Origin: an uncultured Pluralibacter sp.
GTDB lineage: Bacteria; Pseudomonadota; Gammaproteobacteria; Enterobacterales; Enterobacteriaceae
Length of the DNA stretch: 64,000 nucleotides
NCBI RefSeq assembly: GCF_913775985.1
Contig: NZ_CAJYMB010000012.1
Span: 1-64,000, forward strand
Reading direction: 5' to 3'
The notes under the pieces were generated by a model that searched no databases, had not been told where the DNA came from, and saw only the letters and a program-made list of their open reading frames with translations. A program made the position numbers and the translations under genes. Below, one piece after another: positions 1 to 64,000 of this stretch. Within the stretch, counting starts at the first letter, position 1; each line of letters starts with the position of its first letter.

Positions 1-104
1 GGCAGCAGGCCCTGCAGGCCGGATTCGCTCAGCTGCTGTCCTACCTGCAGACCGATGCCGTAGCTGGCCTGAGCTTCAGTAGTGTCAAAAGTCGGGGTTG
101 CCAT
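1..104 (-). CDS. fklB: FKBP-type peptidyl-prolyl isomerase FklB, N-terminal fragment
   Basis: Only the first 34 or so codons lie in the window; the gene runs off the left edge. The visible N-terminus ([20 protein letters not shown]) is nearly identical to E. coli FklB (FKBP22), a dimeric peptidyl-prolyl cis-trans isomerase whose N-terminal helices form the dimerization arm. The ATG at 102-104 is preceded by an AAGGAAA ribosome binding site. It is divergent from ytfB across about 217 bases, as in E. coli. The catalytic FKBP domain is outside the window. Confidence 0.93.
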
Positions 105-321
105 GCTTTTTCCTTTCATCTGATGTCAATCAGCGGGCAGCATAGCAGCCTCACCGCGTCGGGTAAAACGTTGTTACTGAACAATCGAGGCTTCCGCTGG
201 AAGTGCAGAGAGAGATAAATGAATTCGGTCAGAAAGGAGGCCGCGTGAAGGATGGAGTGTATACGCAGAATTATGGTTATACTGAGTGCCATTCAGGGAA
301 ACGCGGAGCAGGAGGTGACCA

Positions 322-978
322 ATGCCCGGGCGATTCGCTTTAAAACCAACATTATACAAAATCTGGCATGCCCCGGATAACGTGCGCCTTTTAGATCCGC
401 TGCCGCTGATGCACCGCCGCGGGATTATTGCCGGCTTCCTGCTGGTGATTATTGGCTTTTTGCTGCCGGCAGGCGACAGCGGTTCTTCCGCACCGGTCAC
501 CCGCGAGGCGCAGCTTGATTTACAGTCTGAATCGTCGCCCCAGCAGGGAAATCTGCAGCAGCCGCTGCCGCCGATAACCTCTACGCCAACGGTCAGCGAT
601 CCGGGCCTGGCCGCGCCATCCTCCCCGGAAGTGGTGCAGGAAGGCCAGCCGGACGATGGCAGCTATCAGACACAAAACAGCCAGACACAAAACAGCGCAC
701 CGGCGTCGGGCATCGATCAGCAGTGGCGCTCGTATCGTCTGGAGTCCGGCAAAACCCTCGCCCAGCTGTTTCGCGATCATAATCTTCCTGCGACCGACGC
801 GTACGCTATCTCGCAGGTAGAGGGTTCCGGCAGGCCGTTAAGCTCGCTGCAGGCGGGACAGATGGTGAAAATTCGGCAGAATGCCAGCGGTGTGGTAACG
901 GGACTGACGGTCGATGCGGGCGGTCAGCAGGTGCTGTTTACCCGCCAGTCTGGCGGCAGCTTTATTCGCGTCCACTGA
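322..978 (+). CDS. ytfB: OapA-family cell-division-associated protein YtfB
   Basis: 218 residues, matching E. coli YtfB (212 aa) closely at both ends. There is a short cytoplasmic N-terminus, one membrane segment at about residues 34-50, a Pro/Gln-rich linker (about 60-130), and a C-terminal LysM-like OapA domain (about 135-216) that begins with a QQWRSYRLESGKT motif. The E. coli protein localises to the septum and binds cell-wall glycans. The start has a strong GGAGGTGA site. Genes yjfZ and ytfA, which sit between rplI and ytfB in E. coli, are absent here. The family assignment is firm; the division role is taken from the E. coli literature. Confidence 0.92.
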   Translation: MPGRFALKPTLYKIWHAPDNVRLLDPLPLMHRRGIIAGFLLVIIGFLLPAGDSGSSAPVTREAQLDLQSESSPQQGNLQQPLPPITSTPTVSDPGLAAPSSPEVVQEGQPDDGSYQTQNSQTQNSAPASGIDQQWRSYRLESGKTLAQLFRDHNLPATDAYAISQVEGSGRPLSSLQAGQMVKIRQNASGVVTGLTVDAGGQQVLFTRQSGGSFIRVH

Positions 979-1006
979 TCGTCATTTAGACGGGGCTCTG
1001 AAAAGC

Positions 1007-1033
1007 AAAACGCCGGCGCGAGGCCGGCGTTTT
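1007..1033. terminator. Bidirectional intrinsic terminator between ytfB and rplI
   Basis: AAAACGCCGGC, a four-base loop, then GCCGGCGTTTT: a perfect GC-rich stem with an A run on one side and a T run on the other. It lies between convergent ytfB and rplI, so it can end transcription from both. Confidence 0.88.
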
Positions 1034-1055
1034 ATTGTTATTACGAAGTAATTAA

Positions 1056-1517
<462 letters not shown>

Positions 1518-1546
1518 TTAAAGTCGTATTAATGGACCGTGACCGA

Positions 1547-2093
<547 letters not shown>

Positions 2094-2099
2094 CAGTAA

Positions 2100-2507
<408 letters not shown>

Positions 2508-2514
2508 TTATTCA

Positions 2515-2549
2515 GCCTCCTGTCTGGGTCAGCCGAGGCCCGGGGAGGC
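2515..2549 (-). promoter_or_regulatory. S6:S18 autoregulatory leader of the rpsF operon
   Basis: On the minus strand a six-base stem GCCTCC/GGAGGC encloses CCGGGCCTCGGCTGACCC and a five-base AGACA strand. This is the layout of the S6:S18 leader motif, in which a CCG bulge beside a hairpin mimics helix 22 of 16S rRNA and is bound by the S6:S18 dimer. It sits 26-60 bases upstream of the rpsF start. The stem and the CCG are seen directly; binding is inferred from the published motif. Confidence 0.7.
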
Positions 2550-2588
2550 AAGGAACGTGTTAAAGGTCGGCTGAAAAATTGACGCGTA

Positions 2589-2617
2589 ATCATACTTGCG
2601 CTACCTGGCAAACACAA
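2589..2617 (-). promoter_or_regulatory. Probable sigma-70 promoter of the rpsF operon
   Basis: On the minus strand TTGTGT, a 17-base spacer, then TATGAT. Transcription would begin near 2582 and include the whole S6:S18 leader. It is a prediction by consensus and spacing only. Confidence 0.55.
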
Positions 2618-2815
2618 GGCAATTCGCACAAAGCGGCAATCTGCGTCCGGTCAATGATTTAAAATTAACCAACAGGCAATGCGACAATTTTTTGAACGAC
2701 AGCATCAGAAATGGTCGCGGTTGCCGGTAAGCCAAAGGATTACACTGAATGTCATCACTGAGCCGATTGCAAAGGGACGAGCGTCAGCGCAGTCCGGCAA
2801 GAAGGAGTGAAGACG

Positions 2816-3091
2816 ATGAAACGCATTGTAACGGCCATTATCGCCGCTCTGCTGCTCAGCAGCAACGCCGCGGCAGCCATTAAAATTAGCGCCTCGCAGG
2901 CCAGAAACATGGATGATGTCATGAGCCTCGGGGTTATCTATATCAATCACAATATCGCCACCGAGAGCGAAGCCGATAAAGCCCTGAGTGCCGAAAGCGA
3001 CGCCCGCGGCGCGCGGCTGTACTACCCGATCCTGATGCACGAGCCGGGCAGCAACGGCCCGCTGCACGCCAGCGCGGTGATTTATCGGTAA
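2816..3091 (+). CDS. yjfY: YhcN/DUF1471-family periplasmic protein YjfY
   Basis: 91 residues with a signal peptide (MKRIVTAIIAALLLSSNAAA) and a small BhsA/YhcN-type domain; the ARNMDDVMSLGVIYINHN segment matches E. coli YjfY. The ATG at 2816 has AAGGAG eight bases upstream. The GTG at 2807 overlaps that site, so it is not the likely start. In E. coli yjfY is the last gene before rpsF, next to the ula operon; here the neighbour is the fimbrial block. The molecular role is unknown; related small proteins respond to acid, oxidative or biofilm stress. Confidence 0.88.
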   Translation: MKRIVTAIIAALLLSSNAAAAIKISASQARNMDDVMSLGVIYINHNIATESEADKALSAESDARGARLYYPILMHEPGSNGPLHASAVIYR

Positions 3092-3098
3092 AAGAATC

Positions 3099-3140
3099 CC
3101 GGAGCCGTTATGCCCTGCATAACAGGTAAAACGGCTCCGG
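3099..3140. terminator. Hairpin terminator between yjfY and the EAL gene
   Basis: An 11-base perfect inverted repeat (CCGGAGCCGTT ... AACGGCTCCGG) with a 20-base loop fills the gap between two convergent genes. On the minus strand it is followed by GATTCTTTT, so it best serves the fimbrial/EAL transcript. Confidence 0.65.
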
Positions 3141-3141
3141 A

Positions 3142-3864
3142 TTAACGTGTTTTCGCCGGTAGCGAAACCCACTGCGACTTAAAGAAATACCCCTGAATGG
3201 CGTCGGCCGCACCGTGCAGGCAGGTGACATAATCGTCAATAGTTTCAACTCCCTCGACGACGACCTGACGCCCGATATCGCGATAGCGCCGCACTACCGC
3301 TGCCAGACCCTCGTTTGAAAGCGCCAGCTTTTTGAATAGCGCGGCGTCTATTTTCACCGCGTCAAAATCGATACCTGACCGGCACCAGTACAAAAGATGC
3401 TCAGGATAGAGATCGTCCAGCCAGACGCGATAACCGGTATTGATAAGCCGCTTCACGTGGATAAATATCTGCTGCTGCTCTCCGGCGCCGAGTTGCAGCA
3501 GGCTACCGGGGTCCTGAATTTCGATAATAATCCGCCGCTGGTGCGCCTGCTCCGCCAGCTGCCGGATAAACGCAGCATCGGCGAGCATACTTACCGATAA
3601 ATTGAGCGTGTAACTGCCGTCCAGGCGCAGGATCCTCGCCATTTGCTGCAGAAAAAGCCGCTCTTTTCTCTCCAGCGACATGTCGCGAAAGAAAGCGTCT
3701 GCGGAGCCCGCCTGAGAGACCTCGCTCAGCACTTCCTGCACCCGCCGAAGCGGGGTGCGTAAAAAATGGATAACCTCGAGCCTGATTCCGGTAATGGCAT
3801 TTTCATGCATCCCGCGAGCACGTTTTGCGGTGAGGTTCGCTGACCTGTTGATACTGTTTATCAT
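3142..3864 (-). CDS. Degenerate EAL-domain protein at the end of the fimbrial operon
   Basis: 240 residues, a stand-alone EAL-type domain with no GGDEF, PAS or membrane segment. Recognisable motifs are EVI in place of EAL, LNLS, EIQD in place of xxTE, WLDDLYP in place of DDFG, DAVKID, VVEGVET and IQGYFF. Several metal or substrate positions are changed, so phosphodiesterase activity is uncertain. Size and degeneracy recall YdiV/RflP, which binds FlhDC. MrkJ, an active EAL enzyme next to type 3 fimbrial genes, is the alternative model. It lies 33 bases after the last pilin gene on the same strand, so it is probably co-transcribed. That is the position MrpJ or PapX hold in P-like operons, where they link fimbriation to motility. 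Confidence 0.82.
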   Translation of the reverse strand: MINSINRSANLTAKRARGMHENAITGIRLEVIHFLRTPLRRVQEVLSEVSQAGSADAFFRDMSLERKERLFLQQMARILRLDGSYTLNLSVSMLADAAFIRQLAEQAHQRRIIIEIQDPGSLLQLGAGEQQQIFIHVKRLINTGYRVWLDDLYPEHLLYWCRSGIDFDAVKIDAALFKKLALSNEGLAAVVRRYRDIGRQVVVEGVETIDDYVTCLHGAADAIQGYFFKSQWVSLPAKTR

Positions 3865-3897
3865 CTTATTTTCTGTAAATGAGAGCCGGAAGCGGCA

Positions 3898-4434
3898 TTA
3901 TTGATAGCTCAGCGTCCACGTGCCGCTGGCGCTAAATTCGCCATATTTTAGTGACTTATTCGCCACCGCATCGGGCTCGGCCTCCACCCACGCCTGAAAT
4001 TCCAGAGCCATATCGCCCTTCTGAACCTGCTGCGCCGTGGTGCTTTGGTTGAGGTGTACCGGCGTGCCGTCATCTTCGCTGATGCCAATGGCAATTCCGC
4101 TGGCCCCGCTGCCGCTGCCGATAGCCAGATGATCCGGCAGTGCCGTATCTTCGGTGCCGCTGAAGGTGACCGCGACGCTGCGGAAAACGTCCGGGTTACA
4201 GTCAGCGAGCTGGATTTTGAATTTTTTAGCGCTGCTGCGCCCGGAGAGATAAAGATCTTTTGTCGCAATTTGACCAAAATCGACGACGATCCTGTCACCT
4301 CCCGGCGGCAGGCTGCAGGTCAGCGCCACAACGGTGCCGTGAAAATGCATATCCCCGCCGATAAGCCGGGTTTCTGCCGGTACCGCCGCGCTGACGAGAG
4401 CAGCGCCGAAAGCCAGCAAACATGGCCATTTCAT
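3898..4434 (-). CDS. Minor fimbrial subunit (distal, after the adhesin)
   Basis: 178 residues from ATG 4434, which has a GAGGA site. An in-frame ATG 99 bases upstream would lie inside the adhesin gene and bury the signal peptide. Signal peptide MKWPCLLAFGAALVSAAVPA, then an Ig-like pilin fold with the usual disulfide pair (LTCSLPP and LADCNPD), and a C-terminal strand ending GTWTLSYQ with the penultimate tyrosine of chaperone-binding subunits. Probably a tip or adaptor subunit. Its start is ten bases from the adhesin stop codon. Confidence 0.85.
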   Translation of the reverse strand: MKWPCLLAFGAALVSAAVPAETRLIGGDMHFHGTVVALTCSLPPGGDRIVVDFGQIATKDLYLSGRSSAKKFKIQLADCNPDVFRSVAVTFSGTEDTALPDHLAIGSGSGASGIAIGISEDDGTPVHLNQSTTAQQVQKGDMALEFQAWVEAEPDAVANKSLKYGEFSASGTWTLSYQ

Positions 4435-4444
4435 TGTCTTGTCC

Positions 4445-5503
4445 TCACTGAAATTGCGCCACAACCGTCGCCGAGGCTTCAAACTCGCCCTCTTTGACGC
4501 TGCCGGCTCCGGGATTCGCCACCGGTGCCGCAACCAGCCCCCAGTCGCCCTGATTCTGATAAAAGTTGTTCATTTGATAGAACGTATTGGGCACCACGGG
4601 ATTACCGCGATCGTCCTTAAGCTGGATCCCCAGATCGCCGCGTTTCTGCCCGTTGCTCAGCGTACCCAGCAGCTGGTTGTTGAAATCTGCGGTACCGGAT
4701 GCCGTGCTGGTCTGTACGCCAAGCTGAATATTCATCGCGCCGCTGCTAAAGCTGCCTCCTTCGCACTGCACGTGGATAGGAATACTCTGGCTGTAGCTGG
4801 CACCGTTAAGTTTGTTGGCAGAGGCAGGGAGATTGCCGAACTCAACGGTAATGCGCTGCCCGCGGTTGAACGTGCATTTATCCGGGACGGTGATCACGCC
4901 AGAGCTTATCAGCACGCGGGAAATAGGCGTTGTCGGCGCACCTCCGCCACCCAGGTCTCCCGCTAAATCCAGCAGCGCCTGGCCGGTAATATTGATACCG
5001 TTAATAATGGGTTTAGTAACCACAAAGACCACTTTCCCCTTTGAGCCGCTCTCAATGGTGTCGGCCCTGACGACGCCGTGATTACGTGAAGTAGAGCAAG
5101 AGTATTTGCGGTACTGATTGGAAAAACTGGTAAAAGGTGCCCTGATGTATTTATTCACTTCACCTGCAACATAAATGGAGACTTCGACGTCAAGATAATC
5201 ATTCAGTTTGAATCGGGTGTTGTCCGATGAGAGTGGCATCGTTGAGAAAGTAGAGTAGTAGATTGCTTCTCGCGGGATATCCCGGTCCGGACAGTGAAAA
5301 TTCACCACGTAATTGCCACCAAGTGCCCAGGTGAAATCAGGCGTGCGCCCGCCGACGTGGTTATCGGCAATATCCAGATTCTGTAGCTCAATATTGTATT
5401 GATGAAGCGAACCTTCAGGCTCTCCTTCTCCCTGCACAAAAGCCAGCACATGAGATGAAAAGCATGCCAGCGCGGCTGCCAGCATCAGCCCAGGCCTTCT
5501 CAT
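4445..5503 (-). CDS. Two-domain fimbrial tip adhesin
   Basis: 352 residues, about twice pilin size: signal peptide (MRRPGLMLAAALACFSSHVLA), an N-terminal lectin-like domain of about 170 residues with no family I can name, and a C-terminal pilin domain from about residue 205 (starting VITVPDKCTFNRGQ, ending TVVAQFQ). That architecture is diagnostic of chaperone-usher tip adhesins such as FimH, PapG or MrkD. It overlaps the preceding subunit gene by four bases (ATGA), so translation is coupled. The receptor cannot be read from the sequence. Confidence 0.85.
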   Translation of the reverse strand: MRRPGLMLAAALACFSSHVLAFVQGEGEPEGSLHQYNIELQNLDIADNHVGGRTPDFTWALGGNYVVNFHCPDRDIPREAIYYSTFSTMPLSSDNTRFKLNDYLDVEVSIYVAGEVNKYIRAPFTSFSNQYRKYSCSTSRNHGVVRADTIESGSKGKVVFVVTKPIINGINITGQALLDLAGDLGGGGAPTTPISRVLISSGVITVPDKCTFNRGQRITVEFGNLPASANKLNGASYSQSIPIHVQCEGGSFSSGAMNIQLGVQTSTASGTADFNNQLLGTLSNGQKRGDLGIQLKDDRGNPVVPNTFYQMNNFYQNQGDWGLVAAPVANPGAGSVKEGEFEASATVVAQFQ

Positions 5504-6105
5504 AAATACTCCAGCTTTATTCTGATCAGCCCGAAGAACGATCCGGCACTCACTTCGCGCCCCGTCGCTTCCAGCGCGGCCTGAAAATGGATGGCATTGT
5601 TGCCGGGCTTCAAAATGAGCATTTGCTCGGTTTGATTGATTGCCAGCAGCCGCCCCTTGTCAGTCAGTACCCTGATCCCGGCGCCTTTCACCCCGCCATA
5701 TATTTTTCCGAGATCCCGGTTCTCCGGCGCACCTTCAGCCATAAGCGTCAGGGATATTCCCTGTTCAACGCTGCGGTAAGCATCCTCAGGGACAGCCCGC
5801 TCCTGGCCGGGAAGATCCCTCAGCAGATGCCCGGATCCTTTCAGGCAGTCATTCAAATTCAAGGTGACCAATACCGGCCTGCTGCGATCGCCCTGCTGAT
5901 GAAAAGCGCGGGCGGAAATATCTCCAAGATCGACAGTTTGATCCCGCGAGGCCATATCCAGCACGCAGGGAGAAACGTACACGCGCCCGTGAAAACGCAC
6001 CTCACCGTATTCTCCTGCCGCAGTTGAAAGATCCTGGCGATTACCATTTGCCAACGCAGAAAATGCGGCGGCTGCCAGCAGTAAAATACAAAGCCTCTTT
6101 TTCAT
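5500..6105 (-). CDS. Minor fimbrial subunit
   Basis: 201 residues: signal peptide MKKRLCILLLAAAAFSALA, pilin fold with cysteines in SPCVLD and NDCLKG, and a terminal strand ending IRIKLEYL with tyrosine penultimate. It lies between the chaperone and adhesin genes, the place of PapJ/K/E/F-type minor subunits, so it probably links rod and tip. The gene begins 20 bases after the chaperone stop and overlaps the adhesin start by four bases. Confidence 0.85.
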   Translation of the reverse strand: MKKRLCILLLAAAAFSALANGNRQDLSTAAGEYGEVRFHGRVYVSPCVLDMASRDQTVDLGDISARAFHQQGDRSRPVLVTLNLNDCLKGSGHLLRDLPGQERAVPEDAYRSVEQGISLTLMAEGAPENRDLGKIYGGVKGAGIRVLTDKGRLLAINQTEQMLILKPGNNAIHFQAALEATGREVSAGSFFGLIRIKLEYL

Positions 6106-6125
6106 TTACGCTTCTCCCATGGCCT

Positions 6126-6902
6126 TTATTTAGGCTGCTGATCCAGCGGCAGCGCGCGGCACGTGCTGCCGCTGCAGCGAAAAATAAGCTCCGGATGGCC
6201 GCCGTAGTCATTGACGTACATCATCGCGAACTCGCTTGCAGCAGCGTCCGTCACCGGGATCTCTTTGGTTGATTTTGGCGGGATCATCACTCCGGGAAAG
6301 GTGGTCAGCCGTCCCCCGCCCTGCGCCTCTGGTTTACGGCTCAGGCCAATGATGGTCACAAAATAGGGCGTCGGATTTTCCACCGACCAGCGGGCGCCCT
6401 GTTTGTGAAATACCAGCTGGTTCTGCCAGACCATGCCGGGCTTTGCAGGGATCACCGCGGTCGGGCGATAAAAAAGCTTGATGCGCGACTGCATCGCCAG
6501 CTGCAGAACGTTAGGCTTGTCCGGCTTTGGCGGAATTTCGCGCACGTTTAAATAAAACAGACTTTCGCGATCTTTCGGCAGCGAAGCGATGTCGCCAGTT
6601 TTGGTCACGCGGGCGATACCTTTCTGCCCGCCGTTGATCCTCTGTAGCGGCGGCAGCACCATTAACGGCGAAGTCACTTTTTCACCGCCGGCATTTTCAA
6701 CCCAGGACTGGGCCAGAAAAGGCGTATCCGGGCTGGTATTGGTTAAGTTAGCGCTCGCAGAACGGTCTTTCTCAGTGATAATCAACCGCGTTCTGTCAAT
6801 GGCGATACCGGCCTGTGCCGGGGCTACTGCCGTAGACAGCAGCACGCCACCAAAGGCGAGCAGCAGCGCGCGCCGGGTAAAAATGCGTTTAGCGTTATTC
6901 AT
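6126..6902 (-). CDS. Periplasmic fimbrial chaperone (PapD family)
   Basis: 258 residues from ATG 6902. The reading frame is open further upstream into the usher gene, but only this start gives a signal peptide (MNNAKRIFTRRALLLAFGGV). Two Ig-like domains: RTRLIITEKD with the conserved arginine of strand A1, then QRINGGQKGIARV and LFYLNVREIPP typical of PapD/FimC. The loop between F1 and G1 strands looks short, so FGS type is more likely than FGL. It caps subunits by donor-strand complementation and delivers them to the usher. It overlaps the usher gene by eight bases. Confidence 0.93.
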   Translation of the reverse strand: MNNAKRIFTRRALLLAFGGVLLSTAVAPAQAGIAIDRTRLIITEKDRSASANLTNTSPDTPFLAQSWVENAGGEKVTSPLMVLPPLQRINGGQKGIARVTKTGDIASLPKDRESLFYLNVREIPPKPDKPNVLQLAMQSRIKLFYRPTAVIPAKPGMVWQNQLVFHKQGARWSVENPTPYFVTIIGLSRKPEAQGGGRLTTFPGVMIPPKSTKEIPVTDAAASEFAMMYVNDYGGHPELIFRCSGSTCRALPLDQQPK

Positions 6903-9399
6903 CTGTAGATTCACTTCGTTGTGGTAATGACTGACAGGGCAGCAAGGTTTTGCCCTGAGGTTTAATCGAGCCCGGAACACGGGCCCGGCACTGCGCGCGG
7001 CCGCTCCAGGTAATCGAGAGCTGCTCATCAGGCTTCACGCCTTCAATCCAGGCTTCTCCGCCATCCATCACCATGCCGACGTTGACGCCGCTGGCGTTCA
7101 GTATCTCGGCGCCAAATGGCGGCACCGCGCCGTTAGCCAGCCGCAAAACCGCCATCATTTTCTGGCCCCTGGCCACGGCAAAGTGCTGGTAGCCAATGGC
7201 CCCCTCGGTCAGGGTGCTGGTGGCAATCGCGCTGGTGGCCGCAATGTCTTCATCCATTGCATCCACGTCGATGCGGGTATCAAAGCTGTGATAGCTCACA
7301 ATGTCCGGCACCACCGCAATACCGAATCGGTTTGAGTGGGCCATTTCACCGTTGAGCGGCACGTCAGCCACGCCATCGGTGTCGACCATCATTCGGGCGG
7401 TGTTCATTGATGCCTGGCTATTGTGCAGAGCGGCCCCGTAGCGCGTTGCGGTAAAGCCACCGCGTACCGTGCCGCCGAGCGAGAGATAGCGCTGCTGTTG
7501 CCAGTTCACGTTAGACTCCAGCTCCGCCAGCGAACTGCGGTGCTTGTAGTAGCCGTCAAATGCGGCCTTCCCTTCTCCAGAATCCCCGCCGCGCACGCGC
7601 CAGCTGTTATTGCTGTCGCGGTTATCGGAATAAGAAACCATCTGGCTGGTGCGATCGCCGCTGTCCTGCAGCTGGTAGTCCATTGAACGCCCGTCGCCCC
7701 AGGGCACCGAGATAGAGAACGAGAGGCTGTCGTCACGCCGCCCCCGGTACTCCGAGCGGTACGCCGATAGGTTGGCGCTGATATTCTCAATACCGGCAAA
7801 GGAAAAGCCGTGTCCTACGGAAAGCCCGTAACGATTCTGGGACTGGCGATCCCAGTAGTTCTGGTGGGTGTAGGTTAAATAGAGCGTGGTTGCCCGTCCG
7901 GGCTGGTCGGCAAAAAAGGTTTTATTGGCGGTGACGGTATACATCTCCCGCTCGCGGCCGACGTGGCTGTCATCGGCATACTGCTCTTCGAGAAACTGTG
8001 AAAAAGTGCGGTAGCTGCGTTGTGAAAAGCGATAACCGGCAAAGCTGATAGTGCTGTGATAATCATCGAAGGTTTTGGCATAGCTGAGCTTAAAAGAGCG
8101 CCCGGTTTGCTGCGCCTGATTTTTTACCCGACTCATGGCCTGAGTTACGTCAGCCGAGACGGCACCGAGCCAGCTCAAATCCCGGCCAATCCCCAGCGAT
8201 CCGGCATTGTAGCGGCGACCCGCAATAAAGGCGCCGCCGTACAGCGACCAGGTATTGCTTATCCCCCAGGAAAAATCACCGCTGTAAAAGGCGGGTCCTT
8301 CGACGTTATGGCTATAGCGCGAAGGCCGGCCAAACGCATTGTTAAAGCGCAGGTAGCCCGGGCGCGTAAGATAGGGAATATCTGCGGTATTGACCTGGAA
8401 GGTCTGAACGCTGCCGTCCTGCTCTTCGACGCGAACATCAAGCTGGCCCCTTACCGAACTGCGCAAATCCTCAATATTGAACGGGCCTGCGGGCACCGTC
8501 GTCTGATAGATAACGCGGCCCTGCTGGCTGACGGTAACTTTAGCGTTGCTCTTGGCAATACCGTGAACCTGAGGCGCATACCCCTGCAAATTAGGCGGCA
8601 GCATCCGCTCGTCGCTGGCATAGTTGACGCCGGTAAAGCGCACCGAATCAAAAATCTGAGAATTGAGGTATATCTCCCCCAGCGTCAGCTTTGCCGCCCG
8701 CATCGGCAAAGGCAGCCAGGCATAGAACTGATCCCAGTTAAAGTGCGTCCCTTCTCCACCAGATCCAGCATTAAGCTGGTACTGGCCGCGAAAGCGCCAG
8801 GCGCCGAGGTTAAAGCCCGACTGGCCGTAGCCCGACAGAGACTGATAGTGGCCGCTCTCCTGAAGATAGTGGGTAGCTTGCCCGGACAGGTTGTAATCAA
8901 AAATAGCCCCGTTAACGCCGTTATCCCAGCGCTCGGGCGGCGTCCAGTCCGGATCGGAATAGGTCATCCACGCCTGCGGAAGGGTTATGTCCAGCGTGCC
9001 GGCCGCATTATTAAATGCCACGCCGGGAAGAGGTGAAACATCGAGGCAGTCCGGGGCGATGGTGCGAACTTGCGCCAGCGCCTCTTTTTTTAGCGCCAGC
9101 AAAGAAACCTGATGCGTCGTCAGGCAAACCAGGGTGGCGTGAGGATTTTTAGGGTCAGCCACATAGTCTATTTGCTGCTGGGGCAGCGACTGTCCGTTGA
9201 CGCGCACGTCCAACAGATAACGGCCAGGCGCGACATAGTTGCCCTGAGAAAAGCGTTGCAGGTCGACATTGTGCCTGTCGCTGGCATCGAGCACATCCGT
9301 GTTAAAGTCAACGGCATCATCGGCAACCACCTGCTGCGCGATGATAATCAGGGAAATGAGTACCGCTATTTTTTTAATATTTGTTTTGAGCGTTTTCAT
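6895..9399 (-). CDS. Outer membrane fimbrial usher (PapC/FimD family)
   Basis: 834 residues from ATG 9399: signal peptide (MKTLKTNIKKIAVLISLIII), N-terminal chaperone-binding domain starting VDFNTDVLD, 24-strand beta barrel with the plug region, and C-terminal domains ending RARVPGSIKPQGKTLLPCQS, with the usual usher cysteine pair. A GTG two codons upstream (9405) is better spaced from AAAGG and is an alternative start. Usher before chaperone, and after two pilin genes, matches the papA-papH-papC-papD (pi-clade) order rather than fim order. Confidence 0.95.
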   Translation of the reverse strand: MKTLKTNIKKIAVLISLIIIAQQVVADDAVDFNTDVLDASDRHNVDLQRFSQGNYVAPGRYLLDVRVNGQSLPQQQIDYVADPKNPHATLVCLTTHQVSLLALKKEALAQVRTIAPDCLDVSPLPGVAFNNAAGTLDITLPQAWMTYSDPDWTPPERWDNGVNGAIFDYNLSGQATHYLQESGHYQSLSGYGQSGFNLGAWRFRGQYQLNAGSGGEGTHFNWDQFYAWLPLPMRAAKLTLGEIYLNSQIFDSVRFTGVNYASDERMLPPNLQGYAPQVHGIAKSNAKVTVSQQGRVIYQTTVPAGPFNIEDLRSSVRGQLDVRVEEQDGSVQTFQVNTADIPYLTRPGYLRFNNAFGRPSRYSHNVEGPAFYSGDFSWGISNTWSLYGGAFIAGRRYNAGSLGIGRDLSWLGAVSADVTQAMSRVKNQAQQTGRSFKLSYAKTFDDYHSTISFAGYRFSQRSYRTFSQFLEEQYADDSHVGREREMYTVTANKTFFADQPGRATTLYLTYTHQNYWDRQSQNRYGLSVGHGFSFAGIENISANLSAYRSEYRGRRDDSLSFSISVPWGDGRSMDYQLQDSGDRTSQMVSYSDNRDSNNSWRVRGGDSGEGKAAFDGYYKHRSSLAELESNVNWQQQRYLSLGGTVRGGFTATRYGAALHNSQASMNTARMMVDTDGVADVPLNGEMAHSNRFGIAVVPDIVSYHSFDTRIDVDAMDEDIAATSAIATSTLTEGAIGYQHFAVARGQKMMAVLRLANGAVPPFGAEILNASGVNVGMVMDGGEAWIEGVKPDEQLSITWSGRAQCRARVPGSIKPQGKTLLPCQSLPQRSESTDE

Positions 9400-9439
9400 T
9401 TTCACTGATAGACCTTTATTTTCCTGAAACCTGCAGCAC

Positions 9440-10003
9440 TCAGAGATAATTAACAACAAAATGTACAGCGGCGTTGAATTCACCGGATCCGACATGCCCG
9501 TCGAGCGCAATAAGCCACGCGGTAAAGCGGAGCGTGTTTCTTCCGGGATTTAAAATGTAATCAGGTGAGGGCTTGCCCAGCTCAATAATATTTCCCTGGC
9601 GATCGAATATCTCGATCGCTAAATTCTCAAGCTTATTATCGCTTGATTGCACGCTTAAAAACTCATCACCCAGCGGCGCCGCTGCGCCAGAGAAAGTAAT
9701 TGAGGCACTATGAAAAATATCATCGGGATGTTCAGCATCACCCAAAGAACAGCCTAATAAATGGATACTGAAATTATGTGCCGACACCTTTCCTGTATCA
9801 GCAGAGACATCTCTGGCAGAAATATCATTAAACTCTACCAGCATGGATTGATCGTGGGGATCGACATAGCAAGCGGCCTCAACGATTTCACCGCGTAAAT
9901 ATACATTACCGGGTGTATTGCTGATTTTATCGGTGCTGGCTACCGCGGTTAACAGCGGTATAAAGACCAATATCAACAGTAGAGCGCGCCATTCGAGCAT
10001 CAC
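9440..10003 (-). CDS. Second fimbrial subunit (PapH-position)
   Basis: 187 residues: signal peptide (MMLEWRALLLILVFIPLL), pilin fold with cysteines in EAACYVDP and LLGCSLG, C-terminus VHFVVNYL with penultimate tyrosine. By position, between the major pilin and the usher, it corresponds to PapH, the subunit that ends rod growth and anchors the fimbria. That role is inferred from gene order only. Codon usage is more AT-rich than the core genes. Confidence 0.8.
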   Translation of the reverse strand: MMLEWRALLLILVFIPLLTAVASTDKISNTPGNVYLRGEIVEAACYVDPHDQSMLVEFNDISARDVSADTGKVSAHNFSIHLLGCSLGDAEHPDDIFHSASITFSGAAAPLGDEFLSVQSSDNKLENLAIEIFDRQGNIIELGKPSPDYILNPGRNTLRFTAWLIALDGHVGSGEFNAAVHFVVNYL

Positions 10004-10028
10004 CGGTATCCTTAAGGAGTTTCCGTAT

Positions 10029-10069
10029 ATACCCTAAATAATTCGAGCTGCTTGAAGTATGACGGGTAT
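10029..10069. repeat. Imperfect palindromic repeat with ATACCC/GGGTAT ends
   Basis: A 41-base imperfect inverted repeat whose arms begin ATACCC and end GGGTAT; inner bases (ATAATTCGAG against TTGAAGTAT) pair partly. The end sequences resemble a short intergenic element common in enteric genomes. It sits between the first two fimbrial genes next to a separate perfect hairpin. The element identity is from memory. Confidence 0.45.
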
Positions 10070-10075
10070 AAAATG

Positions 10076-10099
10076 AGCAGGCGTATTTCTACGCCTGCT
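10076..10099 (-). terminator. Perfect hairpin after the major pilin gene (probable attenuator)
   Basis: AGCAGGCGTA, a four-base loop, TACGCCTGCT: a perfect ten-base stem eight bases past the major pilin stop codon. On the minus strand it is followed only by CATTTTATAC, a weak U tract, so partial termination or protection of the pilin mRNA from decay is likely. That would give much more major pilin than downstream proteins, as after papA. Confidence 0.65.
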
Positions 10100-10107
10100 T
10101 AATCGTA

Positions 10108-10677
10108 TTACTGGTAATCAATCTGGAAGTTGATCGTAGACTGGAAAGCACCCGGGGTAACTTCGCCGTTAGCTTTATCCGCCTGCAGATAAGCAACGAA
10201 GTCGATATTAGTATTGCCATCAGTCAGTTTTACCGGAGAAGTGGCCTGGCCCCATTTCACATCCTGATCGCCGCTGTCAATCAGGCCGATACCTGCACCC
10301 TTCGCCGTATCAGAGACAATTGCTGCCAGGCTGCTATTGTCTACATCCTGCGTAGCCGGCGTATAGGTTACCACTGCGCTGGTCGCAACCGTGGTATCAC
10401 AGCCCTGCAGCACGATTTTTTCATGACGGCTGCCGGCACGCTGGTTATCTTTCAGCTGCGAAGTGGGAATTTCGCCGAAGTTCACTTTAACCGGGCTGGA
10501 TTCTGGAGCCAGGCCGCAGGCAGAGTTAACCAGTGAACCGGTGAATTCAATTTTACCGTTGGTTGGGGTAACGGTGGTTGGCGTGGTGCCAGTGCCGTCT
10601 TCAGCATTGGCAAAATTAGCAGTAAAAGCCATTCCGGCGATGACAGCGCAGCTGACAGCGATACTTTTCATTTTCAT
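10108..10677 (-). CDS. Major fimbrial subunit (pilin)
   Basis: 189 residues: signal peptide cleaved after NFANA, a Thr/Pro-rich mature N-terminus (the donor strand), pilin fold with cysteines in NSACGLAP and LQGCDTT, and C-terminus FQIDYQ with penultimate tyrosine. First gene of the operon and followed by a hairpin, both expected of the rod subunit. Starts at 10677 and 10671 (MKMKS or MKS) are both possible. Divergent from the membrane-bound regulator across 610 AT-rich bases. Confidence 0.9.
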   Translation of the reverse strand: MKMKSIAVSCAVIAGMAFTANFANAEDGTGTTPTTVTPTNGKIEFTGSLVNSACGLAPESSPVKVNFGEIPTSQLKDNQRAGSRHEKIVLQGCDTTVATSAVVTYTPATQDVDNSSLAAIVSDTAKGAGIGLIDSGDQDVKWGQATSPVKLTDGNTNIDFVAYLQADKANGEVTPGAFQSTINFQIDYQ

Positions 10678-11287
10678 AATAGTGTAGACCTAATGTATTG
10701 GATTAATGTCAGCAGTGCTCTTGGGATCTATTTCAGCAGAAACAATCCCCGGATATTTCCGGCAATATGCGTTCGTATTTAAATCAGACTGAATGTTGCC
10801 TCCATCTTCAAGTTTGACTTCAGCAACAGCCCTGCACTGCATCGACGACATATGTTACTCAAGCGTCAGGGAGATACAACGTAAAACCGTGTCTAAAACA
10901 AATTCAGTACGTCATTCTAAATTCACCATTTATATTTATGATAAATACCAATCTCTTTCTGCATTTATAGCCATGGTACAGAGTTAAAATCTATTTATTT
11001 ATATTTTTACAGAATATTTAACCATACAAAAGCAAACTATTTAGACAAAAACACTTATGAAATAGGATTTAATCGATTATTTATTCAACACCAGATCGAT
11101 TAACATACTGTATTATAATGAGAAAATGTAAAACCCATTAACGGTTAATTCCATCTCATTGATTAATAACAACTTAGATGCACTAGCCGACATCCGCACT
11201 TTTTGAAATCGACATCTATTTTCTTTTATCTTTGATATAGTATGCTTAGCGTAATTACTCTTGATTTATTGCATTAAGGAAGCAATC
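10678..11287. promoter_or_regulatory. AT-rich divergent control region of the fimbrial locus
   Basis: 610 bases without a convincing gene. It contains an inverted repeat CCGGA-TATT-TCCGG at 10749-10762 in the probable pilin leader, a direct repeat ATCGATTA at 11072-11079 and 11095-11102 (23 bases apart, about two helical turns; the first copy lies inside the palindrome TAATCGATTA), and a perfect palindrome ATTAAC-G-GTTAAT at 11137-11149. These are candidate operators for the adjacent winged-helix regulator or for H-NS antagonism. No invertible-element ends and no recombinase gene were seen. Confidence 0.5.
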
Positions 11288-12082
11288 GTGTTTTCTCACA
11301 TTCCCCAAAACAATATAAAATCGATAATTATCGATGACAAAATAATATTTAGACCCCAAAAGAACACACTTCAGGATATACAGATAGGAAAGAGCAGCAT
11401 GCTTAATAACATCGCCTCGCAGCTTTTCCTGTATCTGTTACAAAATGGCACTAAGATATCCACGCGCGAGGAAATTCTGCTCAACGTTTTTCAGCATAAC
11501 GGCTCGCGGGCGACTGATGCGAATCTCAACCAGCATATCTCATCCATTCGCAAGGCCATCACCGCCATAGACCATTCAGCGGATCTGATTGTTACGACAC
11601 CGCGCGTCGGTTTTCATATTGACGAAAAGAATATTCAGTTTCATCTGAACCAGGAAGTTGATACAAAAGACGTTAGCCCTCCAAAACTGCTATCCTCGGT
11701 AAAACGCTCACGAAAAAACCAGCGAATATTGATCGCTGCCACTGCACTATTCACGCTTTCTACTACGGCTGTTGTAGGTGCGCTATCATACGACGCACAT
11801 CGAATTCCGATGGATGAAGTATCCATCTTGCACACCTCAAAATTTGAGCAGTGCACGATACATATTCTGGGAAATAAAAAAGCAGATCGCGTAAGTGCGG
11901 AAAAAGCGCAGGCTATTTTTCAACAGCTCGTAATAAAACCTGATTGTTCATCAGAAAAAGACATTTACATCAATATCTGGCAAAGCAACTATAAGCTTCT
12001 CGATTTAAAATTCAGCGCCGAGTGCGGCTATCTTCAGGGTTTTTACCACTGCATTTCGAAATATCAATATATCGAGAATTAA
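11288..12082 (+). CDS. Membrane-bound winged-helix regulator (ToxR/CadC/PsaE type)
   Basis: 264 residues from GTG 11288, preceded by AAGGA with seven-base spacing; the frame stays open upstream to a TTG without a site. An OmpR-type winged helix occupies about residues 25-112 (with NLNQHISSIRKAI recognition helix and TTPRVGFHI wing), one membrane segment lies at about 146-168, and a periplasmic domain of about 95 residues contains four cysteines. This is the ToxR/TcpP/CadC/PsaE plan: periplasmic sensing controls DNA binding from the membrane. It is divergent from the pilin gene and one base from its partner gene. The likely target is the fimbrial operon; the signal is unknown. Confidence 0.8.
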   Translation: MFSHIPQNNIKSIIIDDKIIFRPQKNTLQDIQIGKSSMLNNIASQLFLYLLQNGTKISTREEILLNVFQHNGSRATDANLNQHISSIRKAITAIDHSADLIVTTPRVGFHIDEKNIQFHLNQEVDTKDVSPPKLLSSVKRSRKNQRILIAATALFTLSTTAVVGALSYDAHRIPMDEVSILHTSKFEQCTIHILGNKKADRVSAEKAQAIFQQLVIKPDCSSEKDIYINIWQSNYKLLDLKFSAECGYLQGFYHCISKYQYIEN

Positions 12083-12083
12083 C

Positions 12084-12596
12084 ATGTTTAAAAAAGAAAA
12101 ACTTGTGCCTTTCTTGTGGCCTTCACTGATTGTCGCCGGTGGTATCCTGGCTATCATGCTTATGATTTCTGCGGACGAAAAGAAAACAAACGATATCGAT
12201 TTTTCCTGTACTTCCGAGCTTGAATCCTCGATTAATATTCGCAATGATGAGTGGGATTTGAAAGGGGTCGCGATCATCACCGGCTATCGAAACAATAAAA
12301 TTTCACTGCTGCTGAGAGGCAAACTCGAACACGATAAACAACAGCTATCGGTAGACAGAAAGTTATACTTTGATTATTACTCTCCCGGCAAAAGCAATCA
12401 CGGTTTCTTTATCACTAATTTTAAGGGCCATAAAAAAAAGCCGGATGATGATGCCCCTGACAATATCGACTATATCTTCTTCGATGCTTATCAGAACATC
12501 GACAAGGTCAATATCATTAAGCGTATTGATGAAAGAATGGTTATCATTGGCGATACATTCTCGCCCGTACTCATTTGTGTGATTAACAACAATTGA
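12084..12596 (+). CDS. Small single-pass membrane partner of the regulator (ToxS/PsaF-like position)
   Basis: 170 residues: short Lys-rich cytoplasmic start, one membrane segment at about 9-29, then a periplasmic region with only two cysteines (42 and 165) that could form one disulfide. I do not recognise the sequence. The architecture and its place one base after the winged-helix gene match ToxR/ToxS, TcpP/TcpH and PsaE/PsaF pairs, where the small partner stabilises or activates the regulator. The pairing is inferred from layout, not from homology. Confidence 0.6.
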   Translation: MFKKEKLVPFLWPSLIVAGGILAIMLMISADEKKTNDIDFSCTSELESSINIRNDEWDLKGVAIITGYRNNKISLLLRGKLEHDKQQLSVDRKLYFDYYSPGKSNHGFFITNFKGHKKKPDDDAPDNIDYIFFDAYQNIDKVNIIKRIDERMVIIGDTFSPVLICVINNN

Positions 12597-12601
12597 TCTC
12601 A

Positions 12602-12629
12602 CGGCAGCGGCTCTGCACAGCCGCTGTCG
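12602..12629. terminator. Possible terminator hairpin after the regulator pair
   Basis: CAGCGGCT, six-base loop, AGCCGCTG, extended by further pairs; there is no T run. It lies between convergent transcripts of the regulator pair and yjfP. Confidence 0.4.
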
Positions 12630-12657
12630 ATAAGCTAATTCTCTTTCCCACCGCCGC

Positions 12658-13371
12658 TCAAAGGTGTTTCCTGAAAAACGCTACCGTCGCATCCAGCGCC
12701 TCCGGCGTAATGCGATGGCTGACGCCGCTTTGCCACGCGCAGGTCAGCAGGCCATCCCTCCCCTGCTGCGCCAGCGCCTGCTGCAGCCGGTGTGAGTCGG
12801 CGGCAGGTACCACGTCGTCATCTTCGCCGTGCCACAGCAGCAGCGGCCGGTTCGCCAGCGCCTCCAGCTTGTCTTCCACATCCCATTGGGCCAGGTCGTC
12901 CGGCATCTCCGCGGAGGGAAACAGCGTTTTTGACAGCGGTAATAGATAGCCGGAGCCCATCAGGCTCGCGGCGCCCTGGATTTCAGGATGATTCGCCGCC
13001 AGACCCAGCGCCGTCATACCGCCCATCGACGCGCCACCCACCCCGAGCCGGCCGTCAAGCAGCCAGCCCTCATCGACAATAGCGCGGTGCAGTGCCGGAA
13101 ACTCGTGAAAATTATTCACCAGAATAGGCCAGAAGCGCTGCAGCCTGCGCGCTTCATCCCCGGAAAAGCGCGAGCCGTGATCTTCTGCCTCCGGAATAAT
13201 GACGCGAAAGCCGGCCTCCGCCAGCGCCACGGCAAAGTAGCTATAGACCCGCTTAGAGGAAGTGTAGCCGTGATAGAAGATAATACAGGGCAGCGCTTCT
13301 TTAGCGGCACCCTGCGGATATGCAGTAAGGACTTCATTACCGCTGAGCGAGCGAAATTCGAGTTCAATCAT
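12658..13371 (-). CDS. yjfP: Alpha/beta-hydrolase esterase YjfP
   Basis: 237 residues, slightly shorter than E. coli YjfP (249). The catalytic triad is visible: serine in GGASMGG, aspartate in HGEDDDVVP, histidine in GVSHRI; the oxyanion region is FYHGYTSSK. The E. coli enzyme is a carboxylesterase with activity on short acyl esters. No signal peptide, so it is cytoplasmic. In E. coli yjfP borders ulaR; here it borders the fimbrial regulator pair, which marks one edge of the replaced segment. Confidence 0.9.
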   Translation of the reverse strand: MIELEFRSLSGNEVLTAYPQGAAKEALPCIIFYHGYTSSKRVYSYFAVALAEAGFRVIIPEAEDHGSRFSGDEARRLQRFWPILVNNFHEFPALHRAIVDEGWLLDGRLGVGGASMGGMTALGLAANHPEIQGAASLMGSGYLLPLSKTLFPSAEMPDDLAQWDVEDKLEALANRPLLLWHGEDDDVVPAADSHRLQQALAQQGRDGLLTCAWQSGVSHRITPEALDATVAFFRKHL

Positions 13372-13568
13372 CTGGCGGTTCCTTAAGTGATTAAGACAGA
13401 GAAATAATGCCTGCTTGCGCCATCCATTTGAATTGCCAATGTTGGGATTAGGGTTGCGTTTTTGTAATATTTTCCTCTCAATTTCGCGTCAGGGATAACA
13501 TTTCGGGAACATTCCCTCCCAGCTGACGCGCATTAATCACTACACTGAGAATTATCAGGAAACGAGAT

Positions 13569-13880
13569 ATGGCGATGCAACGTAAAATTCTGCCGGTGCT
13601 GGCTCTGTTGTTAAGCGGTTGCGCAGTTCTGCAGGGCACACCAGAACCGCCCCCGCCGCTGGCGAATCCTCCCCAGGAGATACGCCGCAATCAGACGCAG
13701 GGCCTGCAGAAAATAGGTTCGGTAAGCGTTCTGGTTCGCGGGGCGCCGTCCGATGCGGAAGCGGCAATCAGGGTGAAAGCGGCGGCAGCCAGTGCGGATT
13801 ACTACGTGATTACTCTGGTGGATGAAACGGTGATCCCGGCGCAGTGGTACGCTCAGGCTGTGCTCTACCGCACAGAATAA
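13569..13880 (+). CDS. bsmA: Biofilm peroxide resistance lipoprotein BsmA
   Basis: 103 residues with a lipobox (LLSGC) after the signal sequence, a proline-rich linker (PEPPPPLANPP) and a YhcN/DUF1471 domain (QKIGSVSVLVRGAPSDAEAAI). It matches E. coli BsmA (YjfO), linked to biofilm stress tolerance. An in-frame ATG three codons in (13575) could also be the start. Followed by yjfN on the same strand, another member of the same small-domain family. Confidence 0.9.
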   Translation: MAMQRKILPVLALLLSGCAVLQGTPEPPPPLANPPQEIRRNQTQGLQKIGSVSVLVRGAPSDAEAAIRVKAAAASADYYVITLVDETVIPAQWYAQAVLYRTE

Positions 13881-14022
13881 CGCGTTATTTTAACGCCTTT
13901 ACATTGCTATTCAGCCCTTCACGTTTCCCGATACACAATGGGCCTCATGCCGGACAGGGATGAGCGTCTGCAACGGACTGCCCGGGATCTTCCCTGGTTT
14001 ACGTAGAATGGAGCTAACGACA

Positions 14023-14274
14023 ATGACCTACGCCCTTACTTACAACAGCGCAACCACCGCCCAGTCAGCCGAGTTTGCCAGCGCCGACTGCGTAACCGGC
14101 CTGAACGAAATCGGTCTGATTTCCGTGGAAAACATGACCGGCAGCCCGCAGGACGTCGAGCAGATGATCGCCCTCAAGGCTGACGAACAGGGCGCGTCCT
14201 GGTACCGCATCATCCAGATGTATGAAGACCACCCTCCCGGCAACTGGCGCGCCGAGGTGATTCTCTATGCCTGA
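14023..14274 (+). CDS. yjfN: YhcN/DUF1471-family protein YjfN
   Basis: 83 residues from ATG 14023 (GGAG nine bases upstream). The sequence from TAQSAEFASADCVTGLNEIG onward matches E. coli YjfN strongly. The region before it is short and not a clear signal peptide, so export is uncertain; starts at 14008 and 13960 are open but less well supported. YjfN has been described in E. coli as an activator of the periplasmic protease DegP. Its stop codon is four bases from the end of the convergent aidB remnant. Confidence 0.85.
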   Translation: MTYALTYNSATTAQSAEFASADCVTGLNEIGLISVENMTGSPQDVEQMIALKADEQGASWYRIIQMYEDHPPGNWRAEVILYA

Positions 14275-14278
14275 ACCA

Positions 14279-15900
14279 CTATCCCTGACCGCCCGTGGCG
14301 CGCAGCAGCACCTCGTTTTGCACGCGCGCATCAAGCACCATGTCGCCACGCGGATCGAGCATCATCCGGCACCACGCCTGCGCCAGCGGCGGCGAGCTGT
14401 AGCGCAAAACCTGCATCCCGGTCGCCAGTAGCCACAGCCCATGAGTAATCTCGCGCCCCTGCGCTTCTGAAGGCTTGCGCAACCGCTGCTGCATCTGGCG
14501 CCACGCGCGATCGAAGTGGCGATCCACGCCTTTTACTTCCTGATATTCCGCATGCAGCACGGCCATCACCTCCGGCTGTTTTGCCAGCACTCTCAGCACG
14601 TCCAGGCACATGATATTTCCCGATCCTTCCCAGATACTGTTGACCGGCATCTCGCGATAAAGTCGCGGCAGCTCGCTCTCCTCGCAGTAGCCGATACCGC
14701 CGAGCACCTCCATCGCTTCCGCCACAAACGGGATACCCGCCTTGCAGACGGAAAATTTCGCGGCGGGCGTAAGCAGGCGCGCCCGAAGCACCTCTTCGCG
14801 AGAGCTGCGGCTGTCCCAGGCCCGGGCCAGGCGAAACAGCGCCGCGGTTTGCCCTTCCAGCTGCAGCGCCATGCGGCTCAGCACCTGGCGCATCAGCGGC
14901 TGCTCGACCAGGGTTTTGCCAAACGCCTGCCGCTGCCAGGCGTGGTACAGCGCCACGGACAGCGCCCGGCGCATCAGGCCATGGCTGCCCAGCGCGCAGT
15001 CAAAACGCGTCAGGCCGCCCATTTTCAGGATCTGGCGAATGCCCTCGCCCTCCTCCCCCAGCAGCCAGCCGCTGGCGCCGGTCAGCTCGGCCTCGCTGCT
15101 GGCATTAGCGCGGTTGCCGAGCTTGTCTTTAAGCCGCTCAAGATGCACGCCGTTGCGCTTCCCGTCGGGCAAAAAGCGGGGAACAAAAAAGCAGGACAGG
15201 CCGCCTTTCGCCTGCCCAGCACCAGGTGCGCATCGCTCTGGGGTACGGAGAAAAACCATTTGTGCCCCACCAGCTGATAGAAACCGCCGTCTACCTTCTC
15301 CGCGCGGGTGGTATTGCTGAACACGTCCGATCCCCCCTGCTTTTCGGTCATTCCCATGCCGATAAGCAGGCCGCGCTTCTGGCCGCCGGGGAGAAGGTGC
15401 GCATCGTAGCGGTCGCTCATCAGCGGCGTCAGCCAGTCGGAAAAAGGCGCCGGCATCAGTGCCTGCAGCAGCGGCGTAGCCGCCGAGGTCATGGTCACCG
15501 GGCACAGCGATCCCGGCTCTACCTGCGCGTGCAGCACAAAGCGCGCCGCGCGGGCAACAAAAGCGCCGGCAAGGGCCTGCGGCTCCCACGCCAGATTATG
15601 CACCCGGTTAGCGCACAGCCCCTGCATCAGCAGGTGCCAGGCCGGATGAAAGCGCACGTCGTCCAGCCGCGCTCCGCGGGCATCGTAGCGCAGCAGCTCG
15701 GGCGGGTTGACGTTGGCGAGCCGCCCGAGCTCCAGCGACTCTGCGGTTCCCAGCTGCTGGCCGATGCTTGCCAGCAGATCGGTATCCCAACCCGCGCCCT
15801 CGCGCTGCACGGCTTCGCGCAGTGCGGTATCGGAAAGGAAAAGATTACTGTTGCCGAGCGGCATCGGCTGGTTGAAGACGGTGTGGGTTTGCCAGGTCAC
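14279..15900 (-). pseudogene. aidB: aidB, split by a single-base deletion
   Basis: AidB is an FAD-binding acyl-CoA dehydrogenase homologue of the adaptive response to alkylation. Homology to the E. coli protein is continuous but changes frame: the first part (from GTG 15900 with AGGGGG upstream) is correct up to QSDAHLVL, and the rest continues as AKGGLSCFFVPRFLPDG in another frame. The junction is at about 15213-15220, where one base is missing from an expected CTG-GCG-CAG-GCG. The 1622-base span is one short of 541 codons. The frame entered after the shift ends at 15082. All other parts look intact, so the lesion is recent or a sequencing error. Confidence 0.88.
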
Positions 15901-16082
15901 GGTGTTTCCCCCCTGTAGATTTTGCGGTAAGTATGGGCCGCGGAGGGCAACTTCGCCCGTGCAACGGTGCCGAATCACGGGCTGCGTCACCTTCGTGAAT
16001 ACCATCACAGGGTTCAGAATTTAAAATTTCATCATCGCGAATGTGTGGAATAATTTATTTTTTGGTTAACGGATTGCGAAAG

Positions 16083-17363
16083 ATGACTCAGGACGCCGGC
16101 ACGCGCAAGCGCGCCCTTATCGCCGGTTCGATCGGCAACTTTATTGAGTGGTACGAGTTTGCGGTTTACGGCTTTCTGGCCACGGTGATCGCCCACAACT
16201 TTTTCCAGCTGGCGGGAGAAGCGCCGCTGACCGGGCTGATCCTGACTTACGCCTCCTTCGCTATCGCCTTCTTCTTCCGCCCGCTGGGAGCCATTCTGTT
16301 TGGCCGCCTCGGCGACCGGATTGGCCGCAAGCCGACTCTGGTGCTGGTCCTGGTGTTGATGACGCTGGCAACCGCCGCTATCGGCCTGGTTCCGATATAC
16401 GCCAGCATCGGCGTGGCCGCGCCGCTGCTGCTGACGGGACTGCGCATTCTGCAGGGACTGTTCGCCGGGGGTGAATACGGCGGCGCCGTCTCTCTGATGA
16501 CCGAGTTCGCTCCGCGCGGCAGGCGCGGCCTGTACGGCGCCTGGCAATCCTTCACCGTCGCTCTGGGCCTGCTGGCCGGCGCGGGCGTTGTGGCACTGCT
16601 TTCCGCGCTGCTCAGTCCACAGGCGCTGTACGAGTGGGGCTGGCGCATTCCTTTCTTTATCGCCCTGCCGATGGGCGGCGTGGCGCTGTGGCTGCGCCTG
16701 CAGCTGGAGGAGACGCCGAGCTTTGTTCAGGGTCAGCAAAACAGCGCGCCGGTTAAAGCCAGCACAGCCGGCACGCTGCGGGCTATCGCGATTGGCATTT
16801 GTCGCCTGATGGTATGGTCGGCGGCAGGCTATACCTACCTGGTTATTATGCCCGCCTACCTGCAGTCGTCTCTGAATACCGGGTTCAATCAGGCGCTGCT
16901 GATCGCGGTTATTTCCAATATCGGCTTTGCCATGACCATTCTTCCTGCCGGTATGCTCAGCGACCGGTGGGGCCGCCGGGCAGTAATGGTCACTGCCGCG
17001 GTATTGTTGCTGGTTCTGGCCCTGCCGCTGCTCAATATTCTGCAGTCGCCCGCCAGCACGCTGGGGATTAAGGCGCTGGTGGTGCTGGTAGCCGGGGGGC
17101 TGGTTGGGATGCTGGCAGGGCCGGGCCCGGCGATGCTGGCAGAGATGTTTCCGACGCGGGTGCGCTATACCGGACTTGGGCTGGCGTATTCACTGTCAAA
17201 CGCCGTGTTCTCCGGCTGCGCGGGGCTAACGATCACCGGGCTCATTAAGCACACCGGCAACCTGGATATTCCGGCCTACTACGTGATGGTGACGGCGGCG
17301 GTGAGTATTGCCGCGCTGATGACCCTGAATAAAGACGATCACCGGCGGGATCTGAAGGCGTAA
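16083..17363 (+). CDS. MFS transporter, metabolite:H+ symporter (MHS) family
   Basis: 426 residues from ATG 16083; an earlier in-frame ATG (16041) lies in AT-rich leader sequence. Twelve membrane segments. The start (GNFIEWYEFAVYGFLATVIA) and the loop-2/3 motif GDRIGRKPTL place it with KgtP/ProP/ShiA-type symporters of dicarboxylates, betaine or shikimate; the substrate cannot be named. It is divergent from aidB and convergent with rlmB. E. coli has yjfI-yjfC between these genes, so this is a lineage-specific replacement. Confidence 0.88.
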   Translation: MTQDAGTRKRALIAGSIGNFIEWYEFAVYGFLATVIAHNFFQLAGEAPLTGLILTYASFAIAFFFRPLGAILFGRLGDRIGRKPTLVLVLVLMTLATAAIGLVPIYASIGVAAPLLLTGLRILQGLFAGGEYGGAVSLMTEFAPRGRRGLYGAWQSFTVALGLLAGAGVVALLSALLSPQALYEWGWRIPFFIALPMGGVALWLRLQLEETPSFVQGQQNSAPVKASTAGTLRAIAIGICRLMVWSAAGYTYLVIMPAYLQSSLNTGFNQALLIAVISNIGFAMTILPAGMLSDRWGRRAVMVTAAVLLLVLALPLLNILQSPASTLGIKALVVLVAGGLVGMLAGPGPAMLAEMFPTRVRYTGLGLAYSLSNAVFSGCAGLTITGLIKHTGNLDIPAYYVMVTAAVSIAALMTLNKDDHRRDLKA

Positions 17364-17368
17364 AGAGA

Positions 17369-17398
17369 AGCGGCCTTCTCCCGGCGGGAGAGGCCGCT
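17369..17398. terminator. Hairpin between the MFS gene and rlmB
   Basis: AGCGGCC ... GGCCGCT with an inner CTCCC/GGGAG stem; stable but without a T run. It separates convergent genes. Confidence 0.5.
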
Positions 17399-17404
17399 GT
17401 ACGG

Positions 17405-18136
17405 CTAGCCGCGCTGGCGCACCGCTTCAAACAGGCAGATGCCAGTGGCAACCGAGACGTTCAGCGACGAGACGCTGCCCGCCATCGGAATACTAATCAG
17501 TTCATCGCAGTGCTCGCGAGTCAGGCGGCGCATTCCTTCCCCTTCAGCACCCATCACCAGCGCCATGCGGGCAGTCATTTTGCTCTGATACAGCGTATGG
17601 TCGGCCTCGCCGGCGGTGCCGACAATCCAGATATTCTCTTCCTGCAGCAGGCGCATGGTGCGCGCCAGGTTGGTTACGCGGATCAGCGGCACGTTCTCAG
17701 CCGCGCCGCAGGCCACTTTTTTGGCGGTAGCGTTGAGCTGGGCGGAGCGATCTCTCGGCACGATGACCGCGTGTACGCCCGCCGCGTCGGCGCTGCGCAG
17801 GCAGGCCCCGAGGTTGTGCGGATCGGTTACCCCGTCAAGGATCAGGAAAAAGGGATTGTCGAGCGTCGCGATCAGATCAGGCAGATCGTTCTCCTGGTAC
17901 TGCCGCCCCGGCTTCACCCGGGCGATGATCCCCTGATGCACGGCGCCCTCGCTTTTTTCATCGAGATACTGGCGGTTTGCCAGCTGGATAACCACACCCT
18001 GGGCCTCAAGGGCGTGGATCAGCGGCATCAGCCGTTTATCTTCGCGGCCTTTCAGAATAAACACTTCCTGAAAACGCTCCGGGGCGCGCTCCAGCAGGGC
18101 CTGCACCGCGTGGATGCCGTAAATCATTTCACTCAT
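17405..18136 (-). CDS. rlmB: 23S rRNA (guanosine-2'-O)-methyltransferase RlmB
   Basis: 243 residues, identical in length to the E. coli enzyme, which methylates the ribose of Gm2251 in the peptidyl-transferase P loop. The N-terminal substrate-binding domain (about 1-70) precedes a SPOUT domain with the three motifs [28 protein letters not shown] and [18 protein letters not shown]. It lies 62 bases after rnr on the same strand, the usual rnr-rlmB unit. Confidence 0.97.
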
Positions 18137-18198
18137 GAAGAATACTCGTTACCTGTTAATTCAACGGTGTTGCGCCCCCGATAAGGAGGCGCTTTCAA

Positions 18199-20883
18199 TC
18201 ACTCAGCCGACGTCTTTTTCGCGGCGCGCTTGGCTTTGGTGGCGGCGGCGATTTTAAGGGTTTTTTCCGACGGCTTTTTGGTTTTTTTACTGCCGGTGTC
18301 GCTTTTCGCTTTTGCCGGCTTTTGTGCGTCCGCGCCGGAGGCATTTTGCGCCTTCACCGGGTTCTGCGCGCCGGACGGCTTTTTCGCTCTGGCGGGCTTC
18401 TGCGGGTTAGCCCCGGACGCGTGCTGTCCGCCGGCCACCTTTTGCGCTTTGCTCTTTTTCGCCTTTGCCGGCTTTTGCGCGCCGTCGCCGGAACCGCTAT
18501 TGGCACTCAGCGGCTTCTGGGCGCTATCGCCCGCCGCGTTTGGGTTTTTAGCGGGCTTCTTGCCTTTGCCACCGCGAAACGCGCTGTCTGGCTCAAAGTT
18601 GGCCTTTTTACCCGTCTGACGCCGTCTGCCTGAAGGCTTGCTGCCGGATCCATTTTTCGCTTTGTCGCGGGCGGTCTTGCCGACATTGCGCGGTCCGCGC
18701 TCGCTGGAAATCAGCGAGAAGTCGATTTTACGCTCGTCCATATTGACGGCTTCAACCCGCACTTCCACCCGATCGCCGAGGCGATAGGTCTGGCCGCCGG
18801 ATTCGCCAATCAGCCGCTGGCCAATCTGGTCGAAGCGATAGTAATCGTTGTCCAGCGAGGAGACGTGAACCAGCCCGTCGATAAACAGATCGTTCAGGCG
18901 CACGAAGAAGCCGAAGCCGGTAACGCTGGCAATAACGCCGTTAAACACGTTACCCACCTGATCCAGCATAAAGTCGCACTTGAGCCAGTCGGACACGTCG
19001 CGGGTGGCTTCATCGGCACGGCGCTCGGTGAGGGAGCAGTGCTGACCCAGCTGGAGCATCTCCTCGACGCTGTAGTGCCAGCCGCCGGTTGGGGTTGAAT
19101 TACCTTTATTACCTTCCGCTTTAGCAATCAGATACTTGATGGCGCGGTGCAGGGAAAGATCTGGGTAGCGGCGGATAGGCGAGGTAAAGTGGGCGTAGGA
19201 CTGCAGCGCCAGGCCGAAGTGGCCGCGGTTTTCCGGATCGTAGATGGCCTGCTTCATAGAGCGCAGCAGCATGGTCTGCAGCATCTGGTGATCCGGACGG
19301 TCGGCGATGGAGGCCAGCAGCTCGGCGTAGTCGCGCGGCTCCGGCTTTCCGCGGCCCGGCATTTCCAGGCCCAGCTCCGCCAGCACCGAGCGGAAGGCGG
19401 TAATCGCATCGTCCGTCGGCTTATCGTGGATGCGGAACAGCGCCGGCTCTTCGGCTTTCTCAACGAAGCGCGCCGCCGAGATGTTGGCGAGGATCATGCA
19501 CTCTTCAATCAGCTTGTGGGCGTCGTTGCGCTGGGTCTGCTCAATGCGCTCGATGCGGCGTTCGGCGTTAAAGATAAACTTCGCCTCTTCGCTCTCAAAA
19601 GAGATGCCGCCGCGCTCGCCGCGTGCGGTATCCAGCACTTTATACAGGTTGTGCAGCTCTTCGATATGCTTCACCAGCGGCGCATACTGCTCGCGCAGCT
19701 CCGCGTCTCCCTGCAGCATGTGCCACACTTTGGTGTAGGTCAGGCGCGCATGAGAGCTCATCACCGCTTCATAGAATTTGTAGCCGGTGAGGCGGCCTTT
19801 GGTGGAGATAGTCATCTCGCAAACCATACACAGGCGATCGACCTGCGGGTTTAGCGAGCAGAGGCCGTTAGAAAGCACTTCCGGCAGCATCGGCACGACC
19901 TGCGACGGGAAGTAAACCGAGGTACCGCGGCTGCGGGCCTCGTCGTCCAGCGGCGTGTTCGGGCGCACGTAGTAGCTTACGTCAGCAATGGCCACCCACA
20001 GGCGCCAGCCGCCACCGCGTTTTTTCTCGCAGTAGACCGCATCATCAAAGTCGCGGGCGTCTTCACCGTCGATGGTGACCAGCGGCAGCTTGCGCAGATC
20101 GACGCGGCCGACTTTCGCCTCTTCCGGCACCTGTTCTTTCAGGTTCGCAACCTGCTTTTCAACTTCCGGCGGCCAGACATAAGGGATCTCATGAGTGCGC
20201 AGGGCCATGTCTACAGCCATGCCGGTGCCCATATTGTCTCCCAGTACCTCAACGATTTTACCAATGGCTTTGGTGCGGCGGGTCGGGCGCTGGGTCAGTT
20301 CTACGACCACCACAAAGCCCATTTTGGCGCCCATCACTTCTTCCGGCGGGATCAGCACGTCAAAGCTCAGGCGGCTGTCGTCAGGCACCACGAAGCCGAC
20401 GCCCGCATCGGTAAAGTAGCGGCCAACGATCTGGCCGTTGCGCGGCTCCAGCACGCGCACGACGCGCGCTTCCCGGCGGCCTTTACGATCGGCACCCAGC
20501 GGCTGGGCCAGGATGATATCGCCGTGCATGCACATCTTCATCTGCTCGCTGGAGAGATAAAGGTCGTCTTTACGGCCTTCCGCCCGCAGAAAGCCGAAGC
20601 CGTCGCGGTGGCCAATAACCACGCCTTTAACCAGGTCGAGGCGTTCCGGCAGGGCATAGCACTGGCGGCGGGTAAAGACCAGCTGGCCATCGCGCTCCAT
20701 GGCGCGCAGGCGGCGGCGCAGAGCTTCTATTTGCTCATCGCCTTCAATATTGAGTGCAGCCCCCAGCTCATCGCGGCTGACGGGTTTTTCACGTTGGGAG
20801 ATAAAATCGAGGATGAATTCCCGGCTCGGGATAGGGTTCGCGTATTTTTCTGCTTCGCGTTGCTGGAAAGGATCTTGTGACAT
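18199..20883 (-). CDS. rnr: Exoribonuclease R (RNase R) with an expanded C-terminal tail
   Basis: 894 residues from ATG 20883 ([20 protein letters not shown]); E. coli RNase R has 813. Order: N-terminal winged helix, two cold-shock domains, RNB catalytic domain ([14 protein letters not shown] with the metal-binding aspartates), S1 domain (about 650-730), then a Lys/Ala-rich tail. The tail after FEPDSAFRG is 132 residues against 51 in E. coli, with repeated [12 protein letters not shown] units joined by ASGA linkers. It degrades structured RNA 3' to 5' and acts with tmRNA-SmpB. nsrR lies 38 bases upstream on the same strand, so the two are probably co-transcribed. Confidence 0.97.
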
Positions 20884-20921
20884 CGCGGTTCCTCCGTTGT
20901 CAGCTCTGGTGAAGTGATTCG

Positions 20922-21347
20922 TCACTCCACCAGCAATAATTTATAAAGCGGTTGATTCTCTTCAACCAAATCGGCCAGCGTGTAATTATCCAGCTCTTCA
21001 ACAAAGCTGTTCACGGCCTTAGAAAGTGCCTGCTTAAGGCGGCAGGCGGGGGTTATGTGGCAAAACTCGCTGCTGCAGTTAACCAGCGATAGCGGCTCAA
21101 GCTCGCGGACAACGTCCCCGACGCGAATGGCGCGGGCCGGCTTTCCCAGCCGAATGCCGCCATTCTTACCGCGTACCGCATCGACGAAGCCAGCGCGACT
21201 TAACTGATTAATTATTTTGACCATGTGATTACGGGATACGCCGTAGACGTCAGTGACCTCGGAAATACTGGTCATTCTGTCTGCCGGGAGCGACGCCATG
21301 TAAATCAGCGCACGCAGGCCGTAATCGGTGAAACTCGTTAACTGCAC
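20922..21347 (-). CDS. nsrR: Nitric-oxide-sensing transcriptional repressor NsrR
   Basis: 141 residues, the E. coli length. Rrf2-family winged helix at the N-terminus and the three-cysteine iron-sulfur cluster loop ([14 protein letters not shown]). NO damages the cluster and releases repression of hmp, ytfE and other detoxification genes. It precedes rnr and rlmB on the same strand, as in E. coli. Confidence 0.97.
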
Positions 21348-21484
21348 ATCAACCTCAAAGCAGGGAAAAAGGGGAGCTTACTACCATTGATGATAAACCA
21401 GCCGACAGATGAGCGGTGAATTAATTTAATGCAGGCGGGAAAAACGCGGGAACAGAGGGCGCCAGGAAGGCGCCCCCGGAATGA

Positions 21485-22834
<1,350 letters not shown>

Positions 22835-22887
22835 TCAGGTACAGCACTTTCTACCCTCAAAAACGACCAAATCCGACCACTTTTCAC

Positions 22888-23085
22888 TCAGCCAATCGTT
22901 TTCCTCAACATATAGTAGATAACCACACCAGCGACCACTAGACCACCGCCAAAGCGGCGCAGCATTGTATCCGGGAGGTTAGAAAGTGCGGCGACCATTT
23001 TGCGCCACGCCTGGGGATAGAGCATCGGGCCAAGGCCTTCAAGTACCAAAACCAGCGCAAGCGCCAGCCAGATTGTTGTGTTCAT
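22888..23085 (-). CDS. yjeT: DUF2065 small inner-membrane protein YjeT
   Basis: 65 residues with two hydrophobic segments (about 4-20 and 45-62) and the conserved LEGLGPMLYPQAWRKM core of the YjeT family. Function unknown. It lies between hflC and purA as in E. coli, and is cut off from hflC by a strong terminator, so it is probably transcribed separately with purA. Confidence 0.92.
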   Translation of the reverse strand: MNTTIWLALALVLVLEGLGPMLYPQAWRKMVAALSNLPDTMLRRFGGGLVVAGVVIYYMLRKTIG

Positions 23086-23104
23086 GATTTGTCCTGATAA
23101 AAAG

Positions 23105-23129
23105 AAACCACCGCCGCGGCGGTGGTTTT
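23105..23129 (-). terminator. Intrinsic terminator after hflC
   Basis: ACCACCGCC-GC-GGCGGTGGT: nine-base perfect stem, followed on the minus strand by TTTCTTTTT. It ends the hfq-hflX-hflK-hflC transcript. Confidence 0.88.
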
Positions 23130-23153
23130 AGTCACGTCAAACGCTACCGGATT

Positions 23154-24158
23154 TTAGCGGCTAGCGTTGCCCGGCGTCTTCATATAGCGGAAGAAATCAC
23201 TGTCCGGGCTCAGAACCATAATATCCTGATTGCTCTCGAAGCTCTTCTCGTAAGCGCGCAGGCTGCGGATGAAGGCGTAGAAGTCAGGATCCTGGCTAAA
23301 GGCGTCGGCAAACAGTTTTGCCGCTTCACCATCACCTTCACCGCGAACAATACGGCCCTGGCGCTCGGCTTCTGCCAGCGTTTTTGTTACCTCATAGTCT
23401 GCAGCAGCACGCAGCTTCTCGGCCTCTTCTTTACCCTGAGAGCGGTGGCGGCGGGCAACGGCTTCACGCTCGGCGCGCATGCGGTTATAGATAGCGTCCG
23501 AGACTTCTGCCGGCAGGTTGATCTGCTTGATGCGCACGTCAACCACTTCGATACCCAGCGCGGCCATACTGTTCGGGTTGATAACCGGAACTTTACCGTT
23601 AGTCTCTGCAGTGATGCGCTCTGCCGCTTTGGCAATGGCATTATCCGCAGCCGGGGTTTCGACTTCATCATCCGCGCCGGAGGAACCGGCGTTCAGCGCA
23701 TCGCGTACTTCAATGGTCAAGCGACCACGCGAATCGGTAACGATATCTTTAACGTCCAGGCGACCAATCTCGGAACGCAGGCGGTCAGAGAATTTACGCT
23801 TGAGCAGCACTTCGGCCTGGGAGATGTCGCCACCGCCGGTTGCCAGATAGTAGCGGCTGAAATCGCTGATGCGCCATTTGATGTAGGAATCAACGATCAG
23901 GTCTTTCTTCTCTTTAGTGACGAAGCGATCGGCCTGGTTGTCCATCGTCTGAATACGCGCATCGAGCGTTTTAACCGACTCAATAAACGGCACTTTGAAG
24001 TGCAGGCCCGGCGCAAACACCAGCGGCTTGTTGTCGTGATCGCGGACCACTTTGCCAAAGCGCAGGGTAATACCGCGCTCGCCTTCTTTTACCACAAATA
24101 CCGAGGCGTACAGCCCTACCAGCACGATGATAATTATCGCAATTACTGACTTACGCAT
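23154..24158 (-). CDS. hflC: HflC, SPFH-domain regulator of FtsH protease
   Basis: 334 residues, matching E. coli HflC. One N-terminal membrane segment (IAIIIIVLVGLYASVFVV), then a periplasmic SPFH/prohibitin domain and a long coiled-coil region rich in Ala/Glu (AEREAVARRHRSQGKEEAEK). HflK and HflC form a large cage around FtsH hexamers that modulates degradation of membrane proteins and phage lambda CII. It begins two bases after hflK. Confidence 0.97.
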   Translation of the reverse strand: MRKSVIAIIIIVLVGLYASVFVVKEGERGITLRFGKVVRDHDNKPLVFAPGLHFKVPFIESVKTLDARIQTMDNQADRFVTKEKKDLIVDSYIKWRISDFSRYYLATGGGDISQAEVLLKRKFSDRLRSEIGRLDVKDIVTDSRGRLTIEVRDALNAGSSGADDEVETPAADNAIAKAAERITAETNGKVPVINPNSMAALGIEVVDVRIKQINLPAEVSDAIYNRMRAEREAVARRHRSQGKEEAEKLRAAADYEVTKTLAEAERQGRIVRGEGDGEAAKLFADAFSQDPDFYAFIRSLRAYEKSFESNQDIMVLSPDSDFFRYMKTPGNASR

Positions 24159-24160
24159 CG

Positions 24161-25411
24161 TTATTCCCCCTGACGCTGGTAGTCGTTACGCTGCGCGTTA
24201 GCGCGGCGCTGGTCCATAATATTGCTGTCGGTCGAGGTCGAACGGCGACGCGCTTCGCTACCTGAGTCCGAGGATGTCGGCATCCGCATCAGGTCGCCAG
24301 TGTCACTGCTGCCCGACTTTGGCGCAGAGGCATTGCCTTTCAGCATCTGATCGAGCGGCAGCACCATCAGATTTCCACCTTTGTCATTGACCAGCACTTT
24401 ACGGGTATGGCTCAGCACCTTCTCCATTGTCTCGATATAGAGACGCTCGCGGGTGATCTGCGGCGCGGCTTTATACTCCGGCAAAATACGCGCAAAGCGA
24501 GAGACTTCACCCTGTGCTTCCAGCACGGTCTTGGTCTTATAGGCGCGAGCTTCTTCCAGCAGGCGCTGCGCTTTACCGTTCGCCTGAGGCTGTACTTCAT
24601 TGGAATAAGCTTCAGCTTCGCGGATGTACTGCTGCTCGTTTTCACGCGCGGCAATCGCATCATCAAAAGCGGCTTTCACTTCTTCAGGCGGACGCGCGGC
24701 CTGGAAGTTAACGTCCAGCAGCGTAATGCCCATATCGTACGGACGAATGGTCTCCTCCAGCTCGCGCTGGGTATCGCTACGAATAACGGTACGCCCTTCC
24801 GTCAGGATGCGGTCCATGGTGTACTTACCGATAACGCCGCGCAGGGCGCTGTCGGTTGCCTGACGCAGGCTGTCGTCGGCGCTGGTTACGCTATAGAGGT
24901 ATTTCTGCGGATCGGTGATCCGGTACTGAACGTTCATCTCGACGCGCACGACGTTTTCGTCAGAAGTCAGCATCACGCCGGATGCCGCCAGCTCGCGGAC
25001 GGCCTCGACGTTAACGGCTCTTACGTCGTCAATAAACGTCGGCTTCCAGTTCAGGCCCGGCTCAACCAGATGGCTGAACTTGCCAAAGCGAGTCACCACG
25101 CCGCGTTCGGCTTCCTTGATGGTATAGAACCCGCTGGCGGCCCAAATGATGACAACCGCGGCGGCTGCAATGCCTACAACGCGGCCACCCATCGGCGCGC
25201 GCGGCCCTTGCGACGAGTTGCCGGAGCCTCCTTTTCCGCCGCCAAAGCCGCCGAGCTTTTTGCTCAGCTTGCGGAAGATATCATCCAGATCGGGCGGCCC
25301 CTTATCGCGACCACCTTTGTTTCCATTTCCCCCAGAGTTGCCGCCTTGATTATTGCTGCTTCCCCACGGGTCGCGGTCCTGTCCGTTATTACCGGGCTGA
25401 TTCCACGCCAT
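24161..25411 (-). CDS. hflK: HflK, SPFH-domain regulator of FtsH protease
   Basis: 416 residues from ATG 25411 (MAWNQPGNNGQDRDPWGSS); the frame stays open 11 codons upstream without support. Gly/Asn-rich cytoplasmic N-terminus, membrane segment at about 80-97 (VVGIAAAAVVIIWAASGFY), SPFH domain, and a disordered Ser/Arg-rich C-terminus. It partners HflC in the FtsH holoenzyme. Second gene of the hflX-hflK-hflC segment. Confidence 0.97.
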   Translation of the reverse strand: MAWNQPGNNGQDRDPWGSSNNQGGNSGGNGNKGGRDKGPPDLDDIFRKLSKKLGGFGGGKGGSGNSSQGPRAPMGGRVVGIAAAAVVIIWAASGFYTIKEAERGVVTRFGKFSHLVEPGLNWKPTFIDDVRAVNVEAVRELAASGVMLTSDENVVRVEMNVQYRITDPQKYLYSVTSADDSLRQATDSALRGVIGKYTMDRILTEGRTVIRSDTQRELEETIRPYDMGITLLDVNFQAARPPEEVKAAFDDAIAARENEQQYIREAEAYSNEVQPQANGKAQRLLEEARAYKTKTVLEAQGEVSRFARILPEYKAAPQITRERLYIETMEKVLSHTRKVLVNDKGGNLMVLPLDQMLKGNASAPKSGSSDTGDLMRMPTSSDSGSEARRRSTSTDSNIMDQRRANAQRNDYQRQGE

Positions 25412-25476
25412 GTATATGCTCCATATTAGTTTTGGGTGCCCCAAACGAGGCTAATATCTTCAGGCAAGCTGCGCGC

Positions 25477-26757
25477 TCAAACTAAATAGTCGTTGAGTGC
25501 GGGTTCTTGTTTACAAAGACGACGCCAGTCCACCATCGGCATTCGAACCTCAAGGCCAACGCTGCCGTCATCTTCCATCCACTCTTTTTCTATCGCCTGA
25601 AGCTGATAAAAACGGCTGCGTAAACGCCCTTCCTGCGGCGGCAGGCGCAGCGTGTGCTGCGCAACCTCGCCGGAAAGACGTTCCGTTAATGCCTGAAAAA
25701 GCAGAGGTATTCCGGCTCCGGTCTGCGCTGAGAGCCAGACCCGAATCGGTTTATTTTCTTCATCTCTGTCAATGCGCGGCTCGAAATCTTCCAGCACATC
25801 GACCTTATTCATCACCAGCAGCGTCGGGATCTCGATGGCGTCAATTTCATCAAGGACGATGTTAACCGCGTCAATATTTTCCTGTACCCGGACATCTGCG
25901 GCGTCAATAACGTGCAGGAGCAGCGTTGCCTGACGCGTCTCTTGCAGCGTAGCTTTAAACGCAGCCACCAGATCGTGCGGCAGATGGCGAATAAAACCTA
26001 CCGTATCGGCCAGCACGGTTTCGCCCACGTCGGCGACGTCAATGCGGCGCAGCGTCGGATCCAGCGTGGCGAACAGCTGGTCGGCAGCATAAACCTGCGC
26101 TTCAGTGATTTGGTTAAATAGCGTGGATTTCCCGGCGTTGGTGTAGCCCACCAGCGACACGGTGGGAATATCGGCTTTCATGCGCGAGCGGCGGCCCTGC
26201 TCGCGCTGCTTCTCTACCTTTTCCAGACGGGAGAGGATCTGCATAATGCGGTTACGCAGCAGGCGGCGGTCGGTTTCGAGCTGGGTTTCACCCGGCCCGC
26301 GTAAGCCAATCCCGCCCTTCTGCCTTTCAAGGTGGGTCCATCCGCGGACCAGACGCGTGGCCAGATGGCGCAACTGCGCCAGCTCAACCTGCAGTTTACC
26401 CTCGTGGGTGCGTGCACGCTGGGCGAAAATATCTAAAATAAGCCCCGTACGGTCGATAACCCGACATTCACAGAGGTGCTCAAGGTTACGTTCCTGAGCC
26501 GGGCTGAGCGCGTGATCAAATAAAACGACGGAGGCGCCTGTCGCTTTAACTGCTTCGGCAATTTCGACAGCCTTACCTTCACCAACAAAATATTTTGGGT
26601 GCGGTGCTTTACGGCTACCGGTAATCACCTGCATTGCTTCGACACCGGCGGAAGAGACCAGAGATTCAAACTCCTGGAGATCTTCCATATCTTTGTCTTG
26701 CGAAAAATAGATGTGTACCAGCACCGCCTGCTCACCGGCATCATAACGGTCAAACAA
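25477..26757 (-). CDS. hflX: GTPase HflX (ribosome rescue under stress)
   Basis: 426 residues as in E. coli. N-terminal HflX domain with the [15 protein letters not shown] linker, then a G domain with P loop [22 protein letters not shown] (switch II) and NKVD. HflX splits stalled 70S ribosomes, for example after heat shock. It lies 77 bases after hfq on the same strand. Confidence 0.97.
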
Positions 26758-26834
26758 GCGTAAACCCTCACAAAAAGTCAGCGGGGAACCGAACTAGCTG
26801 GCTCCCCGTTATAAGAAACAAACTGCTAACAACC

Positions 26835-27152
<318 letters not shown>

Positions 27153-27265
27153 TTATATGCTTGTTTTACCCACGGTTTAAGGGAGTAACCCTGTGACCTT
27201 CAGGCTTGTACTTAGAACCTTACGGTTCTGAAAAATTGCGCACGATACGGTCTAATTTTACACAT

Positions 27266-28216
27266 TCAGCTAAGCCCCGCATCAACAACCTTTAACACTT
27301 CATTCAATGACCGCTCTGGTTGTTCACTCTCTAACCAGCTTACGTCATCCCAGCCGCGTAACCAGGTCATTTGCCGCTTGGCAAGCTGTCTCGTGGCGCA
27401 AATACCTCGATAAACCATTTCATCATAAGAAATTTCGCCGTCTAAATATGACCACATCTGGCGATATCCCACACAACGAATGGAAGGCATATCCTTATGC
27501 AAATCTCCGCGGGCAAAAAGCGCCCGTACTTCTGCTTCAAAACCTGAAGCCAACATCTGGTGAAAACGCTGTTCAATACGCTGATGGAGCAGTTCACGGC
27601 TCGCCGGGGCGATAGCGAACTGATGCACCCTGTACGGCAAAGCATCGCCTGACGTTTGCGTTAGCTCCGTTAAAGTTTTACCCGAAATGAAAAAAACTTC
27701 CAGTGCCCGGGAAAGTCTTTGCGGATCATTCGGATGAATACGCTGCGCGGCAACCGGATCTATCTCCTGAAGTTGCTGATGCAAAACGCCCCATCCCTGC
27801 TCTGCCGCCTGCTGCTCTATTTGCGCTCTTATTGCGGGATCCGCTGATGGCAGCGGCGAAAGTCCCTCAAGGAGCGCTTTGAAATAGAGCATGGTTCCAC
27901 CCACCAGCAGCGGAATACGCCCCGCCGCAACGATATCCGCCATCTCGGCCAGCGCATCGCGGCGAAAATCCGCGGCGGAATACGCCTGCGCCGGATCGAG
28001 AATATCCAAAAGCCGGTGCGGCGCGCTGGCAAGCTCCTGCGCATCTGGCTTGGCGGTACCGACATCCATCCCCTGATAAATAAGGGCTGAATCAACGCTA
28101 ATCAACTCTACGGGTAAAACTTTGCACAGCTCAATGGCCAGCGCCGTTTTCCCTGAGGCCGTAGGGCCCATTAAAAATATTGCCTTAGGCAGGCTTGCCG
28201 GTGTCACATCATTCAT
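27266..28216 (-). CDS. miaA: tRNA dimethylallyltransferase MiaA
   Basis: 316 residues. P loop [14 protein letters not shown] and the [16 protein letters not shown] segment of DMAPP:tRNA transferases. It adds dimethylallyl to A37 of tRNAs that read UNN codons, the first step to ms2i6A. Its start overlaps the mutL stop by eight bases; hfq follows 125 bases downstream. Confidence 0.97.
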
Positions 28217-30077
28217 CTTTTAGAGCGTTCATCGCCGCAGCGAGATCTACAGGTTGCAATAAACCACCCGGCGGCGCTTTGACCAGCTGCGGGCACAGAC
28301 GCTCAACGTCAGCGAGCATGGCGATGGCCTGCGCCATATTCCACTGCGCGTGGTCGCTCGCGAGGTGACGCGCGAGCCACTGTGCGATAGTGCCGGCATC
28401 GTAGCTTGCCTGATGCGCCAGGTAGCCTATCAGTTCAGGAATCAAGTTTTGTAAATTTTGTTGCCGCAAGGGTAAAGGCACCGCTCTGACGGTCACATGT
28501 TGCGCTTCCGAGTGGATTTCAATGCCCAGCAGGCTCATTTGCGGTAGGGCTTTTTCCAGCGCCCGCTGCTCGTCGGCGGAAATTTTAAGCCGCAGCGGGA
28601 TCAGTAGCGGCTGGGCGCAGATCTCCGTTATTTCGGGAGAAAGCTGCGCCTGCCGTAGCCAGCGCTCGGCTACCGGCAGCGCCAGTAAATTGAGGATACC
28701 GCCGCGCTCAAGCAGAGCGTATTCGCTGCCAATAATCGTCAGCACGCGCCCGAAGCTGCTACCGTGGCCGTCCAGCGCCTCCGGCGCGGGAGCCTGCGGT
28801 TTTCGGGCCTCCGGCGTTTCAGGCGTTTGCAGCAGTTTTTTATACAGCGCGCCCTGCTGCTTTTGATAGCCTGGCTGGGCGTTCGGCCAGCCCGCGCCTT
28901 GGCCGGCGGTACCGGCAGCACCTGAGCCCGCGCGGGATGATTCGTAGCGCGGCGCGGCCGGTTCGCGGGCCGCTGAAGGCTCGGCGAAGTGGTTGCGCCC
29001 CGCCGCGGCGCGGTTTTCCGGCAGCGACGGCGGGGCGGGCGTATTGTTCTCTTTTATTAGCGGCAGTGAAGATTCAAGCTGCGCGCTCAGCACGCTGGCG
29101 ACGCCCTGATAAATAAAGTCATGAACCAGACGCGACTGGTGAAAGCGCACCTCGTGCTTGGCGGGATGCACGTTCACGTCAACCTGGTGCGGATCGATAG
29201 TTAAAAAAAGCACGAACGCCGGCTGCTCGCCCGCGCCGAGCTTTTCCTCGCACGCCTGACGAATCGCGTGGCCAATAAGCCGATCGCGCATCATCCGCCC
29301 ATTAACGTAGCTGTACTGCACCTCCGCCAGCTGCGCCGTGGCGTAGCGCGGATCGACCACCCAACCCTGCAGAGCCAGATCGCCGTGCTGCCACTCAATC
29401 GCCAGCGCATGCTCAACAAACGGCACACCGCAAATCGCTCCCAGGCGGCGCTCGCGCGGTCCGCCAGCCGCGACGGCGCGATACTGGCGCACCATTTTCC
29501 CGTTGTGGCTGAGGTTTATGGTGACGTCAAAGCGCGCCAGCGCAATGCGGCGAATGACTTCGTCGATATGGGTAAATTCGGTTTTCTCGGTGCGCATAAA
29601 CTTGCGCCGTGCCGGCGTATTGTAAAACAGGTCCAGCACTTCGAGGGTGGTTCCCACAGGATGCGCTGCCGGTTTCACGGTGACAGCCATATCGCGGCCT
29701 TCCGCGTAGGCCTGCCAGGCTTCCTGCTGGCTTTCGGTGCGGGACGTCAGCGTCAGGCGGGAGACGGAACTGATACTTGCCAGCGCCTCGCCGCGAAACC
29801 CAAGGCTGATAATCGCCTCAAGATCGTCGAGCGTGGCAATCTTGCTGGTGGCGTGACGGGTCAGCGCCAGCGCCAGCTCGTCTTTGCCAATGCCGCAGCC
29901 GTTGTCGCGAATGCGGATAAGCTTGGCGCCCCCGCGCTCAATATCAATATCGATGCGGGTCGCCCCGGCATCGATACTGTTCTCAACCAGCTCTTTCACC
30001 ACCGAGGCAGGACGCTCTACCACTTCACCTGCGGCAATCTGGTTTGCAAGCTGGGGCGGCAAAACCTGAATCGGCAT
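28209..30077 (-). CDS. mutL: DNA mismatch repair protein MutL
   Basis: 622 residues (E. coli 615). GHKL ATPase motifs are intact: [19 protein letters not shown] and [11 protein letters not shown]; the C-terminal dimerization domain starts at about residue 430 after a Pro/Ala/Gly-rich linker. It links MutS mismatch recognition to MutH nicking and UvrD. Part of the tsaE-amiB-mutL-miaA-hfq-hflX superoperon. Confidence 0.98.
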
Positions 30078-30087
30078 GAAATACTCC

Positions 30088-31419
30088 TTATTGGCTGAAA
30101 ACTCCGCCCGCGCTGGCGGTCTGTGCGGCTGCGCCTCGCGGGCCGGACTGCAGAGGATTACGTGAAAAATAAGAACGCAGGCCGCCGTATATGGCGTCGG
30201 CTATCTCCTGCTGATAGCTATCACTGGCGAGAAGCCGCTCTTCACTGCCGTTACTGATAAAGCCCGTTTCAACCAGGATCGACGGAATATCCGGCGAGCG
30301 CAGCACGCCCAGGCTGGCATGTTCCGGGCGGCGCTTGTGAATATTGCCCACGCGACCCAGCTGCCTGAGAACGTCAACCGCCACATCATACCCGACCCGC
30401 TGGGAATGACCGAACTGTAAATCCAGCACCGCCTGGCTCAGATAAGGATCGGACTGGCTGTTCGCCAGCACGTCACCGGCGCCGCCGAGCAGCTCGGACT
30501 GCTTCTCGTGCTGCTCAAGCCACCCGGCCATTTCGCTGTTGGCGCGCCGGTTGGAGAGTACCCACACCGAGGCGCCGGTGGCATCGCGGTTCGGCGCGGC
30601 GTCGGCGTGAATCGACACCAGAAAGTTGGCGTTTTGCTTACGCGCCACGTCCGATCGCCCCATTACTGAAATAAAATAGTCGCCGTTACGGGTAAGAACC
30701 GGCTTAAACATCGGATCGGCATTCAGTAGCGCCTGCAGCTTGCGGGCGATAGCGATAGTGACATTCTTTTCTTTGGTGCCGCCCGCGCCAATAGCGCCGG
30801 GATCCTGACCGCCGTGGCCGGCATCAATGGCAACAATCACCTGGCCATTCCCGGCGCTGGCCGGGCGCGGGCGCGCGGCAGGGCGAGTAACGGGATTGCT
30901 GTTGATGACGCCGGTGATGCGATCGTTTTGCGCCCGAAACGGATTTTTGGCGGGCTGCGACGGCCGGGCGGCGGCTACGGGAACCTCTGCCTGGCGGGTC
31001 ACAACCGGCTGCGGCGGTGGAGGCGGCGGCGGTTCGTCTGCGTCAATCGTGAACACCACTTTACAGGCGGCACCGCTGCACTGCTTAACGGCGCGGGTTT
31101 TTCCGTTGGCCGTGAGATCGACCACCAGCCGCAGCGTCTGGGCATCTTTCGGCGTACCCGCGCGGATAGCCCGCACCAGATTGTTACCGCTAAAATTGAG
31201 CGGCAGCCCCTGAATAACCCCGGTTTGCTTGATGTCGAGCGCCACGCTGCGCCTGCCTTCCTGGCTAAAGGCATATTCAGGATCGCCCATAAAGCTGAAA
31301 GTGATGCGGGCCTGCTTATCGCCGTTAGAAACCTGAATGTCGGACAAACTTGCCGCCATCGCCTGCAGTCCGAACAGCATTAAACAGGCAGCCAACATAC
31401 ATTTAGCGCGACAAATCAT
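30088..31419 (-). CDS. amiB: N-acetylmuramoyl-L-alanine amidase AmiB
   Basis: 443 residues. Signal peptide, an AMIN domain (about 25-125) that targets the septum, a Pro/Arg-rich linker containing seven consecutive prolines, then a zinc amidase_3 domain with ligand motifs [15 protein letters not shown] and SIHADA and the VETGFISN catalytic segment. It splits septal peptidoglycan and is activated by EnvC. Ten bases upstream of mutL. Confidence 0.97.
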
Positions 31420-31434
31420 CCTCGATCCCTCTGA

Positions 31435-31896
31435 TTATCCGGCAAATCTCGCCAGTAAAGATTCACCTCGCGGTGAGAGCGCCGCAACGCGCGCTTCTCG
31501 CCCCCGATCCTGGTAAGTCATATGTATTTCAATGTCCGGCGCCGGCAGCACGCCTTCACCCTGCTGCGGCCATTCGACGAGGCAGATAGCTTCGTCGGTG
31601 AAATAGTCCCGAATGCCCATAAACTCCAGCTCTTCCGGATCCGCAAGGCGGTATAAATCGAAGTGGTATACCGTCAGGTTTTCGAGCGCGTAGGGCTCTA
31701 CCAGGGTATAGGTCGGGCTTTTAACGTTGCCCTGATGGCCAAGCGCCTGCAGAAAGCCGCGGCTGAACGTCGTTTTTCCGGCGCCCAGATCGCCATACAG
31801 ATAAATCACAGTTGCGCCAGTGCAGGCCTGCGCAAGGTGCTTGCCCAGGTCCAGGGTTGCCTGCTCATCAGGCAGAATAATCGCTCGATTAGTCAT
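31435..31896 (-). CDS. tsaE: tRNA threonylcarbamoyladenosine biosynthesis ATPase TsaE
   Basis: 153 residues, the E. coli length. P loop [26 protein letters not shown] and FDLYRL motifs. TsaE drives turnover of the TsaBD complex that makes t6A37 in ANN-reading tRNAs. Its start overlaps the nnr stop by eight bases. Confidence 0.97.
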
Positions 31897-33415
31897 GGTT
31901 CAGGTCAGTTACATCCGGGTTAACAACACGCCTGAGCGTGGAAAAGAGATCGCTTGCCAGCATACCGCGCGTTCCGCTGCGGGCCGCCAGAATATCTGCG
32001 GCCGCGCCGTGCGCCACGCAGCCGGCGCAGGCTGCATCATACGGGTTCAGATGCTGGCCTGGCAATGCGCCGATGATCCCCGACAGCACATCGCCCATAC
32101 CGCCGCTGGCCATGCCGGCATTTCCGGCATCGACAATCGCCAGCTGGCCCTCTTCGTTGGCGATCACCGTGCCCGCGCCTTTCAGTACCACCACGCCGCC
32201 GTAACGTTTTACCAGATCCCGGGCCGCCTGCAGGCGATCGCGCTCAATATCGGCAACCGTGCAGTTCAGCAGGCGGGCCGCTTCGCCGGGATGCGGGGTA
32301 ATAATTCGATGCGGACAGCGGTGGGGATCGGCCGCCAGCAGATTGAGCGCGTCCGCGTCCCACAGCATCGGACCAGTGAAGTTTTCTACTTTACGCAGCG
32401 CCTGCTTGCCCCACACCTGCTGTCCGAGGCCGGGACCAATCACCACGGTATCCGCCCATGCCAGCGCCTTATCCAGCGCCTCGCTGGTCAGCTCCTGCAC
32501 CATCAGCTCCGGCCTGGCGGTTATCAGCGGCGCAATATTTTCGGCCCGGGTCAGCACCCTCACCAGCCCGGCCCCGGCCCGCAGCGCCGCTTCGCCGGTC
32601 ATTCGGATAGCGCCTGCGGTGCCGCTGTCACCGCCGATAACCACCAGCTTGCCGTGGTCGCCTTTGTTTGACGTTGGCCGCCGCGGCCTGAACCACCGCG
32701 CCAGCTGGCCGGCATCCAGCCGGATCATCGTGACCGGCTGGCCTTCAAGCCAGCTATCCAATCCCAGCGCGTGATAGTGAAGCTTGCCGACAACGTCGCG
32801 CGCCTTGCCGGTCAGCAGACCCGGCTTGAGGGCGATAAAGGTGACAGTATCGGCAGCGTTAATTACGCAGCCGGGGGTCGCGCCAGTGTCCGCCAGCAGG
32901 CCAGAGGGAATATCCAGCGCCACTTTCGCCACCGGATGGAGGTTTGACCGGTCAATCAGGTCAGCCACATCGGGGCGCGGCGCGCTCTTGAGGCCGGTAC
33001 CGAGCAGCGCGTCAACAATCAGATCGCCCTCTGCTGGCCAGGGCGCGTCAGGGCTGTGAACAGTGCCGCCGGCGCTGAGCCAGGCCTCCCGCGCCTGTGC
33101 CGCTTCATCCGGGAGAGGCTTGTCGCTCTCTGTGGCAACCAGCATTACCGCAATGCCTTCAGCCTGCGCCAGCCGCGCCACCACGTAGCCGTCACCACCG
33201 TTGTTGCCGTGCCCGCAGAGAATAATCCAGCATCGTGCGGCGGAATGGCGCTCCCGAATAACCCGGAAGGCAGCCTCTCCGGCGCGCTGCATCAGTTCGT
33301 ACAGGGTAATGCCCAGCGCGTCTGCCGCCTCTTTTTCGCCGCGCCGCAGGTCATCTGCAGACCAGATTGCCTGTGGTATACTGCCGCGGTTTTTCGTCAT
33401 TGTATGGTCCGTCAT
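31889..33415 (-). CDS. nnr: Bifunctional NAD(P)H-hydrate epimerase/dehydratase
   Basis: 508 residues from ATG 33415 (MTDHTMTKN), equivalent to E. coli YjeF/Nnr. The N-terminal epimerase domain (about 20-225) contains [16 protein letters not shown]; the C-terminal ADP-dependent dehydratase (about 230-500) contains [18 protein letters not shown] and [15 protein letters not shown]. It repairs hydrated NADH and NADPH. Its start codon overlaps that of queG on the other strand within a CATG. Confidence 0.96.
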
Positions 33416-34553
33416 GTCACAGCCCCTCGATCTCAATCAGTTAGCGCAGGAAATTAAACAGTGGGGCACCGAGCTGGGCTTCCAGCAGGTAGGCATTGCC
33501 GATACCGATCTCAGCGCGTCGGAGCCTAAGCTGCAGGCGTGGCTGGATAAGCAGTACCATGGCGAAATGGCGTGGATGGCGCGCCACGGCATGATGCGCG
33601 CGCGCGCCCACGAGCTGCTGCCCGGCACGCTGCGCGTTATCAGCGTGCGGATGAACTATCTTCCCGCCAGCGCGGCCTTTGCCAGCACCTTAAAAAATCC
33701 CAGCCTCGGCTACGTTAGCCGCTATGCGCTGGGGCGCGATTACCACAAGCTGCTGCGTAACCGACTCAAAAAGCTGGGGGAAAAGATCCAGGCCCGGTGC
33801 GGCTCGCTCAATTTTAGACCCTTTGTTGACTCCGCGCCCATCCTCGAGCGCCCAATTGCGGAAAAAGCGGGCCTGGGATGGACAGGTAAGCACTCACTTA
33901 TCTTAAGCCGCGACGCGGGTTCCTTTTTCTTCCTCGGCGAACTGCTGATCGATCTTCCCCTGCCGGTAGATGCGCCACAGGAGGAGCACTGCGGCCGCTG
34001 CGTGGCCTGCATGACCATCTGCCCTACCGGCGCTATCGTCGAGCCGTACACGGTGGACGCCCGCCGCTGCATCTCCTATCTCACCATCGAGCTGGAAGGC
34101 GCTATCCCGGAAGAGTTTCGCCCGCTGATCGGTAACCGGATCTACGGCTGTGACGACTGCCAGCTGATTTGTCCCTGGAACCGCTATTCGCAGCTGACGG
34201 ACGAAGAGGACTTTAGCCCGCGCCGGGCACTGCACCAGCCGCCGCTAATTGAGCTGTTTGCCTGGAGCGAAGCATACTTCCTGAAAGTCACCGAAGGCTC
34301 CGCCATCCGCCGCATTGGCCACTTGCGCTGGCTGCGTAATATTGCCGTTGCGCTGGGTAATGCGCCGTGGCAGCCGGAAAATTTAACCGCGCTGGAAAGC
34401 CGTAAAGGTGAGCACCCACTTCTTGATGAGCACATCAACTGGGCCATTGCGCAACAAATCGAACGACGAAATAAAGGGACTATTGAGGTGCAACTGCCGC
34501 AGAAGCAGCGTCTGGTGCGGGTGATTGAAAAAGGGCTGGCGCGGGATGCCTGA
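33414..34553 (+). CDS. queG: Epoxyqueuosine reductase QueG
   Basis: 379 residues, E. coli length. Cobalamin-dependent enzyme with two [4Fe-4S] clusters; cysteine clusters at HCGRCVACMTICPTGA and CDDCQLICPWNR. It performs the last step of queuosine synthesis in tRNA. The frame is open 71 codons upstream, but homology begins at [12 protein letters not shown]. The start shares two bases with the divergent nnr start, so the queG promoter must lie inside nnr. Confidence 0.96.
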   Translation: MSQPLDLNQLAQEIKQWGTELGFQQVGIADTDLSASEPKLQAWLDKQYHGEMAWMARHGMMRARAHELLPGTLRVISVRMNYLPASAAFASTLKNPSLGYVSRYALGRDYHKLLRNRLKKLGEKIQARCGSLNFRPFVDSAPILERPIAEKAGLGWTGKHSLILSRDAGSFFFLGELLIDLPLPVDAPQEEHCGRCVACMTICPTGAIVEPYTVDARRCISYLTIELEGAIPEEFRPLIGNRIYGCDDCQLICPWNRYSQLTDEEDFSPRRALHQPPLIELFAWSEAYFLKVTEGSAIRRIGHLRWLRNIAVALGNAPWQPENLTALESRKGEHPLLDEHINWAIAQQIERRNKGTIEVQLPQKQRLVRVIEKGLARDA

Positions 34554-34559
34554 ACTATT

Positions 34560-34815
34560 CACAGCTTGTGAATAAAAATAAAAATACATTGCAATTCAAG
34601 GTGCAGAATTTCGTCAAGCGATAAAGCTAACAGTTTGAAATAAAATTTAATTACATAAAAACAAGTAGTTATAAATATTTCATTAATAAGTCTGTGTTTT
34701 TGCTAGCGTGCGCTATCGACATGAGGCTGTGGATAAGTCTGTTCACAAGAGTGTGTAACGTATGTAACAAATAGCCTCAGTGGCGCATTTCCGCTGTGGA
34801 TGCTGTGGAAGAGAA
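34560..34815. other. datA: datA-like DnaA-binding locus
   Basis: A gene-free stretch between queG and tRNA-Gly, the place of datA in E. coli. Two consensus DnaA boxes on the minus strand: TTATTCACA (34567-34575) and TTATCCACA (34728-34736). Weaker boxes: CTGTTCACA at 34739-34747 (plus), and near-matches at 34795-34803 and 34804-34812 (minus). An IHF-like AAACAAGTAGTTA lies at 34659-34671 in an AT-rich segment. datA titrates DnaA and, with IHF, promotes hydrolysis of DnaA-bound ATP. Sites are seen directly; function is by position and knowledge of E. coli. Confidence 0.75.
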
Positions 34816-34824
34816 GTGAAAATT

Positions 34825-34900
<76 letters not shown>

Positions 34901-34927
34901 ATTGGTGATGGTACTGTCTACAAATTT

Positions 34928-35003
<76 letters not shown>

Positions 35004-35054
35004 ATTAAATTTTGCAGCGTAACGAAGAAGATTTCGTGTCGTTACGGGAGGCGC

Positions 35055-35082
35055 ATTATACGAGAATTCGACACTGCTGCAA
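35055..35082 (-). promoter_or_regulatory. Promoter of the tRNA-Gly operon
   Basis: Minus strand TTGCAG, 16-base spacer, TATAAT, then a GC-rich discriminator (GCGCC), the pattern of stringently controlled stable-RNA promoters. Confidence 0.72.
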
Positions 35083-35185
35083 CCCCCTGCCCGGCGTTTT
35101 TTTTTGTTTTTGATTCAAGTGCCGATTTATTCGGCACTTTGGCCATTTTTACGTCTAAGCCGCCTGGAAACCGGGCTACGGGCAG

Positions 35186-35731
35186 TTACAGATTAATAAA
35201 ATGTTCGCGGTAGTAGGCCAGTTCCGCCACCGATTCGCGGATATCGTCCATCGCCTGGTGAGTGCCTTTTTTCTTAAAGCCGGCAAGAATTTCGGGTTTC
35301 CAGCGGCGGGCCAGCTCTTTTAATGTGCTGACGTCGAGGTAGCGGTAGTGGAAGTAGGCTTCCAGTTCCGGCATATACTTGAACAGGAAGCGGCGATCCT
35401 GGCCTATGCTGTTGCCGCAGATGGGGGATTTCCCCGCCGGAACCCACTGCTTTAAGAATTCGAGGGTGGCAAGTTCAGCCTCGCGATCGCCGATCTGGCT
35501 TGCCTTAACGCGATCCACAAGCCCGCTGCCGGTATGGGTGCGCACGTTCCAGTCGTCCATCAGCGCCAGCTGCGCGTCAGACTGGTGCACCGCGATAGTC
35601 GGCCCTTCCGCGAGGATATTCAGATTGGCATCGGTCACCAGCGTCGCTATCTCAATAATGCGATCCTGCTCGGGATCGAGCCCGGTCATTTCAAGATCGA
35701 TCCAAATGAGGTTGTTTTCATTTGCACTCAT
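35186..35731 (-). CDS. orn: Oligoribonuclease
   Basis: 181 residues from ATG 35731 ([20 protein letters not shown]), the E. coli length. DEDDh exonuclease motifs: [20 protein letters not shown] and the terminal H-x4-D in [12 protein letters not shown]. It degrades 2-5-mer RNAs and pGpG to mononucleotides, the essential last step of mRNA decay. Divergent from rsgA. Confidence 0.97.
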
Positions 35732-35839
35732 GCTATTTTCCACCCTTCTTGCGTAACTCGCCGCAGCGGGTTAACTGGTATTATTAGTCTGTGTATCATA
35801 GAGGTTTTGCCCGCTACGGGCGACCAGGAGCCACTCCGA

Positions 35840-36892
35840 TTGAGTAAAAATAAACTCTCCAAAGGTCAACAGCGCCGCGTTAGCGCCAATCATCAGCGCC
35901 GTCTCAAAACCACCGCGGAGAAACCCGATTTCGACGACAACCTGTTTGGCGAGCCGACGGAAGGCATCGTTATCAGCCGCTTTGGCATGCATGCGGACGT
36001 TGAAGCCGCCGACGGCAGCGTGCACCGCTGCAACATCCGCCGCACTATTCGCTCGCTGGTCACCGGCGATCGCATCGTCTGGCGTCCGGGAAAAGCCGCC
36101 GCTGAAGGCGTTAATGTGAAAGGGATTGTCGAGGCCGTTCACGAGCGCACCTCGGTGCTGACCCGCCCGGACTTTTATGACGGCGTAAAGCCGATTGCCG
36201 CCAATATCGACCAGATCGTGGTGGTTTCTGCCATTCTGCCGGAGCTGTCGCTCAATATTATCGACCGCTATCTGGTGGCCTGCGAAGTGCTCGACGTCGA
36301 GCCGCTGATCGTGCTGAACAAGATAGACTTGCTCGACGCCCAAAGCATGCGCGTTGTGAACGCGCAGATGGATATTTATCGCAACATTGGCTATCGGGTG
36401 CTGATGGTGTCAAGCCACGCTCAGGACGGTCTGAAGCCGCTTGAAGAAGCGCTAACCGGGCGCATCAGCATCTTTGCCGGCCAGTCCGGCGTCGGCAAGT
36501 CGAGCCTGCTCAACACGCTGCTCGGCCTGCAAAAAGAGATCCTCACCAACGACGTCTCCGATAACTCCGGCCTGGGTCAGCACACCACCACTGCCGCCCG
36601 CCTCTATCACTTCCCGCAGGGCGGCGACGTGATCGACTCCCCAGGCGTGCGCGAATTTGGCCTCTGGCACCTGGATCCGGAACAAATCTTTAGCGGATTT
36701 GTCGAATTTCACGACTATGCGGGTGCCTGCAAATACCGCGACTGCAAGCACGATACCGATCCGGGATGCGCCATTCGCGAAGCGGTGGAAAAAGGCGAAA
36801 TTGCCCGCAGCCGTTTCGACAATTACCACCGCATACTGGAAAGCATGTCACAGGTAAAAACGCGTAAAGGCTTTTCAGAAACCGATAACTGA
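35840..36892 (+). CDS. rsgA: Small ribosomal subunit biogenesis GTPase RsgA
   Basis: 350 residues starting at TTG 35840; AGGAG ends nine bases upstream and homology ([14 protein letters not shown]) begins exactly there. Upstream open frame is antisense to orn. OB fold, circularly permuted G domain (NKIDLLD before [12 protein letters not shown] and [11 protein letters not shown]), and a C-terminal zinc knuckle ([14 protein letters not shown]). It checks late 30S assembly. psd follows on the same strand; a weak AGCCCC/GGGGCT hairpin lies between at 36919-36939. Confidence 0.97.
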
Positions 36893-36982
36893 CAATTAAG
36901 CTTAGCGCCGATAAAATCAGCCCCGTTTACGCAGGGGCTCAGTTAGGGCCAGCATTAGAAATAACATAGCCTGGAGGCTACC

Positions 36983-37936
36983 TTGTTAAATTCATTTAAA
37001 CTTTCGCTTCAATATCTTCTGCCAAAACTGTGGCTTACGCGCCTGGCTGGCTGGGGCGCAAGCAAGCGTGCAGGCTGGCTCACCAAACTGGTGATTGACC
37101 TGTTCGTAAAGTATTACAAGGTGAATATGAAAGAGGCGCAGAAGCCGGATACGGCCAGCTACCGCACCTTTAATGAATTCTTCGTGCGTCCGCTGCGCGA
37201 CGACGTTCGCCCGCTGAATACCGATCCGAGCGTGCTGGTGATGCCCGCAGACGGCGTTATCAGCCAGCTTGGCAACATTGAAGACGACAAAATTCTGCAG
37301 GCGAAAGGCCACAACTACAGCCTGGAAGCGCTGCTGGCGGGCAACTACCTGATGGCGGATCTGTTCCGCAACGGCAGCTTCGCCACCACTTACCTGTCGC
37401 CGCGCGATTACCACCGCGTTCACATGCCGTGCAACGGCATCCTGCGCGAAATGATCTACGTGCCGGGCGACCTGTTCTCCGTTAATCACCTGACCGCCCA
37501 GAACGTGCCAAATCTGTTCGCGCGCAACGAGCGCGTTATCTGCCTGTTCGATACAGAATTTGGCCCGATGGCGCAGATTCTGGTGGGTGCGACCATTGTC
37601 GGCAGCATTGAAACCGTCTGGTCCGGCACCGTCACGCCACCTCGCGAGGGCATCATCAAGCGCTGGACCTGGCCTGACGGCGAGAGCGAAGGTGCGGTTG
37701 CGCTGCTGAAGGGCCAGGAGATGGGCCGCTTTAAGCTCGGCTCTACCGTTATCAACCTGTTTGCGCCGGGTAAAGTGAAGCTGGCCGAAACGCTGAGCAG
37801 CCTGTCCGCCACCCGCATTGGCGAACCGCTGGCAGTTTCTACCGAAACGCAGGACGCGCCGGAAGCGGCGCCTGCAGCCCTGGCCGATGAAGTCATTGAC
37901 GCGCTGCGGGCCGATACGCCGCAAGATAACGCTTAA
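36983..37936 (+). CDS. psd: Phosphatidylserine decarboxylase proenzyme
   Basis: 317 residues. The self-cleavage motif [11 protein letters not shown] is present with Ser254, which becomes the pyruvoyl group of the alpha chain; [11 protein letters not shown] is also conserved. It makes phosphatidylethanolamine at the inner membrane. The acidic Ala-rich C-terminus is slightly shorter than in E. coli (322 aa). mscM follows after 17 bases and is co-transcribed. Confidence 0.97.
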
Positions 37937-37953
37937 CAGAAAGGACCGCTGAA

Positions 37954-40900
37954 GTGCGCCTGATTATCACTTTTCTGATGGCCTGGTGCCTCAGCCTGGG
38001 GGCGCACGCAGCCAGCGCCCCCGACGCCAAACAGATAGCCCACGAGCTGGAGCAGGCGAAAGCCGCCAAGCCCGCGCAGCCTGATACCGTTGAGACGCTG
38101 CAAACGGCGCTCAACGCGCTTGAGGAGCGTAAAGGCTCCCTCGAGCGCGCCCAGCAGTACCAGCAGGTTATCGACAACTTTCCCAAATACTCCCAAACGC
38201 TGCGCAGCCAGCTCGCCAGCCTCAGCGACGAGCCGCGCCCGATCCCAACTGCCCTCACCACCGATGCGCTGAATCAGGAGATCCTGCAGGTCAGCAGCCA
38301 GCTGCTGGAAAAAAGCCGCCTGGCCCAGCAGGAGCAGGAGCGCGCCCGGGATATCGCCGACTCCCTGAGCCAGCTGCCCCAGCAGCAAACCGACGCCCGC
38401 CGCCAGCTGAATGAGGTTGAACGCCGCCTCGGCTCGGCCACCGGCAATAACGCCCAGGCGCAGAATCTCGGCCTGCAGGCCGAGTCAGCCCGGCTTAAAG
38501 CGCAGGTGGACGAGCTGGAGCTGGCCCAGCTGTCAGCCAACAATCGCCAGGAGCTGGCAAGAATGCGCTCCGAGCTGGCGCAAAAGCAGAGCGAACAGCT
38601 GGATACTTACTTGCAGGGCCTGCGCAACCAGCTCAACAGCCAGCGCCAGCGCGAAGCGGAAAAAGCGCTGGAGAGCACCGAACAGCTGGCGGAAAACAGC
38701 GATAACCTGCCCGCCGGCATCGTGAAGCAATTCTCCGTCAACCGCGAGCTTTCTCAGGCGCTGAACCAGCAGGCCCAGCGCATGGATTTGGTGGCCTCCC
38801 AACAGCGGCAGGCTACCGGCCAGACGCTGCAGGTGCGCCAGGCGCTGAATACCCTGCGCGAGCAGTCCCAGTGGCTGGGCTCCTCTAATCTGCTCGGCGA
38901 GGCGCTGCGCGCCCAGGTGGCGCGACTGCCGGAAATGCCGAAGCCGCAGCAGCTGGACACCGAGATGGCGCAGCTGCGCGTTCATCGCCTGCGCTATGAA
39001 GATCTTCTGAATAAGCAGTCGCAGCTGCGGGAAAGCCACCAGAATAACGGCCAGCCGCTTACCGCCGAGGAGTCACGCATTCTCGACGCCCAGCTGCGCA
39101 CCCAGCGCGAGCTGCTCACCTCCCTGCTGCAGGGCGGCGATACGCTGATCCTGGAGCTGACCAAGCTTAAAGTGGCCAACGGCCAGCTGGAAGACGCGCT
39201 AAAAGAGATCAACGAAGCCACCCACCGCTACCTGTTCTGGACCTCGGACGTCAGCCCGATGGGTCTGAGCTGGCCGCTGGAGATCGTGCAGGATCTGCGC
39301 CGCCTGATCTCCCTCAACACCTTCAGCCAGTTGGGCAAAGCGTCCATCATGATGCTGACCAGCAAAGAGACGCTGATCCCGCTGTTTGCCGCGCTGGTGC
39401 TGGTGGCCTTCAGCATCAGCTCCCGCAAGCACTTTACCCGCTTTCTGGAGCGCTCCAGCAGCCGCGTCGGCAAAGTGACTCAGGACCACTTCTGGCTCAC
39501 GATGCGCACCGTGTTCTGGTCAATTCTGGTAGCTTCTCCGCTGCCGGTACTGTGGATGACGCTCGGCTACGGGCTGCAGGCGGCCTGGCCCTACCCGCTG
39601 GCGGTGGCTATCGGCGACGGTGTGACAGCCACGGTACCGCTGCTGTGGGTAGTAATGATCTGCGCCACCTTAGCCCGCCAGAACGGTCTGTTCATCGCCC
39701 ATTTCGGCTGGCCGCGCAACCGGGTGGCGCGCGCGATGCGTTACTATTTAATGAGCATCGGGCTGATTGTGCCGCTGATCATGGCACTGATCATGTTCGA
39801 TAACCTCAACGACCGGGAGTTCTCCGCCTCGCTCGGGCGCCTGTGCTTTGTGCTTATCTGCGGGGCGCTGGCGATTGTCACGCTCAGCCTCAAGCGCGCG
39901 GGGCTTCCGCTGTATCTCGACAGAGAAGGCAGCGGCGACAACATGGTCAACAGCCTGCTGTGGAACTTGCTGATGGGCGCGCCGCTGGTAGCGATTCTGG
40001 CCGCCGCGGTGGGCTACCTTGCCACCGCTCAGGCGCTGCTGGCCCGCCTGGAAACGTCTGTGGCTATCTGGTTCCTGCTGCTGGTTATCTATCACGTTAT
40101 TCGCCGCTGGATGTTCATTCAGCGCCGCCGCATCGCGTTTGACCGCGCCCGCCACCGCCGGGCGGAGATGCTGGCCCAGCGCGCCCGCGGCGAAGATGAA
40201 TCGCAGCACGCATCGAGCGTTGAAGGACTGCCGGAAGTAGACATTACTGAAGTGGATCTCGACAGCCTCAGCGCGCAGTCCCTGCGGCTGGTGCGCTCGA
40301 TCCTGATGCTGATCGCCCTGGTGTCGGTTATCGTGCTGTGGTCGGAAATCCATTCGGCGTTCAGCTTCCTGGAAAACATCTCCCTGTGGGATGCCACCTC
40401 AACCATACAGGGCGTTGAAAGCCTGGAGCCGATTACCCTTGGCGCGGTGCTGATTGCTATCCTGGTATTTATCATCACGCTCCAGCTGGTGCGCAACCTT
40501 CCCGCCCTGCTGGAGCTGGCGGTGCTGCAGCATCTTAGTCTGGCACCGGGCACCGGCTACGCCATCACCACGATTACCAAATATATGCTGATGCTGCTCG
40601 GCGGAATGGTCGGCTTCTCAATGATCGGTATTGAGTGGGCCAAGCTCCAGTGGCTGGTGGCCGCTCTCGGCGTGGGGTTAGGCTTCGGCCTGCAGGAGAT
40701 TTTCGCTAACTTTATCTCCGGCCTGATGATCCTGTTTGAAAAGCCGATCCGCATCGGCGATACCGTGACCATTCGCGACCTGACCGGCAGCGTCACCCGC
40801 ATCAACACCCGGGCCACCACCATCAGCGACTGGGACCGCAAAGAGATAATCGTTCCGAATAAAGCCTTTATCACCGAGCAGTTTATTAACTGGTCGCTGT

Positions 40901-41268
40901 CGGATGCAGTCACCCGCGTGGTGTTAACTGTACCCGCGCCGACGGAAGCCAGCACCGAGGAGGTCACGCGGATCTTAATTACCGCCGCGGAGCGCTGCAC
41001 CTACGTGATAGAGAACCCGCCGCCGGAGGCATTTCTGGTGGATCTGCAGCAGGGTATCCAGCTTTTCGAGCTGCGCATCTACGCGGCAGAAATGGGGCAC
41101 CGGATGCCGCTGCGCCACGAGCTGCACCAGCTGATCCTGGCGGGCTTCCGCGAGCACGGCATCGAAATGCCGTTCCCGCCGTTCCAGATGCGGCTGGAAA
41201 GCCTGAACGGGAAACCGACAGGGAAAACGTTGTCGTCGTCGGGAAGGCGTCCGGCGGGGAGCCTGTAA
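37954..41268 (+). CDS. mscM: Large MscS-family mechanosensitive channel MscM (YjeP)
   Basis: 1104 residues (E. coli 1107). Signal peptide (start MRLIITFLMAWCLSLGAHA), a long periplasmic coiled-coil region (about 25-460, rich in Gln/Glu/Leu), about eleven membrane segments, and a C-terminal MscS pore and beta domain (about 860-1080; GLQEIFANFISGLMILFEKP, RIGDTVTIRDLTG, IVPNKAFITEQFINW). It opens on hypo-osmotic shock with miniconductance. Starts 17 bases after psd. Confidence 0.95.
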   Translation: MRLIITFLMAWCLSLGAHAASAPDAKQIAHELEQAKAAKPAQPDTVETLQTALNALEERKGSLERAQQYQQVIDNFPKYSQTLRSQLASLSDEPRPIPTALTTDALNQEILQVSSQLLEKSRLAQQEQERARDIADSLSQLPQQQTDARRQLNEVERRLGSATGNNAQAQNLGLQAESARLKAQVDELELAQLSANNRQELARMRSELAQKQSEQLDTYLQGLRNQLNSQRQREAEKALESTEQLAENSDNLPAGIVKQFSVNRELSQALNQQAQRMDLVASQQRQATGQTLQVRQALNTLREQSQWLGSSNLLGEALRAQVARLPEMPKPQQLDTEMAQLRVHRLRYEDLLNKQSQLRESHQNNGQPLTAEESRILDAQLRTQRELLTSLLQGGDTLILELTKLKVANGQLEDALKEINEATHRYLFWTSDVSPMGLSWPLEIVQDLRRLISLNTFSQLGKASIMMLTSKETLIPLFAALVLVAFSISSRKHFTRFLERSSSRVGKVTQDHFWLTMRTVFWSILVASPLPVLWMTLGYGLQAAWPYPLAVAIGDGVTATVPLLWVVMICATLARQNGLFIAHFGWPRNRVARAMRYYLMSIGLIVPLIMALIMFDNLNDREFSASLGRLCFVLICGALAIVTLSLKRAGLPLYLDREGSGDNMVNSLLWNLLMGAPLVAILAAAVGYLATAQALLARLETSVAIWFLLLVIYHVIRRWMFIQRRRIAFDRARHRRAEMLAQRARGEDESQHASSVEGLPEVDITEVDLDSLSAQSLRLVRSILMLIALVSVIVLWSEIHSAFSFLENISLWDATSTIQGVESLEPITLGAVLIAILVFIITLQLVRNLPALLELAVLQHLSLAPGTGYAITTITKYMLMLLGGMVGFSMIGIEWAKLQWLVAALGVGLGFGLQEIFANFISGLMILFEKPIRIGDTVTIRDLTGSVTRINTRATTISDWDRKEIIVPNKAFITEQFINWSLSDAVTRVVLTVPAPTEASTEEVTRILITAAERCTYVIENPPPEAFLVDLQQGIQLFELRIYAAEMGHRMPLRHELHQLILAGFREHGIEMPFPPFQMRLESLNGKPTGKTLSSSGRRPAGSL

Positions 41269-41306
41269 AAGGCTCTGCCTGAGCGGTTAAAGAAGGGAAT
41301 CTGACG

Positions 41307-41331
41307 GCCCGCCTGCAACGGCGGGCTTTTT
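41307..41331 (+). terminator. Intrinsic terminator after mscM
   Basis: GCCCGCC, six-base loop, GGCGGGC, then TTTTT. It ends the psd-mscM unit and abuts the end of convergent epmA. Confidence 0.9.
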
Positions 41332-41332
41332 A

Positions 41333-42310
41333 TTACGCCCGGTCTACCGGGAAGGCCAGCACCTCGGCGAGGCTTTCCGCGCCCAGCGCCAGCATCACCA
41401 CGCGATCCACCCCCAGCGCAACGCCGGAGCAATCGGGCAGGCCGGACTCCAGGGCCGCCAGCAGATTGACGTCGATCGGCTGCTGCGGCAGACCGCGGGC
41501 CGCGCGCTTGCGGTTGTCCTGCTCGAAGCGCTGCTGCTGCTCCCGGGCGTCGGTCAGCTCGTGGAAGCCGTTCGCCAGCTCGATACCTTTGAAATAGACC
41601 TCGAAGCGCTCCGCCACCCGGTGGTCTTCGGTGCTGATCTGCGCCAGCGACGCCTGCGAAGCGGGGAAGTGGTAAATAAAGGTCGGCTTGTCTTTACCAA
41701 TCTGCGGCTCCACGCCGAAGGTAAACAGCAGCTGCAGCAGCGTGTCGCGATCCTCTTCGGTATCCGCCACGTTGCTTAAATCCAGTTTTGCCGCCGCGTC
41801 GCGCAGCTGGGTTTTGTCCGCAGAGAGCGGATCAATTTCCAGATAGCGCTGGAACGCCTGCTGATAGGAAAGGCTTTCGGCCGGCTGGCACTCCAGCACC
41901 TGCTGCAGCAGATCGTCCACCTCGTTCATCAGGCGGTACATATCGTAGCAGGGGCGATACCACTCCAGCATGGTGAATTCGGGGTTGTGATGGCGCCCCA
42001 TCTCTTCATTACGGAAGCTGCGACACAGCTGGTATACCGGACCGCAGCCCGCCGCCAGCAGGCGCTTCATGTGGTATTCCGGGCTGGTCATCAGATACAG
42101 GTTAATCCCCTGCGCGTGACCCGGGCCGACGAAGCGCGTTTCGAAAGGCACCATATGAATGTCGGTGACGGTTGCCTGACTCATGCAGGGCGTTTCCACT
42201 TCCAGCACGCCGCGGTCGGCAAAAAAGCGGCGGATCTCCGCCATGATGGCCGCGCGTTTTAACAGATTTGGAATGGACGCGCTCGGCTGCCAGTTTGCCG
42301 TTTCGCTCAT
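41333..42310 (-). CDS. epmA: EF-P beta-lysine ligase EpmA (PoxA/GenX)
   Basis: 325 residues, like E. coli EpmA. A LysRS class II catalytic core without the tRNA anticodon domain: motif 2 [20 protein letters not shown] and motif 3 [12 protein letters not shown]. It activates (R)-beta-lysine made by EpmB and ligates it to Lys34 of EF-P. Substrate gene efp and epmB are also in the window at 47-49 kb. Divergent from frdA. Confidence 0.97.
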
Positions 42311-42615
42311 GTGATTCTCCCGGATTCAAAACAAGGGCACGAAGTCTACTCGCAAGCCCCGCGTGAAACAAATTTTGGGCGGCAAAAGATGCGCATCGCC
42401 GTGAAAAGTGCGTTCCGTGACGCAGTTCATCAAATCGGATGATTTGTACGTGTGCAGATCTGCAAAAAAATCGAACGCGTCAAATTTCCATTTACTCCTT
42501 ATGGATATACTTCTATACCCGTTAAGGATGTGTGGAAATGCTTCCTCAGGTGCAAGCGCGGCGAGGTTAATCGAGCGTAGTCCGTTGAGGAAATCTTTTA
42601 TTCTGGAGGAATGTC
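42311..42615. promoter_or_regulatory. epmA-frdA control region
   Basis: 305 bases without a gene. It holds the FNR-like site at 42470-42483 and presumably both promoters. Beyond that site I see no strong palindrome or terminator. Confidence 0.6.
42470..42483 (+). promoter_or_regulatory. FNR-like site upstream of frdA
   Basis: ATCGA-ACGC-GTCAA followed by ATTT: the same arrangement as the FNR site of the E. coli frd promoter and close to TTGAT-N4-ATCAA. It lies 132 bases before the frdA start. Anaerobic activation of frd by FNR is established in E. coli. Confidence 0.6.
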
Positions 42616-44406
42616 GTGCAAACCTTTCATGCCGATCTTGTTGTTATCGGCGCTGGCGGTGCCGGATTACGAGCGGCTATCGCCGCGGCCCAGGCCAATC
42701 CCAACGCTAAAATCGCCCTCATCTCTAAAGTCTATCCCATGCGCAGCCACACCGTTGCCGCCGAAGGCGGTTCAGCGGCGGTCGCGCAGGATCATGATAG
42801 CTTCGAGTATCATTTTCACGACACCGTTGCCGGCGGCGACTGGCTTTGCGAGCAGGACGTCGTAGACTACTTTGTTCACCACTGCCCCACCGAAATGACC
42901 CAGCTTGAGCTCTGGGGCTGCCCGTGGAGTCGCCGCCCGGACGGTTCCGTTAACGTGCGCCGCTTCGGCGGCATGAAAATCGAGCGCACCTGGTTCGCCG
43001 CCGACAAAACCGGCTTCCACATGCTGCACACCCTTTTCCAGACGTCGCTCCAGTTCCCGCAGATCCAGCGCTTCGACGAGCATTTCGTGCTCGATATTCT
43101 GGTCGACGACGGCCAGGCGCGCGGTCTGGTCGCCATGAATATGATGGAAGGCACGCTGATGCAGATCCGTGCCGGCGCAGTGGTAATGGCGACCGGCGGC
43201 GCGGGCCGCGTCTATCGCTATAACACCAACGGCGGCATCGTGACCGGCGACGGCATGGGCATGGCGCTGCGTCACGGCGTGCCGCTGCGCGATATGGAGT
43301 TCGTCCAGTACCATCCCACCGGCCTGCCGGGTTCCGGGATCCTGATGACCGAAGGCTGCCGCGGCGAAGGCGGTATCCTGGTGAATAAGAACGGCTACCG
43401 CTACCTGCAGGACTACGGCATGGGTCCGGAAACGCCGCTGGGCGAGCCGAAAAACAAATATATGGAGCTCGGCCCGCGCGACAAAGTATCCCAGGCTTTC
43501 TGGCACGAGTGGCGTAAGGGCAATACCATTTCCACGCCGCGCGGTGACGTGGTGTATCTCGACCTGCGCCACCTCGGCGAGAAAAAGCTGCTGGAGCGCC
43601 TGCCGTTTATCTGCGAGCTGGCGAAAGCCTACGTTGGCGTCGATCCGGTGAAAGACCCGATCCCGGTGCGCCCGACCGCGCACTACACCATGGGCGGAAT
43701 TGAAACCGACCAGCGCTGCGAAACCCGCATCAAAGGACTGTTTGCGGTGGGCGAATGCTCCTCCGTTGGCCTGCACGGCGCAAACCGCCTCGGCTCCAAC
43801 TCGCTGGCGGAGCTGGTCGTGTTTGGCCGCATGGCGGGCGAACAGGCTATTGAGCGCGCGTCCACCGCGGGCGAAGCCAACGGCGCCGCGCTCGACGCGC
43901 AGGTTGCCGACGTTGAGAAGCGCCTGAAAGCGCTGGTTAACCAGGACGGCAACGAAAACTGGGCGAAGATCCGCGATGAAATGGGCCTCTCCATGGAGGA
44001 AGGCTGCGGCATCTACCGCACGCCGGAGCTGATGCAGAAAACCATCGACAAGCTGGCAGAGCTGCAGGAGCGCTTCAAGCGGGTACGCATCACCGACACC
44101 ACCAGCGTGTTCAACACCGATCTTCTCTACACCATCGAGCTGGGCCACGGTCTGAACGTGGCCGAATGTATGGCCCACTCGGCGATGGCGCGCAAAGAGT
44201 CGCGCGGCGCCCACCAGCGCCTGGACGAAGGCTGCACCGAGCGCGACGACGTCAACTTCCTCAAGCATACGCTGGCCTTCCGCGACGCGGACGGCACCAC
44301 CCGCCTGGACTACAGCGACGTGAAGATAACCACCCTGCCGCCCGCCAAACGCGTCTACGGTGCGGAAGCGGAAGCCGCCGACAAGAAGGAGACGGCAAAT
44401 GGCTGA
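42616..44406 (+). CDS. frdA: Fumarate reductase flavoprotein subunit
   Basis: 596 residues from GTG 42616, with GGAGGA seven bases upstream; an ATG at 42611 is in another frame. Flavin site [17 protein letters not shown], covalent FAD histidine in [12 protein letters not shown], and active-site HPTG and RLGSNSLAE motifs. It reduces fumarate to succinate in anaerobic respiration with quinol electrons passed through FrdB. It overlaps frdB by eight bases. Confidence 0.98.
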
Positions 44407-45133
44407 GATGAAGAACCTGAAAATCGAGATTGTCCGCTATAACCCGGAAGCGGACAGCGCCCCGCACAGCGCCTTCTACGAGGTACCGTACGACGAGCAG
44501 ACCTCGCTGCTCGACGCGCTCGGTTACATCAAAGATAACCTTGCCCCGGATCTCAGCTACCGCTGGTCGTGCCGGATGGCCATCTGCGGCTCCTGCGGCA
44601 TGATGGTCAACAGCGTGCCAAAGCTGGCCTGCAAAACCTTCCTGCGCGACTACACCGCCGGCATGAAGGTCGAGGCGCTGGCAAACTTCCCTATCGAGCG
44701 CGATCTGGTGGTCGATATGACCCACTTCATTGAGAGCCTGGAGGCAATCAAGCCGTATATCATCGGTAATCCGCGCACGCCGGATCAGGGCACCAATATT
44801 CAGACGCCGGCGCAGATGGCGAAGTATCACCAGTTCTCCGGCTGCATCAACTGCGGCCTGTGCTACGCCGCCTGCCCGCAGTTTGGCCTCAACAAGGAGT
44901 TTATTGGCCCGGCGGCGATAACCCTGGCGCACCGCTACAACGAGGACAGCCGCGATCGCGGCAAGAAGGAGCGCATGGCGCAGCTGAACAGCAAAAACGG
45001 CGTCTGGAGCTGCACTTTCGTCGGCTTCTGCTCGGAAGTGTGTCCGAAGCACGTCGATCCGGCCGCGGCCATCCAGCAGGGCAAAGTAGAGAGCTCGAAA
45101 GACTTTCTGATTGCCACCCTGAAACCACGCTAA
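44399..45133 (+). CDS. frdB: Fumarate reductase iron-sulfur subunit
   Basis: 244 residues from ATG 44399; an in-frame ATG 13 codons earlier lies in frdA. Cysteine motifs for three clusters: [14 protein letters not shown] (2Fe-2S), [13 protein letters not shown] and CSEVCPK (4Fe-4S and 3Fe-4S). It carries electrons from menaquinol in FrdCD to FrdA. frdC starts ten bases after its stop. Confidence 0.98.
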
Positions 45134-45143
45134 GGAGTGCATC

Positions 45144-45539
45144 ATGACCACTAAACGCAAGCCCTACGTGCGTCCGATGACGTCCACGTGGTGGAAAAAA
45201 CTGCCCTTTTATCGCTTTTACATGGTGCGTGAAGGCACCGCGGTGCCCGCCGTATGGTTCAGCATCATCCTGCTGTGCGGGCTTTTCTCGTTAAAACATG
45301 GCCCGGAGTCGTGGGCGAATTTCGTCGGATTTTTGCAAAATCCGGTAGTGGTTATCATTAACCTGATTGCCCTGGCGGCAGCGCTGCTGCACACCAAAAC
45401 CTGGTTCGAACTGGCACCAAAAGCGGCCAACGTCATCGTTAAGGGCGAGAAAATGGGCCCGGAGCCGGTGATCAAAGGGCTGTGGGGAGTGACCATTCTG
45501 GTCACCGTTATTATCTTGTTTGTCGCCCTGTTCTGGTAA
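45144..45539 (+). CDS. frdC: Fumarate reductase membrane anchor FrdC
   Basis: 131 residues, E. coli length. Three membrane segments after a conserved [26 protein letters not shown] N-terminus that includes the quinone-site glutamate. With FrdD it anchors FrdAB and binds menaquinol. AAGGAG precedes the start. Confidence 0.97.
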
Positions 45540-45549
45540 GGAGACCGCG

Positions 45550-45909
45550 ATGATCGATCCGAATCCGAAACGTTCTGATGAACCGGTATTCTGGGGCCTG
45601 TTTGGCGCAGGCGGCATGTGGAGCGCGATTATCGCGCCGGTGATGGTGCTGCTGGTGGGGATCCTCCTGCCGCTGGGCCTTGCGCCGCACGACGCGTTCA
45701 GCTACGAGCGGGTACTGGGCTTTGCCCAAAGTTTTATTGGCCGCGCGTTTCTGTTCCTGATGATTGTGCTGCCCCTGTGGTGCGGCCTGCACCGCATCCA
45801 CCACGCGATGCACGACCTGAAAATCCACGTGCCGAGCGGCAAATGGGTGTTTTACGGTCTGGCCGCCATTCTGACGGTGGTCACGCTTATCGGCGTCATC
45901 TTTATCTAA
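45550..45909 (+). CDS. frdD: Fumarate reductase membrane anchor FrdD
   Basis: 119 residues from ATG 45550 ([20 protein letters not shown]), the E. coli length. Three membrane segments; the HHAMHDLK motif is conserved. Last gene of frdABCD, ended by a strong terminator. In E. coli this terminator region leads into ampC; here blc follows directly. Confidence 0.97.
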
Positions 45910-45916
45910 AGCCCGC

Positions 45917-45954
45917 GCGCCCGGCACTCACCCGCCGGGCGCCTTCTCTTTTTA
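45917..45954 (+). terminator. Terminator of the frd operon
   Basis: GCGCCCGGC, eight-base loop, GCCGGGCGC, then CTTCTCTTTTT: nine-base perfect stem with U tract right after frdD. Confidence 0.88.
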
Positions 45955-46019
45955 CGCCTGCCTGACGCATTTCTTCCACAAAGTTCTACACTTACAAGAA
46001 AACCTTACAAGGAACGAGT

Positions 46020-46559
46020 ATGCGTATTTTTCCCGTTGTCACCGCCGTTACCGCCGTGGCCGCCGCGCTTCTGGTGGTTTCCTGCAGCGCGCCCACGCCG
46101 CCGAAAGGCGTCACGGTCGTCACGCCTTTTGATGTTAATCGCTTCCTCGGTACGTGGTATGAAATCGCCCGGCTGGATCACCGGTTTGAAAGAGGGCTGG
46201 AGCAGGTTACCGCCACCTACAGCAAGCGCAGCGATGGCAATATTACCGTGGTGAACAAGGGCTACAATATCGATCGCGGGATGTGGCAGGACATTGAAGG
46301 GGTAGCTAAATTTACCGGCTCGCCGGACAGGGCCGCGCTGAAAGTGTCGTTTTTTGGCCCGTTCTACGGCGGCTATAACGTGATTGCGCTGGATAAGGAG
46401 TATCGCCACGCGCTGATTTGCGGGCCGAACCGCGACTATCTGTGGATCCTGTCGCGCACCCCCACCGTGCCGGCCGAAGTCAGGCAGAACCTGCTGGACG
46501 CCGCCGCCCGCCAGGGCTTCGACGTCCGCAAGCTGATTTGGGTCAGGCAGAGCCGCTAG
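46020..46559 (+). CDS. blc: Outer membrane lipocalin Blc
   Basis: 179 residues. Lipoprotein signal with cysteine in VVSCSAP, then the lipocalin signature [14 protein letters not shown] and the later [15 protein letters not shown] strand. The E. coli protein is an outer-membrane lysophospholipid binder under sigma-S control. It follows frdD directly, without ampC. Its stop codon overlaps the stop of convergent sugE. Confidence 0.95.
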
Positions 46560-46873
46560 TGGGCGCTGAGCTTCAGGCCGATAATACCGCAGACGATCAG
46601 CAGCAGGCTGACGATACGCGCCGGGCTGGCTGATTCCCCCAGAAGAATAATCCCCGTGACCGCCGCGCCGACGGCACCGATTCCGGTCCAGATGGCGTAG
46701 GCGGTACCCACCGGCAGCGTTTTCATGGTCCACGACAGCAGCGCCACGCTGGTCACCATCGCCACGACGGTGATGATGCTCGGCGTCAGCCGGGTAAAGC
46801 CGTGGGTGTATTTAAGGCCAACGGCCCAGACCACTTCGAGAAGACCTGCAATAACAAGAATTAACCAGGACAT
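46556..46873 (-). CDS. sugE: Guanidinium exporter Gdx/SugE (SMR family)
   Basis: 105 residues, four membrane segments, with the essential glutamate of the dual-topology SMR dimer in the first ([20 protein letters not shown]). It exports guanidinium in exchange for protons. The guanidine-II riboswitch directly upstream supports guanidinium rather than general drugs as substrate. The stop codon shares bases with the blc stop (CTAG). Confidence 0.95.
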
Positions 46874-46886
46874 AGTGACTCCACGT

Positions 46887-46934
46887 GGGGTCGTCCCCGA
46901 TCAATAATAGAAACGCCTGCGGGTCGTCCCGCAA
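46887..46934 (-). ncRNA. Guanidine-II (mini-ykkC) riboswitch of sugE
   Basis: On the minus strand two short hairpins with identical ACGA loops: GCGGG-ACGA-CCCGC (46919-46932) and GGGG-ACGA-CCCC (46887-46898), 20 bases apart. This is the complete mini-ykkC pattern. The second hairpin lies directly before the GTGGAG ribosome binding site of sugE, so guanidine binding by the ACGA loops would free translation. Confidence 0.92.
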
Positions 46935-46951
46935 GGTTGTGTGAAGCGTGT

Positions 46952-46979
46952 ATTTTAACCGCTGTCGCGAAGGTTGCAA
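46952..46979 (-). promoter_or_regulatory. Probable sugE promoter
   Basis: Minus strand TTGCAA, 16-base spacer, TAAAAT; the predicted start is a few bases before the first riboswitch hairpin. Confidence 0.6.
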
Positions 46980-47019
46980 CTCAAGTTACGGCGCAGCCGG
47001 GCGGCCGCGCCGCTGAGTA

Positions 47020-47166
47020 TTATTCCTGAGCCCGGGTTGCGGCACCGGAAATCGCGTTGCCGCCATCAGAGATATCCTGACCCACGCCGCGGGTGGTGTT
47101 ACAACCGGTGAGTACGGTAGAGAGTACGAGTAAGGAAAAGAGCGCTGCAATGGATTTCTTAATCAT
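47020..47166 (-). CDS. ecnB: Entericidin B (toxin lipoprotein)
   Basis: 48 residues ([20 protein letters not shown] then the lipobox cysteine of TGC), followed by [18 protein letters not shown] and AATRAQE, nearly the E. coli EcnB sequence. A small sigma-S-dependent lipoprotein implicated in stationary-phase lysis, paired with EcnA. It lies 106 bases after ecnA on the same strand. Confidence 0.95.
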
Positions 47167-47218
47167 GATTTCATCCTTTGATTACCAGACAGTTGATCTT
47201 GCCTGAATAAGCATAGAC

Positions 47219-47240
47219 AAAATCCCCGCAAAAGAAGGGG
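47219..47240 (-). terminator. Weak terminator between ecnA and ecnB
   Basis: CCCC, nine-base loop, GGGG, then ATTTTG on the minus strand. A short stem that may limit readthrough from ecnA into ecnB. Confidence 0.4.
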
Positions 47241-47272
47241 AAAGAGACATTTTTCAGAGTGTTTTACGCGCC

Positions 47273-47404
47273 TTAGCTGGCGGCGTGCGAGATAGCGTGT
47301 CCGAGGCTCTGGACGTCCTGGCCCATACCGCGGAAGGTATTACAGCCGGTCAGCAGCGCCGCAGAGAGCAGCAGCAGGAAGAAGGTGGTAATTAGGCGTT
47401 TCAT
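47273..47404 (-). CDS. ecnA: Entericidin A (antidote lipoprotein)
   Basis: 43 residues: signal MKRLITTFFLLLLSAALLTG with lipobox cysteine, then NTFRGMGQDVQSLGHAIS and HAAS. It corresponds to E. coli EcnA (41 aa), the proposed antidote to EcnB. Both genes share the CNTxRGxGQD core, so they probably arose by duplication. efp lies downstream in the opposite sense of E. coli numbering but in the same order. Confidence 0.93.
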   Translation of the reverse strand: MKRLITTFFLLLLSAALLTGCNTFRGMGQDVQSLGHAISHAAS

Positions 47405-47459
47405 CGTTTCGTCCCTGTTAAAGTAGCGCAGTTGATGCTGCGCTACTCATCTGCATTAA

Positions 47460-48026
47460 TTACTTAACGCGGGAAACGTATTCGCCAGAGCGGGTGTCAA
47501 CTTTGATCACTTCGCCAATCTGCACGAACAGCGGAACCTTAACCACTGCGCCGGTGCTCAGGGTCGCCGGCTTGCCGCCAGTCCCGGCAGTGTCGCCTTT
47601 CAGGCCCGGATCGGTATCAACGATTTCCAGCTCAACGAAGTTCGGCGGAGTGACGGAGATCGGCTGGCCGTTCCACAGGGTCACGATGCACTCGGCCTGA
47701 TCCAGCAGCCACTTTTCGTTATCGCCAACGGCTTTGGCATCTGCAGCCAGCTGCTCGAAGGTTTCGTTATTCATGAAGTGCCAGAACTCACCGTCGTTGT
47801 ACAGGTAAGTCAGGTTCATATCCACAACGTCTGCGCCTTCGGCAGAGTCGGTAGATTTGAAGGTTTTCTCAACGCGGGAACCGGTCAGCAGGCGGCGCAG
47901 CTTAACGCGCGCGAACGCCTGGCCTTTGCCCGGTTTTACGAATTCGCTGGACTCGACCGCGTACGGTTCGCCGTCCATCATGATTTTAAGACCGGCACGA
48001 AAATCGTTGCTAGAATAAGTCGCCAT
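47460..48026 (-). CDS. efp: Translation elongation factor P
   Basis: 188 residues from ATG 48026 ([16 protein letters not shown]), the E. coli length; the frame continues upstream antisense to epmB. Three beta-barrel domains; the modification loop FVKPGKGQ carries Lys34, the site lysylated by EpmA/EpmB. It relieves stalling at polyproline. This genome has clients: AmiB above carries seven consecutive prolines. Divergent from epmB. Confidence 0.98.
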
Positions 48027-48066
48027 AAGGCCCTCTAAATTTGTTAACTGGTAGCTAAGCCACAAA

Positions 48067-49095
48067 ATGGCGCATATTATAACCCTAAACACCCCATCCA
48101 GAGAAGATTGGTTATCGCAACTTGGCGATGTAATCACCGATCCTGATGAACTCCTGCGTCTTTTAAACATAGACGCTGATGAAGATTTAATCGCCGGCGG
48201 CGACGCCAGGCGCCTTTTTGCCCTGCGGGTGCCGCGCGCCTTCGCTGCGCGAATGGAAAAAGGCAATCCGAACGACCCGCTTCTGCGCCAGGTGCTGACC
48301 TCGCAGCAGGAGTTTATCGCCGCGCCCGGGTTCAGCACCGATCCGCTGGAAGAGCAGCACAGCGTAGTGCCCGGGCTGCTGCACAAGTACCGCAACCGCG
48401 CGCTGCTGCTGGTTAAAGGCGGCTGCGCGGTCAACTGCCGCTACTGCTTCCGCCGCCATTTCCCCTATGCGGAAAATCAGGGCAACAAGCGCAACTGGCA
48501 GGCGGCGCTCGACTATATCGCTGAGCGTCCGGAACTGGACGAAATCATTTTCTCCGGCGGCGATCCGCTGATGGCAAAAGACAGCGAGCTCTCCTGGCTG
48601 ATGGATGCCCTGGAAGCCATTCCCCACATCAAGCGCCTGCGCATTCACAGCCGCCTGCCGATTGTGATCCCGGCGCGCATCACCGAAGAACTGGCCGGGC
48701 GCTTCGCCCGCTCATCCCTGCAGCTGATTCTGGTTAACCACATCAACCACGCCCGGGAAATAGACGATGCGTTTCGCCGGGCGATGGCAATGCTCAAGCG
48801 GTCCGGCGTCACGCTGCTGAACCAGAGCGTGTTGCTGCGCGGCGTCAACGACAGCGCGCAGGCGCTGGCGGATCTGAGCAATGCCCTGTTTGACGCAGGC
48901 GTCATGCCCTACTACCTGCACGTGCTGGATAAGGTGCAGGGCGCGGCGCACTTTATGGTGAGCGATGACGAAGCCAGAAGTATTATGCGCGAGCTGCTGA
49001 CGCTGGTTTCCGGCTATATGGTACCGAAGCTGGCGCGGGAAATTGGCGGCGAGCCGAGCAAGACGCCGCTGGATCTGCAGCTGAGACAGCAGTAA
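48067..49095 (+). CDS. epmB: EF-P-specific lysine 2,3-aminomutase EpmB
   Basis: 342 residues, E. coli length. Radical SAM cluster [15 protein letters not shown] and the PLP lysine region near [18 protein letters not shown]. It turns (S)-alpha-lysine into (R)-beta-lysine for EpmA. Divergent from its substrate pathway gene efp. A TGCCCC/GGGGCA hairpin at 49167-49192 lies between it and convergent yjeI. Confidence 0.97.
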
Positions 49096-49202
49096 GCGCG
49101 GGAATATGTAGTGATGCTTCGGCCAGACGCGGCTGCGGCGAAAAGAGAGTGGTTGACCAACAGCGATGCCCCGCTGAATGTATCAGGGGGCACCCGCATA
49201 AC

Positions 49203-49556
49203 TTAATTCTTACACTTGTAAACCTGGCCAACCATTTCGCTGTCGGTCGGCACAAAGCTTGAGAGCATGCTCTGAGTCGGGCTGCTCACGCCATAGATCA
49301 CGTTGCCGCCCATTGCCGCGGCGTTGTTGCGCAGGGCATTGGCCGCGCTGCGCATTGAGCCGCCCTCTTCACCGCGCTGGCCGGAAAGCCAGTTATTCTG
49401 CGAACCCTTTGCCGTTCCCAGCAGCTGGCATTCACTGCCGGGTTTGTCTTCCACGAAGCGAACGCTTTGCCCGCCGGCGGTCAGTTCATTGCTGGAGCTG
49501 CAGCCGGCCAGCAGTAAAGCGGCACCGACGATCCCTGCACAGACTTGTACGCGCAT
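49203..49556 (-). CDS. yjeI: DUF4156 lipoprotein YjeI
   Basis: 117 residues from ATG 49556 (GAGGA upstream; earlier ATGs are less well placed). Lipobox LLAGC, then SSSNELTAGGQSVRFVEDKP and GGNVIYGVSSPTQSMLSSF, matching E. coli YjeI. Function unknown. Downstream of groL on the same strand, but behind a strong terminator. E. coli yjeJ, which lies next to it, is absent. Confidence 0.92.
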   Translation of the reverse strand: MRVQVCAGIVGAALLLAGCSSSNELTAGGQSVRFVEDKPGSECQLLGTAKGSQNNWLSGQRGEEGGSMRSAANALRNNAAAMGGNVIYGVSSPTQSMLSSFVPTDSEMVGQVYKCKN

Positions 49557-49630
49557 GTTATTCCTCATTATCAATGGGCTGGACACAACCTGTCCGATTC
49601 AACGTTATACTAAAAAGATGACCAAAAGAA

Positions 49631-49663
49631 AAACCCCTGCGGCAGAATCTGCCACAGGGGTTT
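49631..49663. terminator. groESL terminator
   Basis: AAACCCCTGCGGCAG, four-base loop, TGCCACAGGGGTTT: long stem with one mismatch, followed on the minus strand by TTCTTTT. Confidence 0.85.
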
Positions 49664-49688
49664 CTTTATATCGCGCGGGGAGCGTGAA

Positions 49689-51347
<1,659 letters not shown>

Positions 51348-51378
51348 TTAAATTCGTATGTTCAGTGTCGTTCGCGGA

Positions 51379-51813
<435 letters not shown>

Positions 51814-51891
51814 TTATGGGTGAGTTTCGTGAACAAACCCCGGAAAAGCCCTTGTGTTATCATGCTTTTTTTTCATTTACGGGATGATCTG

Positions 51892-53127
51892 ATGAGCGGT
51901 TTAAAACAGGAGCTGGGTCTGGCACAGGGCGTGGGGCTGCTGTCGACATCGCTGCTCGGAACCGGCGTTTTTGCTGTTCCGGCGCTGGCCGCCCTGGTGG
52001 CAGGAAACGACAGCCTGTGGGCGTGGCCGATACTCATTGCGCTGGTATTTCCCATCGCCATCGTCTTCGCCGCGCTGGGCCGCCACTATCCCAGCGCGGG
52101 CGGCGTGGCCCATTTTGTGTCGCTGGCGTTTGGGCCCCGGCTGGCAAAAGTGACCGGCTGGCTGTTTCTGTCCGCCATTCCGGTTGGCTTACCGGCCGCG
52201 CTGCATATTGCGGCAGGCTTCAGCCAGGCGCTGTTTGGCTGGCACGGCAGCCAGCTGCTGCTGGTCGAACTCGCGACCCTGGGCGCTATCTGGTATCTCG
52301 GCAGCCGCGGAGCCCGCACCAGCGCCAATTTGCAAATTCTGGTCGCGGTGCTGATTGTGGCGCTGGTCGCCGCGCTGTGGTGGGCCGGGAATATCACCCC
52401 TGCAGAAATTCCCTTCCCGCCCCCGGGCGAGGTAAGCGCGGCACCGCTGTTTGCCGCGCTGGCGGTGATGTTCTGGTGCTTTATCGGCCTGGAAGCTTTT
52501 GCACATATGGCCGCCGAGTTCAAGCAGCCCGAGCGGGATTTCCCCCGGGCGTTGCTGATTGGCCTGCTGCTGGCCGGGCTGGTGTACTGGGCCTGTACCG
52601 TGCTGGTGCTGCACTTTCACGCTTTCGGCACAGAGAAAGCAGCGTCGAGTTCACTGCCTGAAATGGTGGTTACGCTCTTTGGCGTGAAGGCGCTGTGGGC
52701 GGCAAGCGTCATCGGCTATCTCGCCTGCTTCGCCAGCCTGAATATCTATATTCAAAGCTTTGGCCGACTGGTATGGTCCCAGGCGCGGCCCGGCAGTCGC
52801 CTGGCAACACTTTCCGCCCGCCAGGTCCCCACCGCGGCGCTGAACGCCGTGCTGGGATGCTGCGTTATCTGCACGCTGGCAATCTCTCTGCTCAATATCA
52901 ATCTTGACGTGCTGATTGTTTATGCCAACGGCATCTTCGTGGTGCTCTATCTGCTGTGCATGCTGGCGGGATGCCGGCTTCTGCGGGGGCGCTACCGGCT
53001 GCTGGCGGTTGTCGGCAGCCTGCTGTGCCTGCTGCTGCTGGCAACGATCGGCTGTAAAAGCCTGTATGCCGCAGCGGTGGTGCTCGCGCTGTGGGTGCTG
53101 CTGCCCCGGGACAGGGCTGCAAAATAG
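51892..53127 (+). CDS. yjeH: Amino-acid exporter YjeH (APC family)
   Basis: 411 residues from ATG 51892 (MSGLKQELGLAQGVGLLSTS); an upstream in-frame ATG is not conserved. About twelve membrane segments; the first has the GTGVFAVPALAALV motif of APC transporters. E. coli YjeH exports methionine and branched-chain amino acids. It begins about 110 bases from the groES promoter, divergent. Confidence 0.93.
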   Translation: MSGLKQELGLAQGVGLLSTSLLGTGVFAVPALAALVAGNDSLWAWPILIALVFPIAIVFAALGRHYPSAGGVAHFVSLAFGPRLAKVTGWLFLSAIPVGLPAALHIAAGFSQALFGWHGSQLLLVELATLGAIWYLGSRGARTSANLQILVAVLIVALVAALWWAGNITPAEIPFPPPGEVSAAPLFAALAVMFWCFIGLEAFAHMAAEFKQPERDFPRALLIGLLLAGLVYWACTVLVLHFHAFGTEKAASSSLPEMVVTLFGVKALWAASVIGYLACFASLNIYIQSFGRLVWSQARPGSRLATLSARQVPTAALNAVLGCCVICTLAISLLNINLDVLIVYANGIFVVLYLLCMLAGCRLLRGRYRLLAVVGSLLCLLLLATIGCKSLYAAAVVLALWVLLPRDRAAK

Positions 53128-53130
53128 AAA

Positions 53131-53151
53131 CAGGCCCGAAAGCCGGGCCTG
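53131..53151. terminator. Bidirectional hairpin between yjeH and fxsA
   Basis: CAGGCCCG, five-base loop, CGGGCCTG: perfect eight-base stem between convergent genes, with a T run only at some distance. Confidence 0.65.
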
Positions 53152-53159
53152 CCAACGTT

Positions 53160-53627
53160 TTACTCTTTGCGATCGTCTTTGTATTCGATGCGATCGTCCT
53201 CTTTGCGCTGAAACTCGCCGTCAAACGTCTCACCACCGCCGGTACTGCCGCCAAAGCCCCCGCCCATGCGCCCGAAGCGCAGGTACGGCAGCAGCTTCAG
53301 CGTCAGGTGCTTCTGCACCGGCGGAAGCAGCAGCAGCAGGCCGAGGAAGTCGGTAAAGAAGCCGGGAATAATCAGCAGCAGACCGGCAATGATCAGCGAT
53401 ACGCTTTTGACCATCTCAACCGCCGGGCTTTCGCCCGCCTGCATTTTCTGCTGCATCAGCATCAGGTTTTTAAAGCCCCGGTTGCGCACCAGCGACATGC
53501 CGATAAACGACGTGGCGATGATCAGGAGCAAGGTCAACAGCACGCCCAGCGCGTGGGCGACCTGGACGAAAATGGAGATCTCAATATAAACGTAGAGAAA
53601 GAAGGCTATAAACGGTATCCAGCGCAC
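53160..53627 (-). CDS. fxsA: FxsA inner-membrane protein
   Basis: 155 residues from GTG 53627, with AGGAG seven bases upstream; homology (VRWIPFIAFFLYVYIEISIF) starts exactly there. Three to four membrane segments and a Gly-rich, then charged C-terminal tail (GGGETFDGEFQRKEDD). Overproduction in E. coli relieves F-plasmid exclusion of phage T7; the normal role is unknown. Confidence 0.93.
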   Translation of the reverse strand: MRWIPFIAFFLYVYIEISIFVQVAHALGVLLTLLLIIATSFIGMSLVRNRGFKNLMLMQQKMQAGESPAVEMVKSVSLIIAGLLLIIPGFFTDFLGLLLLLPPVQKHLTLKLLPYLRFGRMGGGFGGSTGGGETFDGEFQRKEDDRIEYKDDRKE

Positions 53628-53961
53628 TGGGTTCTCCTGTCTGGCAGCGGCCGCTCCTGGCGCACGCTGTAAAATTTGCGGGTGGCATTTGCTATAAGGT
53701 GGAGGCAAAATCAGCGTTTTCAATTGCGGCTTTCACGATTTAGCCCGCACATTTTGCGTGGTGACACGTTTCACATAATAACTATTCGGGAGTATATCCA
53801 CGCCCAATAAGTGATCCAGATTACGGCAATTGACTACTATCAGCATATGATCGTGGGCATCGGGCCGATTAAGGAAATTATATTCGGTTAGAAAACGCGC
53901 AACGCCATACTCATACTGTCTGTATGGTGAATTCATTGGCAGCTACATAAAGAAGGTTCAC
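53628..53961. promoter_or_regulatory. fxsA-aspA intergenic region with two CRP-like sites
   Basis: 334 bases without a gene. Two CRP-like sites with centres 50 bases apart: GGTGA-CACGTT-TCACA at 53760-53775 (nine of ten conserved bases) and AGTGA-TCCAGA-TTACG at 53810-53825. Both lie upstream of aspA, consistent with known catabolite control of aspA in E. coli. FNR sites were not identified. Confidence 0.6.
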
Positions 53962-55398
53962 ATGTTAAACAACATTCGTATCGAAGAAGATTTGTTGGGC
54001 ACCAGGGAAGTTCCAGCGGACGCGTACTACGGTGTCCACACTCTGAGAGCGATTGAGAACTTCTACATCAGCAACAATAAAATCAGCGACATCCCGGAAT
54101 TTGTTCGCGGGATGGTGATGGTAAAAAAAGCCGCTGCGCTGGCGAACAAAGAGCTTCACACCATTCCAAAAGACGTTGCCTGCGCCATTGTCGCGGCCTG
54201 CGATGAAGTGTTGAATAACGGCAAATGCATGGACCAGTTCCCGGTGGACGTCTATCAGGGCGGCGCGGGCACCTCGGTCAACATGAACACCAACGAAGTG
54301 CTGGCCAACATTGGCCTTGAGCTGATGGGCCACCAGAAAGGCGAGTATCAGTTCCTCAACCCGAACGATCACGTCAATAAATGCCAGTCCACCAACGACG
54401 CCTATCCGACCGGCTTTCGTATCGCCGTTTATGCCTCGGTACTTAAGCTGATTGACGCCATCAACCAGCTGCGCGAAGGCTTCGAGCGCAAATCCGTCGA
54501 ATTTAAAGACATCCTGAAGATGGGCCGCACCCAGCTTCAGGATGCCGTCCCAATGACGCTGGGCCAGGAGTTCCACGCCTTTAACGTCCTGCTGAACGAA
54601 GAAACCCGCAGCATCCTTCGCACCTCCGAGCTGCTGCTGGAAGTTAACCTCGGCGCCACCGCCATCGGCACGCGCCTGAATACGCCGGAAGGCTATCAGC
54701 AGCTGGCGGTACAGAAGCTGGCGGAAGTCTCCGGTCTGGCGGTTGTGCCGGCGGAAGACCTGATTGAAGCGACATCCGACTGCGGCGCCTACGTGATGGT
54801 ACACAGCGCCCTCAAGCGTCTGGCCGTGAAGCTCTCCAAAATTTGTAACGACCTGCGCCTGCTCTCCTCCGGCCCGCGCGCCGGGCTGAACGAAATCAAC
54901 CTGCCGGAACTGCAGGCGGGCTCGTCTATCATGCCGGCGAAAGTTAACCCGGTAGTGCCGGAAGTGGTTAACCAGGTGTGCTTTAAAGTCATCGGTAACG
55001 ACACCACCGTCACAATGGCCTCAGAAGCGGGCCAGCTGCAGCTGAACGTGATGGAGCCGGTGATTGGCCAGGCGATGTTTGAATCCATCCATATTCTGAC
55101 TAACGCCTGCTATAACCTGCTGGAGAAATGCATTAACGGCATTACGGCTAACAAAGCGGTGTGCGAAAGCTATGTGTACAACTCCATCGGTATCGTCACC
55201 TACCTGAACCCGTTCATTGGCCACCACAACGGCGATATCGTCGGCAAGATCTGCGCCGAAACCGGCAAGAGCGTGCGTGAGGTGGTGCTGGAGCGCGGCC
55301 TGCTCACCGAGAGCGAGCTGGACGACATTTTCTCTGCGGAGAACCTGATGCACCCGGCCTATAAAGCAAAACGCTACACCGATGAAAACGAACAGTAA
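53962..55398 (+). CDS. aspA: Aspartate ammonia-lyase
   Basis: 478 residues, E. coli length. Fumarase/aspartase signature [15 protein letters not shown] with the catalytic serine, and [10 protein letters not shown]. It converts aspartate to fumarate and ammonia, feeding FrdABCD anaerobically. dcuA follows after a terminator. Confidence 0.98.
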
Positions 55399-55416
55399 CA
55401 GCGGTTAACCGACATT

Positions 55417-55446
55417 AAGGCACGTCAGCAGTGACGTGCCTTTTTT
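55417..55446 (+). terminator. Terminator after aspA
   Basis: AAGGCACGTCA, four-base loop, TGACGTGCC, then six T. Strong intrinsic terminator that partly insulates dcuA, 65 bases downstream. Confidence 0.9.
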
Positions 55447-55510
55447 AATTCTAAGGACATCAAATTCATAACCTTTATGTATCCAAATTCTAACAATTAA
55501 GGATAGCTGT

Positions 55511-56812
55511 ATGATAGTCATTGAATTGCTCATCGTCCTCGCGGCGATATTCCTGGGTGCAAGGCTGGGCGGCATCGGCATCGGTTACGCCGGCGGTATC
55601 GGCGTGCTGGTGCTGGCGGCCATCGGCGTTAAGCCGGGGAATATCCCGTTTGACGTTATCTCGATCATCATGGCGGTCATCGCGGCGATCTCCGCGATGC
55701 AGGTCGCCGGCGGCCTCGACTACTTGGTCAACCAGACCGAGAAGCTGTTGCGTAAAAATCCGCGCTACATCACCATTCTTGCCCCTCTGGTAACCTACTT
55801 CCTGACCCTGTTTGCCGGTACCGGCAACATCTCGCTGGCAACCCTGCCGGTCATTGCTGAAGTGGCGAAAGAACAGGGCGTTAAGCCCTGCCGCCCGCTA
55901 TCCACCGCGGTGGTTGCCGCGCAGATTGGCATTACTGCCTCGCCCATTTCCGCCGCCGTGGTCTATATGTCTTCGGTCATGGAAGGGCACGGCGTCAGCT
56001 ATATTCACCTGCTGTCGGTGGTGATCCCCTCGACGCTGCTGGCTATCCTGCTGATGTCTTTCTTGGTCACCATGTTCTTCAATTCAAAACTCTCTGACGA
56101 TCCGGTATACCGCAAGCGCCTTGAGGACGGGCTGATTGAGCTGCGCGGCGAGCGCGTGGTGACCATTAAACCGCGGGCTAAATTCTCGGTGCTGCTGTTC
56201 CTGGTTGGCGTGCTCGGCATCGTGGCGTACGCCATTATCAACAGCCCGAGCCTCGGTCTGGTGGCGAAGCCGCTGATGAACACCACCAGCGCAATTCTTA
56301 TCATTATGCTCAGCGTGGCGACGCTGACCACGCTGCTGTGCCGGGTAGATACCGACAGCATCCTCAACTCCAGCACCTTCAAAGCGGGGATGAGCGCCTG
56401 TATCTGTATTCTTGGTGTTGCGTGGCTCGGCGATACCTTCGTTTCCGCCAACATCGACTGGATCAAAGAGACAGCGGGCAGCGTGATTCAGGGCCATCCG
56501 TGGCTGCTGGCGGTGATTTTTTTCTTCGCCTCCGCGCTGCTCTACTCCCAGGCGGCGACCGCCAAAGCGCTGATGCCGATGGCGCTGGCGCTGAACGTCT
56601 CTCCGCTCACTGCGGTGGCTTCGTTTGCCGCTGTTTCCGGCCTGTTTATCCTGCCGACCTACCCGACGCTGGTAGCTGCGGTACAGATGGATGACACCGG
56701 CACGACGCGCATCGGGCGCTTCGTCTTCAACCATCCGTTCTTTATTCCCGGCACTATGGCGGTAATTTTCTCCGTCTGCTTCGGCTTTGTGCTGGGCGGC
56801 CTGATCCTCTAA
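55511..56812 (+). CDS. dcuA: Anaerobic C4-dicarboxylate transporter DcuA
   Basis: 433 residues, E. coli length; ten or so membrane segments starting MIVIELLIVLAAIFLGARLG. Exchanges aspartate or fumarate for succinate. With aspA upstream it forms the aspartate uptake and fumarate-producing unit. Confidence 0.98.
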   Translation: MIVIELLIVLAAIFLGARLGGIGIGYAGGIGVLVLAAIGVKPGNIPFDVISIIMAVIAAISAMQVAGGLDYLVNQTEKLLRKNPRYITILAPLVTYFLTLFAGTGNISLATLPVIAEVAKEQGVKPCRPLSTAVVAAQIGITASPISAAVVYMSSVMEGHGVSYIHLLSVVIPSTLLAILLMSFLVTMFFNSKLSDDPVYRKRLEDGLIELRGERVVTIKPRAKFSVLLFLVGVLGIVAYAIINSPSLGLVAKPLMNTTSAILIIMLSVATLTTLLCRVDTDSILNSSTFKAGMSACICILGVAWLGDTFVSANIDWIKETAGSVIQGHPWLLAVIFFFASALLYSQAATAKALMPMALALNVSPLTAVASFAAVSGLFILPTYPTLVAAVQMDDTGTTRIGRFVFNHPFFIPGTMAVIFSVCFGFVLGGLIL

Positions 56813-56835
56813 GTCAGCGCTGGTAAACCTCCTCC

Positions 56836-56860
56836 GGGCCGCTTTCGCGGCCCGTCTTAT
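56836..56860 (+). terminator. Terminator after dcuA
   Basis: GGGCCGC, TTTC loop, GCGGCCC, then GTCTTATT. Confidence 0.75.
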
Positions 56861-56917
56861 TCCTCGCCCCCGGACGCATCGTGGTATAGTGCTTTTTTCG
56901 CCGATACGAGGTTGATG

Positions 56918-57241
56918 ATGACACTGCCCTCTGCTGTTGTTGTACTCTGTACCGCCCCGGATGAAGCTACCGCCCAGGATCTGGCGGCTAAAGTGCTGGC
57001 CGAAAAGCTGGCGGCCTGCGCCACGCTGCTGCCCGGCGCCACTTCCCTCTATTACTGGGAAGGCAAACTCGAGCAGGAGTATGAAGTGCAGATGCTGCTC
57101 AAGTCCGACGTGGAAAAGCAGCAGGCGCTGCTGGACTGCCTGAAATCTCATCACCCGTATCAAACCCCTGAACTGCTGGTTCTTCCCGTATCTCACGGAG
57201 ACAACGACTACCTCTCATGGCTCAACGCATCATTACGCTGA
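56918..57241 (+). CDS. cutA: Divalent-cation tolerance protein CutA
   Basis: 107 residues from ATG 56918; TTG 56912 and ATG 56915 are in frame just upstream, but CGAGG is best spaced for 56918. Trimeric ferredoxin-like fold; the core from [20 protein letters not shown] to the C-terminus [10 protein letters not shown] is nearly the E. coli protein. Linked to copper tolerance, mechanism unclear. Its end overlaps dsbD by 25 bases. Confidence 0.95.
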
Positions 57242-58938
57242 TCCTGCTGCTGTGCAGCTCATCAGCTTTCGCCGGACTCTTTGACGCGCCGGGCAGCGCG
57301 AAATTCACGCCTGCCGACCAGGCCTTTGCGTTCGATTTTCAGCAAAACGGCCGCGATCTTACACTTAACTGGCAGATTAAAGAGGGTTACTACCTCTACC
57401 GCAAACAGATTGAAGTCATTCCCGAGCGGGCGACGCTGGGGGCAATTACCCTGCCCAAAGGCGACTGGCACGAAGACGAGTTTTTTGGCAAAAGCGAAAT
57501 CTACCGCCGCAGCCTCAGCGTGCCGGTTCCCGTGGCCCAGGCCGATAAAGACGCGACGCTGAGAGTCACTTATCAGGGCTGTGCCGAAGCGGGCTTCTGC
57601 TATCCCCCGGAAACCCGGGACGTGCCGCTGAAAGCGGTGGCGGGCGAACCGGTGCAACCGGAAGCGCCTGCCACATCCGTCACGCCTGCCGCCGCATCGC
57701 CAGACGCGCCGCCTGCCGACAACGCCGTGCTGCCCTTCTCTGCCCTGTGGGCGCTGCTGATCGGCATCGGTATCGCCTTCACGCCGTGCGTGCTGCCGAT
57801 GTATCCGCTGATCGCCGGGATTGTGCTCGGCGGCCGCCGGCAGCTCTCTACCGGCCGCGCGCTGGGGCTGGCCTTTATTTACGTGCAGGGCATGGCGCTG
57901 ACATATACCGCGCTGGGGCTGGTGGTCGCCGCTGCGGGCATGCAGTTTCAGGCGGCGCTGCAAAGCCCGTACGTGCTGATAACGCTCTCTGTAGTGTTTG
58001 TACTGCTGGCGCTGTCGATGTTCGGCGTGTTCACCCTGCAGCTGCCGTCATCGCTGCAGACGCGCCTGACCCTGATGAGCAACCGCCAGCAGGGCGGCTC
58101 CACAACCGGCGTGTTCGTGATGGGCGCCATTGCCGGCCTTATCTGCTCTCCGTGCACGACAGCCCCGCTCAGCGCGATCCTGCTGTATATCGCCCAGAGC
58201 GGCAACCTGTGGCTCGGCGGCGGCACGCTCTATCTATACGCCCTTGGTATGGGTCTGCCGCTGATGCTGGTTACCGTCTTCGGCAACCGCCTGCTGCCCC
58301 GCAGCGGACCGTGGATGGACAAGGTCAAAATCGCCTTCGGCTTTGTGATCCTCGCCCTGCCTGTGTTCCTGCTCGAACGGTTGACTGGAGAGACCTGGGG
58401 CCTGCGGCTGTGGTCGGCGCTGGGCGTTGCCTTCTTCGGCTGGGCATTTATCAGCAGCCTGAGCGCCACCCGGGGGTGGATGCGCCTGGGGCAGATCCTG
58501 CTGCTGGCCGCCGCGCTTATCAGCGTTCGTCCGCTGCAGGACTGGGCCTTTGGCAGCGCCGCACCGCAGCAGCAGGCGCACCTCAACTTTACGCGCATCG
58601 CCAGCGTGGACGACCTTAATCGGGCGCTGGCGCAGGCCAAAGGTAAACCGGTGATGCTCGACCTTTATGCCGACTGGTGCGTGGCGTGTAAAGAGTTTGA
58701 GAAATACACTTTTAGCGATCCGCAGGTGCAGAAAGCACTGCAGAACACCGTTCTGCTGCAGGCGGACGTCACCCGCAATAGCGCGACAGATAGCGCGCTG
58801 CTCCGGCATTTGCAGGTGCAGGGGCTGCCGACAATCGTCTTTTTCGGTCCCGACGGACAGCAGCAAACCGGAATGCGCGTTGCCGGATTTATGGATGCCG
58901 GTGCCTTTGCGGCGCATTTGCACAATCGCCCCCGGTAG
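57217..58938 (+). CDS. dsbD: Thiol:disulfide interchange protein DsbD
   Basis: 573 residues (E. coli 565). Signal peptide; periplasmic alpha domain with cysteines in [11 protein letters not shown]; an Ala/Pro linker; eight membrane segments with the redox pair in [10 protein letters not shown] and [10 protein letters not shown]-terminal thioredoxin domain with DWCVACKEF. It moves electrons from cytoplasmic thioredoxin to DsbC, DsbG and CcmG. Translationally coupled to cutA. Confidence 0.97.
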
Positions 58939-58974
58939 GCGACACTTTGACAGAAATAAATGGAGGGTAATGTC

Positions 58975-59550
58975 GTGCAACGCGAAGATGTTCTGGAACA
59001 GGCGCTACAGCTGCTTGAAATAAAAGGGATCGCCGATACCACGCTGGAGATGGTTGCCGAGCGCGTTAACATACCGCGCAGCGATTTAGCCCGCTTCTGG
59101 CCCAACGAAGAGGCGCTGCTGTATGACGTACTGCGCTATCTGAGTGACAAAGTCGATATCTGGCGCCGCCAGCTCACCATGAACGACGATCTGAGCAAAG
59201 AGCAGAAGCTGCTGGCCCGCTACGGCGCGCTAACCGAGTGCGTGAGCAACAACCGCTATCCCGGCTGCCTGTTTATCGCCGCCTGCTCCCTGTATCCCGA
59301 CGCCACGCATCCGATCCACCAGATCGCCGACCGGCAAAAGCAGGCCGCGTGGGAACACACTCACGATCTGCTGGCCGCACTAAAAATTGAAGATCCCGAG
59401 ATGGTCGCCAGGCAGATGGAGCTGGTGCTGGAGGGCTGCCTGAGCCGCATGCTGGTGAAACGCAGCCAGCAGGACGTGGACACAGCCCGGCGTCTGGCGG
59501 AAGATATTCTGCGCTTCGCCCAGTGCCGCGCCGGCGGTGCGCTTACCTGA
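58975..59550 (+). CDS. yjdC: TetR-family regulator YjdC
   Basis: 191 residues from GTG 58975, with GGAGGG seven bases upstream; homology to E. coli YjdC starts at this codon. N-terminal TetR helix-turn-helix ([20 protein letters not shown]), conserved [13 protein letters not shown] in the ligand domain. Ligand and targets are unknown. It begins 36 bases after dsbD and is probably co-transcribed. Confidence 0.92.
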
Positions 59551-59614
59551 TTGCCGACGTTGTGCGCAAACTGTCGAAAAGTCAGCCAGATGACACGATT
59601 TTGTGGAAATAAGG

Positions 59615-59643
59615 TTGACGGGTGCAGGGGATTACGGTTTAAT
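59615..59643 (+). promoter_or_regulatory. tRNA-Phe promoter
   Basis: TTGACG, 17-base spacer, TTTAAT, then a GC-rich discriminator (GCGCCCC) ten bases before the tRNA. Typical stringently controlled stable-RNA promoter. Confidence 0.82.
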
Positions 59644-59653
59644 GCGCCCCGTT

Positions 59654-59729
59654 GCCCGGATAGCTCAGTCGGTAGAGCAGGGGATTGAAAATCCCCGTGT
59701 CCTTGGTTCGATTCCGAGTCCGGGCACCA
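59654..59729 (+). tRNA. pheU: tRNA-Phe(GAA)
   Basis: 76 bases with encoded CCA: acceptor GCCCGGA/TCCGGGC, anticodon loop TTGAAAA (GAA), T loop TTCGATT. Its position after yjdC is that of E. coli pheU, a known integration site for genomic islands in enterics. Confidence 0.97.
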
Positions 59730-59740
59730 CTATTCTAAAG

Positions 59741-59766
59741 AACCCGCCCACAAGGCGGGTTTTTGC
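59741..59766 (+). terminator. Terminator of tRNA-Phe
   Basis: AACCCGCC, five-base loop, GGCGGGTT with a following T run. Confidence 0.9.
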
Positions 59767-60406
59767 TTTTTGGCGTTTCTGCCATCTATCCCCTCTCCTT
59801 CTGTTCTCCCCATGATCCCGCCAGCTAACATGCAGCGGGCGACGCGGTGCTTTTCGGTTCGTATCTGCCGGATAATCACAGCGGCAGGTCCCGGCGTCCT
59901 GGCCTTTTATGGAAGAAAAAAGAAATAAGTATATTCTCCAGCACAAATACCTAATTCCACCAAGGCCTCCCCAAAATTCCACACCCACTCCGTCAGTTTT
60001 AACGCGCTATCAATTACACACTCGGCCATATTAATTCATTGAATTTAATATTCCGACCTATTTAGTCGCACCTTTATTCCGCAAAGCGTTAATAGCGATA
60101 ACCTCGCCCACTCAACAGTACAGAAATAATCTCCGTTAGGTCAAAGCTGACAAGCTTATTGCTCGATACTTTTTTGGCGCAAGATATATCAATCCGTTCT
60201 TTACGTAAATGAATCAATAAATCAATTGATTGCAGCAATAGAGTAAACGCAAGGGCCAAGGATTGGTCGACGGATCTTTTTTTATATACGGATCGATTAT
60301 TAGCCATTGCCCATGAGTAAAAACTATCTTCATAAAATATTAATTATTTGAGGAATACCGCTTTTACATTCCTTTGATCGTTATCTTTGAATAACAGGAG
60401 AGAAAC
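59767..60406. other. AT-rich region between tRNA-Phe and the GH39-like gene
   Basis: 640 bases without a supported gene. GC falls sharply after about 59900. Short open frames exist, such as 60089-60307 (minus), but none has a credible ribosome binding site. The ATG at 60407 has GGAG nine bases upstream, so the promoter of that gene must lie in this stretch. I see no integrase fragment and no repeat of the tRNA 3' end. Confidence 0.6.
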
Positions 60407-62206
60407 ATGCCAGTACAAATCAGCTTTTCAGCAAAAACGTCGACAGCCTCTGCCCACGGCGTAGAGCAGCGCGCCGTCCCCGGTGGAACCTATTTAAACC
60501 AGCTGAACGGAACGCCGGTTTCACTTTCTCCCGGTCTGCCGGACCTGGAGGACCAGTTTGGGCAAATAGGCGCGGTCGATCTCAGGGCACATGACTGGTA
60601 CGGCGTTGCCGATATAGATACTGACTACGACACGACCTACAGCGATTTTTTAGATCAGATAACCAATAATGCGCCGGCAGATAAAGTAGCCGCCATTAAA
60701 ACGTTTACCATGGACTTTTTTAATCGAAGAACCATTTTACTCAATGCCGCAGAATATCTTGCTGAAAATGCTCAGAATGTTGAGCCGCAATTTAACTGGG
60801 TCACTACCGATGCCTATTTGAAAAGAACATTAGCCAATCAATATTATAAAGGCACGCAGAAACCCAACGTGCTGTTTCGCATTGGCCGGATGATTAACGG
60901 CGGCCGTGGCGTGCCGAGAAATATTACCAATTACTGTAACGTCGTCAGAGAAATCGTTGACCGCTATACCAATAACTATCAATCAATTGGCCTGCCCGTG
61001 CCCATTACGAATTATGAAATCTGGAACGAGCCGGATCTTGGGCTCTTCTGGTCAACACCGGGTTCAGAAGACACTTCGGTCACACAGTTCTACGCGTTCT
61101 ACAAAGCGGTCGCCAGTACGATCAAAGCGGCAGCCTCGACGGCGCTGGTGGGCCCCTGCGGTACGGCAAACGCATTCGGTAATAAAGACTATGTGGATAA
61201 TTTAATTGACTATATTAAGGCCAATAGTCTGCCGCTGGATTTTTACTCCTACCATTTTTATGCCGACCAGACCGGCGATTCGAAAAACATTTTCCAGATC
61301 CAGAAATACGTTCGGGACACCCTTAACAGCAAAGGATTTCCTAATGCCAAAACCTACATCTCTGAGTGGAACCTGACGGCATATGCGAGCAAGGTAAATA
61401 ACACCAAATTACAGAGCGTGGTCAATGCGGCATTCATCGTCTCGTTCCTTATCGACGCGGAGCAGGCCGGGGTGGACAAAGCCTATTACTATCGCGGCGA
61501 CGGTGCTGAATTTGGCCTGTTTAACGATCAAAACACCAACAATGGCGTCGGCAAGAATTTTGCCACCTACGCCGCACAGGCTTTCTGGTTATATAACGCG
61601 TTTGCCGCGCAAAGAGCGCTGCCCATCGTCAAAAATACCAATACCGATAAAACCGGCATTACCGCCACCGGGGCTAAAAACCAGGCAGGAAATCAGATCC
61701 AAATACTGCTGGCGAATTATAAAGTGGCCAGTGACCTGGTGGGCAACGATAACCGGGATAAGCTGCCCGGCGGCGTCTCGCTGTACGGTCAATTTTATAT
61801 CGACAGCAATATTGCGGCGCAAAGTATCGACGCCAATCGCTGGTACGGCACGACGCTGGTGCCACCGCGAAACAATAACAAGTTCACCTATAACGGCGGG
61901 GAGATACCGCGGGGGCCCTTCTCGTCAAACCAGAATAACCAGCTCGCTGCCGACTCTGCTGATTACAGCAATTCATCATCGGGCTACACCATTACCGTGA
62001 CGGATATTCCGGCGGGCTTCACGAAATATACCGTGACGGTACGCAAAGTCTTTCAGGGGAGCCAGCTGGCGTCGCTGGATGGTGAAACCATTGTCCATAC
62101 CGCCAGCGAGACGATCCCTGCCAACCGGCAGGTGGTGGTTAAGGATAACGATCCCGTCTCCGCCGGGAACAATACGCTGGCCCTGATCACCATCGATCTC
62201 GCTTAA
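60407..62206 (+). CDS. GH39-like glycoside hydrolase without a signal peptide
   Basis: 599 residues. A clan A TIM barrel: AVDLRAHDWYG near residue 56, acid/base Glu208 in NYEIWNEPDLG, His283 in YSYHFY and nucleophile Glu320 in YISEWN, the arrangement of GH39 enzymes (beta-xylosidases, iduronidases, PslG-like). A beta-sandwich of about 160 residues follows and ends the protein. No signal peptide is visible (MPVQISFSAKTSTASAHGVE), so it would be cytoplasmic or exported by another route. It stands alone after tRNA-Phe in AT-rich DNA. Substrate unknown. Confidence 0.72.
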   Translation: MPVQISFSAKTSTASAHGVEQRAVPGGTYLNQLNGTPVSLSPGLPDLEDQFGQIGAVDLRAHDWYGVADIDTDYDTTYSDFLDQITNNAPADKVAAIKTFTMDFFNRRTILLNAAEYLAENAQNVEPQFNWVTTDAYLKRTLANQYYKGTQKPNVLFRIGRMINGGRGVPRNITNYCNVVREIVDRYTNNYQSIGLPVPITNYEIWNEPDLGLFWSTPGSEDTSVTQFYAFYKAVASTIKAAASTALVGPCGTANAFGNKDYVDNLIDYIKANSLPLDFYSYHFYADQTGDSKNIFQIQKYVRDTLNSKGFPNAKTYISEWNLTAYASKVNNTKLQSVVNAAFIVSFLIDAEQAGVDKAYYYRGDGAEFGLFNDQNTNNGVGKNFATYAAQAFWLYNAFAAQRALPIVKNTNTDKTGITATGAKNQAGNQIQILLANYKVASDLVGNDNRDKLPGGVSLYGQFYIDSNIAAQSIDANRWYGTTLVPPRNNNKFTYNGGEIPRGPFSSNQNNQLAADSADYSNSSSGYTITVTDIPAGFTKYTVTVRKVFQGSQLASLDGETIVHTASETIPANRQVVVKDNDPVSAGNNTLALITIDLA

Positions 62207-62258
62207 CGCGTTGCCCGCGTGCGAATAGGAAAGCAGCGCGGGGAGCAGCTGCGAGCAT

Positions 62259-62283
62259 AAAAAAGCGGAGTCAACGCTCCGCT
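62259..62283 (-). terminator. Terminator after the 62.3 kb lipoprotein gene
   Basis: AGCGGAG, six-base loop, CTCCGCT, followed on the minus strand by TTTTTTATGC. Confidence 0.82.
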
Positions 62284-62302
62284 CTCTTCAAAACCTGCGC
62301 GT

Positions 62303-62734
62303 TTACTTAATGCTTTCGCCCCGGCTGATCAGCCCTTCCATCACCGCGCGCTGGATTTCACCGCACATCTGATTGGTTTTGTACTTGTAAAGGGCATCCA
62401 GCGTATCTTTCGTTTCATCGTTGATGTCGCCGCGCACGGAGGTGTACACCGTCGCGTTATTCACCAGATTGTCGAAAGCCGCTTTTTTGGTGGCGTAAAC
62501 GGAAGGATTGATTCTTCGCAGCGCTGACAGCTCGCTCTGGCACAGGCCAACGCGGCCGCGATCGGCGGAAGGAGATGCCGACAGCGATCCGGAGGTTTTC
62601 TGCGATACGGAAGCAGACGCGGTGCCTGACTTAGTATCAGCGCGTTTAGCCTGGTTCTGGCATCCGGCCAGCAGAAGAACGCATCCGAGTACGGGCAGCA
62701 TAATTTTCATTTTTTTCCGGTGTTGCACCAGCAT
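62303..62734 (-). CDS. Small lipoprotein of unknown function
   Basis: 143 residues from ATG 62734 (AAAGGGG eight bases upstream); ATGs at 62752 and 62710 are alternatives. Lipobox LLAGC at about residue 24, then a Ser/Thr-rich linker and an alpha-helical domain with two cysteines (LCQSELSALRR and NQMCGEIQRAV). Asn follows the lipidated cysteine's glutamine, so outer-membrane sorting is likely. No family recognised. It is convergent with the GH39-like gene and has its own terminator. Confidence 0.7.
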   Translation of the reverse strand: MLVQHRKKMKIMLPVLGCVLLLAGCQNQAKRADTKSGTASASVSQKTSGSLSASPSADRGRVGLCQSELSALRRINPSVYATKKAAFDNLVNNATVYTSVRGDINDETKDTLDALYKYKTNQMCGEIQRAVMEGLISRGESIK

Positions 62735-63510
62735 ATTTTGAACCCCTTTCATGTAGTCATATCCTAAGTATTACGTGCAAACATTTCTGAGATTACTCAG
62801 AAATTAACCGGTAAAATCTCAGCCGCTCGTTGCACAGGCGCCGACAGCGCCCGTATTATCTGCTAATGCACATAGCCAGCGCAATATTCAAATACGCTAA
62901 CTGAGAGCGGCAGCTATATGTTGACGTGCGTATCCTGTGCTCTCCAGTACGTCTAAAAATTCAGCAGCACAAATTTTAGCAGCCAATGCCGCGTCCGGCA
63001 TCGAGTATCAATCTCGATTAATCCCGATTTAATTACGTGTTTAAGTAATTTAAGAAACCAAAATCATTAATATAACCTATTGATAAAAATAAACTTTATG
63101 ACAAGCGCATTCTAAGTAAAAAAAGCAACAGCATTAATTACAATAAATTATTAAAATAATTTACCCATTAATGAGTATAACAATTCATTAAATCATTAAC
63201 TGCCAGCCTGTATCATTTACCACAATTATATCTCATCCGACCGACCTGCGGCCTCAATTAGGCTCATCGCGATAGTCTTTAAAATAACCAGCCGCCGATC
63301 CGCGACCGCTATGATTGATAAGATAAAGGCATGCTCAAATATTTATTGAATTTTTAGCAAGACTACAACATCAGAGCGAAAAGGGAGTGGGTATATTATT
63401 GGTGAGAGGAATAAAAACAGGTCGCGCGGCGGCATTTCACCGCCCGTAAGGAGCTATTCAACCACAGAGAAGGCGCGTGCGGCGGGCTGCACCGCGCCGA
63501 CTCTCCCGGG
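62735..63510. other. 776-base AT-rich region without genes
   Basis: No supported coding sequence on either strand. It becomes very AT-rich at 63000-63240 and contains a perfect 18-base AT palindrome at 63145-63162 (AAATTATT-AA-AATAATTT). It fits an H-NS-bound promoter region or decayed acquired DNA. No CRISPR repeats, JUMPstart or ops-type sequence was seen. Confidence 0.55.
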
Positions 63511-64000
63511 CTATCGACGCCCCAGCAGCTTCTGCAGCTTGCGATTTAAGTCCACCGCGATACGCGCAGGGGAGCCGTGCAGATGGCGCTTGGTGTCGAT
63601 AAGCGTGACGTCGCCCGCGGCGGAAAGCGTGTGCAGCCCGTCCGTAAATGGCGCATTGCTGGCCGGCGGGGGCAGGTAGGCACCGGCACTGAGCGCCGGA
63701 GAAGAGAGCGTATCCGGCGACATTGTCAGCAGGCGCAGCGCCCCTCCATAGGTCTGGCTACAGTCCTGGGTAGGCAGCACCAGCTTGTCGTCGAGGAAAA
63801 ACGGCGTACCGCCCATTCGCGCTCCGCTTTTGTCTACGCGGATCGCTTCCTCGCTGACGTTCTCCCAGGGCCCGGTCAGGCGATCGGCCTTCGCCAGCAT
63901 CAGCGCGCTGGTGCGTGCGGCTTTCGGCGCGGGCGGCGTGTAAAACATCCACCAGCGGTCATGGTAAAAGAGCGGTGAAGGATCGATGGCGGCACAGGGG
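63511..64000 (-). CDS. C-terminal part of a beta-propeller polysaccharide/glycolipid enzyme-like protein
   Basis: The frame is open to the right edge; 162 residues are visible and the gene begins outside the window. Motifs DPSPLFYHDRWWMFYT, RMGG-PFFLDDKLVLPTQDCS and QTYGGALRLLTM fit a five-bladed propeller such as the N-terminal domain of glucosamine inositolphosphorylceramide transferase-like proteins in bacterial polysaccharide clusters; GH43/GH32-type enzymes are the alternative. The internal ATG at 63948 is not the start. Nearby GH39-like gene suggests a carbohydrate theme. Confidence 0.6.
   Translation of the reverse strand, partial: PCAAIDPSPLFYHDRWWMFYTPPAPKAARTSALMLAKADRLTGPWENVSEEAIRVDKSGARMGGTPFFLDDKLVLPTQDCSQTYGGALRLLTMSPDTLSSPALSAGAYLPPPASNAPFTDGLHTLSAAGDVTLIDTKRHLHGSPARIAVDLNRKLQKLLGRR

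Follow-up and report, generated by a model that had tools for sequence, protein, structure and literature searches.

A pi-class chaperone-usher operon of Pluralibacter with a divergent, putative membrane-bound co-component pair, and its relatives with predicted PglL-type transferase genes

Control of chaperone-usher fimbriae by a membrane-bound winged-helix regulator and a small membrane partner has been described for Psa and Myf of Yersinia (PMC10269533, table 1). PsaE/PsaF is viewed as an unusual way of running fimbriae in the accessible part of a 2022 review, which gives the Psa locus five genes and only one subunit. Other regulator pairs are built on a similar plan, namely MarT/FidL, GrvA/FidL, VtrA/VtrC and ToxR/ToxS, but their named targets are MisL, the LEE, T3SS and toxin genes. 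GrvA/FidL, for example, acts on LEE-dependent adherence according to the available text of PMC9214523, in the main text of which the words fimbria, usher, Klebsiella and Citrobacter are absent. On the side of the fimbriae themselves, Stf, Ste and Std of Salmonella are pi fimbriae, as stated in the part of PMC3373541 that was available. Here we describe a locus of an uncultured Pluralibacter sp., contained in a stretch of 64,000 nucleotides (the window), in which a complete pi-class operon stands beside a divergent co-component pair, probably a membrane switch that turns the operon on in response to an outside signal.

The locus comprises ten open frames between positions 3142 and 12596, all of them unbroken in the open-reading-frame list, and together with the Pfam domains this confirmed the gene list of an earlier note on this DNA. 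Eight genes lie on the minus strand (3142–10677) and encode the major pilin, a pilin in PapH position, the usher, the chaperone, a minor pilin, a two-domain adhesin, a further minor pilin and an EAL protein, while the regulator gene and, 1 bp past its stop codon, the partner gene lie on the plus strand beyond an A+T-rich gap of 583 bp (Table 1). The Pfam domain Fimbrial was found in all five subunit genes (69.5, 68, 47.4, 71.1 and 61.5 bits). The regulator frame opens with a TTG at 11261, and the GTG at 11288 is its probable start. Alignment of the divergent region (10678–11260) with eight relatives revealed short conserved blocks, from which no claim of a binding site was drawn.

Table 1. Features of the fimbrial locus, in window coordinates.
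Feature	Position	Strand	Basis and remarks
EAL-domain protein, 240 aa	3142..3864	-	Pfam EAL, 60.9 bits; 33 bp after last pilin gene
Minor pilin	3898..4434	-	Pfam and orthologs; frame to 4533, probable ATG at 4434
Two-domain tip-adhesin-like protein, 352 aa	4445..5503	-	Pilin domain at residues 201-352
Minor pilin	5500..6105	-	Frame and Pfam
PapD-type chaperone	6126..6902	-	PapD_N, PapD_C; frame to 7028, putative start
Outer-membrane usher, pi class	6895..9399	-	PapC_N, Usher (508 bits), PapC_C; frame to 9510, putative start
Pilin in PapH position	9440..10003	-	Frame and Pfam
Major pilin, so called by position	10108..10677	-	Frame and Pfam
A+T-rich divergent intergenic region, 583 bp	10678..11260	.	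Putative target of the regulator
ToxR/MarT-like regulator	11288..12082	+	Winged helix, one TM helix, periplasmic domain, four invariant Cys
Small partner, FidL/VtrC-like	12084..12596	+	TM helix and predicted periplasmic beta barrel, two invariant Cys

By gene order the operon follows the pi class, since the usher gene precedes the chaperone gene and the pilin and PapH-position pilin genes come first. A quick tree of 61 ushers (SH-aLRT support only, midpoint root), in which 8 of the 12 genomes with the operon (our first tier, see below) are represented, agreed with this class: 57 rows, among them the window's usher, PapC and two PRK15284-type ushers, were split from FimD and three other ushers of the window's own genome (SH-aLRT 100, long branches). 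Ten first-tier rows, from these 8 genomes and two database ushers, formed one clade (SH-aLRT 100) apart from PapC, with the database ushers P0032–P0034 as nearest kin (64–67% identical). From these sequence comparisons we classify the locus as a complete pi-class (P-type) chaperone-usher operon whose usher falls outside the Pap branch, so that the P-like operon proposed earlier held up as a member of the class.

Assignment to a named type was less straightforward. The best NCBIfam models of the usher were PRK15284 (781 bits, cut-off 972), which we take to be StfC, PRK15273 (706 bits, cut-off 1371), which we take to be SteB, and PRK15255, i.e. StdB (629 bits, cut-off 1289), and those of the chaperone were StfD, SteC and StdC. 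These models liken the locus to Stf, Ste and Std of Salmonella; however, the usher scored below all three cut-offs, for which reason these types were rejected, and the PRK15284-type ushers of two genomes (G009 and G233, about 1,800 bits with that model) formed a branch separate from the window's. One database usher labeled SteB of Salmonella at its source (P0045) grouped with second-tier ushers, and this label was not taken as a type. P fimbriae (pap) of E. coli share the class and the order of pilin, PapH, usher, chaperone and minor pilins. Yet papG is the last gene of pap, whereas in the window the adhesin gene has a further pilin gene behind it. The Pap type proper was likewise rejected, because the usher lies outside the PapC branch and Pfam pointed to no PapI/PapB-like gene in or at the divergent gap, where frames of 64 and 74 aa had no hit and two others measured 53 and 34 aa.

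The regulator matched Trans_reg_C (Pfam, 36.6 bits; its VIA list covers residues 17–124 only), and hydropathy placed its most hydrophobic stretch from about residue 156, so that it is modeled as a CadC/ToxR-like winged helix with one TM helix and a periplasmic domain. Its partner, most hydrophobic from about residue 10, is TM-anchored and encoded directly downstream of the regulator gene, as co-components are. Searched against Pfam at an E value of 0.01, the partner gave no domain match; PF15941.12 (FidL_like) is precomputed on 8 of 8 partner homologs, one of them 99% identical, while PF15941.10, run locally on the window's partner, gave no match. The domain plan and the adjacent genes are shared with MarT/FidL, GrvA/FidL, VtrA/VtrC and ToxR/ToxS, as would be the predicted barrel of the partner, whose two Cys lie near its ends; we regard the pair, judged by its sequence, as a variant of the ToxR/ToxS–VtrA/VtrC–MarT/FidL co-component type and not as a new kind. 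This agrees with its earlier description as being of the ToxR-ToxS/PsaE-PsaF kind. The remark that the combination of such regulators with this gene order was not recognised as a described system was, in contrast, too strong in view of Psa and Myf, to which the locus can be likened by description. It differs from Psa, with its five genes and single subunit, in being a pi-class pilus with an adhesin and an EAL gene.

Among 295 Enterobacteriaceae genomes, seven others carried the same operon (regulator at E < 1e-80, among the matches listed; all seven loci were read), and a scan of 84,980 species yielded seven more loci, in Citrobacter gillenii, braakii, werkmanii, youngae, sp. R56 and portucalensis and in Raoultella planticola. 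Merging of duplicates (G206 = L082, G168 = L078, G251 = L083) left 12 distinct genomes, including the window's, which are Pluralibacter-like, Citrobacter or Raoultella planticola. The locus is not a chance arrangement, since other genomes have whole operons in the same order, the single genes being 41–79% identical. Regulator and partner genes were present in 12 of 12 genomes, divergent from and adjoining the pilin gene, and the EAL gene in 11 (it was not found in G241); an adhesin of at least 65% identity occurred in exactly those 8 of the 295 genomes that had the regulator among the matches listed. Gene content, order, domains and the joint travel of regulator, partner and operon are thus common to these genomes, and the comparison proposed in the earlier note produced a distinct usher clade travelling with the regulator pair, outside the PapC branch and below the three nearest NCBIfam cut-offs. 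In 5,426 E. coli genomes, the window's usher had no DNA match with a coverage of 80%, and none of the literature matches listed for Pluralibacter and fimbria dealt with this operon by title.

One counterpart came from the window's own genus (G074); its usher adjoins that of Pluralibacter gergoviae in the tree (path of about 0.005), which makes the window's genome probably a Pluralibacter too. That the locus might be a decaying relic without function is suggested by the draft state of the assembly (160 contigs) and by the neighboring aidB, which matches in two frames; with all ten frames of the locus open and gene-by-gene matches to G074 at 46–79% identity over most of their length, we find this reading hardly credible.

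The operon occupies three or four chromosomal sites in all: between rpsF and yjfP in the window and G074, beside dnaQ-rnhA in eight Citrobacter-type genomes, and away from both places in G241 and R. planticola, whose flanks look unlike each other by eye. This constancy of the pair across sites bears on the possibility that the regulators mainly serve other genes, having become neighbors of the operon by joint movement, with other inputs governing the operon. The action of GrvA/FidL on LEE-dependent adherence illustrates that a pair of this kind is not bound to serve the genes beside it (PMC9214523, available text). Moreover, at 20 second-tier loci the regulator was found within the stretch in 13, each time with an adjacent TM-bearing frame of partner size, and in none of the other seven; in those 13, about 16–20 kb containing other genes lie between the starts of regulator and usher, although G002 has a second, nearer regulator. 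Nevertheless, the pair adjoins the pilin gene in every first-tier genome whatever the site, and ToxR-like genes lie near ushers more generally. Of 150 ToxR-like places listed in the 295 genomes, 31 were within 10 kb (0.88 expected) and 45 within 25 kb (2.2 expected) of a listed usher, the expectations being orders of magnitude only, as they assume uniform placement and a genome of 4.8 Mb, and as fimbrial loci supplied the queries. Listed ushers here are the matches to PRK15284 listed, over and under its cut-off, with three ushers scored per genome, plus the window's own usher. We consider service to other genes quite improbable and retain the pair as the probable switch of the operon. A literature search for STM0341 together with stb returned no report.

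How the operon came to its site in the window is a separate question. It is flanked by rplI, rpsF and yjfY on one side and by yjfP, bsmA, yjfN and aidB on the other, and no mobile genes were seen among the listed open frames of these conserved flanks, in line with the clean junctions noted before. As also noted before, E. coli K-12 carries ulaR, ulaG and ulaA-F between yjfP and yjfY. We compared the rpsF-yjfP interval in 20 family genomes, a hand-picked, non-random set taken from 31 other genomes that had a yjfP match in a group of 60. Eight of the 20 have ula there; the remaining 12 have neither these genes nor fimbriae, and their rpsF and yjfP are 0.2–1.9 kb apart. Fimbriae are present at this site in the window and G074, but the comparison revealed a variable site, and the statement that the operon replaces ula went too far, given the 12 relatives with neither and the location of the operon elsewhere in Citrobacter and Raoultella. 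Displacement of ula, which we rejected as an established fact, is one of two possible histories of the interval. A direct displacement in an ancestor of the window's genus would fit the presence of ula in K-12 and the 8 relatives and the three EIIC-GAT genes of the window's genome, two of which match K-12 UlaA at only 29–31% identity and the third not at all. An empty site is, however, as likely a starting point, because 12 of the 20 relatives hold neither ula nor fimbriae there, and we consider direct displacement unlikely.

The EAL gene that closes the operon has a counterpart in Klebsiella, where fimK, also an EAL gene, ends the fim/fim2 operon; those are type 1 fimbriae, and FimK has an N-terminal HTH, which sets the two apart by description. 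The Pfam EAL match of the window's protein begins at profile position 71. When aligned with PdeH of K-12, 4 of 4 family rows had a His in the column of what we take to be the EAL glutamate, while the Asp pair, the Lys, EGVE and the Gln were kept. The protein thus appears to be without the catalytic glutamate and is read as degenerate, from a single alignment in a divergent region, and an active c-di-GMP phosphodiesterase was not retained as a candidate.

Most of the relatives' operons have one gene that the window's lacks. In 10 of the 12 genomes, the last pilin gene is followed, after 1 bp, by the start of a frame of 555–559 aa, while the operons of the window and G074 have no such gene, their pilin-EAL gaps being only 33 and 36 bp. 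Two of these proteins were scanned and had Wzy_C and Wzy_C_2, with PglL_A over its cut-off in L040 and at 21.9 bits (below 25) in L084; a PDB sequence search gave 0 matches. The gene is predicted to encode a PglL-type O-oligosaccharyltransferase, a role that we infer from the sequence. According to the available text of PMC3643930, the family includes the WaaL ligases, H400, E404 and P406 are conserved in PglL but not in WaaL, and type IV pilin genes are the neighbors of 21 out of 31 PglL homologs. The relatives' proteins resemble the PglL-type pilin O-oligosaccharyltransferases in standing beside their presumed target, but their neighbors are chaperone-usher genes instead of type IV pilin genes.

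Used as a query, the transferase had matches in 43 of the 295 genomes. Of 50 places used among the 53 listed (three later fragments of counted places, two in G162 and one in G227, were left out), 30 had a listed usher within 10 kb; the expected number was 0.37, which again assumes uniform placement and gives an order of magnitude only. Among the best 38 matches, 34 had an usher no farther than about 10 kb away, 28 by the listed ushers and 6 by reading the stretches. These 6 came from nine further stretches (L071 and L157–L164), with an usher within 10 kb in L071, L157, L158, L159, L162 (only 28% identical) and L163 (on the other strand); L160 and L161 had none in 19 kb, and the usher was 14 kb off in L164 and, by the list, 12 kb off in G146. 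The window's genome has a transferase match of its own on contig C96, in a different pi-type operon, where it lies 23 bp beyond the final subunit gene.

These observations could be taken to mean that the locus is an ordinary pi fimbria, one more PsaE/PsaF-like case, and that the relatives' transferase is a passenger serving, for instance, O-antigen ligation. PsaE/PsaF and MyfE/MyfF are indeed known already (PMC10269533, table 1), WaaL ligases belong to the family (PMC3643930, available text), and the window's operon lacks the gene. On the other hand, of 34 distinct transferase frames, 32 contained the PglL-spaced H-x3-E-x-P string and 30 contained HPHN/H-x-HN, as string occurrences at unaligned positions, and 34 of the best 38 matches lie beside ushers, which makes the passenger reading somewhat unlikely in our judgment. 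Only tentatively, and a little short of an even call, we propose instead a family of glyco-fimbriae of which the window would represent the form without transferase: pi-class pili with their own PglL-type transferase, widespread in Enterobacteriaceae and often under ToxR/FidL-like switches, in which subunit glycosylation and bile- or lipid-sensing control might be general.

For the operon of the window, the preferred model is as follows. The partner's predicted barrel would pair with the regulator's periplasmic domain and might bind a small lipid- or bile-like ligand, and the winged helix would bind the divergent region and activate the pilin promoter. Export and polymerization of the subunits would fall to chaperone and usher; the two-domain adhesin would form the tip, and pilus growth would be ended by the pilin in PapH position. 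The EAL protein would act as a c-di-GMP-binding or protein-binding modulator, not as a phosphodiesterase. The window's form is predicted to have lost, or never to have gained, the transferase of the Citrobacter and Raoultella forms.

Whereas co-component control is already known for Psa and Myf, we did not find PglL-type transferase genes inside chaperone-usher operons described, nor protein O-glycosylation of chaperone-usher pili, among the literature matches listed and in the available text of PMC3643930, where the words fimbria, usher and chaperone are absent from the main text. The PglL-type genes of these operons would make such glycosylation directly testable in Citrobacter by mass spectrometry. 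Furthermore, because so many of the ToxR-like places lie within 10 kb of an usher, membrane-bound co-component control of fimbriae may be common among Enterobacteriaceae and not an oddity of PsaE/PsaF.

In the pilin alignment, the major pilins of the window and of G074, a genome of the same genus, had in common a Thr/Pro-rich N-terminal stretch (window 10561-10602), which was missing from all three aligned Citrobacter and Raoultella pilins. The two genomes with this pilin are the same two whose operons lack the gene for the PglL-type O-oligosaccharyltransferase. In many Enterobacteriaceae, pi-type fimbrial operons were also seen to have a PglL-like transferase gene as a neighbour (loci L137 and L157-L176), and the transferase was likewise adjoined by an EAL gene in the fimbrial operons of genomes G227 and G126. 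The EAL genes at L166 and L169 encode proteins with 27-28% identity to that of the window.

Coordinates of transferase and EAL genes at other fimbrial loci
Feature	Position	Context
EAL gene	L166:7377-7985	adjoins transferase
EAL gene	L169:12405-13016	adjoins transferase
PglL-like O-oligosaccharyltransferase gene	L137:4098-5984 (contig C96, window's own genome)	beside another pi-type fimbrial operon

As for the flanks, two aidB matches in different frames (open frames 14279-15589 and 15082-16008) overlap at window 15082-15589, so that either aidB is frameshifted or the assembly is wrong at this point. In L195 (G002:C7), roughly 7 kb of extra DNA (8042-15270), adjoining a complete set of ula matches, separates yjfY from rpsF, a second sign that the rpsF-yjfP interval is variable.

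At the second-tier locus L058 (3151-18034), the fimbrial operon is followed by intervening genes and, at the end, by a ToxR/FidL-like pair; similar spacing was seen in 12 other loci, with gene content read gene by gene for L058. The intervening genes encode LuxR, DsbA-like, C39-peptidase ABC exporter, ketosynthase and HD-domain proteins and a frame without a Pfam match, together with MacA/MacB/TolC-like, dehydratase-like and ketoreductase-like proteins assigned by eye. A fatty-acyl or peptide product is perhaps made and exported next to the pilus.
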